In this document: positions 1-64,000 of the stretch, one piece after another
Layout: every line of letters begins with the position of its first letter
How positions within the stretch are numbered: position 1 is the first letter of the stretch
DNA from: Chromobacterium haemolyticum DSM 19808
GTDB taxonomy: Bacteria; Pseudomonadota; Gammaproteobacteria; Burkholderiales; Chromobacteriaceae
Length of the DNA stretch: 64,000 nucleotides
NCBI RefSeq assembly: GCF_000711885.1
Contig: NZ_JONK01000001.1
Location: 372,001-436,000, forward strand
Reading direction: 5' to 3'
Program-made: the position numbers and the translations under genes
Notes under the pieces: model-generated
The model's input: the letters and a program-made list of their open reading frames with translations, nothing else
Database searches by the model: none
What the model was told of the DNA's origin: nothing

Positions 1-935
1 CCTTGCTCAAGAAAACCCAGTTTTTTGAGCAAGTCCAGATAGGGTATGGCGTTGGCGTCGTCGACGTGCCAGTTCATTACCAGCCCGCCCACGCCGTCCG
101 GCACGGAGGCCAATTGGGGCAGATGTAGAACTTGGCTATTGAAGAAGTGCAGGTAGGATTGCAGCCACAAACCGTCGGTGCGTATTTTGAGAAAAGTGAC
201 CGGCAGGTTGACGAACAAGACCTTGCCGCGGCCGTAAGCGCGCACGCCGGCAATCAAGGTGCCGTCCGGTCCTTGAGCCAGCACGCGTCCCGGGAAGCTG
301 CCGCGGGTTGCCAGGTAGCTGAACGCCGCCTGGTCGTAACCGTAGGTCGAGGCTTGCAGCAAGGCGGATTTGCCGTCTGGATAGGGCTGGAAGCGGCCGG
401 GCGTGATGCCCAGCTCGGCAACGGCGGAGGGCGGCATCAACATCAAATCTCTGCGCACCATCTGCTTGCCCAACTCCCGGTACAGCAGATAATCCACGCC
501 CACCAGGCGCGAGAGCGCCGGTTTGTCCAAAAAGCGGCCGCCGGCGTTTTCGCTGGCGGCGTCGTAATTGATCCATAGAGCGCCGCCGGCCTGCACGTAC
601 TCCTCCAGCACTCCGGTCAGCGCCGCATCGACATAGCGGTGTATCGTGTCCGGCAAGATGATGCCGCGGAGTCGGGCGCGTTGCTCCGGCTCCATGTCCA
701 CCAGTTGGCTGGCGGTGATTTGCATCATCGCCACGCCGCCTTCGCTGGCGGCGTCTTGCCATGCCAGCGAGTATTTGCCGCTGGCCGGTTTGTCCGGCAG
801 CAGCAAGGCGATGAAGGCCTGAGGCGGTGGCGTTTGTTTTGCGCGCAAGCTGTGCCAGATCGCGCTTGCCGCCAGTATTAGCCCCAGCAGCAGGATGATG
901 CACACCCAGCGGGGGCATGATCGAATTTTATTCAT
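1..935 (-). CDS. Polysaccharide deacetylase-like exported protein, 3' end outside window
   Basis: Open frame of at least 311 codons running off the left edge. It starts at an ATG that overlaps the stop of the upstream gene (ATGA), so it is translationally coupled as the last visible gene of the operon. Residues 1-30 hold a basic start and one hydrophobic segment (signal anchor). The middle resembles a glutamine-amidotransferase-like or ThuA-like fold (a stretch around GIILPDTIHRYVDAAL and GKVLFVNLPV). Near the cut end the motif NWHVDDANAIPYL has the HxDD arrangement of metal-binding polysaccharide deacetylases of the PelA/Agd3 kind. I infer periplasmic deacetylation of the polymer made by the upstream synthase. 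The family call is moderate because the catalytic domain is mostly outside the window. Confidence 0.6.
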   Translation of the reverse strand, partial: MNKIRSCPRWVCIILLLGLILAASAIWHSLRAKQTPPPQAFIALLLPDKPASGKYSLAWQDAASEGGVAMMQITASQLVDMEPEQRARLRGIILPDTIHRYVDAALTGVLEEYVQAGGALWINYDAASENAGGRFLDKPALSRLVGVDYLLYRELGKQMVRRDLMLMPPSAVAELGITPGRFQPYPDGKSALLQASTYGYDQAAFSYLATRGSFPGRVLAQGPDGTLIAGVRAYGRGKVLFVNLPVTFLKIRTDGLWLQSYLHFFNSQVLHLPQLASVPDGVGGLVMNWHVDDANAIPYLDLLKKLGFLEQ

Positions 936-1897
936 TTTTCCAACCTTTGTTCTTGCTCCACCGTTGTGGCCAGACGGCGCTCTAATCCTTGAAAAACCGC
1001 CTCCTCCAGCACATTCCAGCGCGGCGTTCCTCGCGCGGGCGCCGCCTTCTGCAACCAGGCGCGCGCGGCGTCCTCCCGGCCGTCTCTTAACGCGGCCAGG
1101 GCCAGCACGCCCCATGGGAAGTCCAGATGCGCCTTGTCCTGAGCAAGCCAGGGCCGGCCTTCGCCCTGCAGCCAGGCGTCGAAGGAGGCTTGCCCCGGCA
1201 TCGCCGGCATGCCCTCCATTTTGGGGAACAGTTGCGCGGCGGCTTCCGGGTAGAAGGCGACAGGGGGAAGGTCGCGGCTGGCTACGCGCCAGCGTCGGGT
1301 TTTCGTTTCCCAAAACGCTTTGGGAAGCGCTGCGGCCAACTGCCGCATCCTCCGGCAACTGGCGCCTGTTCTGGCGCAGTCGTCGCGCAGCGCGGCGTAA
1401 ACTTCGACGTTGTCCATCAGGTAGCCCAGCTTGACGCCCGCGGCATAGTCATAAATGCCGCTGCGGGTTTGCCTCAGCCGCCACAGCGCCCGCCTGGCGC
1501 GCGCCAGCGATGCCTGAAGCGGCGGGGGCATCTCCTGTTGTCCATACCGCCGGCTCAGCAGGGAAATCCACATGGCCAGCGTGGAGTCGTCGGCGTCGGC
1601 GTCGGCCGTTCGGTGCCAGGCACCGTCCGTTTGGCGCTCGAAGCGGGGAAAGCTGCCGTTGCGCTCCTGCCTGGGCGCCAGCCACGCCACCCAAGCGTCC
1701 GTGGCCGGAGCGATGGACAGCCCCAGCTCCTCGGCCGTCAGCAAGGCTTTCATGGCGAAATAGGGGTCGACATGGCGTCCATGCGCTTGCAGCAGAATGG
1801 CGCCGTCCTCGTCCTGGTAGCCAGGCAGCTTGAATGCGCTGTCCGCGGCTTGACTTGTTCCGCAACACAAGGCCAGCAGTAAACATAGATGCTTCAT
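932..1897 (-). CDS. Exported alpha/alpha-toroid protein of the exopolysaccharide operon
   Basis: 321 aa with a clear signal peptide (MKHLCLLLALCCGTSQAADS, cleavage near residue 17-18). The mature part is helical with repeated aromatic and acidic stretches (YFAMKALLTAEELGL, WVAWLAPRQERNGSFPRF, DADADDSTLAMWISLLSR), as in alpha/alpha-barrel glycoside hydrolases and polysaccharide lyases. I could not assign a GH or PL family. Start and stop both overlap neighbours by four bases (ATGA), so it is embedded in the wecB-synthase operon. A periplasmic polymer-trimming or polymer-binding role is an inference from context. Confidence 0.6.
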   Translation of the reverse strand: MKHLCLLLALCCGTSQAADSAFKLPGYQDEDGAILLQAHGRHVDPYFAMKALLTAEELGLSIAPATDAWVAWLAPRQERNGSFPRFERQTDGAWHRTADADADDSTLAMWISLLSRRYGQQEMPPPLQASLARARRALWRLRQTRSGIYDYAAGVKLGYLMDNVEVYAALRDDCARTGASCRRMRQLAAALPKAFWETKTRRWRVASRDLPPVAFYPEAAAQLFPKMEGMPAMPGQASFDAWLQGEGRPWLAQDKAHLDFPWGVLALAALRDGREDAARAWLQKAAPARGTPRWNVLEEAVFQGLERRLATTVEQEQRLEK

Positions 1898-2907
1898 CGG
1901 CCGCGTACCTTGCCGCGGATGCGAGCCCAGATAGTGCCGTGAGCGATCAGGGGCGGCGTGAGCAGCACCAAACGCGAGGAAACGGTATTGGGCGAGTCCG
2001 GCGCGCCCAATACGGAGTGGGCGCCAATGACGACAATCCGGTCGGCAACAACCGGGCCCAGCAAGAGACAGTTCTCGCGGCAGATGATGGAGTCATCGGA
2101 AACAACGGCGCCGTCCACGACCACTCCTCTGGCCAGGCGGACGGGTCCGCTGGCTTTGACGCTGCCCTCGATCCGGCAGCCGGGGCCGATGCTCAAGCCG
2201 CCGCGCACCACCAAGTGTCCGCGTAGCAAGCTGTTTTCCGGCAGCAGGAAATCGCCGTCCATTACCGCACGGCGCATTTCCGCGTTAAAGGGGTGGGGCG
2301 TTTCCAAACTTTCGATATCCACCTCTCGCAGCGGCGTGGCCGGGGACTGATGGCGCGGGGTTTCTCCCATGCGGATGGTTGCCGCCTGGAGGCGTTGGAA
2401 GCGGACAGGTCCCGAAATATCCAGGGTGTCCTCCGCCACGGTGCGCCCGAACAACAGGCTGTCCGGCTCGATGCGGACGTTCCGGGCGCCGGCCCAACGC
2501 AGAATCGAACTGCTCCGTCCCAGGTTCAGATCGCCGTCGGCCAAGACGCTGCGCAGGATCACGCCAGGACCGGTGACGACGTTGTCGTCGCAATGGATTT
2601 CTTTCAGGAAACTGAAGCGCGCCGGAATGCGCAACTCGCCGGCGGCCAAGACCTCCTCGTCCACGACCGGGCGGTTTTCCGGCCCGATGGCCTCCAGGCG
2701 AGCGTTCCAGTCCTGCCGCCGCTCGCCCAAGTCCAGCGTTTCCAGCCGTTGCCGGTAGTTGCGGGCGAAGACGTCGGCGGTGCCGGTGTGCAGCCGGTTG
2801 ATGCCCAGCGCGGAGGCGTCGGTCTTGCGCAGCAACTCCAATAGACCGGGCAAGAGCGGCAGCGCGATCAGCGGCGCCACGCCAAGCACGTAAAGTATGG
2901 CCATCAT
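1894..2907 (-). CDS. Membrane-anchored bactofilin-like beta-helix protein
   Basis: 337 aa. Residues 3-27 form one membrane segment (ILYVLGVAPLIALPLLPGLL). The rest is built of short repeating turns rich in G, V and I (for example GDLNLGRSSSILRWAGARNV, then RGHLVVRGGLSIGPGCRIEGSV and VVVDGAVVSDDSIICRENC). This pattern is typical of bactofilin (polymer-forming cytoskeletal, PF04519) and related right-handed beta-helices. It is joined by ATGA overlaps to the synthase upstream and the exported protein downstream. It may organise the polysaccharide synthase at the membrane; the molecular role is unproven. Confidence 0.65.
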   Translation of the reverse strand: MMAILYVLGVAPLIALPLLPGLLELLRKTDASALGINRLHTGTADVFARNYRQRLETLDLGERRQDWNARLEAIGPENRPVVDEEVLAAGELRIPARFSFLKEIHCDDNVVTGPGVILRSVLADGDLNLGRSSSILRWAGARNVRIEPDSLLFGRTVAEDTLDISGPVRFQRLQAATIRMGETPRHQSPATPLREVDIESLETPHPFNAEMRRAVMDGDFLLPENSLLRGHLVVRGGLSIGPGCRIEGSVKASGPVRLARGVVVDGAVVSDDSIICRENCLLLGPVVADRIVVIGAHSVLGAPDSPNTVSSRLVLLTPPLIAHGTIWARIRGKVRGR

Positions 2908-4505
2908 CCCGGCTGTCTCCGATACCGCTTGGTTTTATCCCAATGCAGCGTTCTGTTTTTCTTGAAGGGCTCGACCAGCGACTGCTGCAGCGTGGCGCGG
3001 GAAATGGTGACCAGACTGACCAAAAAGCCAAGAATGGCGAAAGGCAAAATACGCAGCCTTTTGCCGTTGCCGTCCAGATAGCAGGCGGCGCCGATCTCGA
3101 AAAAGGCGGCGAAATTGCCCATCGCGCTGTAGCAGACCAGGGCCAGGATCAGCAGGAGGCCAGGGGACGGCAGCATGCTGTCGAAAAAGAACAGCACCAA
3201 GGTGATGGCCCAGCCGAGCAGCAGCAGCGGAGACATGGCGTAAGTGCCCAACAGCAGGAGCCCGTCCAGTTTTTCCCGCCGCTGCACTCCTCGGGTGCTC
3301 AGCAGACGGCCGACATGCCGCGCCAGCGCCTGATTATGGCCGCGCGTCCAGCGCATCAATTGCCGGATGCGAACCGGCCAGCTCTCCGGCACCTCCTCGT
3401 AGCACTCGGAGCGATTGGTGTAGACCGTGAGCCAGCCGCCGATAAGCAGGCGATAGGTCAAATCGGTGTCTTCCGCCAGCACGTCGTCGTGCCAGCCGCC
3501 GACGCTGTTGAGCGCGGCGACGCGTATGCCGCCGACCGTGCCGCCGTACTGCGGCACCAGCTTCATATTCATCCTGGCCTGCTGGTCCACCTGATAACCG
3601 CCCGCGCGTTCCATGTCCAGCATGCGGGTCAATAGGTTGGCGCCCGGGTTCAAGGGCACCACGCGCCCCATCACGGCGCCGACTTCCGGATCGAAGAACG
3701 GCGCGATCAATTGTTTGAGCAGGCCGCGGCTTGGCAGGTAGTCGGCGTCGAAGACGATGAAAATCTCGGTGTCGATCAAGGCCGTCGCATCCTTCAGCGC
3801 CGCGGCTTTGCCGGGTTTGCCCTGGGTGCGGTGAAACGGCTTGATCGCGTCCGGTCTGCGCGCCGCGATGCGGTCTATGATGGAGCGAGTGCCGTCCGTG
3901 GAGCGGTCGTTGACGGGCATGATGATCATTTGCCCAGGCGGATAGTCGGACTCAAGCAGCGCCTCCATCGCATCGGCAATCACGGCCTCTTCGTTGTGCG
4001 CGGCGATGAAGACTGTGACCTTGGGCCATTGCGCGGTTTCAATGTCCAGATAAGGATGGCGCTGGTGGCCGAACAGCCGGTTCAAAGTGAACGCCATATG
4101 CCGCGCCGCGTACACCACGACCAAGAGCACCACGCCGTAGAGCACGAAGCTCAGCGCGCGCAAAGGCCAGATGAACGGCGTTGCGGTTTCGCGCCGCAGC
4201 AGGGGGTCGTCCTCCTGGCTTACGGTACGGTGACGGGCTTCTTCGATCTGATCCAGAATCAACTGCTGGGTATGGCGCAGATCGGCGTTGTCCGAGGCCC
4301 CCTTGATGCTCACGGTGGGGCTGACAGAGGAGGGGCGTTCGTCTGGGTCTATGGGCAGAGCCGCCATGGCGGCCTGGCTCTCCTTAGACGTGGCCGCGCC
4401 GTGGCGATGCGGGTGGCTGGCGGCCGGTTTGGACGGATCCACGGCGGACCAGGCGGGGTAGCAGCACATCAGCAGGATCAGCCAGAGTAGGAATCGCGGG
4501 GGCAT
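2904..4505 (-). CDS. Processive family 2 glycosyltransferase (exopolysaccharide synthase)
   Basis: 533 aa. An N-terminal hydrophobic segment resembling a signal sequence (residues 5-21) is followed by a low-complexity stretch and a membrane helix near 117-135. The GT2 domain follows: VTVFIAAHNEE (163-173), VNDRSTDG (198-205), the DxD motif FDADYLP (D253, D255), the acceptor-site EDTD (345-348) and QxxRW (Q382, R385, W386). The last motif marks processive synthases of the BcsA/NodC/PgaC type. Further membrane segments lie at about 410-510. The gene begins two bases after wecB ends, so a ManNAc- or GlcNAc-containing polymer is plausible. The long periplasmic-looking N-terminal extension is unusual for PgaC or BcsA. 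Confidence 0.85.
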   Translation of the reverse strand: MPPRFLLWLILLMCCYPAWSAVDPSKPAASHPHRHGAATSKESQAAMAALPIDPDERPSSVSPTVSIKGASDNADLRHTQQLILDQIEEARHRTVSQEDDPLLRRETATPFIWPLRALSFVLYGVVLLVVVYAARHMAFTLNRLFGHQRHPYLDIETAQWPKVTVFIAAHNEEAVIADAMEALLESDYPPGQMIIMPVNDRSTDGTRSIIDRIAARRPDAIKPFHRTQGKPGKAAALKDATALIDTEIFIVFDADYLPSRGLLKQLIAPFFDPEVGAVMGRVVPLNPGANLLTRMLDMERAGGYQVDQQARMNMKLVPQYGGTVGGIRVAALNSVGGWHDDVLAEDTDLTYRLLIGGWLTVYTNRSECYEEVPESWPVRIRQLMRWTRGHNQALARHVGRLLSTRGVQRREKLDGLLLLGTYAMSPLLLLGWAITLVLFFFDSMLPSPGLLLILALVCYSAMGNFAAFFEIGAACYLDGNGKRLRILPFAILGFLVSLVTISRATLQQSLVEPFKKNRTLHWDKTKRYRRQPG

Positions 4506-4507
4506 GC

Positions 4508-5698
4508 TTATCTCCCCGGTACGGGAGCGAGCGCATCGACGGTCCGACTGGCTGTGTTCGCCGCCTGCCGCCGACGCGGCAGCGACGAGAGAATGGCGGC
4601 TATGCGTCTGCCGGCGTCGCCGTCGCCATAGGGGTTATGGGCTTGAGACATGCGTTGATAAGCCGCCTCGTCATCCAGCAAGGCGCTGGCGTGTTGGACG
4701 ATGAGCGCTGTCTCCGTGCCCACCAGCATGGCGGTGCCGGCCGCAAGCGCCTCCGGTCTTTCCGTTGTGTCCCGGGTGACCAGCACCGGTTTGCCCAGCG
4801 CCGGCGCCTCTTCCTGTATGCCGCCGGAGTCGGTGATGATGAGGTGGCAGCGGGCCATCAGATAGACGAAGGGCAGGTATTGTTGCGGGTCGATCAAATG
4901 AATGTTGTTCACCTTGGACAGCAGCGCGTACACCGGCTTGCGCACATTGGGATTGAGGTGCACCGGGTAGACGATGTCCACGTCGGGGTAGCGCTCGGCC
5001 AGCTGCACCAGCGCGCGACAGAAGCTTTCAAACCTCTCCCCCAAATTTTCCCGGCGGTGGCCGGTGACCAGTATCACTCTGGCCTCCGGGCGCAGGAAGG
5101 CAAACTGGGAGGCGATGTCGGCCTTGAGATCCGGCTGTTGTTCCAGCCTCTTTACCGCCAACAGCAAGGTGTCGACAACGGTGTTGCCAGTGATGAAGAT
5201 CCTATCCGGGTCAACCTTTTCATTCCGCAGGTTGAGCTGGGACTCCTCCGTTGGAGCGAAATGCCAGGACGCCAGAATGCCGGTGACGCGGCGGTTCATT
5301 TCCTCAGGCCAAGGCGAATACAGGTCTCCGGTGCGCAATCCCGCTTCAACATGCCCAATCGGAATCCGGCGGTAAAACGCGGCCAGGCTTGCGCCAAGCG
5401 TGGTGGCCGTATCGCCATGCACCAGCACGACATCGGGTTGGGCTTCCTCCAAGACTTTGTCGACAGCGTCCACCAGCCTGGCGGTCAAAGACGCCAGGCT
5501 CTGTCCCTGTTGCATCAGCTTCAGGTCGAAGTCCGGGTGAATTCCGAAAAAGTCCAATACCTGATCCAACATCTCGCGGTGTTGGCCGGTCACGCATACC
5601 TTGGACACCACGCCCTGGCAGTCTTGCAGCGCGTGGATGACAGGCACCATCTTGATGGCTTCCGGACGGGTGCCAAAAATTGTTAGTACGGTAAGCAT
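4508..5698 (-). CDS. wecB: UDP-N-acetylglucosamine 2-epimerase (non-hydrolysing)
   Basis: 396 aa from the ATG at 5698, which has a GGAGA ribosome site and begins MLTVLTIFGTRPEAIK, the canonical family start. The frame stays open 33 codons upstream, but that part has atypical composition and covers a regulatory repeat, so the longer start is rejected. Conserved blocks: FGTRPEAIKM, TGQHREMLDQ, HGDTATTLG, GHVEAGLRTG, TGHRRENLGERF, DSGGIQEEAP and a C-terminal GDG region. The enzyme interconverts UDP-GlcNAc and UDP-ManNAc in the cytoplasm. As the first gene of the operon it probably supplies UDP-ManNAc to the downstream GT2 synthase rather than serving enterobacterial common antigen. Confidence 0.93.
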   Translation of the reverse strand: MLTVLTIFGTRPEAIKMVPVIHALQDCQGVVSKVCVTGQHREMLDQVLDFFGIHPDFDLKLMQQGQSLASLTARLVDAVDKVLEEAQPDVVLVHGDTATTLGASLAAFYRRIPIGHVEAGLRTGDLYSPWPEEMNRRVTGILASWHFAPTEESQLNLRNEKVDPDRIFITGNTVVDTLLLAVKRLEQQPDLKADIASQFAFLRPEARVILVTGHRRENLGERFESFCRALVQLAERYPDVDIVYPVHLNPNVRKPVYALLSKVNNIHLIDPQQYLPFVYLMARCHLIITDSGGIQEEAPALGKPVLVTRDTTERPEALAAGTAMLVGTETALIVQHASALLDDEAAYQRMSQAHNPYGDGDAGRRIAAILSSLPRRRQAANTASRTVDALAPVPGR

Positions 5699-5707
5699 AT
5701 TATCTCC

Positions 5708-5855
5708 ATCACAACGATTCACGAGCACACAGCAGGGCTTGGTTTTGTTTGTTTTGTTAAAACCACTATAGTACGGCAGCCATATCATATCTATCACGGC
5801 TATTCACAAGCACTTAGCGGAGCTTAACTTTGTTTGTTTTGTTAAAACTACTATT
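5708..5855. promoter_or_regulatory. Two 85-bp-spaced direct repeats upstream of the exopolysaccharide operon
   Basis: Two imperfect copies of about 62 bp lie at 5708-5770 and 5793-5855. Each has a conserved ATTCAC/GAGCAC-like half and an identical core TTTGTTTGTTTTGTTAAAAC (near 5744-5763 and 5829-5848). They sit immediately before the wecB ribosome site in an A+T-rich region. Repeated binding sites for an activator or a phase-dependent promoter are possible. The rest of the region to 6180 is A+T-rich up to about 5935 and then ordinary; I see no gene there. Confidence 0.55.
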
Positions 5856-6193
5856 TCACATTGTTTAAATTAAAGTAGCACACCTCCTATAAGAAATAAA
5901 GTTAAATATTTGTTTTAATTAAACGGTTTAATATTGGCGTGCGTTGGAGCACCATTCACAAGCCTGCTGGAGCGCCATTGCGCCCCGGCCAGGCGAGTGC
6001 GCGCCGGCAGGCAATTCCATTGGATTGCACCTGGCCAAAGCGCTAGTGCAAGAGTCGCGACGGCGATGTGAAACTGCAATGGCATTTCTTTGTTAGCATG
6101 TCAGGACGTACGCATGGGGAGCGTCAATCATTTGGGAAGCAGCTCTAAAAGCGCCGGCGAGCGTGGCTGACCTCCACCTGGGGAGAAGTGCCA

Positions 6194-6772
6194 ATGGAAA
6201 AGAAACAGTGCCTACACTGCGGATACTTGCGCGGGGATTCGCCGCGCGACCAGCGGGCGCCGGACTACGCATGTCCGCTGTGCCAGACGCCGTATCTGGA
6301 AATGTATCCGCAGCCGCTGCCGCGGAAGGAGCCGGAGCCCGCTTCCCCTTTGCAATGGACGCATGTGGGCGTGGTGCTGGGCGTTTTGCTGACCGGTACG
6401 GCGGGGCTGGCGTACACGGTTTGGCCCAATCAGCAGATGGCAGCCGCCAGGCATGAGGCGGAGCTCGAGGACATTGCCGGCGTGGTGTTGCCGGGCGCCG
6501 AGCAAGCGGCAGGAGAGCTTTGCGGCGCCGAGTCTTTCTCGGGCGGCGCTTTCTGCCGCTGGGCGCCAGCGTTGGCAGAGGTAGGGTGCAAAGCGACACT
6601 GGTGCGCGATTGCATGGAAGTCACGGCGATCAGACTGCACCCTGGCAGCAAGAGTCCGGAGCAACCGGACTTCGCGGTAAGCTGCCGGGACGCCGCCGGG
6701 GAGATGATGGAAATGAGTTTCAATGAGGGAGGTTTGGGGGTTGGAGCGGATGGCGCCGCGCCGGCGCGATAA
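6194..6772 (+). CDS. Zinc-ribbon membrane protein, unknown function
   Basis: 192 aa from the ATG at 6194, preceded by GGGAGA at a normal distance; a GTG two codons earlier is less well placed. The N-terminus has two CxxC pairs (CLHCGY and CPLCQTPYLEM), a treble-clef or zinc-ribbon finger. One membrane helix follows at about residues 57-76, then a C-terminal region with four more cysteines that is probably periplasmic. I do not recognise a family. Its TAA stop is the outer end of a dispersed repeat. It stands alone, divergent from the wecB operon. Confidence 0.7.
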   Translation: MEKKQCLHCGYLRGDSPRDQRAPDYACPLCQTPYLEMYPQPLPRKEPEPASPLQWTHVGVVLGVLLTGTAGLAYTVWPNQQMAAARHEAELEDIAGVVLPGAEQAAGELCGAESFSGGAFCRWAPALAEVGCKATLVRDCMEVTAIRLHPGSKSPEQPDFAVSCRDAAGEMMEMSFNEGGLGVGADGAAPAR

Positions 6773-6925
6773 GAACCTGTTTACGATCTTGCGAGCAAGA
6801 GCGAGACAAGGCGAAAGCGGCTGAGAAAGCGGAATGTACGCCTGGTACATGAGCATTTCCAAGCGGTTTTCAATGCGCCTTTCTATTCATTCCGCCGACG
6901 CGCAGCAGACCGTAAACAGGTTCTA
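6770..6925 (-). repeat. Dispersed TIR repeat, copy A (reverse orientation)
   Basis: Terminal inverted repeats AAGAACCTGTTTACGATC and its complement enclose a conserved core with an inner palindrome (TGTACGCCTGGTACA-type) and a GCGAGCAAGAGCGAGACAAG block. The first bases TAA are the stop codon of the preceding zinc-ribbon gene. It has no coding capacity of its own. Confidence 0.9.
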
Positions 6926-6986
6926 CAAGGCAGCGGTTAGCGGAACCTGCCTTGGTTCAGGTCCAGCAGCAGGGCGACGGCGATGA

Positions 6987-7151
6987 CAGCCGCCGGAAAA
7001 CAGCAGAGCGCTGAAAATGCTCCTGGGCTTGGTCGCGCCGTTCCCCTTGGGCGAACAGGTGGTGGGCGGCCCGATCCGCGACACGGTGACGGACGAGGAG
7101 GACAGCCAGCGGCTGCTGGACGGCAACGCGCGGGCCTTCTTCCATCTATAG
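6987..7151 (+). pseudogene. C-terminal remnant of an amidohydrolase (ACMSD-like)
   Basis: A frame without start or upstream domain reads KMLLGLVAPFPLGEQVV, GGPIRDTVTDEED and LLDGNARAFFHL before a TAG stop. The order (DYPxPLGE-like block, then LDGNARAFF at the very end) matches the C-terminus of amidohydrolase_2 enzymes such as aminocarboxymuconate-semialdehyde decarboxylase. All upstream coding sequence is missing, replaced by repeat copy A. It is therefore probably a deletion relic linked to the repeat. Confidence 0.45.
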
Positions 7152-7157
7152 CGTGGC

Positions 7158-8066
7158 TCAGCTCAGCAGCCAGCCCAGCAACAAGCCGCCGAACAACAGC
7201 CATTTCAGCGCGTAATAGCCAAGACGGCTCTGCGCCTTGATGCGCTTGCCAAACAGCCGCACCGCCTGCACATAGCGGAACAGGCGGTTGAGCGCGCCGG
7301 TGCGGTCACCGTCCTGATTGGGGGAACTGGCGGCGCCCAGCAGCAGGCGGCTGATCAGGCGGTTGCCCCACGCCGCAAGCCGGAAGCGCATTGGGCGCTC
7401 GATATCGCAGAACAGGATGATGCGCTGCTCAGTGGTGGCGTTTTCCGCGTGGTGTAGATAGGTTTCGTCGAACATCACCGCCTCGCCGTCGCGCCAGCTG
7501 TAGCGTTCGCCGTCCACCTCTATGTAGCAGGCCTCGTTTTGCGGTGTGGACAAGCCCAAATGGAAGCGCACCGAACCAGCGAAGGGGTCGCGGTGGCGCA
7601 CTAGCCGGCTGCCCGGCGGCAAGCTGGCGAACATCGCCGCCTTGACCGAGGGAATGCTTTGCAGCAGCCCAGTCGTGTACGGGCACAGCTTGGCCGCCGA
7701 CGGGTGCGGCTGGTCGTACCATTTCAGGTAGAAACGCTTCCAGCCGGTCTTGAAAAATGAATTGAAGCCCAGGTCGTCGTAACGATCGGATGCCTTGATC
7801 GCGCCGTCGTCGGACAAGGCCAGCGCCTCGGCGCGGATACGTTGCCAGTTATCGTTCAGCGTCCGCAGCTCCGGAAAGCGCTGCAGCGGCAAATAGGGGC
7901 GCGCGGGTAGGGTGGAGAACAGGTAGCAGAAGCAGTTGATCGGCGCCATGAAGGTAGAGTGGTCGGTCAACTGCCGCCAGAACCCCAAGCGTTGACGGCC
8001 GCGATAATGGATGTAGACGGTGCAGAGCGCAAAAAGAAGGAGGATGGATAGTTTGATGTACGGCAT
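7158..8066 (-). CDS. lpxO: LpxO-type lipid A / aspartyl beta-hydroxylase family dioxygenase
   Basis: 302 aa from the ATG at 8066; an in-frame TTG at 8108 is the only longer option. The N-terminal membrane segment (about 3-17) is followed by the highly typical LpxO text: YIHYRGRQRLGF, DHSTFMAPINCF, LGFNSFFKTGWKRFYLKWYD, PPGSRLVRHRDPFAGSVR and FDETYLHHAEN. The iron ligands H-x-D (HRD) and a distal His are present, so an Fe(II)/2-oxoglutarate dioxygenase is expected. LpxO hydroxylates the secondary acyl chain of lipid A on the cytoplasmic face of the inner membrane. A hydrophobic C-terminus is also seen. It is monocistronic here. Confidence 0.88.
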   Translation of the reverse strand: MPYIKLSILLLFALCTVYIHYRGRQRLGFWRQLTDHSTFMAPINCFCYLFSTLPARPYLPLQRFPELRTLNDNWQRIRAEALALSDDGAIKASDRYDDLGFNSFFKTGWKRFYLKWYDQPHPSAAKLCPYTTGLLQSIPSVKAAMFASLPPGSRLVRHRDPFAGSVRFHLGLSTPQNEACYIEVDGERYSWRDGEAVMFDETYLHHAENATTEQRIILFCDIERPMRFRLAAWGNRLISRLLLGAASSPNQDGDRTGALNRLFRYVQAVRLFGKRIKAQSRLGYYALKWLLFGGLLLGWLLS

Positions 8067-8344
8067 TTTTGCTCTAGCCCTTGAAATAATATGCTTAATT
8101 TCAAACAAAAACAGAATTTAAACGACTGGCCATTGGTTTAGTTGAGTAGGATATGACCAGGTTTGGCGGTCGCCACGCAAAGCGGCTGCCCTCCGCTCCA
8201 AAACAGCCGAAACTGGCTGCCGCCGTCGCCCCATACGACCGACGCGGGCCCAGGGCGCTGCCTAGAATGGTTCGAGCGAGAACGGCCCCGCGCCGTCCCC
8301 ATCAACCATCCGGTTGCTGGGCCGCCTGACCAAGGAGCCTGCCC

Positions 8345-9106
8345 ATGCATTTCACCCATGCGATCACCCGCCTGCCTGCCGACACCGTGGCCGGCGGTTT
8401 GACCACCGCCAATATCGGCGCACCGGACCCGGCGCTGACGCGCTCCCAATTCCGCGATTACGTGGATATCCTGTTGCGCCTGGGTTTGACCGTGAGCACC
8501 TTGCCGGCACAGCCCGATTTCCCCGACGCCCATTTCGTTGAAGACACCGCGGTGTTGATGCCGGAACTGGCGGTGATCACCCAGCCGGGCGCGCCGGCCC
8601 GCCGCGGCGAGGTGAGCAGCATCGCGCCCTTGGTGTCCCGCTTCCGCCACGCGGTGTGGATGAACGGCGACGCGCGCATGGACGGCGGCGATGTCTTGAT
8701 GATAGACAAGCGTTTCTTCGTCGGCCTGACCAGCCGCACCAACGAGGCCGGGATCAGCCAGTTTGCCGCCGCGGTGGAAAAGTTCGGTTACGTCGTCACC
8801 GCGGTGGAAGTCAGCGCCGGCCTGCATTTGAAGTCCATCGTCAACTACGTGGGCCGCAACACGCTGATCTTGTCCGAGGACCGCGCCGACGATCCGGTAT
8901 TCCACGGTTATCAGCAGATCGTGCTGGCCAAGGACGAGGAATACGCCGGCAACACCTTGTGGATCAACGACACCCTGATCACGCCAAGCGGTTACCCCGA
9001 CACGTTGCGTAAGCTGAAGACGCTGGGCCTGCCCATCATCGAGACCGACACCAGCGAAATCCGCAAGATGGACGGGGGCTTGACCTGCATGTCCCTGCGT
9101 TTCTAA
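8345..9106 (+). CDS. ddaH: Dimethylarginine dimethylaminohydrolase (DDAH)
   Basis: 253 aa with an AAGGAG ribosome site. Conserved DDAH/arginine-deiminase-fold motifs: FVEDTAVL (guanidine-binding acid), NGDARMDGGDVL, GLTSRTNEAGI, the catalytic His in AGLHLKSIVNYVG, and the C-terminal nucleophile in GGLTCMSLRF. It hydrolyses dimethylarginine (or a close guanidine substrate) to citrulline and dimethylamine in the cytoplasm. It lies 244 bp upstream of a basic amino-acid-type binding protein, and with the CtlX-like gene downstream it suggests catabolism of arginine derivatives. The stop TAA is the border of repeat copy B, so the native C-terminus was not truncated by the repeat. Confidence 0.92.
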   Translation: MHFTHAITRLPADTVAGGLTTANIGAPDPALTRSQFRDYVDILLRLGLTVSTLPAQPDFPDAHFVEDTAVLMPELAVITQPGAPARRGEVSSIAPLVSRFRHAVWMNGDARMDGGDVLMIDKRFFVGLTSRTNEAGISQFAAAVEKFGYVVTAVEVSAGLHLKSIVNYVGRNTLILSEDRADDPVFHGYQQIVLAKDEEYAGNTLWINDTLITPSGYPDTLRKLKTLGLPIIETDTSEIRKMDGGLTCMSLRF

Positions 9107-9248
9107 GAACCTGTTTACGATTTGCTGCGCGTCGGCGATACGGCGTTGAAAGCGGCTTCAAAATGCTCATGTACCGTGTGTACACTCCGCTTTTTCAGCC
9201 ATTTTCGCCTTGTCTCGCTCTAGCTCGCGAGATCGTAAACACGTTCTA
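9104..9248 (+). repeat. Dispersed TIR repeat, copy B (reference orientation)
   Basis: Full copy: TAAGAACCTGTTTACGAT at the left, the complementary GATCGTAAACACGTTCTA at the right, and a core with AAAATGCTCATGTACC and TTTTCGCCTTGTCTCGCTC. The first three bases are the ddaH stop codon. Confidence 0.9.
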
Positions 9249-9296
9249 AAAGCAGCGTCGTTTCATTCGCCACTGGCCGCAGAGCCGGGGAGATTC

Positions 9297-9341
9297 AGAA
9301 CCTGTCGCCGACGCGTAGCCGGCCATGAACAGGCTCTCAAG
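9297..9341. repeat. Internally deleted repeat copy M
   Basis: A 45-bp derivative retaining both ends (AGAACCTG, GAACAGGCTCT) and the CGCCGACGCG piece of the core. It ends at the ribosome site of the downstream binding protein, so it forms part of that gene's 5' leader. Confidence 0.65.
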
Positions 9342-9350
9342 GAGAAAAAG

Positions 9351-10109
9351 ATGAAAACCATCAAGATTGCGCTTTTGCTGGCGCTGAGCGCAGGCCCTGT
9401 ACTGGCCAAGGACATCAAGCAGATCCGCTGGGGCGTGGACGGCGGCTACCCGCCGTTCGACGTGCTGGCGCCCAACGGGGAGATCACCGGCTTCGATCCG
9501 GACATCGCCAAAGCCGTCTGCGCCGAACTCAAGGCTCGCTGCGTCTTCGTCAAGCAGCCGTTCGACAGCATGATTGCCGCGCTCAACGCCAATAAGTTCG
9601 ACGCCGTCATCGCCTCGTTGAACGTAACGGCGGAACGGCTAAAACAGGTGGACTTCAGCGATAAATACTACGCGTCCGCCTCTCAGCTGGTGGCGCGCAA
9701 GGGCAGTCCGTTGCGGCCCACGCCGCAGTCGCTGGCCGGCAAGACGGTGGGCGTGCAGTCCGGCTCGGTGCATGAGCAGTACGCCAAGGCCAATTGGGGC
9801 GGCGGCAAGGTGAAGATTGTTACCTACGCCAATCAGGACAACGTCTATCTGGACCTGGCCTCCGGCCGCATCGACGCCGCCTTGCAGGACAATATCCAGG
9901 CCGAAACCAGCTTTCTACGCACCGAGCGCGGCAAGCAGTTCGCTTTCGCCGGCTCCAAACTGGGCGAATCCAACCCGGTGGCCATCGCGGTGCGCAAGAG
10001 CGATCCGGAACTGAAGGCGGCGATCAACCGCGCCATCGCCGCCATCCGCGCCAACGGGGTGTATGAAGGCGTGCGCAAGAAGTACTTCGGTTTCGATATT
10101 TACCACTAA
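9351..10109 (+). CDS. Amino-acid ABC transporter substrate-binding protein (ArtJ/HisJ type)
   Basis: 252 aa from the ATG at 9351 after AAGGAGAAAAAG. The signal peptide covers about residues 1-19 (LALSAGPVLA|KD). The family 3 binding protein signature is clear: GVDGGYPPFDVLAP, GFDPDIAKAVCAEL, FDAVIASLNVTAERLKQVDFS, and the hinge segments QSLAGKTVGVQSGS and ARIDAALQD-like. It should bind a polar or basic amino acid in the periplasm. Two cognate permeases follow after repeat copy C. Context with DDAH, an AstE-like deacylase and CtlX favours an arginine-, citrulline- or ornithine-type ligand; this is inference. Confidence 0.9.
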   Translation: MKTIKIALLLALSAGPVLAKDIKQIRWGVDGGYPPFDVLAPNGEITGFDPDIAKAVCAELKARCVFVKQPFDSMIAALNANKFDAVIASLNVTAERLKQVDFSDKYYASASQLVARKGSPLRPTPQSLAGKTVGVQSGSVHEQYAKANWGGGKVKIVTYANQDNVYLDLASGRIDAALQDNIQAETSFLRTERGKQFAFAGSKLGESNPVAIAVRKSDPELKAAINRAIAAIRANGVYEGVRKKYFGFDIYH

Positions 10110-10245
10110 GAACCTGTTCAAGGTCTGCGGCGCTTCGTGAGACTTGCAACGGTGAGGGCAGCTTCGAAATGCTCATGTACCACTTGTACATCCCGCTTTC
10201 TTCGCAGTCTTCGCCTTGTCTCCCCCTTGCTCGCTAGGCTTTGAG
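10107..10245 (+). repeat. Dispersed TIR repeat, copy C
   Basis: The left end TAAGAACCTGTTCAAGG carries the stop codon of the binding protein. The core GAAATGCTCATGTACC and TTCGCCTTGTCTCCC is conserved. The right end is degenerate (GCTTTGAGCCG). It separates the binding-protein gene from its permeases, so it may cause differential expression within the transporter operon. Confidence 0.85.
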
Positions 10246-10307
10246 CCGCGTGCATACGTCCGTTTCCCCGGCCGGCGTCCGCCGGCCGTTTCACAAGGAG
10301 GGCGGCC

Positions 10308-10982
10308 ATGGTGGCGTCCTATTTGCCCCTGTTGCTGACAGGGGCCTGGCTCAGCTTGCGCGTGGCGCTGGCCGCGCTGGGGCTGGCGCTGCTGTTTGGC
10401 CTCGCCAACGCTTGCGTCAAGCTGTTTGGCCCGCGCTGGCTGCGCGTGGCGTCCATCGCCTACACCACGGTGATTCGCGGCATTCCGGAGCTGGTGATGA
10501 TGTTGCTGCTGTTCTATGGCGGCGAGAAGGTCTTCAATCTGTTGCTGGCGGTGTTGGGGTTGCCCGCGGTGGAGTTCGACAAATTCCTGGCGGGGGTGCT
10601 GACCATAGGCTTCATTTTCGGCGCTTATTACACCGAAACTTTCCGCAGTGCTTTCCTGGCGGTGCCGCGCGGCCAGTTGGAGGCCGGCGTCGCTTACGGC
10701 ATGCGGCCGTGGCAGCTGTTCCGGCGCATCCTGTTTCCGCAGATGCTGCGCCACGCCTTGCCCGGCATCAACAACAACTGGCTGGCGTTGATGAAGTCGG
10801 CGGCGCTGGTGTCGTTGATTGGCCTGGAAGACATGGCCTGGCTCGCCGAGCAGGCCGGCCGCGCCACCCAGATGCCTTTCCTGTTCTATTTCCTGGTCTG
10901 CCTGGTCTATTTGCTGTTCACCGCCGCTTCCGGGGGCGTGTTCCGCTGGCTGGGGCTGCGTTACAGCCGCGGCTTGCTCTGA
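10308..10982 (+). CDS. Amino-acid ABC transporter permease (HisQ/ArtQ type)
   Basis: 224 aa with an AAGGAG site and about five membrane helices. The permease EAA loop is EAGVAYGMRPWQLFRRILFP (residues 125-144), the contact site for an ABC ATPase. It begins 199 bp after the binding-protein gene, beyond repeat copy C, and is followed after 10 bp by the second permease. HisQ/HisM-type permeases act as heterodimers in the inner membrane. Confidence 0.9.
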   Translation: MVASYLPLLLTGAWLSLRVALAALGLALLFGLANACVKLFGPRWLRVASIAYTTVIRGIPELVMMLLLFYGGEKVFNLLLAVLGLPAVEFDKFLAGVLTIGFIFGAYYTETFRSAFLAVPRGQLEAGVAYGMRPWQLFRRILFPQMLRHALPGINNNWLALMKSAALVSLIGLEDMAWLAEQAGRATQMPFLFYFLVCLVYLLFTAASGGVFRWLGLRYSRGLL

Positions 10983-10992
10983 GGGGAAAACA

Positions 10993-11721
10993 ATGACGCT
11001 CGACGAAATCCTGCGCGCTTTGCCCGGCTATCTGTGGGGAGACGGCGGCCAATGGAGCGGCCTGGCGGTTACCGCAAAGCTGTTCCTGATCTCCGGCGGC
11101 TTGGGCATGCTGTTGGCGGTGCTGCTGGCCTTGCTCAGGGTCTACGGCCCGGCGCCGTTGCGATGGGCGGTGGCCGCGTTCAGTTATTTCTTTCGCGGCA
11201 CGCCCTTGTTCATGCAATTGATGCTGATCTACTACGGCGTGTCGCAATTCAGTTGGGTGATAGACGGCTGGCAGGCGGAAGACCCGTTCTGGCTGCTGTT
11301 TCGCGACGCCACCTTCTGCGCCGTGCTCGCTTATGTGTTGAACACCGCGGCCTACGCCCAGGAGATTCTGGCCGGCGCGCTCGCCGCCTATCCGCGGGAG
11401 GAAATCATGGCGGCGGAGGCCTTCGGCATGTCGCGGGCGCGAACCATACGCCGCATCGTGCTACCCGGCGCGCTACGGCGCGCGATACCGGTGCTCAGCA
11501 ATGAAATGGTGTTTCTGCTTCACGCCACCGCCTTGTCGTCCACGGTGACGCTGCTGGACGTCACCGGCGTGGCGCGCGCCTTGTACGCGGCCACTTACGC
11601 GCCGTTTTTCCCGTTCCTGATGGCGGCGGCGATCTACCTGGGCTGCACCTTCGCGCTGCTGGCGAGCTTCCGCCAGGCGGAGCGGCGCTGGCTGAAATTC
11701 CTGCAGCCGCGCTCAGCCTAG
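10993..11721 (+). CDS. Amino-acid ABC transporter permease (HisM/ArtM type)
   Basis: 242 aa from the ATG at 10993, preceded by GAGGGG; the frame is open further upstream but that part overlaps the first permease. There are about five membrane helices. Motifs are YFFRGTPLFMQLMLIYYG, NTAAYAQEILAGAL and the EAA loop EIMAAEAFGMSRARTIRRIV. It pairs with the HisQ-like permease just upstream. No HisP-type ATPase gene follows: the next gene is a convergent regulator whose end overlaps this gene by 9 bp. The ATPase must be encoded elsewhere or shared. Confidence 0.9.
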   Translation: MTLDEILRALPGYLWGDGGQWSGLAVTAKLFLISGGLGMLLAVLLALLRVYGPAPLRWAVAAFSYFFRGTPLFMQLMLIYYGVSQFSWVIDGWQAEDPFWLLFRDATFCAVLAYVLNTAAYAQEILAGALAAYPREEIMAAEAFGMSRARTIRRIVLPGALRRAIPVLSNEMVFLLHATALSSTVTLLDVTGVARALYAATYAPFFPFLMAAAIYLGCTFALLASFRQAERRWLKFLQPRSA

Positions 11722-12186
11722 AGGGCCGGCGCTGCGCTTGATCTCCTGCAGCTCGGTGATGGTGATGATCTTGTCGATCTTGAAGGCGGAACTGGCCAGC
11801 CATTGTTCGGCCAGCTCGCGGTACTGCTGGATGTCGCGGCAGCCGATGCGAACCTGAAAATCGAAGCTGCCCGCCACCAGCCAGGCATCCAGCACGGCCT
11901 CGCTGCGCTGCAGCTCCTTGATGAAGGCTTGTTGCGACAAGGCGTGATCGGCCAGCGCCACCTGGGCCGCCACGATGACGGGGTAAACCGGCGCCGGCAA
12001 TTGCACCACGGCGCGGTAGCCGCGGATCACGCCGGCTTTTTCCAGGCGGCGAACGCGTTCCAGGCAGGGGCGCGGCGTCAGGTTGACCTGCTCGGACAGC
12101 CGTTGAAAGGACATGCGGCCGTCTTCTTGCAGGGCGGCGAGAATTTTCAGGTCTATGCGGTCCAGGCTCGGTTTCTTCTCATTCAT
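11713..12186 (-). CDS. Lrp/AsnC-family transcriptional regulator
   Basis: 157 aa from the ATG at 12186 (MNEKKPSLDRIDLKIL). The winged helix-turn-helix covers about residues 8-60 (LAALQEDGRMSFQRLSEQVN, LTPRPCLERVRRLEKAGVI) and is followed by a RAM ligand-binding domain (AWLVAGSFDFQVRIGCRDIQ). It lies between the transporter and the divergent deacylase gene 120 bp away, a typical arrangement for a local amino-acid sensor. It probably controls the arginine-derivative operons in response to their substrate. The start has no strong ribosome site, so a longer N-terminus (to 12276) cannot be excluded. Confidence 0.88.
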   Translation of the reverse strand: MNEKKPSLDRIDLKILAALQEDGRMSFQRLSEQVNLTPRPCLERVRRLEKAGVIRGYRAVVQLPAPVYPVIVAAQVALADHALSQQAFIKELQRSEAVLDAWLVAGSFDFQVRIGCRDIQQYRELAEQWLASSAFKIDKIITITELQEIKRSAGPLG

Positions 12187-12305
12187 GGCGGGCTTCGGGA
12201 TGGGTGGGGCTGTCCGTTGATTTGAGCCTTGGCGGGCGGTGGTGTCAAGGCGGCGCGACCACCATGGGTTTTTCAATTGAACGGCATGAAAAAGGAAGGC
12301 GCTTT

Positions 12306-13421
12306 ATGGAAATCATCAGCCGGGTTTTGCCGCAGGCCAGCATAGGCCTGCGGCGCGAACTACTGAGTCTGCACTACGGCCGGCGCGGCGACGGGCCGAA
12401 GGCTTATTTGCAGGCCAGCCTGCACGCCGACGAGCTGCCCGGCATGCTGGTGATCCACCATCTGCGCCGGCTGCTGGACCAGGCCGAGGCGGCCGGCCTG
12501 CTGCGCGGCGAAATCGTGCTGGTGCCGGCGGCCAATCCCATCGGCCTGGCCCAGGCCTTGTTACAGCAGCAGCCGGGGCGTTTCGAACTGCGCAGCGGCG
12601 AAAACTTCAATCGCCGTTTCACCGATTTCCACCCGCTGCTGCTCGCCGGTTTGGAAGCCGGTCTGGGTCACGATGCCGACGCCAATCTACGGACGGTGCG
12701 CGCCCGGATGCGCGCCGCGCTGGACGCGCAAACGCCGGTCACGGAGCTGGACGCTTTGCGTCTGGAGCTCAGCCGGCTGGCGCTGGACAGCGATCTGGTG
12801 CTGGACCTGCATTGCGACAGCCAGGCGTTGCTGCATTTATACGCCGACGCGCCGTTTTGGCCGGCGCTGGAGCCGCTGGCGCGTTATCTGGGCGTGGCCG
12901 CGGTAGTGCTGAATGAGGCGCCGGGCGGCACGACCTTTGAGGAATCCTGCGGGCAGAGTTGGTGGCGGCTGGCCGGCGAACTGGGGCCGGCGCAACCGCT
13001 GCCACTAGGCTGCGTGGCGGCCACGGTGGAGCTGCGCGGGCAAGGCGATCTGGACCACGGCCAGGCGCGGCGGGACGCGGAGGCGCTGTACGCCTATCTT
13101 CAACTCCGAGGCCACGTCGGCGGCCCCGCGCCGGCTGTGCCGCCGCCGGTGCCCGAGCCGTGGACCTGGCGAGGCATGGCCAGCGTGAGCGCGCCCACGC
13201 CCGGCCTGGTGCTGCGCCATTGCGCGGTTGGGGCGGAGGTCAAGCGCGGCCAACCGCTGCTGGAACTGATAGACCCGCTGGAAAACCGCGTCACGCCGGT
13301 GCTCAGCCCGGCTGCGGGCCTGCTCTACGTCAGTCACCCGCTGCGCTACGCCCAGGCCGGCATGGAGTTGTGCCGCATTCTGGGCCGGGCAGACGCCGGC
13401 GCGCGCGTGTCGCTTGCTTGA
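12306..13421 (+). CDS. AstE/aspartoacylase-family zinc deacylase
   Basis: 371 aa from the ATG at 12306 with AGGAAGG upstream. Zinc-site motifs of the succinylglutamate desuccinylase/aspartoacylase family: LHADELPG (H and E ligands, near residue 45), GENFNRRF and DLDLHCD-like (VLDLHCDSQ, third His). The C-terminal third looks like a beta-barrel (GLVLRHCAVGAEVKRGQPLLELIDP), as in DoeB-like and M14-like deacylases. The likely reaction is hydrolysis of an N-acyl amino acid in the cytoplasm. Neighbours (Lrp regulator, CtlX, DDAH) suggest an acylated arginine or ornithine derivative. The exact substrate is not visible from sequence. Confidence 0.82.
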   Translation: MEIISRVLPQASIGLRRELLSLHYGRRGDGPKAYLQASLHADELPGMLVIHHLRRLLDQAEAAGLLRGEIVLVPAANPIGLAQALLQQQPGRFELRSGENFNRRFTDFHPLLLAGLEAGLGHDADANLRTVRARMRAALDAQTPVTELDALRLELSRLALDSDLVLDLHCDSQALLHLYADAPFWPALEPLARYLGVAAVVLNEAPGGTTFEESCGQSWWRLAGELGPAQPLPLGCVAATVELRGQGDLDHGQARRDAEALYAYLQLRGHVGGPAPAVPPPVPEPWTWRGMASVSAPTPGLVLRHCAVGAEVKRGQPLLELIDPLENRVTPVLSPAAGLLYVSHPLRYAQAGMELCRILGRADAGARVSLA

Positions 13422-13524
13422 ACGTTAGCGTCATGTTTCCGGCATGGCCGGAACGCGTACTGTCAGTAGAATGATTTGCCGCCCGCGGGCGGCCATGCAA
13501 CCACCCACCCAAGAGTCGCCCACC

Positions 13525-14535
13525 ATGCAAGCCCAAGCTATCGCCGCCGCAGATGCGGCGCCGCAAGAAAATCTGGAGCCGCTCTGGCTCCGCGCGAGAC
13601 AAGGCCAACTGGCCCGCGCCGTTGTGATGGTGCGTCCTCACGACTTCGCCTTCAATGAACAAACCGGGGCAGACAACGTGTTCCAGCACCGGCTGCAACT
13701 GCCGGCGGCCCAGATCACCGCGCTGGCCCTGGCCGAATTCGACGCCATGGCGCAGCGGCTGCGCGATCACGGCGTCGAAGTGCTGGTGCTGGAGAAAAGC
13801 CCGGACGGCTATCCGACGCCGGACGCCGTGTTTCCCAACAACTGGTTCACCACCAGCGCCGACGGCAGCCTGCACGTCTATCCGATGCACACGCTGAACC
13901 GCCGTCGGGAGCGGCGAGTGGAAGAGCTGTGCCAATTGCTGTTGAACCATGGTTACGACGTGGAGCAAGTGGTGTGGGCCGGCCATCCGCTGGAAGAGGA
14001 GTTGATTTTGGAGGGCACCGGGGTGATGGTGTTCGATCACCCGCGCAAGCGTGTGTACGCGGCGCGTTCACAGCGCTGCCACCCGAGCGCCTTGTATCGT
14101 TACGCGCGCCGGCGCGGACTGGAGGCGGTGCACCTGTTCGATACCGTGGACAGCCGCGGCGTCCCCATCTACCACACCAATGTGATGATGAGCGTGGGCG
14201 AGGGCTTCGCGGTGATCTGTTCCGAAAGCCTGCACCGGCCGGAGCAGCGGCGGCAAGTGCTGAGCGCGCTGGGTGAGCATCACGAGGTGATAGATATCAG
14301 CCTGGCCCAGGTGGAACGCAGCTTCTGCGGCAATATCCTGCAGCTGCGCGGGGCCGGCGGCCAGCCGCTGATCGCGATGTCGGAGCAGGCTTGGAAGGGC
14401 TTCACGCCTGCGCAGCAAAAAGTGCTGGAGCGCCACGGCCAGCCGGTGGTGAACCCCATCCCCACCATTGAAGCGGTGGGCGGAGGCAGCTGCCGCTGCA
14501 TGCTGGCCGAGTTGTTCCTGCCGCGCGTCCGCTAG
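13525..14535 (+). CDS. ctlX: CtlX-like citrulline/arginine hydrolase (arginine-deiminase fold)
   Basis: 336 aa from the ATG at 13525; in-frame ATGs at 13444, 13471 and 13495 are alternatives without better ribosome sites. Motifs of the CtlX family: VVMVRPHDFAFNEQTGADN near the start, AVFPNNWFTT, EGTGVMVFDH, the catalytic His in IYHTNVMMSVG, and the C-terminal nucleophile Cys in GGSCRCMLAELF. The family is related to amidinotransferases and arginine deiminase and is linked to citrulline utilisation. It follows the deacylase by 103 bp. Together with DDAH, which yields citrulline, it could complete a citrulline-using route. Confidence 0.85.
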   Translation: MQAQAIAAADAAPQENLEPLWLRARQGQLARAVVMVRPHDFAFNEQTGADNVFQHRLQLPAAQITALALAEFDAMAQRLRDHGVEVLVLEKSPDGYPTPDAVFPNNWFTTSADGSLHVYPMHTLNRRRERRVEELCQLLLNHGYDVEQVVWAGHPLEEELILEGTGVMVFDHPRKRVYAARSQRCHPSALYRYARRRGLEAVHLFDTVDSRGVPIYHTNVMMSVGEGFAVICSESLHRPEQRRQVLSALGEHHEVIDISLAQVERSFCGNILQLRGAGGQPLIAMSEQAWKGFTPAQQKVLERHGQPVVNPIPTIEAVGGGSCRCMLAELFLPRVR

Positions 14536-14549
14536 CGGCTGTCCCGGCA

Positions 14550-14577
14550 ACGGCCAGCGACACTCTGTGCTGGCCGT
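14550..14577. terminator. Stem-loop after ctlX
   Basis: ACGGCCAGC pairs with GCTGGCCGT around a 10-base loop. No T-run follows, so it may be a mRNA 3' stabiliser or a weak terminator. Confidence 0.45.
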
Positions 14578-15000
14578 GAGGGAGCGTCAAGGGTTTGGGA
14601 CAGCTGGCGAAGTTGGGCGGCAGGGGGGACGAAAGTCGATGGGGAAAAGGGAGTCATTGCGGTCTCCAAGTCAGCGCTTGGAAACCTGTACGGCGATGTT
14701 TGGACAGGCGCGTGACAAGGTTGGAAGACGGGCGCACTCGATTAAAGACCGGTAACTCACTAGGCGTTCCCTGCCACGGCCTATCCGAATGGACACAGCG
14801 TGGCAGCAGACGTGGTTGCGCCAACGCGGACACTAACGTGGTGTGGATTGCCCAGGTTGAAGGCGTGGAAGTGCTTGTCTTCGACGCGCAGTGGAGTTCG
14901 CATGTCGAGTGCCAAGTTCAAATTCTGCTTGCCTGCATGAGCCGCCACGGCGTAGCCAAGAAACTGTTAATATTCTCGTCATTTTTTAAGAGGAAAAGAC
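14578..15000. other. Intergenic region without recognisable gene
   Basis: About 420 bp. Several open frames occur (for example from 14595), but they have shadow-like composition and no family match. A short stretch GCGCGTGACAAGGTTGG (14711-14727) recurs with one change near 46416, and I cannot explain it. The A/T-richer end (AATATTCTCGTCATTTTTTAAGAGG) supplies the ribosome site of the next gene. Confidence 0.4.
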
Positions 15001-15474
15001 ATGACAGATATTGGCTTCACCGCTGACCACACCGCGCCGACATATAAATTGAACAGTCCGGCGGGGGTAGCGATTGCTACTTTTATTGGCTCCAGCTTGG
15101 CAGGCGCTTGGCTGATGGCGGAAAACTGCAAGATGCTGGGGCAGCGCGATCAGTTAAAGAAGGTCTGGGGTTTGGGTGTCGGCCTGCTGTTTGCGATGCT
15201 GGCGCTTAGCCTGGTTTTGCCCGACAGTGTGCCTGGCATGGTTTTTACCGTTGCGCAGACGGTGGTCATGCAAATGCTGGCCAAGCAACGTTTTGAGACG
15301 ACGCTGGCCGCGCACGGCGCAAGCGGCGGCTTGGTGTTTTCCAAATGGCGGGCAGCCGGAATTGGCCTCTTGTTCGCGCTGGCGCTGCTTGCGGTATTGA
15401 TCGCCATCATCGCCGCGATGATGCAGTTGAGCGGTTTGACGTTATCGGAGTTGTTGGCAGCGGCCGGCATGTAA
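15001..15474 (+). CDS. Small integral membrane protein, unknown
   Basis: 157 aa with an AGAGG ribosome site. Four hydrophobic segments are visible: about 20-40 (AGVAIATFIGSSLAGAWLMA), 54-72, 76-90 and 118-145 (AAGIGLLFALALLAVLIAII). No signal peptide, cysteine pair or catalytic motif is seen. I do not recognise the family. It is convergent with the dppA-like gene, with a perfect hairpin between them. Confidence 0.65.
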   Translation: MTDIGFTADHTAPTYKLNSPAGVAIATFIGSSLAGAWLMAENCKMLGQRDQLKKVWGLGVGLLFAMLALSLVLPDSVPGMVFTVAQTVVMQMLAKQRFETTLAAHGASGGLVFSKWRAAGIGLLFALALLAVLIAIIAAMMQLSGLTLSELLAAAGM

Positions 15475-15493
15475 GCGTGGCCTAGACGGGTTT

Positions 15494-15518
15494 CAGGGCG
15501 CCGCCGGGCGGCGCCCTG
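15494..15518. terminator. Hairpin between convergent genes
   Basis: CAGGGCGCCGC pairs perfectly with GCGGCGCCCTG (11 bp, loop CGG). It lies between the ends of the membrane-protein gene and the dppA-like gene. There is no long T-run, so it is a probable bidirectional terminator of the GC-stem type. Confidence 0.6.
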
Positions 15519-15526
15519 GAGCGGGC

Positions 15527-17122
15527 TTACTTCACGCTTACGCCGGTAAACTCATAGTCGCCGAACGGGCTGATCTTGAAGCCGGTCACTTCCTTGCGCA
15601 TAGGCTGGTTGACGATGGAGTGGGCGATGGTGGTCCACGGCAGGTCGCGTTTGAAGATGGTTTGCGCCTGCGAGTACAGCTTGGCGCGTTCGGCCTGATC
15701 GTTCAGGGTGCGCGCCTTGACCACGAGCGTGTCGAACTCTTTGTCGCAGTAGCGCGAGTAGTTGGAACCGTTCACCGCCTCGCAACTGAGCAGCACGCCC
15801 AGGAAGTTGTCCGGGCTGGCGTAATCGCCGGTCCAGCCCATCAGGCCGGCATCGTGCTCGCCGCGCTTCATCCGCTTCAGGTATTCGCCCCATTCATAGG
15901 ACACGATCTTGGCCTTCACGCCTATCTTGGCCCAGTCGGACTGGATCATCTCCGCCATCAGCTTGGCGTTGGGATTGTACGGCCGTTGCACCGGCATCGC
16001 CCACAGGCTGAGCTCGAAGCCGTTGGGGTAACCGGCCTTGGCCAGCAGCGCCTTGGCGGCGGCCACATTGTAGGGCGCGTTCTTCAGGCTCTTGTTGTAG
16101 GACCACAGCGAGGACGGGAAGGGATTGCTGGCGGCCTGGCCTTGGCCCTGGTAGACCGCGTCTATGATGGCCTGGCGGTTGATCGCCATGTCCAGCGCTT
16201 GACGCACCTCGCGTTTTTTCAGCTGCGGCTTATCCATGTTGTAGCTGAGGTAGCCGATATTGAAGCCGGGCGCGGTCAGCATCTTCAGCTTGGGGTCGGT
16301 CTTCATCACCGCCAGATCGCTGGGGCGCGGGTAGGACATGATCTGGCACTCGCCGGCTTTCATCTTCTGGTAGCGCACCGAGGGATCGGTGGCGATGGCG
16401 AACACCAGATTGTCCACCTTGACCGCGCCCTTGTCCCAGTACGCCTTGTTGCCGGCGTAGCGGATTTGCGCGTCTTTCTGGTAGCGCTTGAAGATGAAGG
16501 GGCCGGTGCCCACCGGCTTTTGGTTGATGTCGGCGGCGCGGCCGGCCTTGAGCAGTTGGTCGGCGTATTCCGCGGACAGGATGGAGGCGAAGGGCATGGC
16601 GATCTTGATCGCCAGGTCGGCGTCCGGCTCCTTCAGCACGAAGCGCACCGTTTGCGCGTCCACTTTTTCCACCGCGCTGACGTTGCTGGCCAGGCCGGTG
16701 TCCACCGCGTAGGGGAATTCCGTGTTGTAGGCTTTGCGGAAGGGGTGGTTCTTGTCGAACATGCGCATGAAGGTGAACACCACGTCGTCGGCGTTGAAGT
16801 CGCGCGTCGGCTTGAAATAGTCGGTGGTGTGGAACTTCACGCCCTGGCGCAGCTTGAAGGTGTAGATCTTGCCGTCCGGCGAGGCGCTCCAGGAGGTGGC
16901 CAGGCTGGGAATGGCCTTGGTCGAGCCTTTTTCAAAGCCCACCAGGCGGTCGAACATGGCGTGGCCGGCGGCGTCGAAGGTGGTGCCGGAGGTGAACTGG
17001 GCGGAATCGAAACCGTCCGGGCTGGCTTCGGAACAGTAAACCAGGGTGCCGGCGGCCTGAACGGATACGGCGAAAGCGGCGCAGCAGGCCGCGGCCAACA
17101 GTTTCGGTTGGGTCATTTTCAT
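15527..17122 (-). CDS. dppA: Peptide ABC transporter substrate-binding protein (DppA type)
   Basis: 531 aa. Signal peptide about 1-23 (AACCAAFAVSVQA|AG). Family 5 binding-protein text: LVYCSEASPDGFDSAQFTSG, the SBP_bac_5 signature region IPSLATSWSASPDGKIYTFKLR (in parts), NADDVVFTFMRM, PVGTGPFIFKRYQKD, VRQALDMAINRQAII and LMGWTGDYASPDNFL. It binds di- or oligopeptides or related solutes in the periplasm. No dpp permease or ATPase genes are adjacent, so it is an orphan receptor here. It is divergent from the peptide/HDO cluster, which starts 405 bp away. Confidence 0.92.
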   Translation of the reverse strand: MKMTQPKLLAAACCAAFAVSVQAAGTLVYCSEASPDGFDSAQFTSGTTFDAAGHAMFDRLVGFEKGSTKAIPSLATSWSASPDGKIYTFKLRQGVKFHTTDYFKPTRDFNADDVVFTFMRMFDKNHPFRKAYNTEFPYAVDTGLASNVSAVEKVDAQTVRFVLKEPDADLAIKIAMPFASILSAEYADQLLKAGRAADINQKPVGTGPFIFKRYQKDAQIRYAGNKAYWDKGAVKVDNLVFAIATDPSVRYQKMKAGECQIMSYPRPSDLAVMKTDPKLKMLTAPGFNIGYLSYNMDKPQLKKREVRQALDMAINRQAIIDAVYQGQGQAASNPFPSSLWSYNKSLKNAPYNVAAAKALLAKAGYPNGFELSLWAMPVQRPYNPNAKLMAEMIQSDWAKIGVKAKIVSYEWGEYLKRMKRGEHDAGLMGWTGDYASPDNFLGVLLSCEAVNGSNYSRYCDKEFDTLVVKARTLNDQAERAKLYSQAQTIFKRDLPWTTIAHSIVNQPMRKEVTGFKISPFGDYEFTGVSVK

Positions 17123-17526
17123 TTCTATTTCCCTATTTGCAGAGCGATGAAGGGCGGCGAGCGCCTTCTTCGAGAGTGCTTGGCAGGCCCTTTAGGGCTT
17201 TCTATTTGTTTATCTGTCCAATTCCCGCCGTTTGGCGAACCGACGTGCGTTTGGGTGGAGTTCAACGCAGGGAACGGCGGCCGAGGAGGGAGCGGAAGAC
17301 TTTGCCAGCATATAGATTGTTCGCCCGGCGTCAATCGTGCGCTGCGGCGCGGGCGCGTCCGCATTCGCAATGCGCCGTTTCGATGGCGTCGCTTTATTTT
17401 AAAAACCTCATTTAAAAACAGTTATTTGTGTCAGTTTTTTGCCGTTTCTGCGGTGCGGCGACAGGCATAAGATAGGAGAGCCTGCAAAAGGGCGTTTTTG
17501 TTTTCTCTTAAGCCAAGGAGAGCCAA
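17123..17526. promoter_or_regulatory. Divergent promoter region, dppA-like gene / HDO cluster
   Basis: About 400 bp with no gene. The stretch 17390-17470 is A+T-rich (TTTATTTTAAAAACCTCA). TTTCTG, a 17-base spacer and TAAGAT near 17475 make a weak sigma70-like candidate for the plus-strand cluster. A strong ribosome site (AAGGAGAG) precedes the short peptide gene at 17527. Confidence 0.35.
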
Positions 17527-17607
17527 ATGCAAGCCAGCACGCAAGAAGCGGTGGTCGTGGTCAAACCCCGCAATCCGCGTCCGGTCCTGGTACCGGTTCA
17601 CTTGTAA
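17527..17607 (+). CDS. Putative 26-residue precursor peptide of the HDO cluster
   Basis: A 26-codon frame from ATG to TAA with the strong site AAGGAGAGCCAA. The N-terminal half is Gln/Ala/Val-rich with one Glu. The C-terminal half is VKPRNPRPVLVPVHL, rich in Pro, Arg and Val, with no Cys, Ser or Thr. It is the first frame of an operon of three metal-oxidase-like proteins with N-terminal PqqD/RRE-like regions, and a hairpin 58 bp downstream could make it more abundant than the enzymes. These are features of RiPP precursors. Alternatives are a leader peptide controlling translation or a free proline-rich antimicrobial peptide. It is short enough to have arisen by chance, so experimental proof is needed. 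Confidence 0.6.
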   Translation: MQASTQEAVVVVKPRNPRPVLVPVHL

Positions 17608-17664
17608 TCGGGTATCGCGGGGCTGCCGTTTCAGGCGTAAAGCCCTGACCGACCCGGATTCCGC

Positions 17665-17684
17665 GCCGCCGGCTTGCCGGCGGC
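17665..17684 (+). terminator. Attenuator-like hairpin between peptide and enzymes
   Basis: GCCGCCGG pairs with CCGGCGGC around the loop CTTG and is followed by CGCGCTTATCTTTC. It lies between the peptide stop and the ribosome site of the first oxidase. Partial termination here would favour peptide over enzyme transcripts. Confidence 0.5.
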
Positions 17685-17713
17685 CGCGCTTATCTTTCAG
17701 AGGAGACGTCCTC

Positions 17714-18703
17714 GTGTCCCATCCGTCCGATCTCCGTTTTTGTCTGAACGGCGAGGTGATTTCGCAGGCGCCGCTGGTGGTCAAGACCGCCGGCGACGAG
17801 GAGTTGGAAATTTCCGCGGGCCTAGCCAACGCGGAGGAGGTCAGCGCGCTGATGGCTAGGCTGGCCGGGGGCTGCAGCCAGTTGGACGCGGAGCGTCTTC
17901 TGCCGCGTCAATCCGCCGACGAAGTGCGGCGTCTGCTGGTCAGCCTGGAAAACTACGGTGTCATCCGCCCGCTGGCGCCGGCCCGCGGCAAGACTGGGCT
18001 GGAGGTGCTTCTGGAGGTGGAGGATCTGTCCAACCGCCTGTTGTACCAAACGCTGTACCGCAATCCATTCTGGACCCACTGCCAGAACGCCAGCCAGCCG
18101 GGGGACATCCCGGAGCGGGTGTTCCATGGCATGGTGATTGAAAACTATCACTTTTTGTTCCGCGAAAGCTATTTCGACGCGCCGGTGCTGTCCTATGTGC
18201 CCAATACTCAGGTGCGGCTGGCGATGAACGCTTTCTTCGCCGAGGAATACGGCCACGACGAGCTGCTGTTGCAGGCCTTGAACCGCATCGGCGTCAGCCG
18301 CGAGGATCTGGCGCACACCGTGCCCCTGCCGCAGACCATGGCGCTGTGCAACGCGCTGGCGTATTGGTCGCACAACGATCCGCTGTTCTTCTTCACCACG
18401 CTGGGCATTCTGGAAGGCAAGGACATTCGTCAGGACTCCTTCCTGGACGCCGCCTACCGTTTGGGCGTGGACGCGGATTTTCTGCGCCCGGTGAAGGCGC
18501 ACTCGGACATCAATCTGAAGGGCGAGCACGGCAGCCTGACCCGCAAGATATTCGCGCAGATTCCGGTGGTGGATCAGGAAACGGCACGGCGCTTGTTGGC
18601 GCAAACCCATTTATTCGTCGAGCTTTACGACGCTTTCTACAGCGCGGTCTGGCGGCACTATCTGCACGCCGACACCTTGCTGCGCCGCATCGAGCACTAC
18701 TGA
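17714..18703 (+). CDS. Heme-oxygenase-like metal oxidase (HDO) with N-terminal RRE-like region, first of three
   Basis: 329 aa from a GTG at 17714, nine bases after AGGAG; the frame is open upstream but has no good start. Residues 5-88 look like a PqqD-type RiPP recognition element: strands around LRFCLNGEVI and VVKTAGDEELEIS, then helices ending VRRLLVSLENYGVI. Residues 100-329 match the iron-containing redox enzyme/Haem_oxygenas_2 pattern. Candidate metal ligands are E143 and H146 (IENYHF), E177/E178 and H181 (FAEEYGHDE), E234 (ILEGKD), and H263, D265 and H272 (HSDINLKGEH). The ligand set is complete, so oxygen-dependent chemistry on the peptide is plausible. The specific reaction is unknown. 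Confidence 0.75.
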   Translation: MSHPSDLRFCLNGEVISQAPLVVKTAGDEELEISAGLANAEEVSALMARLAGGCSQLDAERLLPRQSADEVRRLLVSLENYGVIRPLAPARGKTGLEVLLEVEDLSNRLLYQTLYRNPFWTHCQNASQPGDIPERVFHGMVIENYHFLFRESYFDAPVLSYVPNTQVRLAMNAFFAEEYGHDELLLQALNRIGVSREDLAHTVPLPQTMALCNALAYWSHNDPLFFFTTLGILEGKDIRQDSFLDAAYRLGVDADFLRPVKAHSDINLKGEHGSLTRKIFAQIPVVDQETARRLLAQTHLFVELYDAFYSAVWRHYLHADTLLRRIEHY

Positions 18704-18712
18704 GGAGGCAAT

Positions 18713-19714
18713 ATGCACGGACCCGGCACCCATGACCTGTTCCGCTTTCCGGCGCTGCGGCCTGGGGTGGAAATCCAGCAGCAGGACGGCGGCGTGGCCT
18801 TGCTGTACCGCGAGCAGTCCTGCGATTTGCAAGTGGCCGATGAAGGCCGTCTGCAATTGCTGGCCTTGCTAGACGACCTGCAGCGCGCGCCGGCCAGCAT
18901 GGCCGCGTTGCGCGCCGCGCATCCCGAACTGGCGGGGACGATCCCCGGTCTGCTGGAAGAGCTGGACCGCCTGGGCCTGGTGACCGAGGCGAGCTTTGAA
19001 TTGCCGGACGACGCGCTGTCCGGCTGCGAATTCAACACCCGGCTGCGCAACTTGGCGCAGCGGGCGATGCGCAAGCGCGGCCATTCCCGGCTTTACGGCA
19101 TGTTGTCCGACGGCAGCGCGCCGCGCAATGTGCTGATCGGCTACGCGCTGGAGTATTACTATCTGGTGCGCGCGGCGCCGGGCCTGATCGCTTCGGCGCT
19201 GTCGCACGCGGACAGCCGGCAGAATCAGCGCAGCATCCAGCGCTTCCTGGTGTCGGAACTGGATCACGACCAGATGCTGGCGGAAAGCCTGGCGAGCGTG
19301 GATATGGAGGTGGAAGGGCTGGACCACCTGCAGCCGCTGCCGTCCACCTTCGCCTTGTGCGCGGCGCTGGGCGTGTTCGCGCGTCAGCATTTGTTGTCGT
19401 TCAAGAGTGTGTTGTTTCTGTTCGAAATGCCCGGCGACGAGTTCAACCGCGCGCTGGTGCGTTGCTGCGAGCGCGCCGGGCTGGACAAGGGCTTTTGGGA
19501 GCCGCTGCTGCGCCACGCCTACCTAAACGACACGCTGGGGCACGACGACATCACCGCAGAGTTGTTGCAGGACATCAGCGCCATCAGCCGCGAGGAGCAG
19601 CTGGTAGTGGAGAAAAACCTGGTGCTGACCATAGAAACCATGGCGTTGCAGGATGAGGAAATCGTTGATTACTACAGCCGGCCGGACGCCTTGATGCCGC
19701 GGCTGTATTTGTAA
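18713..19714 (+). CDS. HDO-like protein with N-terminal RRE-like region, second of three (altered metal site)
   Basis: 333 aa, GAGGAGG site, nine bases after the first HDO. Residues 12-93 again resemble a PqqD/RRE winged helix (LRPGVEIQQQDGGVALLY, then LLEELDRLGLVTEA). The HDO part keeps E147, E182 and H185 (SELDHDQ), E238 (FLFEMP), and H268 and H277 (HAYLNDTLGH). However, the first-helix His is replaced by Tyr (LEYYYL, Y150 where the paralogues have His), and the Asp two residues after H268 is missing. It may be a catalytically impaired partner or have a changed metal site. It lies in the same operon as the other two paralogues. Confidence 0.75.
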   Translation: MHGPGTHDLFRFPALRPGVEIQQQDGGVALLYREQSCDLQVADEGRLQLLALLDDLQRAPASMAALRAAHPELAGTIPGLLEELDRLGLVTEASFELPDDALSGCEFNTRLRNLAQRAMRKRGHSRLYGMLSDGSAPRNVLIGYALEYYYLVRAAPGLIASALSHADSRQNQRSIQRFLVSELDHDQMLAESLASVDMEVEGLDHLQPLPSTFALCAALGVFARQHLLSFKSVLFLFEMPGDEFNRALVRCCERAGLDKGFWEPLLRHAYLNDTLGHDDITAELLQDISAISREEQLVVEKNLVLTIETMALQDEEIVDYYSRPDALMPRLYL

Positions 19715-19756
19715 GCCCCCGCAGTAGCCCCCGAGACGGCAGTCAAGGAGAGAGCG

Positions 19757-21247
19757 ATGGAAGCCTGGCAAGTCACCCATTATCGCGCGCCGCATCTGGT
19801 GCCGTTCAGCGCTCACCTGGCCGACGACGGCCAGACCGTGGTGCTGGCGGCGGACGCCAAGGAGTACGAAATCCAGTTTTCCGGCGTGGAAGGCGGCCGG
19901 GTGCTGGACAGCGTGCTGGCCATGGCCAATCCGGACGCGGAGATTTGGTTTGACATCCACGCCGGTTCGGCGCCGTCCTGGCAGCTGTCGCTGGCGGAGC
20001 AACTGGACGCCTTGTCGCTGATCCGGGACGCGCCGGCGGACCCGGCGGCGCTGGAGAGGCAGCGCAGGCAGTGGAGCGAGTTGATCCGGCGCTGCGTAGA
20101 CAAGTTGTTGGCGGCCACCGCCGCGGACGCGCGCGGCGCTTACGCGCCGGTGGTGCTGAGCATGCTGCGCTTGCTGGATGAGCCGGCGCCGCGGGCCGAC
20201 GCTTTTTGCATTGACGATGTGGGCGCGCCGGAGTGGCGTGACAATTTCGCGCTGCAAACCTTCTACCTGCAAAAGCTGTATCTGGCCGACAACCTGCCGC
20301 AGGCGCTGACGCTGTGGCGGCGGGTGCTCAACGGCTTTGCCGACGGCGCCGGCTTTGTCGGGCTCAGCCGCCGGGAGGCTCGCGCGGAGGAAGACCCCGC
20401 CAGCGACGGCTTCTACTGCCCGGCGCATCTGGAAGCCTATTTGCTGTGCCTGGCGGACTTGCTGCTGCTGGCGCCCAAGCCTCAGGCGCGGCGTAGGCTG
20501 CTCAGCCGGGAGCCGGCGTCCACGGTGGACAGCGGCGTCAACTTCATGCGCCGCGCCGAGCAGTTTGCGCTGGACGGCCTGGCCCAGCTGGGCGAGTCGC
20601 GCTATGTAAGCCGAGTGAACGCCGAGGACGCCGGCTTCGGTCCCTTGGTGCAAGGCTTGTTCATCGAGCAATACCATGTCACTCAGCGCTTCGTCGAAAT
20701 CATCGCGCCGTTGATGACCAAGCGGCTGCGCAGCCCGCTGAAGCAACGCGTTTACCGTTACTTCCAGGAAGAGCTGGGCCACGAGGTCTACGAGCGCGCC
20801 ACCTGCGAAGCGTTGGGGGTGCCGCCGGCCTGGCTGGATCAGGCGTTGCCGTTGCCGCTGTTTCAGGCCTATGTCGACGCCTTCACCGTGTTGGGTCGCT
20901 ACGATCCCATCGGCTATCTGAGCTCCATCATGGTGACCGAGGGCATGCTGGGCGTGGACAACCCGGTGCACGAGCGGCTGGAATCGCTGGTGGAGTTTCG
21001 CTCCGATTACCAGCGCGTGGCCAAGCGCCACGACGATCTCAACGTCGAGCTTAATCACGCGGCGTTGTCGCGGCTGTTTTTCCGCGAAATCAGCGCCTTG
21101 TCGCCGCTGACGCAGCAGCGCGCGCTAGCCAATCTGGCGTATCTGCTGGAGCTCAATCTGCGGGCGATGGACCAGGTGGCGGATTTTTACGGCCCGCAGT
21201 CGCAACTGGCCGTCTGCTCGCTGGACGGCTATGCCGTCGCCGGCTGA
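19757..21247 (+). CDS. Large HDO-like protein with N-terminal RRE-like region, third of three
   Basis: 496 aa with the site AAGGAGAGAGCG. Residues 10-92 resemble the RRE-like regions of the two preceding proteins (SAHLADDGQTVVLAADA, then LAEQLDALSLIRDA). Residues 100-290 are helical and of unknown function. The C-terminal HDO domain has E304 and H307 (FIEQYHV), E338/E339 and H342 (FQEELGHEV), E395 (VTEGML), and H425, D426/D427 and H434 (HDDLNVELNH). Spacing of the last motif (His, +4 Asn, +9 His) is identical in all three paralogues. It overlaps the aminotransferase start by 17 bp, so translation is coupled. Confidence 0.75.
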   Translation: MEAWQVTHYRAPHLVPFSAHLADDGQTVVLAADAKEYEIQFSGVEGGRVLDSVLAMANPDAEIWFDIHAGSAPSWQLSLAEQLDALSLIRDAPADPAALERQRRQWSELIRRCVDKLLAATAADARGAYAPVVLSMLRLLDEPAPRADAFCIDDVGAPEWRDNFALQTFYLQKLYLADNLPQALTLWRRVLNGFADGAGFVGLSRREARAEEDPASDGFYCPAHLEAYLLCLADLLLLAPKPQARRRLLSREPASTVDSGVNFMRRAEQFALDGLAQLGESRYVSRVNAEDAGFGPLVQGLFIEQYHVTQRFVEIIAPLMTKRLRSPLKQRVYRYFQEELGHEVYERATCEALGVPPAWLDQALPLPLFQAYVDAFTVLGRYDPIGYLSSIMVTEGMLGVDNPVHERLESLVEFRSDYQRVAKRHDDLNVELNHAALSRLFFREISALSPLTQQRALANLAYLLELNLRAMDQVADFYGPQSQLAVCSLDGYAVAG

Positions 21248-22508
21248 GCGCGAGGCAGCGCAAACGGCCTACGCGGCCAGCGTCAACCCGGCTTGGCTGG
21301 ACGTGTTGCGGCAATGCGGGCTGGACGCCCGGCCGCTGGAGGCAGAGGGCTGCTGGCTGCGGCTGGAGGACGGCCGGCGTTGGCTGGACTTCGTCGCCGG
21401 CTACGGCGCGGCGGTATTGGGCCATCGGCCGCAAGCCTTGCTGGCCGGCTTGGCCGAAGACCTGTTCGATCCCGCGCCCAATCTCCATCCGCTGGGGTTT
21501 TCCGCCTTGGCCGGCGATCTGGCTGCGGAACTGCTGGCGCTGGCAGGCTTCGCCGACGGCAAGGCCTTGTTCGCCAGCACCGGCGCCGAAGCGGTTGAGG
21601 GCGCGCTGAAGCTGGCGAGCATGGCCAGCGGCCGCCGGCGCGCGCTGAGTTTCGACGGCGGCTTCCATGGTCTTACGCTGGAGGCCACCAGCCTGGCGGG
21701 CAGCGATTTCTGGCGGCAGGGGCTGCCGAGGAGCGAGGACTGCGCGGTGCTGCCCTGGGGCGATCTGGCCGCGACTGCGGCCGAACTGGCGCGCGGCGAC
21801 GTGGCCGCGGTGCTGTTGGAGCCGGTGCAGGGCAGCGCCGGGGCGCGCGCTTGGCGCGGCGAGGCCTTGTCGGAGCTGGCTGAACTGTGCCGCCGCCACG
21901 GCGCGCGGCTGATTTACGACGAGGCCTTGTCCGGCCTGGGCCGCTGCGGCGCCTGGTTTGCTTACCAGGCGCTGGGCGCGCCGGCGCCGGATATGCTGAT
22001 TGCGGCCAAGGGCCTGAGCGGCGGCGTGCTGCCGGTGTCGGCGCTGTTGTTTCGCGAAGATATTTACCAGGCGGTGTTCGCCCGGCCCGGCTGCGCCAAG
22101 ATCCACGGTTCCACCTTTGGGGGCAACCGGCTGGCGTTGTGCTGCGGACTGCGCATGCTGAGCCTGCTGCGCCAATTGGACGCGCCGGCGCGGGCGCGGG
22201 AGCGCGGCGAAGCTTTGCGGCGACGCTGGCGCGGAGCCGGGCTGGAGGGTTTTGAGCTGGAGGGCGTGGGATTGATGCTGGCGCTGCGCGCCGGCCCGGC
22301 GGCGCAAGAGCGGCTGGGCGAGGGCGCGGCCGGCCTGCTGTGGCTGCAATTGCTGCAAGAAGGCGCGCTGACGGCGCCGGCGGCCCACGACGCCGCCGCG
22401 TTGCGCTTGCTGCCGCCGCTGAACGTGGCGGAGACGGAGTTGGATTTTTTCCTGAAAGCTTGCCGGCGCGCGATCGCCGCGCTGGAGCAAGAGGCGACGA
22501 CATCATGA
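21231..22508 (+). CDS. Class III PLP-dependent aminotransferase of the HDO cluster
   Basis: 425 aa. Fold type I class III features: STGAEAVEGALKLA (residues 116-129, phosphate binding), FDGGFHGLTLEATS (151-164), LLEPVQGSAG, IYDEALSGLGRCG with D230 facing the pyridine nitrogen, and the Schiff-base Lys K260 in AAKGLSGG. A GSTFGGNRLA block follows. It is similar to ornithine/GABA-type transaminases but was not assignable to one. Its start lies inside the end of the third HDO gene and its stop overlaps the exporter start (ATGA), so it belongs to the operon. It could modify a released amino acid, a peptide terminus after oxidation, or a side-chain amine. Confidence 0.87.
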   Translation: MPSPAEREAAQTAYAASVNPAWLDVLRQCGLDARPLEAEGCWLRLEDGRRWLDFVAGYGAAVLGHRPQALLAGLAEDLFDPAPNLHPLGFSALAGDLAAELLALAGFADGKALFASTGAEAVEGALKLASMASGRRRALSFDGGFHGLTLEATSLAGSDFWRQGLPRSEDCAVLPWGDLAATAAELARGDVAAVLLEPVQGSAGARAWRGEALSELAELCRRHGARLIYDEALSGLGRCGAWFAYQALGAPAPDMLIAAKGLSGGVLPVSALLFREDIYQAVFARPGCAKIHGSTFGGNRLALCCGLRMLSLLRQLDAPARARERGEALRRRWRGAGLEGFELEGVGLMLALRAGPAAQERLGEGAAGLLWLQLLQEGALTAPAAHDAAALRLLPPLNVAETELDFFLKACRRAIAALEQEATTS

Positions 22509-23425
22509 AGATAGGACACGTATTGCTGGCGGTGCTGGTGGCGGCCATCTGGGGCCTCAGCTTCATCGTGGTGAAGATAGGCTTGACCGAGTGCCCGCCG
22601 CTTTTGCTGGCGGCCTTACGCTTCGTGGTGGTGTTCGCCGCCGGGGCCTGGTGGTTTTCGCGGCCGTCCTTGCCTTGGCGCTGGTATTTGCGCGCCGGGC
22701 TGTGCCTGGGCGTGATCCAGTTCGCCTGTCTGTTCTCCGCCATCAAGCTGGGCATGCCGGCCGGCATCGTGTCGGTGCTGGCCCAGTTGCAGGTGTTCAT
22801 CACTTTGCTGCTGGCCAGCCTGTTATTGGGCGAGACGCGATCCCGGTTGCAAAAGGCGGTGATGGCGCTGGCGCTGCTGGGCGTGCTGCTATTGGGCTAC
22901 GCTCGTTATCATGACGCCTTGCCCTTGCTGCCGCTGGTGCTGGCCTTGATCGGCTCGGCCGGCTTCGCCTGGGGCAATGTGGAGCTCAAGCGGGCCGGCA
23001 AAGTGGACATGTTCGCCTTCACCGTATGGATGAGCCTGGTGCCGCCGCTGCCTCTGCTGCTGCTGTCCTTCGCGCTGGAGGGCGGCCCGGCGGCGGCTTG
23101 GGCCGCGTTGGCCGGCTTCGGCTGGACCGCCACGCTGGCGCTGTTGTTCCTGGCCTTGATCGGCACGCTGTTCGCGCTGGGCAGTTGGGGCAAACTGCTC
23201 AGCCTGTATCCGGCCACGCTGGTGGCGCCGTTTTCGCTGCTCAGCCCGGTGTTCGGCCTGCTGGGCGGCTATCTGATCCTGAACGAGCGCTACGACGCGC
23301 TCAGCATTGTCGCGTCGGCCTTGATCGTGGCGGCGCTGGCGCTGAACACCTACGCGGGCAAACTGGGCGTCTTGCGCGCTTGGCTGGCGCGGGTCCACCT
23401 GAGCAAGGGAGCCGCGCCGCGATGA
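22505..23425 (+). CDS. EamA/DMT-family exporter of the HDO cluster
   Basis: 306 aa from the ATG at 22505, overlapping the aminotransferase stop by four bases. Ten hydrophobic segments and two EamA repeats are seen (first WGLSFIVVKIGLTECPPLLL, second starting near LALIGSAGFAWGNVELKRAG). Drug/metabolite transporters of this type export amino acids and small metabolites through the inner membrane. Position in the operon suggests export of the pathway product or an intermediate. A frame open further upstream is a shadow of the aminotransferase. Confidence 0.87.
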   Translation: MKIGHVLLAVLVAAIWGLSFIVVKIGLTECPPLLLAALRFVVVFAAGAWWFSRPSLPWRWYLRAGLCLGVIQFACLFSAIKLGMPAGIVSVLAQLQVFITLLLASLLLGETRSRLQKAVMALALLGVLLLGYARYHDALPLLPLVLALIGSAGFAWGNVELKRAGKVDMFAFTVWMSLVPPLPLLLLSFALEGGPAAAWAALAGFGWTATLALLFLALIGTLFALGSWGKLLSLYPATLVAPFSLLSPVFGLLGGYLILNERYDALSIVASALIVAALALNTYAGKLGVLRAWLARVHLSKGAAPR

Positions 23426-23853
23426 GAAAGCCGGAACTGGACATCTCCACCGACAAGCACAGGCTGGACGTGGCGCTGATCCACGCTTTTCTCCATGATC
23501 ACGCCCCCTGGGCGAAGGGCATTCCTCGCGCCACCGTGGAGCAGGCGATCGCAGGCTCGTTGTGCTTCGGCGCGTATCTGGACGGACGGCAGGTGGGCTT
23601 TGCCCGCGTGGTGACCGATCTGGCCACCTTCGGTTATCTATGCGATGTGTTCGTGGTGCCGGAATGCCGCGGGCGGGGTTATGCGCGCCAGTTGATGCAA
23701 TGCGTCGCCGCCGAGCCGGCCTTGGCCAGGCTGCGGCGCATCGTATTGGTGACTTCCAACGCGCATCCGGTGTACCGGCCGTTCGGCTTCGCCGCGCTGG
23801 AGCATCCGGAACGCTATATGGAGCTGCACCGGCCGGATGTCTATCAGGGCTAG
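23422..23853 (+). CDS. GNAT-family N-acetyltransferase of the HDO cluster
   Basis: 143 aa from the ATG at 23422, overlapping the exporter stop (ATGA). The acetyl-CoA loop is VVPECRGRGYARQLMQ (about residues 77-92). The C-terminal region VTSNAHPVYRPFGFAAL is typical of GNAT enzymes with a phosphate-loop partner strand. It may acetylate the product for self-protection or as a tailoring step. Its TAG stop shares a CTAG palindrome with the stop of the convergent SDR gene. Confidence 0.85.
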   Translation: MRKPELDISTDKHRLDVALIHAFLHDHAPWAKGIPRATVEQAIAGSLCFGAYLDGRQVGFARVVTDLATFGYLCDVFVVPECRGRGYARQLMQCVAAEPALARLRRIVLVTSNAHPVYRPFGFAALEHPERYMELHRPDVYQG

Positions 23854-24623
23854 CCGGCCAGCGCGTCCAGCGACTCCGGCAAGACCTGGCCTCCGTCAAC
23901 GATCAGGGTCTGGCCGGTGATGAATCCCGCCTCCTTGCTGGCGAAGAACAGCGCGGCGTTGGCGATGTCGTCGACGCTGCCCAGCCGCCGCAGCGGCACC
24001 GCCGCGGCCATTTTGTCCAGGTAGTCCTCGCCCAGCTCGCGCAAACCTTCGGTCAGCACATTGCCCGGCAGCACCGCGTTGATGGTGATGTCGTCACGCG
24101 CCAGCTCCAGCGCCGCGCTGCGCATGAAGCCCAGTTGCGCCGCCTTGCTGGCGCCGTAATGGCTCCAGCCGGCGTAGCCGGTGACCGGGCCGGTGATGGA
24201 GGAGGTCAGGATGACGCGGCCGTATTCAGCTTGACGCAGATAGGGCAGCGCCGCCTGCACGCAGAGGAAGTTGCCGCGCACATTGGTGTGTTGCACCTGG
24301 TCCCACTCCTGCGCGCTCATGCTCTCCAGCGGCGCGGAGGGGAATACGCCCGCATTGCAGCACAGCACGTCCAAGCCGTTTTGCGTCGCGGTGTCCGCCA
24401 TCAGGCGGGCGGCATCCTCGGGGCGGCCCACGTCGGCGATATGGCCGGACGCGTTCAGGCCTTCGGCGCGCAGGAGGGCCAGCGCGGCGTCCAGCTTGTC
24501 CCGGCTGCGGCCGCTGATAGCCACGCGCGCGCCGGCGCGGGCGAAAGCCCAGGCCAGGCCCAGGCCGATGCCGGCGGTGCCGCCGGTGATGAGTACGCTT
24601 TTATCCTTAAGCGGGGTCAACAA
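23850..24623 (-). CDS. Short-chain dehydrogenase/reductase (FabG-like)
   Basis: 257 aa from a TTG start at 24623, set by AAGGAGA a normal distance upstream; no ATG is better placed. NAD(P) motif TGGTAGIGLGLA (residues 14-25), NAG at CCNAGVF, catalytic Ser in LTSSITG, and YGASK with Tyr and Lys of the active site. The C-terminus ends FITGQTLIVDGGQ. It oxidises or reduces a hydroxy/keto substrate in the cytoplasm. It is convergent with the HDO operon, with stops overlapping by three bases at CTAG. It is divergent from nothing else, so membership in that pathway is uncertain. Confidence 0.88.
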   Translation of the reverse strand: MLTPLKDKSVLITGGTAGIGLGLAWAFARAGARVAISGRSRDKLDAALALLRAEGLNASGHIADVGRPEDAARLMADTATQNGLDVLCCNAGVFPSAPLESMSAQEWDQVQHTNVRGNFLCVQAALPYLRQAEYGRVILTSSITGPVTGYAGWSHYGASKAAQLGFMRSAALELARDDITINAVLPGNVLTEGLRELGEDYLDKMAAAVPLRRLGSVDDIANAALFFASKEAGFITGQTLIVDGGQVLPESLDALAG

Positions 24624-24668
24624 GGGTAGGTCTCCTTGAACGAGTGAGAAGAGAGGCGATGGCGTTTG

Positions 24669-24814
24669 TTAGAACCTGTTTTCAATCTGCTGCGCGTCGG
24701 CGATACGGTGTTGAAACCCGCTTCGAAATGCGGATGTACCACTTGTACATTCCACTTTCTCAGCCGTTTTCGCCTTGTCTCGCCCTTGCTCGCGAGGCTT
24801 TGAACAGGCTCTTA
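24669..24814 (+). repeat. Dispersed TIR repeat, copy D
   Basis: Full copy, left end TTAGAACCTGTTTTCAATC and right end GCTTTGAACAGGCTCTTA. The last three bases TTA are the complement of the TAA stop of the LysR gene on the minus strand. Confidence 0.9.
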
Positions 24815-25711
24815 GCGCAGTTCGGGGTGGCCGCGCAGCCGCTCCGCCATCAAGTCGATGAAGGTCCGGGTTTTGGCCGAGGCCAGTCTGCCTTCTTGAT
24901 GCAGGATGTGGATGGGCTGGCTGGCGTCGTCGTACTCGGCCAGCACCTGTTGCAATTGGCCGGCGGCCAATAGCGGCGCCACTTGGTAAGACAGCAGGCG
25001 GGTAAGGCCCAGGCCCGCCACCGCGGCGGCGATGGCCGCCTCGTTGTTGCTGACGGTGAGCCTGGGCTTGAGACGCACGCTCAGAGGTTTGCCGCCGTCG
25101 CTGAAACGCCATTCGTGGCTGGAGCCCACGCCGCGAGAGGCGATCAGCGAGTGCCGCTGCAAGTCCGCCGGCGAGCGCGGCGCGCCGCGTTCAGCGAGAT
25201 AGGCCGGCGCCGCGCAGACCACCCGCCGCACTTGGCCTACGCGCAGAGCGTTCAGGTTGGAGTCCGGCAAATCGCCGATGCGGACGGCCACGTCCACGCC
25301 TTCTTCCAGAAGGTTGACTACGCGGTCCAGCAGCAAGGCGTCCACCGTCACCTCGGGATGGCGCAGCAGGTAGTCATTGATCCCAGGCATCACGTAGCGC
25401 AGGCCGAACAGCGCCGGCGCGGTGATGGTCAGCAAGCCGCGCGGCGGCGCGTTGCCGCCGGAGGCCGCTTCGTCGGCCTCGTCCGCCGCGGCGATCACAC
25501 GGCGAGCGTCTTCCAGATAGCGCTGGCCGGCCTCGGTAACGCGCACATGCCGCGTGCTGCGGTTGAGCAGGCGGGCTTGCAGCCGCGCCTCCAACGCCGC
25601 CACCGCGCGCGTAGCCGCCGGCGGCGACATGCCCAGTTTACGCGCCGCGCCGGCGAAGCTTTCCGCTTCCGCCACCGCGATGAATACAGTCATCAAATGC
25701 AATCGATCCAT
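24812..25711 (-). CDS. LysR-family transcriptional regulator
   Basis: 299 aa. N-terminal helix-turn-helix at about 17-60 (SFAGAARKLGMSPPAATRAV, ALEARLQARLLNRSTR) and a C-terminal effector domain (LLTITAPALFGLRYVMPGIN). It is of the AaeR/DmlR-like group that regulates adjacent oxidoreductases. It lies directly upstream of the SDR gene on the same strand with repeat copy D between, so co-regulation with the SDR is possible. The stop codon is the repeat's outer TAA. Confidence 0.9.
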   Translation of the reverse strand: MDRLHLMTVFIAVAEAESFAGAARKLGMSPPAATRAVAALEARLQARLLNRSTRHVRVTEAGQRYLEDARRVIAAADEADEAASGGNAPPRGLLTITAPALFGLRYVMPGINDYLLRHPEVTVDALLLDRVVNLLEEGVDVAVRIGDLPDSNLNALRVGQVRRVVCAAPAYLAERGAPRSPADLQRHSLIASRGVGSSHEWRFSDGGKPLSVRLKPRLTVSNNEAAIAAAVAGLGLTRLLSYQVAPLLAAGQLQQVLAEYDDASQPIHILHQEGRLASAKTRTFIDLMAERLRGHPELR

Positions 25712-26169
25712 ATTTTTTGCCGTGATTGTTGCAACGGACGAAACAGCGCATTCTGGCTTCGGGGCCGGGCGGCGGCAAGTGGCCGTTGGGACGGCGCGGG
25801 CGGCCCCAACGCGCGCGTACCTTATAGGGCTGGGCGAAGGAGAGCGGCCGAATTATCTATTTTGTTTGATGTGAACAAAAAGAAAGATTGCTTTTTCAAT
25901 GCTTTGCCCTTGCTCTTTAAGTATTGTCGTGAACATTAGAAAATTTGCATGTTCGATGCAAACAGTGTTATAACTTATTAGGTTTTTCATCAGGCGCACA
26001 CCGCGCCACTCAAAATCGACGGTTTCGCGCCGTCGAGCCTCGCGTTTAAACGCACCTCATGTCCGGCCCGCGCCGGATGTCTATTTACTGGCAGCTCTCT
26101 AGTTGTCGCGATCATTACAGCGGATCGCCGTGGCCTTGCCGGCCATTGCTTTCGCCAAGGAGGACGCAG
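25712..26169. promoter_or_regulatory. A+T-rich divergent promoter region
   Basis: About 460 bp without a gene. The segment 25840-25985 is A+T-rich (TGTGAACAAAAAGAAAGATTGC, in parts, and TTATAACTTATTAGG). A stem CGACGGTTTCGCGCCGTCG lies at about 26018-26036. It probably holds promoters for the osmoprotectant operon and the LysR gene. I could not fix a promoter. Confidence 0.35.
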
Positions 26170-26886
26170 ATGCACAAAAGAGCGTTTAGCAAGCGCAGCA
26201 TGATCGGGCTGATCCTGGTCGCCGTAGCGGCGGCGGGATTGATTTACGGTGTAAGCCCAGCCGTATGGACCGAGTACCGGGAAGATCTGATCTACCTGGG
26301 CCGGCAACATCTTTATCTGGTGGGCGTCTCCATGGCGCTGGCCCTGGCCGTGGGCTTGCCCAGCGGCGTGTTGCTCAGCCGCCAGCGGCTGCGGGGCAGC
26401 GCCGAGCACTGGATGCAGATTTTCAATATCGGCAACACGTTGCCGCCCATGGCGGTGTTGGCGCTGGCGATGGCCCTAATCGGCATCGGCGACGCGCCGG
26501 CCATCGTGGCGCTGTTCCTGGCGTCGTTGCTGCCCATTGTGCGCAACACCTACGCCGGCCTGGCCGGCCTGCAGCCGGCGCTGCTGGAAGCCGCCGACGC
26601 GCTGGGCATGACCCCGCGTCAACGGTTGTGGCGGGTGGAACTGCCCAACGCCTTGCCGGTGATACTGACCGGCGTGCGGGTGGCGCTGGCCTTGAACGTC
26701 GGCACCGCGCCGCTGGCCTTCCTGATTGGCGCCAGCAGCTACGGCGAGCTGATCTTCCCCGGCATCTATCTGAACAACCATACCGCGCTGCTGCTGGGCG
26801 CCGGCGGCACCGCGCTGATCGCGCTGACGCTGGACATGACGCTGGCCGGTCTGGGCCGTCTGGCCGCCGCCCGCGGCCTGGCCTGA
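26170..26886 (+). CDS. Osmoprotectant ABC transporter permease 1 (OpuCB/YehW-Y type)
   Basis: 238 aa with the site AAGGAGGACGCAG. About six membrane helices; the permease core is [20 protein letters not shown] and the EAA loop is [22 protein letters not shown]. First gene of a four-gene operon (permease, binding protein, permease, ATPase) matching OpuC and YehZYXW importers for glycine betaine, choline or related osmolytes. The stop is 53 bp before the binding protein. Confidence 0.88.
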
Positions 26887-26939
26887 TTCGAATACCCCCC
26901 TGTCGCCCGTTCCGGCGGGCGCTCGCACGGAGGACATCT

Positions 26940-27860
26940 ATGACACAAGCACTTTTCTTCTCGCCCTGGCGCAAGCTGGCGCGCCGCGCGCTGACGCTGG
27001 CGGCCTTGCTGAGCGCCGCGCCGGCCTTTGCCGCCGGCCTAGTGTTGGGCAGCAAGAACTTCACCGAACAGCACCTGCTGTCCGATATCACCACGCAGTA
27101 TCTGGGCAGCAAGGGTTACCAGGTCACGCAAAAGGCGGACCTGGCGACGGTGATCCTGCGCAACGCGCTGGAGAACCGCCAACTGGATCTGGTGTGGGAC
27201 TACACCGGCACCGGCCTGATCATTCATCACGGCATCCAGAAGAAAATGAGCAACGAGGAGGCTTACGCCACGGTCAAGAAGCTGGACGAGCCCCTGGGGT
27301 TGATCTGGCTGAACCCGGCTCCGCTCAACAACACTTACGCGCTGGCGATGAAACGCGAGCGCGCCGAGGCCGAGGGCGTGCGCACGCTGTCCGATCTGGC
27401 ACGGCGGGTCAATGAAAACAACGGCGGCTCCAAGCGCTGGCAGTTGGGTTTCGACATGGAGTTCGCCGGACGTCCTGACGGCCTCAAGCCGATGCAGCAG
27501 CTCTACGGCATGGAGTTGAGCCGTCCGCAAATCCGCCAGATGGATCCGGGCCTGGTGTACAACGCCATCCGCGACGGCTTCGTCGACGCCGGCCTGGTCT
27601 ACACCACCGACGGCCGCGTAAAGGGCTTTGATCTGGTGGTGCTGCAGGACGACATGGGTTATTTCCCGGCCTACGCCGCCACGCCGGTGGTGCGCCGCGA
27701 CACGCTGGAGCGCAATCCCGGCCTCGCCGACGAACTGAACAAGCTGGCGGCGTTGCTGGACAACGACACCATGTCCGAGCTCAACGCCAAGGTGGACATC
27801 GAACACCGTCCGGTGAAGGAAGTCGCCAGCGAGTTCCTGCGCCAGCGCGGCCTGATCTGA
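26940..27860 (+). CDS. Osmoprotectant substrate-binding protein (OpuCC/OsmF type)
   Basis: 306 aa from the ATG at 26940 (GGAGGAC site). Signal peptide about 1-31 ([12 protein letters not shown]). Mature start [17 protein letters not shown] is the hallmark of the QAT/OpuC binding proteins. Other blocks: [16 protein letters not shown] and [19 protein letters not shown]. It binds a quaternary ammonium compound in the periplasm and delivers it to the flanking permeases. Expression is likely to respond to osmolarity, but no such site is visible. Confidence 0.9.
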
Positions 27861-27870
27861 AGGAGGCCGC

Positions 27871-28530
27871 ATGGAAACCCTATTGCAAACCTGCCAGTTC
27901 ATCTGGCAAAACCTGCCGCAAATCGCGATTTTGGCCGAGCAGCACCTGAGACTGGTGGGCATCGCCGTTGGGCTGGCGGTGCTGCTGGGCGTGCCTTTGG
28001 GCGTGCTGATCGTGCGCTTCCAGGCGCTGGCCGGTCTGGTGCTGGGCCTGGCCACCGTGGTGCTGACCATTCCGGCCATCGCCTTGTTCGGCTTGATGGT
28101 GCCGCTGTTTTCCATGATCGGGCAGGGCATCGGCGCGGTGCCGGCCATCACCGCCGCCTTCCTGTATTCCCTGTTGCCCATCGTGCGCAACACCCATACC
28201 GCGCTGACGCATCTTGAACCCGGCGTGCGCGAGGCCGGCCGCGGCCTGGGGCTGACCTTCTGGCAGCGCTTGCGCTGGGTGGAACTGCCGCTGGCCACGC
28301 CGCTGATCTTTGCCGGCATCCGCACCGCGGTGGTGCTGAACATCGGCGTGATGGCGATAGCCGCCATCGTCGGCGCCGGCGGCTTGGGCACTCTGATATT
28401 GCACGGCATCAGCCAGAGCGACATTCGCAAGCTGATTGCCGGCGCGGTGGCGGTGAGCGTGCTCGCCGTCGCGATGGATTGGTTGTTGCTGCGCGCTCAG
28501 CGCGCGCTGACCCCGAAAGGAATTCGTTGA
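27871..28530 (+). CDS. Osmoprotectant ABC transporter permease 2 (OpuCD type)
   Basis: 219 aa, AAGGAGG site, 10 bp after the binding-protein gene. Six membrane helices are expected. EAA loop GVREAGRGLGLTFWQRLRWVEL; C-terminal block GVMAIAAIVGAGGLGTLILH is typical of BPD_transp_1 osmoprotectant permeases. Its TGA overlaps the ATG of the ATPase gene (TGATG), so translation is coupled. Confidence 0.9.
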   Translation: METLLQTCQFIWQNLPQIAILAEQHLRLVGIAVGLAVLLGVPLGVLIVRFQALAGLVLGLATVVLTIPAIALFGLMVPLFSMIGQGIGAVPAITAAFLYSLLPIVRNTHTALTHLEPGVREAGRGLGLTFWQRLRWVELPLATPLIFAGIRTAVVLNIGVMAIAAIVGAGGLGTLILHGISQSDIRKLIAGAVAVSVLAVAMDWLLLRAQRALTPKGIR

Positions 28531-29678
28531 TGATTGAACTGCAAAACCTCTGCAAGCAATTTACCCAGAAAAACGGCCAGGTCTTCCAGGCGGTGGACAA
28601 TGTCAATCTGCATGTGCCGGAAGGCGAGATCTGCGTGTTGTTGGGCCCGTCCGGCTGCGGCAAGACCACCACGATGAAAATGATCAACCGCTTGATCGAA
28701 CCCACGTCCGGCAAGGTCTTGATCAACGGCGAGGACACCGCCGGCATCGACAGCGTGACGCTGCGCCGCCAGATCGGCTACGTGATCCAGCAAATCGGCC
28801 TGTTCCCCAATATGACCATTGAGGACAACATCACCGTGGTGCCGCGGATGCTGGGCTGGGACAAGAAGCGCTGCCGCGAGCGCGCGCGCGAACTGATGAG
28901 TATGGTGGCCCTGGATCCCAACCGCTTCCTGCAGCGTTATCCGCGCGAGATGTCCGGCGGCCAGCAACAGCGCATCGGCGTGATCCGCGCGCTGGCGGCC
29001 GACGCGCCGGTCTTGCTGATGGACGAACCCTTTGGCGCGGTGGACCCGATCAACCGTGAGCAGATCCAGAACGAGTTCCTGCAAATGCAGCGGCAGTTGG
29101 GCAAGACCGTGATGCTGGTCAGCCACGATATCGACGAAGCGATCAAGCTGGGAGACCGCATCGCGGTGTTCCGTCAGGGCCGCATGGTGCAGTGCGCCGG
29201 CTCCGACGAGATTCTGGCGCGTCCCGCGGACGATTTCGTCGCCAGCTTCGTTGGCCAGGACCGCACGCTCAAGCGCCTGCTGCTGGTGCAGGCCGGCGAA
29301 GTGGCCGATCAGCAGGAAACGCTGACCGCGCGTCTGGATACGCCGCTGGCGGCCGCTTACGCCCTGATGGACGACAATGACCTGTTGCATTTGACCGTGG
29401 TGGACGAAGACGGCCAGCCGCTGGGCTTTGTCCGTCGCCGCGACGCGCGCGGCGCGGACGGCGTGTGCGCGGACAAGATCAAGCCGGTGAGCGTGACCGC
29501 GGCGGCGGGTGAGAACCTGCGCGTGGTGCTGTCCCGCTTGTACGAGCACAACCTGACCTGGATGCCGGTGCTGGACGGGGACGGCCGCTATAACGGCGAA
29601 GTGTCGCAAGACTACATTGCCGGCTATTTGAATTCGGGCCGCACCTCGGCGCGCGGCGCGCGTCAGACAGCCCGCTGA
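28530..29678 (+). CDS. Osmoprotectant ABC transporter ATPase with CBS pair (OpuCA type)
   Basis: 382 aa from the ATG at 28530. Walker A GPSGCGKTTT (about residues 36-45), Q-loop near YVIQQIGLF, signature MSGGQQQRIG, Walker B VLLMDEPFGAVD and switch His in SHDIDEA. Residues 260-375 form two CBS modules, the usual osmo-sensing regulatory part of OpuCA/OpuAA. Couples ATP hydrolysis to uptake by the two permeases. It closes the operon; a GC-rich inverted repeat CCCGCTGACGCGGG overlaps its stop region. Confidence 0.92.
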   Translation: MIELQNLCKQFTQKNGQVFQAVDNVNLHVPEGEICVLLGPSGCGKTTTMKMINRLIEPTSGKVLINGEDTAGIDSVTLRRQIGYVIQQIGLFPNMTIEDNITVVPRMLGWDKKRCRERARELMSMVALDPNRFLQRYPREMSGGQQQRIGVIRALAADAPVLLMDEPFGAVDPINREQIQNEFLQMQRQLGKTVMLVSHDIDEAIKLGDRIAVFRQGRMVQCAGSDEILARPADDFVASFVGQDRTLKRLLLVQAGEVADQQETLTARLDTPLAAAYALMDDNDLLHLTVVDEDGQPLGFVRRRDARGADGVCADKIKPVSVTAAAGENLRVVLSRLYEHNLTWMPVLDGDGRYNGEVSQDYIAGYLNSGRTSARGARQTAR

Positions 29679-29695
29679 CGCGGGCGGGCGGAGAG

Positions 29696-29932
29696 TCAGA
29701 CCGACGGCTCTCCGTCCGTCGGGTCCGCTTCCCGCACGTGGGTCAGTAAATCGCCTGGCTGGCAGCCCAACTGCCGGCACAGCGCGTCCAGCGTATCCAG
29801 GCGCAGGCTTTTGACTTTGCCCAGTTTCAGTAGCGACAGATTATGCGGCGTGATGTCGATGGCCCGCGCCAGATCCTTGGATTTGATCTTGCGTTGCGCC
29901 AGCATGATGTCCAGCGTGATCACAATAGCCAT
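29696..29932 (-). CDS. Small Cro/CI-type (XRE) transcriptional regulator
   Basis: 78 aa, GGGGAGA ribosome site. A single helix-turn-helix covers nearly the whole protein (QRKIKSKDLARAIDITPHNL, LLKLGKVKSLRLDTLDALCR, QLGCQPGDLL). It resembles the YozG-type regulators often paired with a small membrane protein, but no such partner is seen next to it. It is convergent with the osmoprotectant operon. Confidence 0.85.
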   Translation of the reverse strand: MAIVITLDIMLAQRKIKSKDLARAIDITPHNLSLLKLGKVKSLRLDTLDALCRQLGCQPGDLLTHVREADPTDGEPSV

Positions 29933-30231
29933 GCCGGTCTCCCCAGGGCTTGTAATGTCTTTTCCAACAGCGGCTTATCAGGCTTATGGGGGAAAACATA
30001 CTCCGCTACGCCGCTTCATGGCAATGCGGACGGTTGCGCTTGCGCTGAGTAGTTTTACCCATGGGCAAGCGGGGTGGCCGGTCCTATGTTGGTAAGGCGG
30101 TGTTGCATATCCACTGCGCCCGGAATATGGGCGGATGCGGCCAAATCATCGTCATGCGGTAATTAATCATTGTTTTTGTCTGTTTGCGTGAAAACCGGTG
30201 GATTCACGCGCGGGCCGGCTGCTCGCCGCGC

Positions 30232-30261
30232 TTGTCTAACCCGATTCCGGCTCCTTATAGT
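30232..30261 (+). promoter_or_regulatory. Sigma70-like promoter for the NADAR gene
   Basis: TTGTCT, an 18-base spacer and TATAGT, about 100 bp before the NADAR start. The remaining part of the 430-bp interval 29933-30364 has no credible gene. Confidence 0.5.
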
Positions 30262-30364
30262 GATGGCCATGCAGATGTTCAGCGCCGCGGCGACAGCGGA
30301 CAAAGAGGGGGCTCTTGGCATTTTTTGCGGCATATGGCCGCGCAGGAAGTGGAGGACGCGGACC

Positions 30365-30913
30365 ATGGCGATCCGGACAGTAAGTGAGTTGCGCAAGCGG
30401 GCTGCGGCCGGCGAAACCCTGGATTTTCTGTTTTTCTGGGGGCATAGACCTAAACATGAACACAGTGTTTGCAAGAGCTGTTTGAGTCAGTGGTTCCCCG
30501 CTGGTTTTGAACTTGACGGAGTGGGGTATGCCAGCGCCGAGCATTACATGATGGCGGAAAAAGCGCGTTTGTTCGAAGACGGGGAGATTCGGAGCAGGAT
30601 ACTGGCCGCGGCCACGCCGGCCGAGGCCAAGGCCTTGGGACGCCAAGTGCGGGGCTTCGACAGCGCCTTGTGGCGGCAGTGCAGCTGCGAGGTGGTGATG
30701 CGGGGCAATCTGGCCAAGTTCGTGCAAAACCCGGCGCTGGGGGACTTTCTGCGCGGCACCGGCGACGCCATTCTGGTAGAGGCCAGCCCGGTGGACTGCG
30801 TCTGGGGCATAGGCTGGGCCGAGGACGACCCGCAGGCCAGTCTGCCGGACATGTGGGACGGCAGCAATCTGTTGGGCTTTGTGCTGATGGAAGTGCGCGA
30901 GCGCTTGCGCTAG
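30365..30913 (+). CDS. NADAR-family protein (YbiA-like)
   Basis: 182 aa from the ATG at 30365 (GGAGG upstream); the frame is open to 30170 but the extra part precedes the likely promoter. Motifs: FLFFWGHRP near residue 24, GYASAEHYMMAEKARLFED, ALWRQCSCEVVMRGNLAKF and DCVWGIGW. NADAR proteins hydrolyse or bind N-glycosidic ribose derivatives (riboflavin-pathway intermediates in YbiA/RibX, ADP-ribosylated guanine in defence-linked members). Here it stands alone with no toxin partner. The Cys pair in HSVCKSCLSQW is unusual but may be incidental. Confidence 0.88.
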   Translation: MAIRTVSELRKRAAAGETLDFLFFWGHRPKHEHSVCKSCLSQWFPAGFELDGVGYASAEHYMMAEKARLFEDGEIRSRILAAATPAEAKALGRQVRGFDSALWRQCSCEVVMRGNLAKFVQNPALGDFLRGTGDAILVEASPVDCVWGIGWAEDDPQASLPDMWDGSNLLGFVLMEVRERLR

Positions 30914-30930
30914 CGCCGGCGGCTAACAAG

Positions 30931-30964
30931 AAAAACCCCCTGTCGGTTTCGACAGGGGGTTTTT
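30931..30964. terminator. Bidirectional rho-independent terminator
   Basis: AAAAACCCCCTGTCG pairs with CGACAGGGGGTTTTT around GTTT. It serves both the NADAR gene and the convergent fbp. Confidence 0.93.
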
Positions 30965-30977
30965 GTTTGGCGCGCGC

Positions 30978-31985
30978 TTACCGCTGTTCGGCGTGGTAGG
31001 CGGTGACGCGTTCCACTTCTTCCTTGGAGCCCAGGAACACCGCCACCCGCTCGTGCAGCTTCTGAGGCTGGATGTCCATGATGCGCTGATGGCCGTTGGT
31101 GGCCGCGCCGCCGGCCTGTTCCACCACGAAGGCCATCGGGTTGCCTTCGTACATCAGGCGCAGCTTGCCGGCCTGATCCGGGGTGCGCGCGTCGCGCGGG
31201 TACATGAAGATGCCGCCGCGGGTCAGGATGCGATGCACCTCGGCCACCATGGACGCCACCCAGCGCATATTGAAATCGCGGCCGCGCGGTCCGGTGCTGC
31301 CGGCCAGCAGTTCGTCTACATAGCGTTTCACCGGCGCGTCCCAGTGACGCATATTGGACATGTTGATGGCGAATTCGCCGGTGCTTTCCGGCACTTTCAT
31401 GTCCGGGTGAGTCAGCACGAAAGAGCCCTGTTCGCGGTCCAGCGTGAAGCCGTGGACGCCGCTGCCGAAGGTCAGCACCAATAGAGTTTGCGGGCCGTAC
31501 ACGGTGTAGCCGGCGGCCACTTGCTCAGTGCCGGGCTGAAGGAAGGCGCTCTCGGTGGCGTGGTCGATGCCCTGGGGGCAGCGCAGGATGGAGAAGATGG
31601 TGCCCACCGAGATGTTGACGTCGATGTTGGATGAGCCGTCCAGCGGATCGAACATCAACAGGTACTCGCCCTTCGGGTATTCGCCGGGGATGTGGTAAGG
31701 CAGCTCCATTTCCTCGGAGGCCATCGCCGCCAGGCTGCCGCCCCATTCATTGGCGTCCAGCAGGTAGTCGTTGGCGATCACGTCCAGCTTTTTCTGCGCC
31801 TCGCCCTGTATGTTGCCGGTGCCGGCTTCGCCCAGCACGTCGGCCAGCGCGCCCTTGTTTACCGAATAGCTGATGGCCTTGCAGGCGCGGCCAACGGTTT
31901 CGATCAGCAGGCGCAGCTCGGGCGGCAGCGTGCCGGCCTTGCGTTGCTGTTCGATCAAAAAGCGGGAGAGGGTGATGCGGCTCAT
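30978..31985 (-). CDS. fbp: Fructose-1,6-bisphosphatase class I
   Basis: 335 aa from the ATG at 31985; the frame is open 60 codons upstream but the conserved start [14 protein letters not shown] is here. Metal/phosphate motifs: [29 protein letters not shown], and the substrate loop GGIFMYPRD. It dephosphorylates fructose-1,6-bisphosphate in gluconeogenesis in the cytoplasm. A TATAAT hexamer on the minus strand at 32058-32063 may be its -10 element. Monocistronic. Confidence 0.95.
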
Positions 31986-32183
31986 GGCAATCCTTAGCTT
32001 TGGGTGGGTGCGCGAAACAAATGCTCGATATGCCGGCTGCGCCGGCTTGACCGCCATATTATAACGGATAAGCGTCTTGCGGTCGTCATGCCCCTGGCGG
32101 CGCGGCGGGGGCGGAAATGGCCGGCAGGCGACGCGTGAAACGGCTATGAATAAAATCGGGTTCACGCGGTACGGGGAAAGATC

Positions 32184-32957
32184 ATGGCTAAAGGTTTATT
32201 GGCGCTGCTATTGCTGCTGGCGGCATGGCAGGCGCGGGCGATCACCATTTACACCGAAGACTGGCCTCCCATCACTTTCCAACACAACGGCGTGCCGGAC
32301 GGCATGGCGGTGGAAGTGGTGCGTGAAATCCAGGCGCGGATGCACGACAACAGCGCCATTGACGTGGTGCCCTGGGCGCGCGGCTATAAGGAGTTGCTGA
32401 CTACGCCGGGGGTGATGCTGTTCACCGTGGGGCGCAACGACACACGGGAGAAGCAGATGACGCTGCTGGGGCCCATCGCCATTTCTCAGACCGTGTTGCT
32501 GGCGCGAAAGGGCGAAGCGGCCGGCTTGCTGGCCTTGGGCAACGGCATCTATCACCGGCCGGTGGGCGCTTACCGCGGCAGCATTTTCGCCGACGCGGCG
32601 ATTGCGGCCGGTTTTGTGGAGGTGGACCTGGCGCCTACCCCGCAGATCACCGCGCAGAAGCTGCTGGTGGGCCGCTACGATATGTGGTCGGAAGGCGGGT
32701 TTGTCGTCGCATCGGTACTGAAAGACATCCATCAGCCGCCGGAAGCGGTGGAAGTGGTGCGAGTGCTGGAAACGCTGGAGTTGTATCTGGCGTTTTCCCG
32801 CGGCACATCGGCGGCGGAGGTGAAGCGCTGGCAGACCGCGTTCAGCGCCGTCAAGAAAGACGGGAGCTTTAAACGCATCTACAACAAATGGCTGCCGCGC
32901 GACGTTGCGCCTATGGATGTCAAACTGATTGGCCTGCAGCCTGGTTCCGGGCGTTGA
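32184..32957 (+). CDS. Orphan family 3 periplasmic binding protein
   Basis: 257 aa. Signal peptide about 1-19 ([17 protein letters not shown]). SBP_bac_3-type fold: [40 protein letters not shown] and IYNKWLP near the end. Similar to the solute-binding proteins common in Chromobacterium and Pseudomonas without transporter partners. No permease genes adjoin it. It is followed 34 bp later by a convergent LysR gene. The ligand is unknown. Confidence 0.82.
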
Positions 32958-32991
32958 TCTCGTTCATGCTGGCGCGGCTTTGAACATGCGT

Positions 32992-33885
32992 TCAGATCGC
33001 GTCGGGGCGGGTGGCCTCGCTCTCCAGCCAGCGGCAGAACGCGGCAACGGCGGCATCCTCCGCCGCCGCGCGCGGCGCCACCCAGCAGTAATCGCGCACC
33101 GTGGCCACCGGCGCCGGCAACGGCGACAGCAGCACGCCCGCGTCTATCTGCGCCTGTGCCATCGGCATGGGGCCCAGCACTACCCCCAGGCCGTCCATCG
33201 CCGCCTGCAAGGCCAGCGAGAAACTATCGAAGTGCAGGGCGCTGGCCGGTTTCAGCCCCGGCACTCCGGCCAAGGTCAGCCAGCGCGGCCAGGCGGTGGG
33301 GCGGGTGTCGGCGTAGAGCAGGGTGTGGCGCGCCAGATCAGCCGGGCTGGCGATGGGCGCGGCGGTCAGCAGCGCCGGGCTGCACAGCGGCAGCTCCCAT
33401 TCTTTCAGGAAGGGCTTGGCGATATGGCCGGGCCAATCGCCGGGGCCGCGGCGGATGGCGATGTCGAACGGGCTGTCCAGCCGGCTGATGTCGCGGTCCG
33501 ATGTGGCCAGGTGCAATTCCAGTTCCGGAAACTGCTCGCGAAAACGGCTCAGCCGCGGCAGCAGCCAGTACATGGCGAAGGTGGGCGTGGAATTGATGCT
33601 GACCCGACGCCGGCTATCCGCTTGCAGCAGTTGGGAAGTGGCGTTGGCGATCAGGTCCAGGCCGTCTTGCACTTGCACCAGATAGCGCCAGCCGGGGTCG
33701 GTCAGCTTGACCCTGCCGCCGCTGCGCTCGAACAGCGGCACGCCCAGCCAATCCTCCAATTGCTTGATCTGCTTGCTCACAGCCCCATGGGTGACGAAGA
33801 GTTCGCCGGCGGCGGCGGAAAAGCTCTCCAGCCGGGCTGCTGCCTCAAAAATACGCAGAGTGTTGAGAGGGGGGTAAGTGCTCAT
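32992..33885 (-). CDS. LysR-family regulator (GcvA-like)
   Basis: 297 aa. N-terminal helix-turn-helix at about 18-60 (SFSAAAGELFVTHGAVSKQI, KQLEDWLGVPLFERSG), strongly like GcvA/AmpR. Effector domain with SINSTPTFAMYWLLPRLSRF and FDIAIRRGPGDWPG. It is divergent from acnB, 217 bp away, so it might regulate acnB or only itself. No ampC or gcv gene is near. Confidence 0.9.
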   Translation of the reverse strand: MSTYPPLNTLRIFEAAARLESFSAAAGELFVTHGAVSKQIKQLEDWLGVPLFERSGGRVKLTDPGWRYLVQVQDGLDLIANATSQLLQADSRRRVSINSTPTFAMYWLLPRLSRFREQFPELELHLATSDRDISRLDSPFDIAIRRGPGDWPGHIAKPFLKEWELPLCSPALLTAAPIASPADLARHTLLYADTRPTAWPRWLTLAGVPGLKPASALHFDSFSLALQAAMDGLGVVLGPMPMAQAQIDAGVLLSPLPAPVATVRDYCWVAPRAAAEDAAVAAFCRWLESEATRPDAI

Positions 33886-33968
33886 GCTGTGATTTTAACT
33901 CACAATCTATGTTGCGATAACTCGTTTGAAAGCGGACGGCTAACAGCGTAATCTTCAGGCATGAAATC

Positions 33969-34074
33969 AAGGCCGCGCCAACGGGTGTCGCAGCGCGGCC
34001 TTGGTGGCCGCAGCCATAGCCTTACCCCATTGTCCCGCAGCGTCGGAGTCCCGGCCTTGCCGGGGACGCTGCCA
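33969..34074 (+). promoter_or_regulatory. Two strong stem-loops in the acnB leader
   Basis: AAGGCCGCGC (33969-33978) pairs with GCGCGGCCTT (33993-34002). A second structure has AGCGTC...GACGCT as outer stem and CCCGGCCTTGCCGGGG as inner stem (about 34039-34073). Both lie in the 5' region of acnB, just before its start. They may be mRNA regulatory structures or a terminator for upstream transcripts. Confidence 0.5.
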
Positions 34075-34102
34075 ACAACCCAAGCCATAAAGGTCCAAAG
34101 TC

Positions 34103-36688
34103 ATGCTGGAAGCTTACCGTCAACACGTGGCCGAGCGCGCCGCGCTGGGCATTCCGCCGCTGCCGCTGTCCGCCAAGCAAGTGGAAGCGCTGGTGGAACT
34201 GCTGAAAAATCCGCCCAAGGGCGAAGAAAGCACCCTGGTTGAACTGATCACCCATCGCGTGCCGCCGGGCGTGGACGACGCCGCCAAGGTCAAGGCTTCC
34301 TTCCTGGCCGCCGTGGCCGAGGGCGACGTCCAATCCCCGCTGATCTCCCGCGAGCTGGCCACCCAGTTGCTGGGCACCATGCTGGGCGGTTACAACATCA
34401 AGCCGCTGATCGACCTGCTGGACGACGCCGCCGTGGCCCAGATTGCCGCGGACGGCCTGAAGAAAACCCTGCTGATGTTCGACGCCTTCCACGACGTGAA
34501 GGAAAAAATGGACAAGGGCAACGCCTTCGCCAAGCAGGTGGTGGAGTCCTGGGCTAACGCCGAATGGTTCACCAGCCGCCCGGCGGTGGCTGAGAAGATC
34601 ACTGTCACCGTGTTCAAGGTTACCGGCGAAACCAATACCGACGACTTGTCCCCGGCGCCGGACGCCTGGAGCCGCCCGGACATCCCGCTGCATTATCTCG
34701 CCATGCTGAAGAACGCCCGTCCCGGCATCACTCCGGAAGAAGACGGCAAGCGCGGCCCGATGCAGTTCATCGAGGACCTGAAGAAAAAAGGTCACCTGGT
34801 TGCCTACGTAGGCGACGTGGTGGGCACCGGCTCCAGCCGCAAATCCGCCACCAACAGCGTGATCTGGGGCACGGGCGAAGACATCCCCTACGTGCCGAAC
34901 AAACGCTTCGGCGGCGTGTGCCTGGGCGGCAAGATCGCCCCCATCTTCTTCAACACCCAGGAAGACTCCGGCGCGCTGCCGATCGAAGTGGACGTGTCCA
35001 AGATGGAGATGGGCGACGTCATCGACATCTACCCGTATGAAGGCAAGATCGAGAAGGCCGGTCAGAAGATCGCGGACTTCGCGCTCAAGTCCGAAGTGAT
35101 TCTGGACGAAGTGCGCGCCGGCGGCCGCATCAACCTGATCATCGGCCGCGGCCTGACGAGCAAGGCGCGTGAAGCGCTGGGCCTGCCGGCGTCCACCGAG
35201 TTCCGTCTGCCCAAATCCCCGGTTGATTCCGGCAAGGGCTTCAGCCTGGCTCAGAAAATGGTTGGCCGCGCCTGTGGCCTGCCGGAAGGCCAGGGCGTGC
35301 GCCCGGGCACTTACTGCGAACCGAAGATGACGACCGTCGGCTCGCAGGACACCACCGGCCCGATGACCCGCGACGAACTGAAAGACCTGGCCTGCCTGGG
35401 CTTCTCCGCCGACCTGGTGATGCAGTCCTTCTGCCACACCGCCGCTTATCCCAAGCCGGTGGACGTGAAGATGCACAAAGAATTGCCGGCCTTCATCTCC
35501 ACCCGCGGCGGCGTGTCGCTGCGTCCGGGCGACGGCGTGATCCACAGCTGGCTGAATCGACTGCTGCTGCCGGACACCGTGGGCACCGGCGGCGACAGCC
35601 ACACCCGTTTCCCGATCGGCATCTCCTTCCCGGCCGGCTCCGGCCTGGTGGCCTTCGCCGCCGCCACCGGCGTGATGCCGCTGGACATGCCTGAATCGGT
35701 GCTGGTGCGCTTCAAGGGCAAGATGCAGCCAGGCGTGACCCTGCGCGATCTGGTCAACGCCATCCCGCTGTACGCGATCAAGCAAGGCCTGCTGACCGTG
35801 GCCAAAGCCGGTAAGAAAAACGTCTTCTCCGGCCGGATTCTGGAAATCGAAGGCCTGCCGGAGTTGAAGGTGGAGCAAGCCTTCGAGCTGTCCGACGCCT
35901 CCGCCGAGCGCTCCGCCGCCGGCTGCACGGTGCACTTGGACAAGGCGCCCATCATCGAATACATGACCTCCAACATTACCCTGATGAAGACCATGATCGC
36001 CAACGGCTATCAGGACGCGCGCACGCTGGAGCGCCGCATCAAGGCGATGGAAGCCTGGATCGCCAACCCGCAGTTGCTGAAGGGCGACGCCGACGCGGAA
36101 TACGCGGCGGTGATTGAAATTGACCTGGCCGACATCCACGAACCCATCGTGGCTTGCCCGAACGACCCGGACGACGTGAAAACCCTGTCCGACGTGGCCG
36201 GCGCCAAGATCGACGAAGTGTTCATCGGCTCTTGCATGACCAATATCGGCCACTTCCGCGCCGCTTCCAAGCTGCTGGAAGGCAAGCGCGACATCCCGGT
36301 AAAACTGTGGGTGGCGCCGCCAACCAAGATGGACGCCGAACAGCTGACCGCGGAAGGCCATTACGGCACCTTCGGCACCGCCGGCGCGCGCATGGAAATG
36401 CCGGGCTGCTCGCTGTGCATGGGCAACCAGGCGCAGGTGAAGGAGGGCGCCACCGTGATGTCCACCTCCACTCGCAACTTCCCCAACCGTCTGGGCAAGA
36501 ACTCCAATGTTTACCTGGGTTCCGCCGAACTGGCCGCGATCTGCTCCCGTCTGGGCCGCATCCCGACCAAGGAGGAATACATGGCCGACATCGGCGTGCT
36601 GAATCAGAAGGCCAGCGAAGTTTACCGCTACATGAACTTCAACGAGATCGCCGATTACCAGGAGCTGGCGGACACCGTGAAGGTGTAA
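34103..36688 (+). CDS. acnB: Aconitate hydratase B
   Basis: 861 aa, the normal AcnB length. Starts [20 protein letters not shown] with the N-terminal HEAT-like domain, then the swivel domain ([16 protein letters not shown]) typical of AcnB order. Iron-sulfur cysteines are in [10 protein letters not shown] and [11 protein letters not shown], with substrate residues in [16 protein letters not shown]. It interconverts citrate and isocitrate in the TCA cycle and in E. coli is post-transcriptionally autoregulated as an apo-protein. The long antisense frames on the minus strand are composition shadows. Confidence 0.97.
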
Positions 36689-36771
36689 TCAAATCAATGA
36701 TTTGATTGTCTGAGTCCTGGCGAGGCGTCCGGAGCGTATCATTGAATACCCCTGGACGCACCCCCAAAAGA

Positions 36772-36793
36772 ATACCCCGCGCAAGCGGGGTAT
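36772..36793. terminator. Terminator after acnB
   Basis: ATACCCCGC pairs with GCGGGGTAT around GCAA, followed by TTTTATT; A-run on the other side, so it can serve the convergent acetyltransferase gene too. Confidence 0.92.
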
Positions 36794-36815
36794 TTTTATT
36801 GGATGCAAGCCTGAT

Positions 36816-37259
36816 TCAACGCAGCGGCATTCGATAAAACACCACTCTCTCCGTCTCCTCGAAGCCCAAGCGGGCATGTATGCTTTGTGAGGCGAGATTG
36901 TCCAGCGGCGCGTCGGACGCTAGTTCCATGCAGTCGTGCTCCAGGCCCCAAGCTTGTACCGCCGTCACCAATTGTCGGGCGATGCCGTTTCGCCGGCAGG
37001 CGGGCAACACGAAAATGCCTTCCAGGAAGGCGACCGGGCTGTTGGCGCAACCATTGACGTAGTCGTGCCGGATCGCGGCATCGGCGAAGCCCACGGCCTG
37101 GCCGGCGGCGTCCCGCGCCAGGAAGGCGGCAAGATGGCCCGACGCGAGAATGGCCTCGCCGTCTTGGTAGTGGCCGGTGGGGGCATGGTGCGGCCAGAGT
37201 TGTTGGCGCAGCGCCACCCAGTCTGGCAGGGCGGCGCGGTCCAGTTTTTGAATCGGCAT
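36816..37259 (-). CDS. AAC(6')-type aminoglycoside N-acetyltransferase
   Basis: 147 aa from the ATG at 37259; the open frame upstream is non-homologous. GNAT fold with the AAC(6')-I text: ALRQQLWPHHA, DYVNGCANSPVAFLEGIFVL, ACRRNGIARQLVTAVQAW, MELASDAPLDNLASQ and LGFEETERVVFY. Length equals that of chromosomal AAC(6') enzymes (about 145). It transfers acetyl from acetyl-CoA to the 6' amine of aminoglycosides; the physiological substrate may differ. No integron or IS is near, so it looks intrinsic. Confidence 0.82.
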   Translation of the reverse strand: MPIQKLDRAALPDWVALRQQLWPHHAPTGHYQDGEAILASGHLAAFLARDAAGQAVGFADAAIRHDYVNGCANSPVAFLEGIFVLPACRRNGIARQLVTAVQAWGLEHDCMELASDAPLDNLASQSIHARLGFEETERVVFYRMPLR

Positions 37260-37291
37260 CGGTATTCCCGTGCCGGCGCGGAGGCGCCGGG

Positions 37292-37319
37292 AAAAACAAA
37301 GGGCCGGCATGGCCGGCCC
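37292..37319 (-). terminator. Terminator of the CxxC microprotein gene
   Basis: GGGCCGGC and GCCGGCCC enclose ATG; on the minus strand the stem is followed by TTTGTTTTT. It lies after the small gene and before the acetyltransferase. Confidence 0.7.
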
Positions 37320-37342
37320 GCTGTGTGGTCGAAGGCGGCGTG

Positions 37343-37501
37343 TCAATCGGCTTCGCCGCACAGCTCGCAAGGTTGATCTGTTTCGCCATGGATGGCCAGG
37401 ATGCCAACATCGCTGGCGCAGTGCTCGCAGAGGGTGAGCAAGGCTTGGGTGTTTTCCAAGGACTCTTGGCTCATGCTGCTCACAACTCGATACTGTTGCA
37501 T
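37343..37501 (-). CDS. 52-residue CxxC-CxxC microprotein
   Basis: A short frame from ATG (37501) to TGA with AAAGG upstream; an internal ATG at 37474 is an alternative start. Two cysteine pairs, CEHC (25-28) and CELC (45-48), are separated by 16 residues, and the protein ends GEAD. This is a compact zinc-knuckle-like arrangement. I do not recognise a family. It has its own terminator, and the region before it is non-coding, which supports a real gene. Confidence 0.65.
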   Translation of the reverse strand: MQQYRVVSSMSQESLENTQALLTLCEHCASDVGILAIHGETDQPCELCGEAD

Positions 37502-37631
37502 GTCTCAGCCTTTCATTGCTTGGATGGAGCCCGTACCCTAAACCGTTATGGCGCGGGTCGCCATACTCAGATAGGACAGGTTGCAGGCGGCGGCGCGTCA
37601 TAAAAGCGTCACTGAACGCCGCCGCGGTTTA

Positions 37632-37952
37632 TCAGGCGGTGGTCAGCACCACCACCGAGGAAATCACGACCGCCATGCCCACCCAGCCCAGCGGCTTGAG
37701 CCGCTGGCCAAAAAAGATGCGCGCGCCGATGGCGGTGCCGATGATGCCCAGCGCGCCCCACAGCGCGTAAGCCACGGCAAGGTCGATGCCCCGCACCGCC
37801 TGGCCCAGAAGGGCGAATGCCACCCAAACCATGGCGATGGCGCCGAAGCCCCAGGCCTTGTTGCGGAAGCCGTTGGACTTTTCCAGCATCAGGTTGGCGG
37901 CCACTTCGATCAGGGCCGAGGACACCACGAATAAATAGAATACGGTTTTCAT
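37632..37952 (-). CDS. mdtI: SMR transporter subunit MdtI-like
   Basis: 106 aa, four membrane helices. It has the SMR start YLFVVSSALIEVAANLMLEK with the essential Glu in the first helix, then YALWGALGIIGTAIGARIFF (the W/Y-x-x-G signature). It overlaps the preceding mdtJ-like stop by four bases. Paired SMR genes form heterodimers; MdtJI exports spermidine in E. coli. Substrate here is inferred from the pair only. Confidence 0.85.
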   Translation of the reverse strand: MKTVFYLFVVSSALIEVAANLMLEKSNGFRNKAWGFGAIAMVWVAFALLGQAVRGIDLAVAYALWGALGIIGTAIGARIFFGQRLKPLGWVGMAVVISSVVVLTTA

Positions 37953-38323
37953 GCGCTTTGCTCCTGGGCTTGTTCATCGGCTTCGCCGGACACCACGCAG
38001 GCAATGCCCGCCACGGACAGCCCCAGTCCGATGATTTCCTGAGTCAGCAAGGTTTCGCCAAACAGATAGACCCCGATCAGGGCCAGGCCGGCCAGACCCA
38101 GGGCTTCCCAGGCGGCGTAAGCCACGCCCACGGAGATGGTGCGGATGGCGAGAGACAGAAAGTAATAGGACAGCGCCAATGCCGCCGCCATCACGCCATA
38201 GCCCCAGTAGCTTTCGGTGCGGGCGGCGTAAGCCATGAAGGATGTGCCCAAGATCTCGGTGCCGATGGCCACCAACAGAAAAGCCCAGCCCAGCCAGGGG
38301 TGGGGAGAAGATTGAGTTTGCAT
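37949..38323 (-). CDS. mdtJ: SMR transporter subunit MdtJ-like
   Basis: 124 aa from the ATG near 38323, preceded by AGGAG; a longer ATG at 38359 lacks a site. Four helices, first-helix Glu in AIGTEILGTSFMAYA, and the signature AYAAWEALGLAGLALIGVYLF. C-terminal acidic tail of about 12 residues. It is the upstream partner of the MdtI-like gene with an ATGA junction. Confidence 0.85.
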   Translation of the reverse strand: MQTQSSPHPWLGWAFLLVAIGTEILGTSFMAYAARTESYWGYGVMAAALALSYYFLSLAIRTISVGVAYAAWEALGLAGLALIGVYLFGETLLTQEIIGLGLSVAGIACVVSGEADEQAQEQSA

Positions 38324-38500
38324 GCTACGCTCCTGTGATTGGAAATCCGGAAGCCACATGCGCTAGAGGCGCAACAACGCTCCGCGAAAAGCGCGGATGA
38401 CGCCGTCAGCAAAGACAGTCGGTCGCTTAGACCGCCCCGTAAAACCGTTTGGGGCAGAAGGGTTGTTTATCGCATTGAAGCGCAAGATAAGCGCCAAAAT
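38324..38500 (-). promoter_or_regulatory. Structured leader upstream of mdtJI
   Basis: On the minus strand, several hairpins are possible: GGTCTAAGCGACC, CCGCGCTTTTCGCGG and TGACGGCGTCA. SMR operons are sometimes under riboswitch control (guanidine classes). I could not match the sequence to a known riboswitch consensus. Confidence 0.3.
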
Positions 38501-38595
38501 GGCGTGGCGCTTATGGTGGCTGTTTGAAATTTTGAACAAATATAACACATCGCTAATGGATGTTCAATTTAATTGATAGCAAAAACTTTCAAATG

Positions 38596-39357
38596 CTATT
38601 TGCAAGAAGCCAGCCGGACGTTGTAGCGGCGCGCCAGACGAGGCAGCGTGCCGTCGTGGCACAGCGCGTTCAAGGCTTGGTTGAAGTCCGCCACCATGCC
38701 CGGTTTGACTGACTTTAACGGGAAACCGTAGAGGTAGGTCAGCGGTTGGATGGTGGCCAGCGGGCGGAGGCCGCTCAGCGCTTCGCGGCGGATGATATAG
38801 CGAGTAACGTCTTCATTGGCAAAAGCCACCGCGTCCGAGCCGTAACGCATGGCGGCCAATTTCTTTAACACTGTTTCCTGGTTGTTTTCCACGGAAATGT
38901 TCATATTGGGCAGGCCGGCAATCAGCTTGTCCAAGGCGTTCTGCGTCACCGATGGGCCGTATACCGCAATGCGGTGGTTTTGCAGATCCTGCGCTTGCTG
39001 GTAGCGGAAGGTGGAGCTGGCGGTGGCGAACAGGCCGTAGCTGCTGTTGTACACCGGCGCGCTCAAGGCCAGCGATATCCTGCGCTCCGGCGTGTCCTGG
39101 ACTGGAAAGATGCCGTCCACCTTGCCTTCCTCTGCCAGCAACAAGGCGCGGCGCCACACCATGGCCTGAACTTCGCAACTCCAGTTCAGCCGCTGGCATA
39201 CCGCCACCAGCGTGTCCACCATCAGGCCCTGCGGCAGGGGTTTGTCGGTCACTTCGATGAAAGGCGGGAAATCCTGGGTGACGAAGTGCAGGGTGGCCGC
39301 GTCGACATGGAGCGGCAGAGACAAGGCCAGCGCGGCGCTGCTCAGCAATTTCAGCAT
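38596..39357 (-). CDS. Orphan family 3 periplasmic binding protein
   Basis: 253 aa from the ATG at 39357 with GGGGAG upstream; a TTG at 39375 is the longer alternative. Signal peptide about 1-20 (ALALSLPLHVDA|AT). Binding-protein text: LHFVTQDFPPFIEVTDKPLP, MVWRRALLLAEEGKVDGIFP and DFNQALNALCHDGTLPRLAR. No permease or ATPase is adjacent. Related to the orphan protein at 32184 in type but not closely alike. Confidence 0.82.
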   Translation of the reverse strand: MLKLLSSAALALSLPLHVDAATLHFVTQDFPPFIEVTDKPLPQGLMVDTLVAVCQRLNWSCEVQAMVWRRALLLAEEGKVDGIFPVQDTPERRISLALSAPVYNSSYGLFATASSTFRYQQAQDLQNHRIAVYGPSVTQNALDKLIAGLPNMNISVENNQETVLKKLAAMRYGSDAVAFANEDVTRYIIRREALSGLRPLATIQPLTYLYGFPLKSVKPGMVADFNQALNALCHDGTLPRLARRYNVRLASCK

Positions 39358-39512
39358 GTGCGGGCTTCTCCCCAATGAACGGCGCTGGACCGGCGGCCAG
39401 GTTCGGATGCCTTGTTACATTATGGTTGAGTTTCCATGCCGGTTTAACGCTTTATCGGCCAGCCAGGCGCTTTCTTGATGCGGAGAGCGGGGAGCCGCCT
39501 GGCCGGCGCGAC

Positions 39513-39661
39513 TTGGAACGCGTTCACGATCTTGCAAGCAAGAGCGAGACAAGGCGAAAACGGCAGAGAAAGCGAAGTGTACACGCGGCACATGAGCATT
39601 TCGAAGCCGTAATCACCGTGTCGCGTCTTACTAAGCACCGCGGATCGTGAACAGGTTCTTA
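39513..39661 (-). repeat. Dispersed TIR repeat, copy E (reverse orientation)
   Basis: Left end degenerate (GGAACGCGTTCACGATC); core CAAGAGCGAGACAAGGCG and TACACGCGGCACATGAGC; right end GGATCGTGAACAGGTTCTTA. The final TTA is the complement of the ggt stop TAA. Confidence 0.9.
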
Positions 39662-41416
39662 ATAGCCCATCGTGGCGCCGTCCGGGTTGCGCGGGTCGGA
39701 ATAACCGTACAAGCCGCCGTCGCGCAGTTGTATGGTTTGGGTCCGGCCCATGCTGGGTTTGAGCGAGATCTTGTAACCTTGCTCGCGCAACAGCCGCAGC
39801 GTGTCCGGACTCAGGCCTTTTTCCACTCTCAGCTCATCCGGCAGCCACTGGTGGTGCACTCGCGGCGTGGATGCGGCTTCGGCCGGATTCATGCCGAAAT
39901 CGATGGCGTTGACGATGGTTTGCAAAGTGGTTGTGATGATGCGAGCGCCGCCAGGGCTGCCGGTCACCAGCCAGGGTTTGCCGTCTTTCAGCACCAGCGT
40001 TGGGGACATCGACGACAAGGGCCGTTTGCCGGCCGCCACTGCGTTGGCGTCGCCGCCGATCAGGCCAAAGGCGTTGGGCACGCCCGGCTTGACGGAAAAG
40101 TCGTCCATCTCGTTATTGAGCAAAATGCCGGTGCCGCCGGCAATGATGCCGCTGCCGAAGTTCAGGTTCAGCGTGTAAGTCACCGCCACCGCGTTGCCTT
40201 GCTTGTCCACAATGGAGTAGTGGGTGGTCTGGTCGCTTTCATAGGGTTGCGGCTTGCCGGGCTTGATCTCGGCGGCGGGCCTGGCCTTGACCGGGTCTAT
40301 CGTTGTTGCCAATTGGTCGGCGTAGCGCTTGGAAGTCAGTCCGGTCTGCGGCACTTTGACGAAAGCCTGGTCGCCCAGGTATTCGGAGCGGTCGGCGTAG
40401 GCCAGCTTCATCGCCTCGGCCAGATAGTGGATGGTTTGCGCGCTGTTGGGGCCGTAATCGGCCAGCGGATAGCGTTCCAGCAAATTCAGGATCTGGACGA
40501 TGTGGATGCCGCCGGAGCTGGGGGGCGGCATGGACACCACTTGGTAGCCGCGGTAGCTGCCGCTGACCGGTGCGCGCTCTTCCACCTTGTAGCCAGCGAG
40601 GTCAGCCTTGTTGATCAGGCCGCCGTGGCGCGCCATTTCCGCCACGATCTTGTCGGCGATGCTGCCCTGATAAAAGGCTTTTGGCCCTTGTTTCGCGATC
40701 AGGCGCAGAGATTGTCCCAAATCGCGTTGCACCAGCTTTTCGCCTGCGCGCAGCGGGCGGCCGTCGCGGAAAAACACCGCGCGGCTGCTGTCCCATCGGC
40801 CCAGATTGTCTTTTTCCACTTCCAGCATTTCCGCCAGCGTCTGCGACACCGCGAAGCCTTGCTCCGCCAACTTCACCGCCGGAGCAATCACCTTGGCCAG
40901 CGGCAGGCTACCCCAGCGTTGCTGGGCGTGAGCCAGCCCGGCCACCGTGCCGGGCACGCCCACCGCCAGGTGGGTGTACAGCGACCGGCCGTCAACCACC
41001 TTGCCCTGAGCATCCAGATACATGTCGCGGCTGGCCTTGGCCGGCGCGATCTCACGGAAATCCAGCGCAATGTTGCGGCCGCTCTTGGCATCGTGCAGCA
41101 CCATGAAGCCGCCGCCGCCCAGGTTGCCGGCGTTGGGCAGCGTCACCGCCAGCGCAAAGCCCACGGCCACCGCGGCGTCTACCGCGTTGCCGCCCTGGCG
41201 CAGGATGTCCAAGCCCACTTGGGTGGCCAGGCCTTGCTCGGTGGCCACCATGCCGTTGCGGGCGTAGACCGGATGGAAAACATCGTAGTCGTAATCGTAT
41301 TTGACCTGCGGCGCCGCCGGCGGGCTCAGCGCCAGGGCCGGGGCGTTGAAGCCCAGGCTCAAGCTTAGGGCCAGGGCGCTCAGCAGCAGTCTTGGGCGGG
41401 GACGGAATGGCGTCAT
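39659..41416 (-). CDS. ggt: Gamma-glutamyltransferase
   Basis: 585 aa. Signal peptide about 1-29 (ALSLSLGFNAPALA|LS). Conserved blocks: GMVATEQGLATQVGLDIL, GGNAVDAAVAVGFALAVT, GNLGGGGFMVL, and the autocleavage/nucleophile Thr in QTTHYSIVD, followed by NEMDDFSV. Hydrolyses or transfers the gamma-glutamyl group of glutathione in the periplasm. Full length; its stop is the border of repeat copy E. Monocistronic. Confidence 0.95.
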   Translation of the reverse strand: MTPFRPRPRLLLSALALSLSLGFNAPALALSPPAAPQVKYDYDYDVFHPVYARNGMVATEQGLATQVGLDILRQGGNAVDAAVAVGFALAVTLPNAGNLGGGGFMVLHDAKSGRNIALDFREIAPAKASRDMYLDAQGKVVDGRSLYTHLAVGVPGTVAGLAHAQQRWGSLPLAKVIAPAVKLAEQGFAVSQTLAEMLEVEKDNLGRWDSSRAVFFRDGRPLRAGEKLVQRDLGQSLRLIAKQGPKAFYQGSIADKIVAEMARHGGLINKADLAGYKVEERAPVSGSYRGYQVVSMPPPSSGGIHIVQILNLLERYPLADYGPNSAQTIHYLAEAMKLAYADRSEYLGDQAFVKVPQTGLTSKRYADQLATTIDPVKARPAAEIKPGKPQPYESDQTTHYSIVDKQGNAVAVTYTLNLNFGSGIIAGGTGILLNNEMDDFSVKPGVPNAFGLIGGDANAVAAGKRPLSSMSPTLVLKDGKPWLVTGSPGGARIITTTLQTIVNAIDFGMNPAEAASTPRVHHQWLPDELRVEKGLSPDTLRLLREQGYKISLKPSMGRTQTIQLRDGGLYGYSDPRNPDGATMGY

Positions 41417-41588
41417 GATAGTTCTCCTTTGTTGTTTGTGTTTTATGAATGTTGTGATTGCGAGAACATTCTACGGTGCCGGCGCAAGTCGCAAAAGCCT
41501 GATTTTCCATGCCAAATGATTTGAAAACTCCAAGGAAGCAAGCCTATAAAGAATCGAGCTTCATAAGTGATGAATCTAGGGGGTTACC

Positions 41589-43208
41589 ATGAGCATATCC
41601 CAGCGCTTGCTGCTGACCTTGGCGGTTGCCTTGCTCGGCTTGTTCGTTGTCGGCGGCTTCGGGCTGCTCCAACTGCATCGCGCCAACGAACGCTTCGATT
41701 ATCTGCAGATCAATTCCTTTCCCAGCATCCAAACTCTGGATCAGGCCCTGCAAGCGCAAACCGATATGCGGGTGCTGACCTATCGACACGGCATCAGCGA
41801 AGACGCCAAGGTCAAGGCGGATATCGAAGCCAGCATCGCCGAGCTGGACAAGCAGATGGACACGGCGTTGGATCGTTATCAGAAAGAACTGGTGTCCGAC
41901 GACGAAGACCGGCGGCTGATAGAAAAGGACCGCGCGGACATCCGGGTCTACCGCCAGCAGCGCGACAGCGTGTTCAAGATTTCGCGCGAGCAGCCGCCGG
42001 AAATCACCCGCAAGGAACTGGTGAACGGGCCGCTGCTGCCCGTGGCCAAGGCCGTGGTCAAGGACATCAAGGACCACATCGACTACAACTACAAGCTAGC
42101 CAAGCAGCTGTCCGCGGACAACGCCGTCGCCTACGAGCAGGCCTTCGTCTCCTCGCTGGTGGCCATCGTGGCCGCCTTGATCCTCAGCGGCGCGCTGGGC
42201 ATCGCCTTGTTCCGCAGCATCCGCAGCAGCCTTAACCAGATAGGCAAAACCCTGGATCAGGTCAGCGCCAGCAAGGACTTCCGTCTACGCGCCCAAGTCT
42301 TGCGCAAGGATGAGATTGGCCGCACCGCCGCGGCGTTCAACCGCTTGCTGGAAGACCTGCAACACAGCTTCCGAGGCATACGGGACAACATTTCCGAGAT
42401 AGACAAAGCCACCTCCGGCCTGGCGGCCAACACCAATCAGATTGCGCGCAGCTCGGAGGTGCAGAGCGAATCCGCCGGAGCCATGGCGGCGGCGGTGGAA
42501 CAGATGACGGTGAGCATCAACCATGTGGCCAGCAACGCGGTGGAGGCGCGCACCCAGGCGCAGCAGGCGGGCAGCATGGCCAACGAGGGCGGGCAGGTGA
42601 TTTCCGCCACCGTGCTCGGCATTTCCGAGGTGGCGGGCGCGATCAGCGACGCCTCGCATCGCATTGGGCAATTGAAGGAGGACAGCGCCACCATCGCCTC
42701 GGTCATGGGGGTAATCAAGGATATTGCCGATCAGACCAACCTCTTGGCCTTGAACGCGGCGATCGAGGCGGCGCGCGCCGGTGAAACCGGCCGAGGCTTC
42801 GCGGTGGTGGCGGACGAAGTCCGCAAACTGGCCGAACGCACCGCCAGCTCCACCACGGAAATCGCCACCATCATCAACAAGATGCAAAGCAGCACGTTGG
42901 AAGCGGTGCAAAGCATGGAAAAAGTGGTGGAACAAGTGCATCAGGAAACCGACAACGCCCGCGAAGCCAGCAATGTGATTGAAAAGATTCAGGACAGCAG
43001 CGGCCAGGCGATGGAGCTGGTCAAGGACATTTCCGGCAGCATCAACGAGCAAAGCAGCGCAAGCAATACCATTGCTCAGAAGGTGGAGCAGATCGCGCAG
43101 ATGGCGGAAGAGAACGCGTCCGCCTCCAGCGCCTCGGCGGATGCGGCGGAGCAATTGCAACAGCAGGCCAAAAACATCCTGGACACCGTGACCCAATATC
43201 AAGTGTAA
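41589..43208 (+). CDS. Methyl-accepting chemotaxis protein
   Basis: 539 aa. TM1 about 7-29, periplasmic four-helix-bundle-like ligand domain about 30-178, TM2 about 180-200, HAMP about 201-255, then the signalling coiled coil with the hairpin tip [20 protein letters not shown] and [18 protein letters not shown]. No C-terminal CheR/CheB-binding pentapeptide (ends QYQV). A tandem duplicate follows 122 bp downstream. Ligand unknown. Confidence 0.95.
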
Positions 43209-43330
43209 AGCCGCGCGGCGGCTGAATTTGCGCGCTTAATGGATATTCTTATTTAGTACTTTCTTCTGTTTTATCGCTATGCCTATAACAAAGCTACATG
43301 CGGCATCGGGTGAAGAAACGGAGAATAAGG

Positions 43331-44950
43331 ATGAATATCTCACAGCGGCTTATGTTGACCATGATGGTGGCCATGCTGGCCTTGATCGGCGTCGGCAGTT
43401 ACGGCCTGTGGCAATTGCACAGCGCTAATGAGCGGTTTGATTATCTGAAGGTCAATACCTTCCCCAGTATCAAGGCATTGGATCAGGGCTTGCAGGCCTT
43501 AACCAAGATACGCGTCGCCGCATATCGCCACGGCATCGCCGTCGACGCCAAACGCAAGGCGGAGGCCGAGGCGCAGATCGCCGAAAGCGATAAAGCGCTG
43601 GATCAGGTGTTGGCCGTTTATGAAAAAGACCTGCTGTCCAATGACGCGGACCGCAAGCTGTTGCAGCAGGACCGGGCGGATCTGCAAACCTACCGTAATA
43701 ACCGAGAGAGCTTTTTGAAAGCTTCGCGCGAGCATCCGGGCGCGGAGGCGCAAGCGATGTTGGTGGCAGGGCCGCTCCCGGACTCCGCCAAGGCGTTGGC
43801 CAAGGACCTCAACGACCATATCGACTTCAACTACGCATTGGCCGACAGCCTTTCAAAAGACAATGCCGCCGCTTACAGCATGGCCTTCGGCAGCTCCGTG
43901 GCGGTGATCGCGGCTTGTTTATTACTGAGCGGCGGCCTGGGCTGGCTGTTGTTCAGCCATATCCGTCTGAGCCTGCATCAGATTCGCTCCACCATGTTCA
44001 ATGTGAACCAGCAAAAAGACTTCACCTTGCGGGCGCCGGTGGGGCGCATGGATGAGGTAGGGGAAACCGCATCCGCCTTCAACCAATTGCTGGAAAATCT
44101 GCAACGCAGCTTCCGTGACATCCGCGATAGCATCGGCGCCATTGACGGCGCGATGTCCGGCCTGGCCAACAACACCCATGAGATTGCCCGCAGTTCGGAA
44201 ATGCAAAGCGAATCCGCCGCGGCGATGGCGGCGGCGGTGGAGCAGATGACGGTGAGCATTAATCATGTCGCCTCCAGCGCGGTGGAGGCGCGGGGTCAGT
44301 CGCAACAGGCCGGCGAGATGGCGACCGAAGGCGGCCAAGTGATCTCCGCCACCGTGCGGGGCATCACCGAGGTGGCCGGCGCGATCACCGACGCCGCGCA
44401 GCGCATTGGACAATTGAAAGAAGACAGCGCCACTATCGCCTCGGTGATGGGAGTGATCAAGGACATCGCGGATCAAACCAATCTGCTGGCCTTGAACGCG
44501 GCAATCGAAGCGGCGCGCGCCGGCGAGATGGGACGCGGCTTCGCCGTGGTGGCGGACGAAGTGCGCAAGCTGGCGGAACGCACCGCCAGTTCCACCACCG
44601 AGATTGCCGCCATCATCAACAAGATGCAGGGCAGCACGATGGAAGCGGTGCAGAGCATGGAAAAAGTGGTGGAACAAGTGCACCAGGAAACCGACAACGC
44701 CCGCGCCGCCAACGACGCCATAGACCAGATACGGAACAGCAGCGGCAAGGCGATGGAACTGGTGCGCGATATTTCCAACAGCATTGCGGAACAGAGCGTT
44801 GCCAGCAACACCATTGCTCAGCGCGTGGAGCAGATTGCCCAGATGGCGGAGGAAAACTCTTCGGCGTCCAGCGGCTCTGCGGACGCCGCCGGGCAGTTGA
44901 GCCAGCAAGCGCGGGTGATTTTGCAGACGGTGTCGGCTTATCAGGTGTAA
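43331..44950 (+). CDS. Methyl-accepting chemotaxis protein, tandem paralogue
   Basis: 539 aa from the ATG at 43331 (GGAGAATAAGG); the open frame begins 11 codons earlier. Same length and layout as the preceding MCP: similar first helix ([20 protein letters not shown]), near-identical HAMP-signalling half, diverged ligand domain (residues about 30-180). This pattern shows a recent duplication with sensory divergence. Own promoter region of 122 bp lies upstream. Confidence 0.95.
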
Positions 44951-44974
44951 GGGCGGCCCGCCCGTCAACACGTT

Positions 44975-45013
44975 CCAAGGGCGGCGCGGCGGAAACGCCG
45001 GCGCCGCCCTTGG
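44975..45013. terminator. GC-rich hairpin after the tandem MCPs
   Basis: CCAAGGGCGGCGC pairs with GCGCCGCCCTTGG (13 bp) around GGCGGAAACGCCG, which itself folds. It lies between convergent genes, without a T-run. Confidence 0.6.
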
Positions 45014-45061
45014 ACGAAGCCGCAGGCCTATTCAAGGCCTTGGCGGAGTTGCGCGTCAGGC

Positions 45062-45256
45062 TTATTCAGCTTGCTGCTTTTCGGCCTTGTCCCGCTTGGC
45101 GCGTTTTTGTTCCTTCTTCTTGGTCGGCTTGTCGGTCATCGGATGCTTCAGCACCTTGGCGGCCAGCTTTCTAGCCGATTTAGTGGCCTTCTTCTGTCCG
45201 CGTACCTTGTCCGCCAACGCCGCTAGTTTTTTTGCGGCGCGTTTGATCTTGGCCAT
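45062..45256 (-). CDS. Lysine-rich small basic protein (histone H1-like)
   Basis: 64 aa with a strong AAGGAGA site. About one third Lys/Arg, alternating with Ala (KRAAKKLAALADKVRG, KKATKSARKLAAKVL, KKKEQKRAKRDKAEK). No cysteine or hydrophobic core. Resembles Lys/Ala-rich bacterial histone H1-like or nucleic-acid-binding proteins; the family is not certain. Alone between the MCP pair and repeat copy F. Confidence 0.7.
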   Translation of the reverse strand: MAKIKRAAKKLAALADKVRGQKKATKSARKLAAKVLKHPMTDKPTKKKEQKRAKRDKAEKQQAE

Positions 45257-45367
45257 TCAGACTCTCCTTTACGGATTGATGAATCGAACCCCCATGGTAC
45301 TGCGTGGGGGGGAATAAACACCGGGCCTTTCAGATCGTTGACAGCGGGGGGATGAACGCGAATGCAG

Positions 45368-45505
45368 TTAGAACCTGTTTACGATCTGCCGCGCGCCGTG
45401 AAGCGTTTACGGTGAGTACGTCTTCAAAATGCTCATGTATCACGCGTGCATTCCGCTTTCTCAGCCGTTTTCGCCTTGTCTTGCGTGATCGTAAACACGT
45501 TTTTA
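45368..45505 (+). repeat. Dispersed TIR repeat, copy F
   Basis: Left end TTAGAACCTGTTTACGATC, core CAAAATGCTCATGTATC and GTTTTCGCCTTGTC, right end GATCGTAAACACGTTTTTA. No gene ends at either border, unlike most copies. Confidence 0.9.
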
Positions 45506-45753
45506 GGGGCGCGGGAAACCAGGGGGGAGGTGAAAATGACAAGCATTTCGGCTGGGCGAGTCACCCGCCTGTGGTTTTTATCCGGCACCAAGAGGGAGGG
45601 TGAATGGATCAAACAGGTGACTCGCGCAGCCGCCTTGCCAGCGTTGCACAGACAAGGATTTCAGGCTTTTTACCATAGATTGCCCACGCCAGCTATCGTC
45701 ACATTCCCTATTGTGGCGTCGAGGAGCGGCCCGGACAAGGATGATCCGGGCGC
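45506..45753. other. Non-coding segment between two repeats
   Basis: About 250 bp between copies F and G. An open frame reads QGFQAFYHRLPTPAIVTFP, but it has no start with a ribosome site and no family I can name. It may be a decayed mobile-element fragment. No supported gene. Confidence 0.3.
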
Positions 45754-45901
45754 TAAGGGCTTGTTCAAAGCCTGCCGCGCATCGGCGGGATGGTTTAGAC
45801 AAGGGCGTTGAAACCGTCTTCGAAATGCTCATGCACCACTCGACCATTCCGCTTTCTCAGCCGTTTTCGCCTTTGCGCGCGAGATCGTAATCACGTGCTT
45901 A
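45754..45901 (+). repeat. Dispersed TIR repeat, copy G
   Basis: Left end TAAGGGCTTGTTCAAAGCC, core CGAAATGCTCATGCACC and CTCAGCCGTTTTCGCC, right end GAGATCGTAATCACGTGCTTA. The final TTA is the complement of the stop of the 123-residue gene to its right. Confidence 0.85.
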
Positions 45902-46270
45902 GGGGCGTTGGGCTTGCGCCTCCGCGTCGCTTTCGTGAACATGGGTGCCGACGGCGATCAGCACTTCCAGTTGATCGAAGAAACCTGCCCAGGCGCCGCG
46001 TTGCGGGCTGAAATCGAACAAGTTCATATCATGGGCGATGCGAGAGAGCAGGCCGTGGCCGGCGTGCTCCGGGTATTGGCGGAACAGATCAACCAGCGCG
46101 CGGCCGTAGCGTTCGCCCAGCGCGTAGGCCTCCGAAAAGTCCCGGCACCGAGGTACGCGCCAGTAATGCGGATGGCTGCGGTCCGGCGAGGAGCCTACAA
46201 AAGGCAGTTTGGCTTCGCGGGCCTCCAGCAAGCGGTAGAAGGCGCGCAGTTCTTCTTTGGATTTACTCAT
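45899..46270 (-). CDS. Conserved-looking hypothetical protein
   Basis: 123 aa from the ATG at 46270 with AGGAGG, which sets the start. Soluble, mixed helical, with a His/Arg-rich middle (SSPDRSHPHYWRVPRC) and a C-terminal helix rich in Glu, Ala and Gln (DQLEVLIAVGTHVHESDAEA). No signal peptide or membrane segment. Not recognised. The stop codon is the outer end of repeat copy G. Confidence 0.65.
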   Translation of the reverse strand: MSKSKEELRAFYRLLEAREAKLPFVGSSPDRSHPHYWRVPRCRDFSEAYALGERYGRALVDLFRQYPEHAGHGLLSRIAHDMNLFDFSPQRGAWAGFFDQLEVLIAVGTHVHESDAEAQAQRP

Positions 46271-46610
46271 GGCGGGCCTCCTGGTTGAAACAGGCAAGCG
46301 CCGATGCGGGGGAAAACCGGGAAACGGGGCGGGATACGCGCCTAATGGATGTCGACATTGCTACCTCCTCAAGCGGATGCCGGCCTGGCCGCGGGGCGCG
46401 GCTAGGCGGGCGCATGACAAGGTTGGCCTACCGGGAGACATTCATACCGGCGCACCCATGGGGTGCCCTCGCCATGACCCGCCCGAATGGGCAAAGCAAT
46501 AGCGAGAACGTCTCACTCGGGAGGCCAATCCCGAGCGCCGCAGTTGCAGCGGCGCGGGGCTATTGTTGGCGAGTCGGGCGCGTGCTGTCAATGCAGGGAC
46601 GGCAAGGATG
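46271..46610. other. Intergenic region without recognisable gene
   Basis: About 340 bp, G+C-rich. It contains GCGCATGACAAGGTTGG near 46416, similar to the stretch near 14711. No open frame with family signs is seen. Confidence 0.35.
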
Positions 46611-46645
46611 AAAAAACCGCCCCGCGGACCAGGCCGGCGGGGCGG
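46611..46645 (-). terminator. Terminator downstream of the minus-strand MCP
   Basis: CCGCCCCGC and GCGGGGCGG pair; on the minus strand the stem is followed by TTTTTT. It lies beyond the short repeat copy H. Confidence 0.85.
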
Positions 46646-46665
46646 GGGATGAAGCCGCTTGATTG

Positions 46666-46713
46666 TAGAACCTGTTTTCCGCCGACGCGCAGCGGATGGT
46701 AAGCCGGTTCTTA
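46666..46713. repeat. Internally deleted repeat copy H
   Basis: 48 bp retaining both ends (TAGAACCTGTTTTCC and GTAAGCCGGTTCTTA) and CCGACGCGCAGC of the core. The last TTA is the complement of the MCP stop codon. Confidence 0.8.
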
Positions 46714-48357
46714 AAGTTTGAAGGCGAGGGTGGTCTGCTGTAGCCGCTCCGCCACCACCGCCAGCTCGCGGGTGGCTTGAGAGAATACATCCACCGCTAT
46801 GCCGTTTTCCTTGGACATTTGGGCGATGGCCTCCACGCGGCCGGCCAGATCGGTACTGGCCTGGCGCTGCTCCTGCATCGCCATGGCGATGTCGCTGATG
46901 GCGCCCACCACGCCTTCCGCGCTTTGTTCCACCGAACTAATGGTGGTGGACACATGTTCCGAGGACTCCACGACCTGGCTGACGATGTGGCGGCTGTTGC
47001 GCATGCTGTCCACCGCCTCCTTGGCCCCGGCCTGGATCTTGGCAATCATCTGAGTGATTTCGGTGGCGGAGCCGGTGGTGCGTTCCGCCAGCTTGCGCAC
47101 TTCGTCCGCCACCACGGCGAAGCCTCGGCCCTGTTCGCCGGCCCGCGCGGCCTCAATGGCGGCGTTGAGCGCCAAGAGATTGGTCTGGTCCGCCACTTCC
47201 TTGATGACGGTGGCGATGCTGCTGATCATCTGCGCCTGCTCGGACAAGGATTCCAGGTTGTTGGCGGAGGCGGCCACGCTGTCGTTGACCTTGCGCACCT
47301 GTTGGGTGGAGTCCTGCACTTCCTTATTGCCTATCTTGGCCTGGCTGCCGGCTTCGCTGGCCTGGGAGTCCGCCAGCGAGGCGTTATTGGAGCATTGGTC
47401 GATGCTGACGGTCAGCTCTTCGATTGACGCGGCGGCGCTGGAGGTGGCGTTGACCTGCTGGCCGATGCTGGCGCTGACTTGTTCGGTGGAGGCGGCCAGT
47501 TGCTCGGCGGTGGCGGCCACGCTGGAAGCGGAGTTGATGATGTCGCCCACGGTAACGCGTAGTTTTTTCTGGGTGTCGGACAGCGATTGCATCATCTGGG
47601 CCACTTCGTCCTTGCCCTGTACTTCGATCTCGCCGGTCAGGTCGCCGCTGCCCAGCTGGAACAGTGCCGCCATGCCTTTTTTCAGGCTGCCGACGATGCC
47701 GTTTTGAATCATCACGCCCAAGGCCAGCAGCACGATGATGGCGGCTACCAGCACGCCGATGACCACGTTGCGCGCGCGTTCATATTTGGCCGCGGCGTCT
47801 TTCAAAGCCTGGTCAGCCGACTTGACGTTGATGTCGACGATCTGGCTCATGATGTCGTCGGCGATCTGGAATTTGGGCCGGCATTCGGTACGCATCACTT
47901 CCAGCGCCTTTTTGTTGCTGACGCCGTCGCCGGTATCGGCGTAACTGAGGTCGCGCGCTTTTTTACAGGCTTCCTCCATGGCCGGCCAGGCGGCGTCAAA
48001 GCGCTTAAGCGCGTCCACTTCCGGCGGGGTGAGTACGGTTTTGCGGTAGAGGTCCATCAGCCGGTTCATTTCCGCTACGTACTTGCTGCGGTTGGCCGAG
48101 CCTTCGTCCTTGCGCTTTTTGTCGGGTTCGGAAATGAAGCGATAGTCGGAGCGGCTGACATAGATGGCGTATTGGTTGGCCACCGCCACCCAGTAGACGG
48201 ACATCAATAAATTGTCGTGCATATCAATGGTGAGGTCGTTCATATCCGACGTGCTTCTGACGCCCACTCCACCAATAATCACGCTGGCCAGCACGCCAAG
48301 CACGATCAGCCCAAATATCTTGACCTTGATGCTGAACTGCGCAAGAAAGTTTCCCAT
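46711..48357 (-). CDS. Methyl-accepting chemotaxis protein
   Basis: 548 aa from the ATG at 48357 with AGGGAG; the longer frame to 48393 lacks a site. TM1 about 10-31 ([19 protein letters not shown]), four-helix-bundle ligand domain about 32-190, TM2 about 192-212, HAMP, signalling domain with [20 protein letters not shown] and [18 protein letters not shown]. The ligand domain has [20 protein letters not shown], also found in the MCP at 55614, so the two share an input-domain ancestor. The stop is the repeat border. Confidence 0.95.
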
Positions 48358-48679
48358 CACTCGCTCCCTAAACTTCCGCCGATGACCACACATTGTTTTC
48401 TAGCTACTGTTATAAGTGTGTAGTGCAGCTGTATGCATCTTGCAATGCTTGATGTTGGATATTTTTCAGTAGCTCAATACTTATTAAAATAATTGTTTTG
48501 AGTGACTAGCATGAGTGGGCGCGAAGATTGAAATTACGCCGTCAGCGCTTATCTTTGAAACTGAGGCGCGGACAATGGGCGTGGGGAACGGGGCTTGCGG
48601 CCGGTGGTCTGAGTTAGCTTGTTCACGGGGCAGTTAAAAGCGGCGGGCCGTGCGCCCGCCCGATAAAGAAGCATATCCT
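48358..48679. promoter_or_regulatory. Divergent intergenic region
   Basis: About 320 bp, A+T-rich at 48400-48510 (AATACTTATTAAAATAATTG). It should hold promoters for the minus-strand MCP and the plus-strand nuclease-like gene. No gene seen. Confidence 0.35.
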
Positions 48680-49429
48680 ATGAAAGCCATTACCGTAGCC
48701 ACTTACAACATCCACAAGGGCATGTCGCCGCTGAACCGCCATGTGCGGCTGGGCGATATGGCTTCCGCGCTGGAGTCCATCGACGCCGATGTGCTGTTCT
48801 TGCAGGAGGTGCAAGGCAAGAACATCGAGCGCGCCTTGCAGCATGCCAGCTGGCCCAAGCTGCCGCAGCATCATTTCCTGGCGCGCCGGCTGGATCACAA
48901 GGCGGCTTACGGCCTGAACGCGGCGTATGAGCACGGCCATCACGGCAATGCCTTGCTGACGCGTTTCCCCATCAATACCTGGTGCAACCGCGATATTTCG
49001 GTCAACCGCTTTGAAAGCCGCGGCCTGCTGCATTGCCAACTGACGCCGGCGGGTTGGAAGCGGCCGGTGGTGACGCTGTGCGGCCATTTCAATTTGCTGG
49101 CGCGGGACCGGCGCAAGCAGTTCCTGGACCTGGCGCGTTATGTGCGCGAGAACGTGCCGGAGGATGCGCCGCTGATTTTGGCCGGCGATTTCAACGATTG
49201 GCGGGAGGAAGCCACCGACCATCTGATGGACAGCTTGGGCTTGGTGGAGGTGTTCGATCAGTTGTTTGGCCGCCATGCGCGCAGCTTTCCGGCGCGGATG
49301 CCGATGCTGCCCTTGGACCGGATCTACGTGCGCGGGTTGAAGCCCCTGGAGGCTGAGGTGCTGAAGGGCGCGCCGTGGTCCCGTTTGTCCGATCATCTGC
49401 CGCTGTCCGCCAGCCTGGTGCCGGCTTAA
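48680..49429 (+). CDS. Endonuclease/exonuclease/phosphatase family protein
   Basis: 249 aa from the ATG at 48680. EEP fold: VATYNIHKGMSPLN (Asn), FLQEVQGKN (Glu metal ligand), HGNALLTRFP, GHFNLLARDRRKQ, LAGDFNDWREE (Asp/Asn) and C-terminal RLSDHLPLSASL (Asp-His). All catalytic residues present. Similar to YbhP-type enzymes found near cardiolipin synthase genes; no such partner here. The substrate could be a phosphodiester in nucleic acid or lipid. The stop TAA is the border of repeat copy I. Confidence 0.88.
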   Translation: MKAITVATYNIHKGMSPLNRHVRLGDMASALESIDADVLFLQEVQGKNIERALQHASWPKLPQHHFLARRLDHKAAYGLNAAYEHGHHGNALLTRFPINTWCNRDISVNRFESRGLLHCQLTPAGWKRPVVTLCGHFNLLARDRRKQFLDLARYVRENVPEDAPLILAGDFNDWREEATDHLMDSLGLVEVFDQLFGRHARSFPARMPMLPLDRIYVRGLKPLEAEVLKGAPWSRLSDHLPLSASLVPA

Positions 49430-49470
49430 AACCTGTTCACGAAGCGCGGCAGGCTTTGAACAGGTTCTGA
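49427..49470. repeat. Internally deleted repeat copy I
   Basis: 44 bp: TAAAACCTGTTCACGA at the left and GGCTTTGAACAGGTTCTGA at the right, the core lost. The first TAA is the stop of the EEP gene. Confidence 0.8.
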
Positions 49471-49495
49471 GGGCCGGCGCTATTTTCTGAACGTC

Positions 49496-49535
49496 AAAAC
49501 CAACAGGGCTCCGCAATGCGGAGCCCTGTTGGTTT
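49496..49535. terminator. Bidirectional terminator
   Basis: CAACAGGGCTCCGC pairs with GCGGAGCCCTGTTG around AAT, with AAAAC before and GTTT after. It ends both the EEP gene and the convergent MCP. Confidence 0.93.
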
Positions 49536-49549
49536 GCGTGGAGCCGGGT

Positions 49550-51295
49550 TCAGAGATGGAAGCGTTCCACCACGTTTTTGAGCTTGCTGGCGTGGCCGTT
49601 CAGTTCGCTGAGGGTGGCGCTGGCGTCTTGCGCCACTTCCGAGGTGCTGCGGGTCATGCCGTTGATGTGCTCGGTGGTGTGGGCAATATTGCCCACGGCG
49701 GTGGATTGCTCGCGGGTGGCGTGGGTGATCTGGGTAAAGGTGTCCACCACTTGCCGCATCAGGCCGCCGATGTTTTCGATCTCGCTGGCCGCGCCCTGGG
49801 CCAGGTCCACGCTCTGGTCCACGGTGGAGCGGGCTTGCTGCATGCTGGCGACGGTGCCGGCGGTTTGCTGGCGCATGCCTTCGGTCATATTGGTGATTTC
49901 GGTGGTGGCCTGGGCGGTGCGCTCGGCCAGCTTGCGCACTTCGTCGGCCACCACGGCGAAGCCGCGGCCCATTTCCCCGGCGCGGGCCGCTTCGATGGCG
50001 GCGTTGAGCGCCAGCAGGTTGGTTTGATCGGCGATGTCTTTGATCACGTTGACGATGGAGCTGATCTCCTCGGAACGGGTACCCAGCGAATGCAAGGTGT
50101 CGCTGAGGGTGGACATGGCCTGGGAGAGTTTGCCCACTTCGGCGGACACTTGGTGCATGGCCTGACGGCCGCGTTCGGCGCTGTTATTGGCCTGGGAGAT
50201 GATGGCGTTGGCGTCGGCGGTGGTGTCGGCCACATGGGTGACGCTGACGGTGATTTGCTCAATGGTGGCGGCGCTGGAGCTGATGGCTTGGTTGACCTGG
50301 TCCGCGTCTTCGCTGATCCGGCTGGTGGTCTGGTGCAGAGAGCCGACGGCGCTGACCAGTTCTCCGGCGTTGTTGTTGACTTCGCCTATCAGCCGGCGCA
50401 GCCGCTGGTTCATCACGCCGATTTGCCCCAGCGCGCTGGCTTCCGGCGCTTTGGGCACCTCCACCGCCAGGTTGCCGGAAGCGATTTCCTGCAGCACGCC
50501 TTCAATTTCAGTGACGGAGCCGCCCAGCTGGGTATGGATCTGGCGGCGGCCCAGCAGGATCAGCAGCAGGATTTCGCCCACCAGCAGCACGATGGCGGTA
50601 AGGAACTGCAACTGGGCATTGGACAGCCTGTCCTTGGCCTGCGCCAGCGCGGTGTTGGTGCGCTGATCCAGCAACACGAAGAAGTCGTCGATGGGCTTCA
50701 TGATCTGGGCTTTGAACTGGTGGTATTCCTTGCTGTGCACCAGTTTGCGCGCCAGTTCCATGTCCGGCTGGCCGCTGACGGTGTACTGGCCCTGGGCGTC
50801 GGCGAACTTGCCTTTGACCGCGTTCATCGCCCGTACTTCCAGCTTGACCAAACCGTCGGAATTGGCTTGAGCCTCTTTGAGCTTGGCGAACTCGGCGTCG
50901 GTGAAACCGGCTTGTTGCATCAGAGTTTGCAAGGGCACGGTCTCGCTGTCCGGCCTGGGTTTTTCCTGGCCGGCGGCGACAAAGTCCCAGTAGATGCGGT
51001 TGTATTCCTGCGGGCGAGGCGCCTTGCCGTTGCGGATATCCAGCACGCGGTTGTATTGCTGCTCATAGCCGGGGTCGCCGGTGACGACATAGGTGCGGCC
51101 CAGCCGGGTCAGGTCGTCCGAGCTTTGTCGCAGCTCGGAAGCCAGCAGGTAGGAGTGGTAGCGGCTTTCGCTGGCGGCGCTCATCACGTCCACCGCCTGG
51201 CGCATGGAAACAAAGGTGTAGATCACGCCGATAAAGGTGAGCGCGATGAGCAGCAGCAGGCCGGTGATGGCCTGATTTGCGCGTAGGTTTTTCAT
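49550..51295 (-). CDS. Methyl-accepting chemotaxis protein
   Basis: 581 aa. TM1 about 11-31 ([20 protein letters not shown]), periplasmic domain about 32-215, TM2 about 220-240, HAMP, signalling tip [20 protein letters not shown] and [18 protein letters not shown]. The ligand domain starts [20 protein letters not shown] and includes [16 protein letters not shown], text shared with the next MCP upstream. Ends NVVERFHL, no pentapeptide. Confidence 0.95.
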
Positions 51296-51342
51296 GTTGG
51301 AGATGTCCTCTCAGTGCGGCTGAACGATGTGCTGATGGCCGG

Positions 51343-53034
51343 TCAATGACGGGGCGCATGGCCCGCGGGGACGCGGCCGGCGGCGCTGGTTTCTCCTCTT
51401 TGGGGAGCGGGGGCGGCATGGAAACGCTGGATCTGGGCGTGTACTTGGTCCGCATGGCCGCGGCTGTCCGCCGAGATGGCGGCGAGCTCTTCCACCAGGC
51501 TGGCGTTTTGTTGGGTGGCGGCGCTCAGTTGCTGGATGGTGGCGTTGATTTGGCCTACGCCTTGCGCCTGCTCATTGGCGGCGATGGCGATTTCCCGGAT
51601 GAGGCTGGCAGTTTTTCCGCTGGAAGCGACGATGGCGGCGAGTTGCGCGCCGGCCTGCCCGGCAAGCTGAACGCCGCTTGTGGTCATGCCGCTGATTTCC
51701 CTGGCGGCTACCTGGCTGCGTTCCGCCAGCTTGCGCACTTCCTGGGCCACGACGGTGAAGCCGTTGCCTTGCGCGCCGGCGCGGGCGGCCTCGATGGCGG
51801 CGTTGAGCGCCAGCAGGTTGGTTTGGTAGGCGATGTCGTCGATTACCGAGATGTGTTCGGCGATGCGCTCCATGCTGCGCACGGTGCGTTCGACGATTTC
51901 GCCGCCCTGGCGGGCGTCGTCCGCGGCCTGGGCCGCCATGGTTTCCGTGAGCGTGGCGTTGTGGCTGCTTTGGTTGATGGCGGAGGAGATCTGTTCCAGC
52001 GAGCAAGCGGCCTCGGCCAGGCCGGCCGCCTGTCCGCTGGTATTGAGGGAGAGTTGCTGGGAGCTGTGGCTGATCTGGGCCGACATCATCGACAGATGGC
52101 CGGCGCCGCGCTGGGAGTCCGCTATCGCGCGGCTGAGCGTGGTGACGGTCTGGAGTATGGCCTCCGCCAGGCTGTCCGCCGGGTAACCGCCCGGCGGGGC
52201 GGCGGCGGCTAGATCGCCTGCGGCCACCGCCCGCATCAGTTGGGTGACGCGCAGCGGCTCGTCTCCCAGCATGGCGAACAGGCGGCGGTAAATGCTCCAG
52301 AACATCAGCAGACCCAGCGCGCAGCAGGCCAGCATCAGCCCGATGACGATGGCCAGCCATAAGCCGGCCTGGGTTTGAGCCTGGGCGACGGCTTGGTTGG
52401 TGCGCTGTTCCATCAACTGATAGAACGCGTCAACCGGCTGCATGATGGCGGCTTTGTCCAGATGATATTGACGGTCATGCAGGATGCGTCTGGCCAGCTC
52501 GGGGTCGGGCGGCCCTTGCCGGGTGAAGCCGCCCTGGCCGTCGGCGAAGCGCCCCTTCATCGCGTTCATCGCCACGGTTTCGGTTTTGACCAGACGATCC
52601 GAATTGGCCTGGGCCAGCCCGAGCTTGTCGAATTCCTGCTGAGTGAAACCGGCCTGCCGCATCAGCTGTTGCAGGGGGACGGCCGGGCCGTCCGGCTGCG
52701 GCTTGCTGTCGTTAGCGGCCATGAAGTCCCAATAGATGCGATTGTAGTGCTCAGGGCGCGGCAGCTGGCCGTTGCGGATGGCCAGCACGGCCCAGTATTG
52801 CCGTTCATAGCGCGGGTCCCCAGTTTCCGCGTAGGTGCGAACCAGGCGGGTGAGGTCGTCCGAGCTTTGTCGCAGCTCGTTGGCCAAGAGGTAGCTTTGA
52901 TTGCGTTGCGATTCCACCTGGGCTTGCAGGCCCAACTCATGCCGCAGGCGCAGGGTGCAGAGCAGGAGCAGCAGCAAGAGCAGGGCGAAGACGCCGGCGC
53001 TGGCCGTCAGCAGGGATTTGATGCTCAGTTTCAT
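51343..53034 (-). CDS. Methyl-accepting chemotaxis protein, paralogue with different signalling tip
   Basis: 563 aa from the ATG at 53034 with GGGAGG; the frame is open to 53763 but that part is antisense to cheA and the STAS gene. TM1 about 8-28, periplasmic domain with [20 protein letters not shown] and [17 protein letters not shown], like the downstream MCP. The signalling half is of another type ([38 protein letters not shown], similar to the Tsr group). So the input domain is shared while the output half differs, a domain swap. It is divergent from the che operon. Confidence 0.94.
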
Positions 53035-53118
53035 AGGCCTCCCGCCATGCTGCATTTGCCCTGTCCGCGCCGCCGCGCGCCAGGACTGGTTACTGTTTTG
53101 TATAAAACAATCTGTTTC

Positions 53119-53147
53119 TTGACTACTTTTAGTGTGGACACTTAAGT
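53119..53147 (+). promoter_or_regulatory. Sigma70-like promoter of the che operon
   Basis: TTGACT, a 17-base spacer and TTAAGT, 46 bp before the STAS gene. The spacer contains the inverted repeat AGTGTGGACACT, a possible operator. Confidence 0.55.
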
Positions 53148-53193
53148 AAAAACATTGAGTTAACACCCGCTTGGCGTTTGGTCTGGGGGCGGA

Positions 53194-53499
53194 ATGACCT
53201 TGCATGTCGAAATCGGCGAGGGTTGGGCCAAGGCCAGCCTGAGCGGCGAATTGAGTATTTACACGGCGGAGCAACTGAAAAGCGACTTGCTGCCGCTGCT
53301 GGCGCACGAGGCGGTGTCGCTGAGCTTTGCCGGGGTGACGGAGGTGGACGGCTGCGCGGTGCAATTGCTGCTGGCGTTTGGGCGGGAGTTGCGGCAGCTG
53401 GAACTGCTGGCGGACAACCCCTTGGTCAGCGAGGCGTTTCAGTTGCTGGGCGTGGCCTTGGCCGCGCCGCCGGCGGGAGGCGAGGATGGACTGGAGTAA
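53194..53499 (+). CDS. STAS-domain protein of the chemosensory operon
   Basis: 101 aa. STAS fold: [20 protein letters not shown] near residue 14, [20 protein letters not shown], then [11 protein letters not shown]. The usual phosphorylated Ser/Thr of anti-sigma antagonists is not obvious (DGCA at that place). It is the first gene of the operon and overlaps cheA by 14 bp. It may link the CheA system to a non-flagellar output, or scaffold CheA. The start ATG at 53194 has GGGGG upstream. Confidence 0.85.
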
Positions 53500-55585
53500 G
53501 GCCAGGGCGATTTTCCTGGAGGAATCCCGCGAGCTGTGCGACGCGCTGGAAGGCGCGCTGCTGGACCCCGCGGCGTTTCCCTCCGACGCCGAAACCTTCA
53601 ACCTGTTGCTGCGCACCGCGCACACCATCAAGGGCTCCGCGGGTACTTTCGGTTTCGACGCGCTGGTGGCTTTCGCCCATGCGATGGAGAGCGTGCTGGA
53701 ACGGCTGCGCCGCGGCAAGCTTGCGTTGGGCGAAGACCTGGTCAGCCTGTTATTGAGCTGCAACGATCATTTACGACGAATGCTGGAGGCGGTGGAGGCA
53801 TCCGCGCTGGATGCGGAGCCGGTTTGGCCGGATGGGGCCCCGCTGTTGCAGCGTTTGCAGCTGTTCCTGCTGGACGGGGCGGCCTGCGCGGTGGCAGGCG
53901 AAGACGCGCTGGACGCCGCCGCCACGCCGCTATGGCAATTGTCGCTGCGTTTTTATCCCGATTTGTTCCGAGACGGTTTTGATCCGTTGTCCTGCTTGCG
54001 CTTTCTCAGCCAGTTGGGCGTGCTGCGAGAGGTGGAGTTGGTCTGGCCCCCGCTGCCGGCCTTCGCGGAGTTGGAGCCGACGGATTGTTTCATCGGCCTG
54101 GAGTTGAGCCTGGAGTCCAAGGCCGGCCTTGAGCAGGTTCGCGATGCTTTCGAGTTTGTGGCCGAGGGCAGCTTGCTGGGCATCCTGCCGCCTCACGCGC
54201 CGCTGGCGGCGTTCCGCTCGCTGGCGGAGCGCCTGGGCGAGTCGATAGAGCCGCAGCTGTCGCGCTGGGTGGCGCGAGGGGCCTTGACGGCGGCGGAGGC
54301 GGAGCGGGTGCGCGAGGCGCCCTGGCGGGCGAGGGCGGAGAGCGAGGCGCGCGGCGAGCCGGGTGCGGCGACGGGCAGGGCGGCCCGCGGCGACAGTCAC
54401 TATATCCGGGTGGAGGCCGGCAAGCTGGATCGGCTGATCAACCGGGTGGGCGAGCTGGTGATTGCGTCCGCAGGCACCAAGCTGATTGCGCAGAACCGTT
54501 GCGACGCCGAGCTGTTGGAGTCGGTGGCCATTATCAACACGCTGGTGGAAAGCATACGCGACGACGCGCTGACCTTGCGCATGGTGCCGGTGGATGAGGT
54601 GTTCTGCCGTTTCCCGCGCATGATGCGGGAGGTGTCGCGGCAATTGGGCAAATCCATACAGCTGACGATTCAAGGCGCGGACACCGAGATCGACAAATCC
54701 ATGGTGGAGCGCTTGACCGATCCGCTGATGCACTTGGTGCGCAACGCGGTGGATCACGGGCTGGAGACGGCGGCTGAGCGGCGGGAGGCCGGCAAGCCGG
54801 AAACGGGCAAGGTGACGTTGAACGCCTTTCACGACGCCGGATCGGTGGTGGTGGAGATCCGGGACGACGGCCGCGGCATAGACCGCGACAAGGTACTGGC
54901 CAAGGCGCTGGAGCGCGGTTTGCTGAGCGAGGGCCGCCAGTTGAGCGAGCAGGAAACCCTGCAGCTGATTTTCCTGCCCGGCTTTTCCACTGCACACGCT
55001 TTAAGCGATCTGTCCGGCCGCGGCATGGGTCTGGACGTGGTGAAGCGGAATATCGAGCTCTTGCGCGGCGAGATCGAAATCTTTTCCCTGCCGGGCCAGG
55101 GTACGACGTTCCGGCTGCGGCTGCCTCTGACGCTGGCCATCATCGACGGCTTCCGGGTGGAGGTGAACGATTCGTCGCTGGTGATGCCGCTGGACATGAT
55201 GATCGAGTGCGTGGACATGCCGGAGGAGGCCATGCGGCAGAACGCGCGTCAGATCAATGTGCGCGGCGATTGGCTGCCGTTCGTGTCCTTGCGCGAGCTG
55301 TTCAATCTGCCGCCGGCCGCGCAGCCGGAGTACGTGGTGATTGTGCACTACGGGGAAAACCGCGCTGGCGTGGTGGTGGACCGTTTGATGGGAGAAGTGC
55401 AGGCGGTGATCAAACCCTTGGGCGAGATTTTCCGATCGCTGCGCGGCATCAGCGGCTCCACTATCCTGGGCAACGGCAAGCCGGCGCTGGTGCTGGATAT
55501 TCCGCAGTTGATTCATCACGCCTGCCGCCGCGAGCGCAGGCGGATTCGCCAGTCCAGCGAGGCGCAGGCGAGCGACGTTATTTAG
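53486..55585 (+). CDS. cheA: Chemotaxis histidine kinase CheA (alternative system)
   Basis: 699 aa from the ATG at 53486. P1 with phospho-His H46 in [14 protein letters not shown]; a middle segment of about 190 residues with a P2-like patch ([20 protein letters not shown]); P3 start [21 protein letters not shown]4 ATPase with N-box [15 protein letters not shown]1 [11 protein letters not shown] and G2 [11 protein letters not shown]5 CheW-like C-terminus. It phosphorylates CheB and an unlinked CheY. It shares a 14-bp overlap with the STAS gene and precedes an MCP by 28 bp. Confidence 0.95.
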
Positions 55586-55613
55586 CGCGCTTGCGCGCGC
55601 CGGGAGGTAGGCC

Positions 55614-57275
55614 ATGCAGTGGTTTCACAATGCGCAGGTCAAGACCAAGCTGGGTCTTTCGTTTGGCGTGGTGCTGTGCTTTTTGCTGGCGCTGGGCTTT
55701 GTCAGCTACACCGCCACTGAGCGCATCACTATGGTGATGGTGAACTTGTTCGATAATCAGCTGACGCCGATAAAAGATATCGGCAACGCGGCGCGCTACG
55801 CCATGGCGAGCAACCGCTCCTTGTACCGCTATATCGCCGAAACGGATACCAAGATGATGGACGCGGTGGAGCTGGAAATGGCGGGCTTTGACAAAAGCAT
55901 GAACGCCAGCCTGGACACTTACCGCAAGACGGATTTGACGCCGCCGGAGGTGGACGCGCTGCGTCGCTTTGACGCCGCCTGGGCTATTTACCAGCCCTAC
56001 GCCACCGAGGTGAAACGGTTGTCTTACACCGACCGCGGCGACGGCGAGAACAACAAGCTGGCGCTGAAGCTGATGGCGGAGAAGGGCTGGCCAGCCTTTC
56101 AGGCCGTAGACGCGGTGCTGACCGAACTGGTGAACCTGAACGCCAAGCTGGCCGACAACTCGTTGCTGGAAACCAAGGTCATCAGCACGGACGCCTTGCG
56201 GATGTTGGTGGGCATCGCGGTGGCGGCGGTATTGTTGAGCATCGCGCTGGGGGTGATGGTGACGCGCAGCCTGCTCAAGCAACTGGGCGGGGACCCCTCC
56301 TATACGGTGCAGGTGGTGAGCCGGGTGGCGGCAGGGGATTTGTCCGTGCCGGTGAAGCTGCATCCGGACGACACCTCCAGCCTGTTGTATTCGATCAAGT
56401 CCATGGCGCACCGATTGTCCGAGACGCTGTCCGAGGTTAGCGCGATGTCGGAGGCGATAGGCTCGGCGTCCGAGGAGGTGTCGTCCACCGCCAATTCCCT
56501 GGCGCAAACCTCGTCCGAGCTGTCGTCCAGCATTGAACAGACCAGCGCCTCGGTGGAGGAGATGGCGGCCACGGTGACGCAGAACGCGGACAATGCGCGC
56601 GTAACCGAGAGCATTGCGTCCAAGTCCGCGTCCAGCGCGACTCAGGGCGGCAGCGCGGTCAGCGATATGGTGCACGCGATGAAGGAGATCGCGTCGCGGA
56701 TCACGGTGATCAACGATATCGCCAACAAGACGGATTTGTTGGCCATCAACGCGGCGATCGAGGCGGCGCGCGCCGGAGAGCACGGCAAGGGTTTCGCCAC
56801 GGTGGCGGTGGAGGTGAGAAAGCTGGCGGAGCGCAGCCAGGTGGCGGCCAGGGAGATAGGCGATCTGGCCAGCCGTTCCGTGAGCGTGGCGGAGAAGGCC
56901 GGCACGCTATTGCAAGAGATGCTGCCCGGCATAGACCAGACCGCCAGCCTGGTGCAGGAGATTTCCGCCGCCTCGCGCGAGCAGCGCTCCGGCATCGATC
57001 AGATCAACAGCGCGGTGACGCAGATCAGCAGCGGCATGCAGTCCTCGGCCACTTCCGCCGAGGAGTTAAGCTCCACCTCCGAGGAATTGAGCTCCGCGGC
57101 GATGCAGTTGCAGGAGCTGATGCAGCAATTCAAGCTGCGCAATACCCGAGGGCGCAAGTCCCGCATGGTGCACATTGGTCACCTGCACGCCGGCAAGGCC
57201 GCGCCGCCGCCGCCGATGGACGACGATGACGACCTGGACCTGAGCGTGGACGAGGACAAGTTCTCCAAGTATTGA
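55614..57275 (+). CDS. Methyl-accepting chemotaxis protein of the che operon
   Basis: 553 aa, GGAGG site. TM1 about 12-32, four-helix-bundle domain with [22 protein letters not shown]2 about 200-220, HAMP. The signalling tip differs from the scattered MCPs: [20 protein letters not shown] and [18 protein letters not shown]. Such tip differences usually match a dedicated CheA/CheW pair. The C-terminus is extended with a basic patch and an acidic tail ([14 protein letters not shown]). Probably the core receptor of this system. Confidence 0.95.
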
Positions 57276-57288
57276 GAGGAGCGCGGCA

Positions 57289-57831
57289 ATGAGAAACAGC
57301 GAGCAGCCGGCCGGCCAGGACAGCGGGGGCCAGAAATTCCATTGCGTCACTTTCATCCTGGGCGAGGATTTGTTTGGCATCCAGATCAACTTCATCCGGG
57401 AAATCATCGAGTTCGACGGCATCACCGAGGTGCCGATGATGCCCAATTTCGTGCGCGGCATCATCAATCTGCGCGGCGCGGTGGTGCCGGTGATCGATTT
57501 GTCGGTGCGCTTCGGCCGCGGCCAAACCGCCCTGAAGGCGTCCACCTGCGTGGCCATTTTGTCGCTGCCGGGACTGGAGGGCGGTTACGCGGACATCGGC
57601 ATCCTGCTGGATTCGGTGTGCGAGGTGCTGGAGATCCCGCAAAGCGAGATCGACCCCTCGCCCAGCTTTGGTTCCAATATCCGCAGCGACTTCATACAAG
57701 GCATCGCCACCATCAATCAGCGCTTCGCCATTTTGCTGAATGTGCGTCAGGCGCTGTCGGTGTCCGAGCTCAGCGAGATGGCGGAGGCGGTGACTCAACA
57801 GTTTCTGAGCGACGACATCGAGGCGCTATAG
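57289..57831 (+). CDS. cheW: Chemotaxis coupling protein CheW
   Basis: 180 aa. CheW fold: FHCVTFILGEDLFGIQINFI, REIIEFDGITEVPMMPNFVR, GIINLRGAVVPVIDLSVRFG. Links the operon MCP to CheA in the cytoplasm. 13 bp after the MCP; its stop TAG is immediately followed by the cheR ATG. Confidence 0.95.
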   Translation: MRNSEQPAGQDSGGQKFHCVTFILGEDLFGIQINFIREIIEFDGITEVPMMPNFVRGIINLRGAVVPVIDLSVRFGRGQTALKASTCVAILSLPGLEGGYADIGILLDSVCEVLEIPQSEIDPSPSFGSNIRSDFIQGIATINQRFAILLNVRQALSVSELSEMAEAVTQQFLSDDIEAL

Positions 57832-58713
57832 ATGCTTGCCCTGGAGGAGTCGCTGCTTGCCACGCCCTTGCTGACGGACGGGGAGTTTTTCCAGCTGCGC
57901 CGCTTCATCTACCAGACCGCCGGCATCTCCATGCCGGTGAGCAAGCGTTCGCTGATTCAGTCCCGGCTGGCCAAGCGCATCCGCCATTTGCGCCTGAACA
58001 GCTATGCGGCTTACTGGCGCTTGATTTCGGACCCGGCCAACGAGGCGGAACGGCAATATGCGATCAATCTGCTGTCCACCAACGAAACCTATTTTTTCCG
58101 GGAACCTGAGCATTTTTTCTGGCTGCGGCAAAAAGCGACGCGCCTGCAGGGCAACGGCGAGTTCCGGGTGTGGTCCGCGGCCTGTTCCACTGGCGAGGAA
58201 CCGTACACGGTGGCGATGGTTTTGGCGGAGGCGCTGGGCTTGCAGGGCAACTGGCGGGTGTACGCCTCCGACATCAACACCCGGGTTACCCTCCTGGCCC
58301 GGCGCGCGGTCTACTCGGTGGAGCGCGCGCGCAAGACTCCGCCGGAACTGTGGCGGCGTTATTTTCTGCGCGGCCGCGACGAATACGCCGGCATGGTGAG
58401 AGTGGCGCCGGCGCTGGCGAAGAAGGTGAGCTTCTCCAATTTGAACCTGCTGCACGCCTCTCACTTCGCCCATAGCCATTTCGATGTGATTTTCCTGCGC
58501 AATGTGCTGATTTACTTCGACGAGGCCACCAAGCTGCGAGTGCTGCTGTCGCTGTGCGACAAACTGCGGCAGGGCGGGCATTTGATCATCGGACATTCGG
58601 AATCCATCCGGCACCTGACGCTGCCTCTGGCGCAAGAGGCGCCGTCGCGGTACCGGCTGGATTCTCACCTTGCGAGCGGAAGAATCGATGAGCATCAATG
58701 TTCTGATAGTTGA
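57832..58713 (+). CDS. cheR: Chemotaxis protein methyltransferase CheR
   Basis: 293 aa starting directly after the cheW stop. N-terminal CheR_N helices (about 1-80), then the SAM-binding domain with NETYFFREPEHF, WSAACSTGEEPYTVAMVLAE and FLRNVLIYFD. It methylates receptor glutamates. No TPR extension. Its end overlaps the cheB start by 26 bp. No receptor in the window has the C-terminal pentapeptide, so it must bind MCPs directly. Confidence 0.95.
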   Translation: MLALEESLLATPLLTDGEFFQLRRFIYQTAGISMPVSKRSLIQSRLAKRIRHLRLNSYAAYWRLISDPANEAERQYAINLLSTNETYFFREPEHFFWLRQKATRLQGNGEFRVWSAACSTGEEPYTVAMVLAEALGLQGNWRVYASDINTRVTLLARRAVYSVERARKTPPELWRRYFLRGRDEYAGMVRVAPALAKKVSFSNLNLLHASHFAHSHFDVIFLRNVLIYFDEATKLRVLLSLCDKLRQGGHLIIGHSESIRHLTLPLAQEAPSRYRLDSHLASGRIDEHQCSDS

Positions 58714-59758
58714 CGACTCCGCGGTGGCGCGCGAGATGCTGAGCCAAATGCTGGCCACCGCGCCGGACATCAAGCTGCTGGGCGCGTCGCCGGACCCCAT
58801 TTACGCGATGAATCGGATGAAAATCCGCTGGCCGGACGTGATCATTCTGGATCTGGCGATGCCGCGAATGGACGGGCTGACCTTTTTGCGTCAGGTGATG
58901 GCGGAGCGGCCCACGCCGGTGGTTGTTTGCTCGGCCTTGACCACCGAGGGCGCGCGGGTGTCGCTGGAGGCGATGAGCGCCGGCGCGGTGTCCGTGTTGC
59001 TAAAGCCGCTGGTCAACGCGAAGACGAATTTCGCCGAGAACGCCAAACGGCTGGTGGACGAGGTGTACGCCGCGGCGGGGGTGAGGGTGGAAGCGCTGAA
59101 GCAAGCGGCGCCGTCCGGCTATCCGGCGCCCAAGCTGACCGCCGACGCCATCCTGGACGCGCCGCCGGAGCGCCGCCGGCCGGCGCAGGGCACGGAGCGC
59201 GTCATCGCGCTGGGCGCGTCCACCGGCGGCACCCAGGCGCTGGAGTTCCTGCTGCAACGCTTGCCGCCGCACTGCCCGGGCATGGCGGTGGTGCAGCACA
59301 TGCCTGAGGGGTTTACGTCTATCTTCGCCAGCCGCCTCAATGAACTGGCCCAGGTGGAGGTGAGGGAGGCGAGAAACGGCGACGTGGTCAGCGCCGGCAA
59401 GGTGTTGATTGCGCCGGGGGGCCAGCATTTGTTGCTGCACCGCCGGCAGAAACAGTTTGTGGCCGAGGTCAAGGGCGGGCCGCCGGTGTCGCGGCACCGG
59501 CCGTCGGTGGACGTGCTGTTTCGTTCGGTGGCCGTGAGCGCCGGGGCGAATGCGGTGGGGGTGATTCTTACCGGCATGGGGGACGACGGCGCGCGCGGCA
59601 TGCGCGAGATGCACGACGCCGGCGCGCGCACGCTGGCCCAGGACGAGGCCTCCTGCGTGGTGTTTGGCATGCCGCAGGCGGCCATTGCTCGCGGCGGGGT
59701 GGACGAGGTGATGTCTTTGGAGCGCTTGGCGAGGTTGTTGCAGGGTTTGCGCGCCTGA
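58688..59758 (+). CDS. cheB: Chemotaxis methylesterase/response regulator CheB
   Basis: 356 aa from the ATG at 58688 (GCGGAAG upstream); the frame is open 6 codons further. Receiver domain with LIVDDSAVAREML and the phospho-Asp in VIILDLAMPRMDG, linker, then the methylesterase domain with GASTGGTQALEF (catalytic Ser), VVQHMPEGFT (His) and LTGMGDDGARGM (Asp). Removes methyl groups from MCPs. Last gene of the operon; no cheD, cheY or cheZ follows. The stop TGA is the border of repeat copy J. Confidence 0.95.
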   Translation: MSINVLIVDDSAVAREMLSQMLATAPDIKLLGASPDPIYAMNRMKIRWPDVIILDLAMPRMDGLTFLRQVMAERPTPVVVCSALTTEGARVSLEAMSAGAVSVLLKPLVNAKTNFAENAKRLVDEVYAAAGVRVEALKQAAPSGYPAPKLTADAILDAPPERRRPAQGTERVIALGASTGGTQALEFLLQRLPPHCPGMAVVQHMPEGFTSIFASRLNELAQVEVREARNGDVVSAGKVLIAPGGQHLLLHRRQKQFVAEVKGGPPVSRHRPSVDVLFRSVAVSAGANAVGVILTGMGDDGARGMREMHDAGARTLAQDEASCVVFGMPQAAIARGGVDEVMSLERLARLLQGLRA

Positions 59759-59787
59759 GAACCTGTTGACGATCGTAAACACGTTAT
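59756..59787. repeat. Internally deleted repeat copy J
   Basis: 32 bp: TGAGAACCTGTTGACGATC fused to GATCGTAAACACGTTA, almost a perfect palindrome and so a candidate hairpin. The TGA is the cheB stop. Confidence 0.8.
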
Positions 59788-60257
59788 GAGACCCCATGAG
59801 GCTGTTTGCCACCCGCCGGGCGTCGGGGATACGCAGGGCCTGAAGATAGATACAGCGGCGATAGGTGTTTTTACGTAAACACCATGGTTTGCCGACGCTT
59901 ATTTATAAAATATCCTTTAAAAACAAAGCGGGGCCGAGTCGCTTTATCTGGAGAAAAAGCGATTATGCACTTGCTATGTGCAAACTACCAAAGCCCCTCG
60001 CATTGATTCGCGTTTAATTGGCGTTATCATCACTTTCCATATTCAGCGCTCGCCGCCGCAACGGGCCGCATGTCCCCGCGCGCCGCCGCCTGTCTATCTT
60101 TCCCCGCTCGCTCCGCACCACTTTGCGGCGTCGTCATCGCCTCTTGTCGATTACTGAATGATCCACTGCCTGGACTTGCGGCGCCGGTCCGGCGCGTCCC
60201 GGATACACCGCCGGCGGGGAGTTGTTTTTGGAATGAATGTCGAGGGAATGCATCCGT
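59788..60257. other. Intergenic region upstream of the last MCP
   Basis: About 470 bp with an A+T-rich stretch (59900-59930) and no gene. It presumably holds the MCP promoter. No FliA-type box could be recognised. Confidence 0.35.
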
Positions 60258-61895
60258 ATGAGTGTCTTGAACAAGGACTGGGGCTTGCGGGCCAAACTAT
60301 CCGCCGCTTTTACTTTGGTGAGCTTGCTGATTGTGGCGGTTTATTCGATCTACGCCTATCGCAGCACCGTGGACTCCGAAATGAAAGGCGTGGATCAGAC
60401 CTTGCTGACCGCCGCCTACGCGGCGCGCCAGATGGTGGGCGAGAATTTCCACGATCAATTGCCGGACAGCAATCCCAATAGTCAGGTCACCACCAAGCAA
60501 CTGACCGATTTTGCGAGGGACAGCGGCTTGGCTTACGCGTATTCCACCATTCAGCGCGGGGGCCGCGTGCTGTACACCAGTTCTTCCGCCAGCCCGAACG
60601 AGGTGAAGTCCGGCCAGTACCAGCAGTGGTTCCTGGCGGAATACAAGGATGTGCCGGCCGGCCTGGCCGCGGCCTTCAATAGCGGCAGCGTCCAGTACGA
60701 GGAGTACCAGGGCGAGTTCGGCCTGTTCCGTTCGGTGTTCGTGCCGTTCACCTCGGCCAGCGGCATGCGCTACGTGGTGGGGGTGGACACCTCCTTGCAA
60801 AAAGTGGAGGCCTTGCGCACTCAGGTGTTGTGGCAAAGCGGGGCGGTGGGCCTGGGTCTGTTGCTGATGTCCCAGCTGGTGGCCTTGCTGTTGGCCAATC
60901 GCATGGTGCAGCCGGTGAATGAGTTGAACGTGGCCTTGCAACAGCTGGCCGGCGGCGACTGGAACCTGGCGCGCAGCATGCCGGTGCGCAGCCGAGACGA
61001 AGTGGGCCGAATCGCGTCTTCATTCAACACCTTCATGGAGGCGCTGCGCCAGCGCCTGCTGGAGATCCGCGGCGAATCCGACGCGGTGCAGAGCGAGTCC
61101 CAGCACATAGATCAACTGGTGGGCGGCGTGGCCGCGCGTTCCGGTCAGCAGGCGGAAGACGTGCGCGGCAGCGCGGCGGCGGTGGAAGAGCTGGCGGTGA
61201 GCATCGCCCATGTCTCGGAAATCGCCGAGGACGCGGCCAAGCTGATGTCTTCGTTCGAAGGACAGACCCAGACCACGGTGCAATACATTCAGAACGCGGT
61301 GGAGGGCATGCGGACGGTGCAGCAGGAAGTGACCCAGCTGGCGGGCAAACTGGATCAACTGGATTCGCGCACCAATGAGATCAATATGATTGTGGCGGTG
61401 ATCAAGGATATCGCCGATCAAACCAATCTCTTGGCTTTGAACGCGGCGATCGAGGCGGCGCGGGCGGGCGAACAGGGACGCGGTTTCGCGGTGGTGGCCG
61501 ATGAGGTGCGCAAGCTGTCCGAGCGCACGGCCAATGCGACGGTGGAGATAGGTTCGATGATTGATTCCGTGCAGCAGGATTCCGCTTCCGCCATCTCCGG
61601 CATGCGCGCGGCGGTGAACCGCGTGGACGCCAGCGTCAATCACGCCGGCGAGGCCCAGGACACCTTGCAGGGCTTCTCGGTGCAGATTCAAGGCGTGTCG
61701 CGCGGCATGGGCGATATCTCCGCGGCGGTGCGCGAGCAGGCCAACGCCTCCCAGCACTTGGCCGGCAGTGTGGAGTCGGTCAGCAGCTCGGCCGAGGAAA
61801 ACCGGCTTGCGGCGGAAGAAGCGCAGCAAGGCGTGGTCAATCTGTTGGAGCGCGGGGTGTCGCTGCGCGGGGTGGTGCAGCAGTTCACTCTCTAG
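60258..61895 (+). CDS. Methyl-accepting chemotaxis protein with large periplasmic sensor
   Basis: 545 aa from the ATG at 60258; an in-frame ATG at 60237 is an alternative because neither has a clear site. TM1 about 15-35, periplasmic domain about 36-205 of mixed alpha/beta type ([33 protein letters not shown]), like single CACHE or double-sensor inputs. TM2 about 206-228, HAMP, then signalling tip [20 protein letters not shown] with [18 protein letters not shown]. It is the only MCP here with a mixed alpha/beta sensor. Its stop TAG is the border of repeat copy K. Confidence 0.93.
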
Positions 61896-61946
61896 AACCT
61901 GTTTACGATCTACCGCGCGTCGGCGAACTGATGAAAACGGTTTCAG
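61893..61946 (+). repeat. Partial repeat copy K
   Basis: TAGAACCTGTTTACGATC and CGCGCGTCGGCGAACTGATGA of the left half are kept; the right half is lost in GGTCGCCGCC. The TAG is the MCP stop codon. Confidence 0.75.
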
Positions 61947-62049
61947 GTCGCCGCCGGCAAGCCAGCCGCCCTCCGGGGCGGTTTTCTTTTTGTTCTTGAA
62001 ATGACATTGACTTAAAATACCTTGTCGCAATAGCAAAAGGAGGCAGGCG

Positions 62050-63369
62050 ATGAGTCAGGAGCCGCCGCACGCCGGCGCGGATTCGACGCGCGGGCCTTTG
62101 ATCATCGTGGCCTCCAGCGGCACCGGCGGGGACATGCAGCCTTTCATCGCGCTGGCGCGCGGTTTGAGCGCTCGCGGTCACCGCGCGTTGCTGCTGGCGC
62201 CGGCGCTGCAGGAGGAGGCGGTGCGCGCCGCTGGGCTGCCGTATCGGCTGTTCAGCAGCCGCGAACAAGGACAGGCGGTGCTGGACAACCCGGATCTATG
62301 GCATGAGCGCAAGGGTTGGGATGTGATCTGGAACGGTTTGATTCCGGACCTGGGCGCTTTGTGCGAGTTGGCGCAAGACCTGCCGGACGCCGAGGATTGC
62401 GTGGTGCTGTGCCACCCCCCTCTGGTGCCGATGGCGGCTCTGGCGCGGGCGGCGAGGCCGGGTTTGCGTATCGTGACGGCGTATCTCGCGCCGTCCAATC
62501 TATGCAGCCGCCACGATTTGCGCACCATGGGCTCCTTGAGGATTCCCCGCTGCTTGCCGCCGGCCGGGGTTGGCCTGTTGTGGCGGGCGCTGCACCGCTG
62601 GTTCAACGCCAGAACGCTGCCCGGCTTGAACGCGGCGCGCGCCCAGCGCGGTTTGCCGGCGGAGCCGCACTTTTTCGAGCATGTGCTGAGGGTGCCCAAC
62701 GCCTCTGTCAGTCTGTTTCCGCGCTGGTTCGCCGCCATGCAGCCGGACTGGCCGCGTCCATTCTCGCAGGGCGACTTTGTGCTGCCCGCGGCGGCGGAGG
62801 CGCCGGGGCTGTCCCGCGAACTGGAGGCCTTTCTTGCCGCTGGCGACCCGCCCATCGTATTCACGCCGGGCACGGGTCATCGGCACGCGGCGGCTTATTT
62901 CGCCGCCGCGCTGCAGGCTTTGAAACGGATGGGGCGGCGCGGGCTGTTCATCACCTCGCATGCGGCTCAGTTGCCGCCGGCATTGCCGGAAAGCGTGTTG
63001 TGGCAGGCGCACGCGCCTTTCGCCGCGTTGTTGCCGCGGGCGGCGGCGCTGGCGCACCACGGCGGCGTCAGCACGATGGCGGACGCGATGCGCGCCGGGA
63101 TTCCGCAGTTGATCGTGCCTTACGCCTACGACCAATTCGACAACGGCCAGCGAGCCAAGAGCCTGGGCGTGGCGGAAGTGTTGCCGGCGCGGCGCGTGTC
63201 CGCGGGGAGGATGGAGCGCTTGCTGGGCCGGCTGCTGGCGGAGCCGGGCGTGGGCCGAGCCTGCCGTGAGCTGGCCTTGAGAATGGCGGCCGAGGAGGGC
63301 GCGACGCGGGCGCTGGATGAGGTGGAGAAGGCCTTGCTGGGGCAAGCGTCCCATTCAACCTGCTCATAA
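62050..63369 (+). CDS. GT1-family glycosyltransferase (MGT/RhlB-like)
   Basis: 439 aa, AAAGGAGGC site. N-terminal Rossmann half LIIVASSGTGGDMQPFIALA (His-free GT1 start) and ARGLSARGHRALLLAPA; C-terminal donor half FTPGTGHRHAAAYFAAALQA, QAHAPFAALLPRAAALAHHG and the signature GIPQLIVPYAYDQFDNGQRA. Transfers a nucleotide-linked sugar to a small acceptor or lipid in the cytoplasm. It resembles RhlB and macrolide glycosyltransferases; no rhlA is adjacent. It stands alone. Confidence 0.87.
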   Translation: MSQEPPHAGADSTRGPLIIVASSGTGGDMQPFIALARGLSARGHRALLLAPALQEEAVRAAGLPYRLFSSREQGQAVLDNPDLWHERKGWDVIWNGLIPDLGALCELAQDLPDAEDCVVLCHPPLVPMAALARAARPGLRIVTAYLAPSNLCSRHDLRTMGSLRIPRCLPPAGVGLLWRALHRWFNARTLPGLNAARAQRGLPAEPHFFEHVLRVPNASVSLFPRWFAAMQPDWPRPFSQGDFVLPAAAEAPGLSRELEAFLAAGDPPIVFTPGTGHRHAAAYFAAALQALKRMGRRGLFITSHAAQLPPALPESVLWQAHAPFAALLPRAAALAHHGGVSTMADAMRAGIPQLIVPYAYDQFDNGQRAKSLGVAEVLPARRVSAGRMERLLGRLLAEPGVGRACRELALRMAAEEGATRALDEVEKALLGQASHSTCS

Positions 63370-63410
63370 CGAGCCGTCCGTGGTCACATTTTTCCGCGGC
63401 ATTGGCCTTA

Positions 63411-63579
63411 TAGAGCCCGTTCAAAGCCTCTCGAGCAAGAGCGAGACAAGGAGAAAACGGCTGAAGAAGCGGAATGTACATACGGTACATGAGCATTCTG
63501 AAGCGGTACTCACTCAAGTACCGCCTGCGTCGGCGCGCCTTGCCTCAGCCGTAAAGCTGATTTTTGTTAGCCGCTCTTA
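63411..63579 (-). repeat. Dispersed TIR repeat, copy L (reverse orientation)
   Basis: Left end TAGAGCCCGTTCAAAGCC, core GAGCAAGAGCGAGACAAGG and GTACATACGGTACATGAGC, right end degenerate (TTGTTAGCCGCTCTTA). The last TTA is the complement of the stop of the NlpC/P60 gene. Confidence 0.8.
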
Positions 63580-64000
63580 GCTGAACAGCGTGCGCGCGCC
63601 TTCGTAACGGGCCGCGAAATAACTGTTGTCCAGCCGCGCCACGCGGATGGAGCTATTGGTGCGCGGCGCGTGCACGAACTTGCCGTCGCCTATGAAGATG
63701 CCCATGTGGGAGAACGGGCGGTTCATGGTGTTGAAGAACACCAGGTCTCCTACCCGCATCCGGCTGTCCGGGATGGGGCGCGCCACGCTGGCGATTTCGG
63801 CGGCGGTGCGCGGCAGCGTGACGCCGACGGCGTTCTGGTAGATGTAGCCGACCATGCCGCTGCAATCCAAACCGGCCTCGGGATTGGTGCCGCCGAACTT
63901 GTAGTCCAGGCCCAGCAGGCCCAGCGTGTAGATCAGGATTTCCCGGCTGGCGCCGTCGGCTTTCAATCCGGAGAGGCTGAGGTCGCCGGAGGGGCGGGGT
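63577..64000 (-). CDS. NlpC/P60 peptidase, 5' end outside window
   Basis: At least 141 codons; the frame is open to the right edge, so the start (with a likely signal peptide) is outside. NlpC/P60 domain: GLDYKFGGTNPEAGLDCSGM with the catalytic Cys, VGDLVFFNTMNRPFSHMGIF with catalytic His, and KFVHAPRTN as third polar site. Cleaves gamma-D-glutamyl-diaminopimelate links in peptidoglycan, or related bonds. The stop codon is the outer TAA of repeat copy L. Confidence 0.88.
   Translation of the reverse strand, partial: PRPSGDLSLSGLKADGASREILIYTLGLLGLDYKFGGTNPEAGLDCSGMVGYIYQNAVGVTLPRTAAEIASVARPIPDSRMRVGDLVFFNTMNRPFSHMGIFIGDGKFVHAPRTNSSIRVARLDNSYFAARYEGARTLFS

Follow-up and report, generated by a model that had tools for sequence, protein, structure and literature searches.

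The precursor of PQQ, PqqA, is a short peptide. The PQQ pathway also has an enzyme of the heme-oxygenase-like (HDO) fold and a PqqD-type domain, which occur as a natural fusion in PqqCD (PDB 5vrd). For CADD, a 4-aminobenzoate synthase (PDB 8va9, 1rcw), we know of no peptide partner. CADD uses up one of its own tyrosines (PMC13108848; here and below, statements on published systems refer to the accessible parts of the reports). In the mangotoxin (mbo) operon, MboA is an HDO with a short peptide as its substrate; it acts on the last residue, the carboxylate of which ligates the iron. The peptide is non-ribosomal, being made by ATP-grasp ligases, and the accessible text describes one HDO, a dedicated reductase (MboB) and an EamA exporter (MboF) (PMC13185094, PMC3355146). 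The metal site of MboA is a canonical 3-His/3-carboxylate set: Glu86, His89, Glu143, His172, Asp176 and His181 (PMC13185094). Thiovarsolin is a RiPP in which the core chemistry is YcaO/TfuA thioamidation of a repeat precursor; its cluster (varAYTO) includes the HDO-like VarO, which is required for the double bond in the Arg side chain, as well as ATP-grasp and MFS genes and, in the accessible text, no protease (PMC6511847). The FVG cluster (gvg) of Pseudomonas fluorescens WH6 requires both a small, lysine-rich ORF, GvgB, and its one HDO, the heme-oxygenase-like GvgC; it further contains a class III aminotransferase (GvgH), amino-acid exporters, a MocR-type regulator, the hydrolase GvgA and the carbamoyltransferase GvgF, and the accessible text gives no chemical role for GvgB (PMC8067088, PMC8064604).

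In the locus described here, a very small, strictly conserved peptide with an unvarying His-Leu end stands beside three related iron-type oxidases, each with a predicted peptide-binding domain, which indicates an undescribed way of building a small molecule on a ribosomal peptide. The locus probably encodes a new RiPP-type pathway, in which the three oxidases use the free His-Leu end of the peptide as substrate, and a small product is made and exported.

Organization of the locus

The window, i.e., the whole stretch of DNA that was analysed, comprises 64,000 nucleotides of Chromobacterium haemolyticum DSM 19808 (contig NZ_JONK01000001.1, positions 372,001 to 436,000). The locus occupies positions 17527-23853 of the window and comprises a 26-amino-acid peptide, three HDO-fold paralogues, a class III aminotransferase (AT), an EamA exporter and a GNAT:

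17527..17607, + strand: PEP, putative precursor or scaffold peptide, 26 aa; conserved C-terminus KPRNPRPVLVPVHL
17608..17713, + strand: region between PEP and HDO1, a possible read-through or attenuation element (from folding versus shuffles)
17714..18703, + strand: HDO1, 329 aa, GTG start; RRE-like domain (~1-90) fused to a heme-oxygenase-like domain (~94-324)
18713..19714, + strand: HDO2, 333 aa; homologue of the HDO1 N-terminal domain, followed by a heme-oxygenase-like domain
19757..21247, + strand: HDO3, 496 aa; N-terminal domain (~1-90) shared by homology with HDO1 and HDO2, then additional helices and a heme-oxygenase-like domain at the C-terminus (259-486)
21231..22508, + strand: AT, class III aminotransferase (Pfam Aminotran_3, 1.7e-58)
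22505..23425, + strand: EamA/DMT exporter (Pfam EamA, 4.6e-25)
23422..23853, + strand: GNAT N-acetyltransferase (Pfam GNAT, 2.5e-13), candidate for self-protection or tailoring

The last genes overlap, by 17 nt (HDO3/AT), 4 nt (AT/EamA) and 4 nt (EamA/GNAT), and Pfam confirms their identities as given in a preliminary description of this DNA. The same holds for the three oxidase paralogues placed there after the short frame: the heme-oxygenase-like helical fold is present in the models of HDO1 and HDO3 and is indicated by sequence for HDO2, and Pfam Haem_oxygenas_2 matched all three (HDO1, 1.1e-11; HDO2, 1.4e-5 and HDO3, 2.5e-4, the latter two under the curated cut-off). The top NCBIfam score of AT was with the PigE model (247 bits, cut-off 850); with the daptide_amino model it reached 156.8 bits (cut-off 450), so that it does not qualify as a daptide-type aminotransferase. 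The closest NCBIfam model for the EamA protein was an O-acetylserine/cysteine exporter (170 bits, cut-off 472). Neither a peptidase nor an MboB-like reductase was recognised by Pfam among the six window proteins, which counts against the peptide-scaffold pathway proposed below.

The short peptide

PEP has the sequence MQASTQEAVVVVKPRNPRPVLVPVHL, and AAGGAG precedes its ATG, in agreement with the 26-codon frame and strong ribosome site first noted. In the window, on a Robbsia plasmid, and at all 37 close HDO1 relatives, HDO1 is preceded by a short frame that terminates in P-[VIT]-L-x3-H-L-stop. Conservation of the frame in related clusters, on which the preliminary description had staked its reading, was found in 40 of 40 HDO1-bearing loci in one survey and in 33 of 33 in another (the two sets overlap). 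No homologous HDO1 locus without the peptide was found; the only peptide-less loci were four that carry a lone HDO3 homologue, with its metal site destroyed, and no HDO1. Of the 2,684 stop-ended frames in the window, one matched P[VIT]L[VILM]xxHL-stop, and the strict motif occurred 38 times among 32,220 stop-ended frames of 38 loci (L038-L075), once per locus. The last 17 codons of the window and Robbsia peptides differ by 11 synonymous and 2 non-synonymous changes; among more distant loci, most changes are non-synonymous and the motif alone is retained. An NCBIfam search with three peptides returned a single match, at chance level (E 1.1). In one locus (L062) the peptide was called at 86 aa, the peptides of its relatives being 60 aa. 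A spurious or chance ORF can be rejected, given the once-per-locus motif, the codon pattern, and recurrence in new loci. Thus, a conserved gene-encoded precursor lies beside the modifying enzymes, as expected of a RiPP pathway.

The short frame lies immediately 5′ of the operon and its conservation centres on the C-terminal end and reaches the stop codon, as would be seen if it were a regulatory leader peptide (arrest or attenuation), in which stalling at the proline-containing C-terminus and stop governs the production of oxidases that act on a free amino acid. The region between peptide and HDO1 is consistent with this: positions 17608-17713 are more stable than dinucleotide shuffles (MFE -55.2, z -3.4; Robbsia counterpart, z -7.0), the corresponding stretch has z <= -2 in 24 of 40 loci (mononucleotide shuffles), and there is a terminator-like pattern at 17670-17686, although three such patterns were seen against an average of 1.3 in shuffles. 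However, 16 of the 40 loci have z above -2, the same peptide end is kept despite differing sets of accessory genes, and a regulatory leader gives the RRE-like domains of the oxidases no role. In RiPP operons, too, stem-loops commonly follow the precursor gene. A regulatory leader is considered unlikely.

The three oxidases

In profile comparisons, the N-terminus of HDO1 matched PqqD at 94.4% over 45 columns, with controls at 6.3% or below. The PqqD profile scored 2.3% with the N-terminus of HDO2, 26.6% with that of HDO3, and 54.2% with the three jointly, values which count against the peptide-scaffold pathway; the three N-termini are homologous to one another (93.7-95.5%). Pfam gave no PqqD match in HDO1 or HDO2 members, and NCBIfam found PqqD_rel_X in a single HDO2 member, at 0.11. 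Thus, of the PqqD/RRE pattern initially ascribed to all three N-termini, the part concerning HDO1 stands directly, and that concerning HDO2 and HDO3 stands by homology to HDO1 only. The models of HDO1 and HDO3 agree with an RRE-like fold, in that their N-terminal domains have strands and then three helices. A PDB search with the N-terminus of HDO1 returned weak matches that included RRE proteins, the top match being an uncharacterized protein; in structure searches with the HDO1 and HDO3 models, nearly all matches spanned the HDO domain only and none aligned over the N-terminal domain. A DNA-binding winged helix was considered in place of an RRE and rejected, as the GntR control did not exceed 6.3%; this control speaks to the GntR family rather than to every winged-helix family, and a MarR regulator ranked sixth in the PDB search, above PaaA. 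By sequence, the N-terminus of HDO1 is supported as PqqD/RRE-like, and those of HDO2 and HDO3 as RRE-like through their homology to it. A precursor-binding element in the modifying enzymes is thus indicated by sequence and predicted topology.

The closest PDB sequence to HDO1 is MboA, and that to HDO2 is CADD/4-aminobenzoate synthase (1.5e-6), the fold of which is shared with the HDO1 and HDO3 models. Among the 12 NCBIfam families that matched HDO2 members, fol_rel_CADD was found in 36 of 37 (best 4.6e-10) and PRK10725.1 in 10 (best 1.6e-4, apparently by chance). On alignment, the position of MboA Asp176 is Asn in 38/38 HDO1, 37/37 HDO2 and 37/37 HDO3 sequences, and the other five MboA ligand positions are retained in every row; thus, none of the three has the canonical 3-His/3-carboxylate set. 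The helix-1 Glu is retained in 38/38 HDO1, 37/37 HDO2 and 28/37 HDO3. As the third carboxylate ligand is replaced by Asn in all three enzymes, their activity and metal content are uncertain.

A proposed pathway

We infer the binding and modification of the peptide, the site and order of the steps, the release, and the nature and use of the product as follows. The 26-amino-acid gene product would be a ribosomal scaffold, with its variable N-terminal part serving as a leader held by the RRE-like N-terminal domains of the three HDO-fold paralogues. The substrate would be the invariant C-terminus, with a free His-Leu-COOH, and its carboxylate may dock at the metal site by analogy with the C-terminal residue of Leu-Ala-Arg in MboA. 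Acting in succession, the three oxidases would use O2 to oxidise the terminal Leu, the terminal His or both, by desaturation, hydroxylation, or cleavage of a C-C or C-N bond, and AT, in loci of this subtype, would act next on the carbonyl so formed. Host peptidases would free a small product resembling an amino acid or dipeptide, which the EamA protein would export, with GNAT shielding the producer.

More tentatively, with a likelihood approaching but not reaching an even chance, the locus would represent a RiPP class of its own, rare and patchily distributed over several bacterial orders. Three RRE-fused, Asn-site HDOs would act in relay on a carrier peptide, turning its free C-terminal His-Leu into a dipeptide or a non-proteinogenic amino acid. 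This product would be cut off and exported as an antimetabolite, in some lineages after an ATP-grasp enzyme of L-amino-acid-ligase type has coupled it to a further amino acid. Peptide-scaffolded small-molecule synthesis would then need no oxidases other than iron enzymes, and neither YcaO, radical SAM, MNIO nor PEARL enzymes. The proposed pathway would extend ribosomal-peptide biosynthesis to a route in which the sole shared tailoring enzymes are HDO-fold oxidases with their own peptide-binding domains. HDO research would gain three paralogues for one defined, genetically encoded substrate, and the Asp-to-Asn change of a metal ligand in every row allows a direct test of how HDO metal sites are assembled.

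Comparison with known systems

Membership of the mbo, gvg, thiovarsolin, daptide or PQQ systems was considered and rejected. The locus shares an HDO and an EamA exporter with mangotoxin; no ATP-grasp enzyme or MboB-type reductase is present among the six window proteins, and its peptide is gene-encoded. In thiovarsolin, too, an HDO-like enzyme accompanies a RiPP precursor, whereas here there are three HDOs, each with an N-terminal RRE-like domain, and a non-repeated C-terminal His-Leu; YcaO and TfuA were not found by Pfam among the six window proteins. By description, gvg resembles the locus in its small ORF, heme-oxygenase-like protein, class III aminotransferase and exporters, and its MocR-type regulator resembles a GntR-aminotransferase regulator found in 10 of 38 related loci; Pfam found neither a GvgA-type hydrolase nor a GvgF-type carbamoyltransferase among the six window proteins. 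The present pathway may explain the need for puzzling small ORFs in gvg, which likewise encodes an HDO-like protein and makes an amino-acid toxin. None of the papers listed in literature searches dealt with a cluster of this kind. To the initial statement that no described class has such a composition, thiovarsolin with its VarO has to be added as a precedent. Overall, the RiPP-like reading first proposed is supported: of the tests by which it could have been refuted, those that could be carried out favoured it.

The likeness to PQQ extends to the short precursor with invariant C-terminal residues and to an HDO/PqqC fold joined with a PqqD-like domain, although here that domain is N-terminal and there are three oxidases. 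By a logic like that of PQQ or mycofactocin, a cofactor or redox metabolite could be cut from the peptide C-terminus and kept in the cell or shared; a GMC oxidoreductase, its possible user, adjoins the core in 5 of 38 loci, and the core of the Sphingomonas loci has no recognisable exporter or GNAT next to it, nor an AT or GMC. Against this, no radical SAM (PqqE) or PqqB domain is present among the six window proteins, many other loci have exporters or GNAT, and the distribution is patchy, with the cluster in none of 397 other genomes sampled across the phylum of the window. Such a cofactor is judged quite improbable.

Distribution and accessory genes

A genome scan found the 37 close HDO1 relatives in Chromobacterium, the Burkholderia group, Dyella, Sphingomonas, Pseudomonas, enterobacteria, Vibrionaceae and MAGs; the plasmid locus of Robbsia is L038. 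Gene starts in related loci are homology-guided predictions, and accessory identities are backed by Pfam on ten accessory proteins. The weak homologues L076-L082 were excluded from alignments A2-A4 and served as negative controls; L068, at a contig end, is in A2 only, and L038 is outside A2-A4.

The HDO1-HDO2-HDO3 core is constant, and AT, the GMC oxidoreductase, an ATP-grasp enzyme of L-amino-acid-ligase type, exporters and GNAT vary among loci. AT was not found in 12 of 38 loci (one of them L068), which speaks against the peptide-scaffold pathway. Since no downstream enzyme was found in every one of the 38 loci, and oxidases with a small precursor suffice for a peptide RiPP, the peptide itself could be the mature product, lightly modified and secreted as a signal or antimicrobial; but the exporters adjoining the core are of small-metabolite type (in the 38 loci, EamA 6, a second EamA-family type 8, MFS 10), ATP-grasp ligases are present in 8 of 38 loci, and the only ABC-type gene recognised, by eye, is in L054. 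This reading is judged very unlikely.

Annotation easily overlooks genes of 19-60 codons, and therefore the C-terminal motif of the peptide helps to find more clusters in which a small molecule may be built on a ribosomal scaffold. The loci of two scans came partly from the same Chromobacterium genomes. Eleven loci were new (L129, L132-L135, L137, L138, L140 and L146-L148): one genus sample supplied eight of them and a second sample the other three; their HDO1 is 81-97% identical to a known HDO1, and the peptide motif is present in 11 of 11.

Gene organization and the conserved peptide

The genes named in the preliminary description were all confirmed in place: a short frame, three heme-oxygenase-like oxidase (HDO) paralogues, a class III aminotransferase (AT), an EamA exporter and a GNAT gene. 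HDO3 overlaps AT by 17 nt, and the AT/EamA and EamA/GNAT overlaps are 4 nt each.

Peptide and oxidase genes in the window
17527-17607, + strand: peptide frame, 26 codons, AAGGAG preceding the ATG
17714-18703, + strand: HDO1, GTG start
18713-19714, + strand: HDO2
19757-21247, + strand: HDO3

Six other members of the genus have the peptide, identical in L028-L030 and 88-92% identical in L031-L033. On plasmid p4 of Robbsia andropogonis (L038), the frame MSQATTKQPVIVVKPRNPRPVLIPVHL, absent from the record's (incomplete) gene table, lies immediately 5′ of oxidase 1 with a good ribosome site. The peptide is present in all 37 close HDO1 relatives and, once the window, Robbsia and L033 are added, at 40 of 40 loci, some of which share genomes with the genus scan; the short frame, whose conservation across related clusters had been named beforehand as a test, is thus conserved. 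Its C-terminus reads P-[VIT]-L-[VILM]-[PA]-x-H-L-stop. Across the 40 loci, which have 19 distinct 14-residue tails, P, L, H and L are invariant. The N-terminal part is variable: the peptide has 19-48 residues at 29 loci and about 60 at the other 11 (Sphingomonas, Dyella, some Burkholderia/Paraburkholderia), where it looks unrelated by eye. Over the last 17 codons, the window and Robbsia differ by 11 synonymous and 2 non-synonymous changes; against distant loci, which retain the motif alone in the peptide, non-synonymous changes exceed synonymous ones (e.g. 11 and 2, respectively, for L055).

The strict motif occurs 38 times in the 32,220 stop-ended frames of L038-L075, one per locus, and once in the 2,684 frames of the window. 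It was found in none of 6,706 frames from seven loci with weak HDO1 homologues, 2,097 frames from four HDO3-only loci, or 3,722 frames from thirty PqqD loci. In an out-of-sample test on three carrier genera, all 33 loci (L116-L148) carry it, among them the 11 that are new (HDO1 less than 99% identical to any known HDO1), which, being same-genus relatives, extend the result only modestly.

N-terminal RRE-like domains

Against a reference set of 23 PqqD domains from related genomes, residues 1-96 of HDO1 matched at 94.4% (E 9e-8, 45 columns) and a twelve-sequence subset of HDO1 N-termini at 93.5%; eleven control segments of the three oxidases stayed below 1% and a GntR winged helix reached 6.3%. 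An RRE-pattern N-terminus had been claimed for each oxidase. For HDO1, the RRE-like domain is well supported at the sequence level by this direct match, whereas HDO2 (2.3%) and HDO3 (26.6%) match PqqD poorly on their own, and their putative RRE-like domains are inferred through homology to HDO1 (93.7-95.5% among the three N-termini; joint alignment versus PqqD 54.2%). Searched against 177,635 PDB sequences, the HDO1 N-terminal profile gave weak E-values, with an uncharacterized protein ranked first, PbtF second (0.032), LynD fifth (0.077), a MarR regulator sixth and PaaA seventh (0.3); PbtF, LynD and PaaA are RiPP proteins bearing an RRE. NCBIfam gave one lasso PqqD and one PqqD_rel_X match among 16 members, both weak, and Pfam gave no PqqD match to the N-termini.

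The main rival explanation, that the short frame is a cis-acting leader peptide, is improbable: the peptide-HDO1 intergenic region folds with z ≤ -2 at 24 of 40 loci (mononucleotide shuffles), which fits a scaffold equally well, but the RRE-like domains are compatible solely with the peptide as substrate.

In the genome of the window itself, a partial PqqD-family match unrelated to the cluster (G000:C23:45428-45547, - strand; 24.1 bits) contains an in-frame TAG.

Metal site

HDO1 was aligned by HMMER to MboA, the HDO of the mangotoxin pathway, with the ligands as named in the MboA paper and a numbering offset of 25; the equivalents in HDO2 and HDO3 came from their own alignments. E178, H181, E234, H263, N267 and H272 of HDO1 align with Glu86, His89, Glu143, His172, Asp176 and His181 of MboA. 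Five of these six positions are retained without exception in the alignments of the three paralogues, whereas the canonical Asp176 is Asn in all rows (38/38 HDO1, 37/37 HDO2, 37/37 HDO3). A helix-1 Glu, a possible substitute for the missing carboxylate, is retained in 38/38, 37/37 and 28/37 rows, respectively.

Four Chromobacterium genomes (L034-L037) have a lone HDO3 homologue, an open frame 60-61% identical, and have no HDO1, HDO2, AT or peptide. In all four, Arg has replaced the metal His342 and nothing remains of the H-x3-N-x4-H segment; judged by sequence, this is a relic or repurposed pseudoenzyme. Its neighbours in L034 look by eye like LodA/LodB-type and violacein genes.

Lone HDO3 homologues
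L034:7762-9303, - strand
L035:5351-6829, + strand
L036 and L037: one homologue each

Distribution and accessory genes

Among named relatives, HDO1 is closest to that of C. haemolyticum H4137 (98%). The peptide and three oxidases occur in 7 of 19 genomes of the genus, counting the window's own, which is also the sole match at 1e-10 in a 398-genome sample of its phylum; the cluster is therefore rare and patchy. HDO1 searches of three carrier genera matched 18/144, 6/250 and 4/348 genomes, and a profile scan of genome contigs with the HDO1 alignment gave 44 loci, 37 close (L039-L075) and 7 weak. The Robbsia cluster, seven genes in an order identical to that of the window, is carried on the 124-kb p4 with a transposase gene nearby, which is consistent with patchy spread.

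Accessory genes were counted over L038-L075 (38 loci): AT 26, GNAT 15, window-like EamA 6, a second EamA-family type (RarD-like by eye) 8, MFS 10, ATP-grasp 8 (two copies in L065), GMC oxidoreductase adjoining the core 5, and a GntR-aminotransferase (MocR-type) regulator 10. None of these was recognised at the Sphingomonas loci. Pfam agrees for ten representative proteins: ATP-grasp with an L-amino acid ligase C-terminal domain in L064, L065 and L067 (that domain below cut-off in L067), MFS in L064 and L053 (L070 slightly under cut-off), EamA in L046, GMC in L058, and GntR plus aminotransferase in L038. Since the accessory set varies, the constant part is the peptide with three oxidases; the other genes look like lineage-specific finishing, export and protection.

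Known systems and proposed mechanism

The composition had been described as matching no known class. Searches of open-access full text, a scope that takes in few subscription papers, turned up no paper on such a cluster. There are precedents for parts of it: the RiPP pathway of thiovarsolin includes an HDO-like enzyme, VarO (PMC6511847), and mangotoxin MboA is an HDO acting on a peptide C-terminus (PMC13185094, PMC3355146). The gvg cluster is a further precedent: production of its amino-acid toxin requires small ORFs together with both an HDO-like protein and a class III aminotransferase, and amino-acid exporters adjoin these genes (PMC8067088, PMC8064604).

MboA oxidises the C-terminal residue of a tripeptide whose terminal carboxylate coordinates Fe1 (PMC13185094, PMC3355146). 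The conserved part of the present peptide runs as far as the stop codon at all loci, and His-Leu is invariant; by this analogy, the proposed substrate of the oxidases is the RRE-bound peptide, at its C-terminal Leu and/or His. Transamination would follow in AT-bearing subtypes, host peptidases would then cleave the peptide, and the product may be exported through EamA-family or MFS carriers. At the eight loci that carry L-amino-acid-ligase-type genes, these point to coupling of the released residue to a second amino acid.

Variant loci

Three loci each have, a few kb from the core, an additional HDO2-like stretch that is divergent (25-28% identical).

Extra HDO2-like stretches
L057:7884-8660, - strand, Burkholderia stagnalis
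L075:7885-8661, - strand, Burkholderia sp. SRS-46
L059:1606-2199, + strand, Paraburkholderia atlantica

At L140, the HDO1 match is limited to residues 132-327 in a 201-residue frame, and the peptide precedes the match by about 439 nt; this is a broken or mis-assembled copy. The Enterovibrio cluster has a sulfotransferase between MFS and GNAT (L064:17024-17815; Pfam 1e-20), and a Lysobacteraceae MAG has its two ATP-grasp genes in tandem (L065:13832-16266; Pfam checked on the first).
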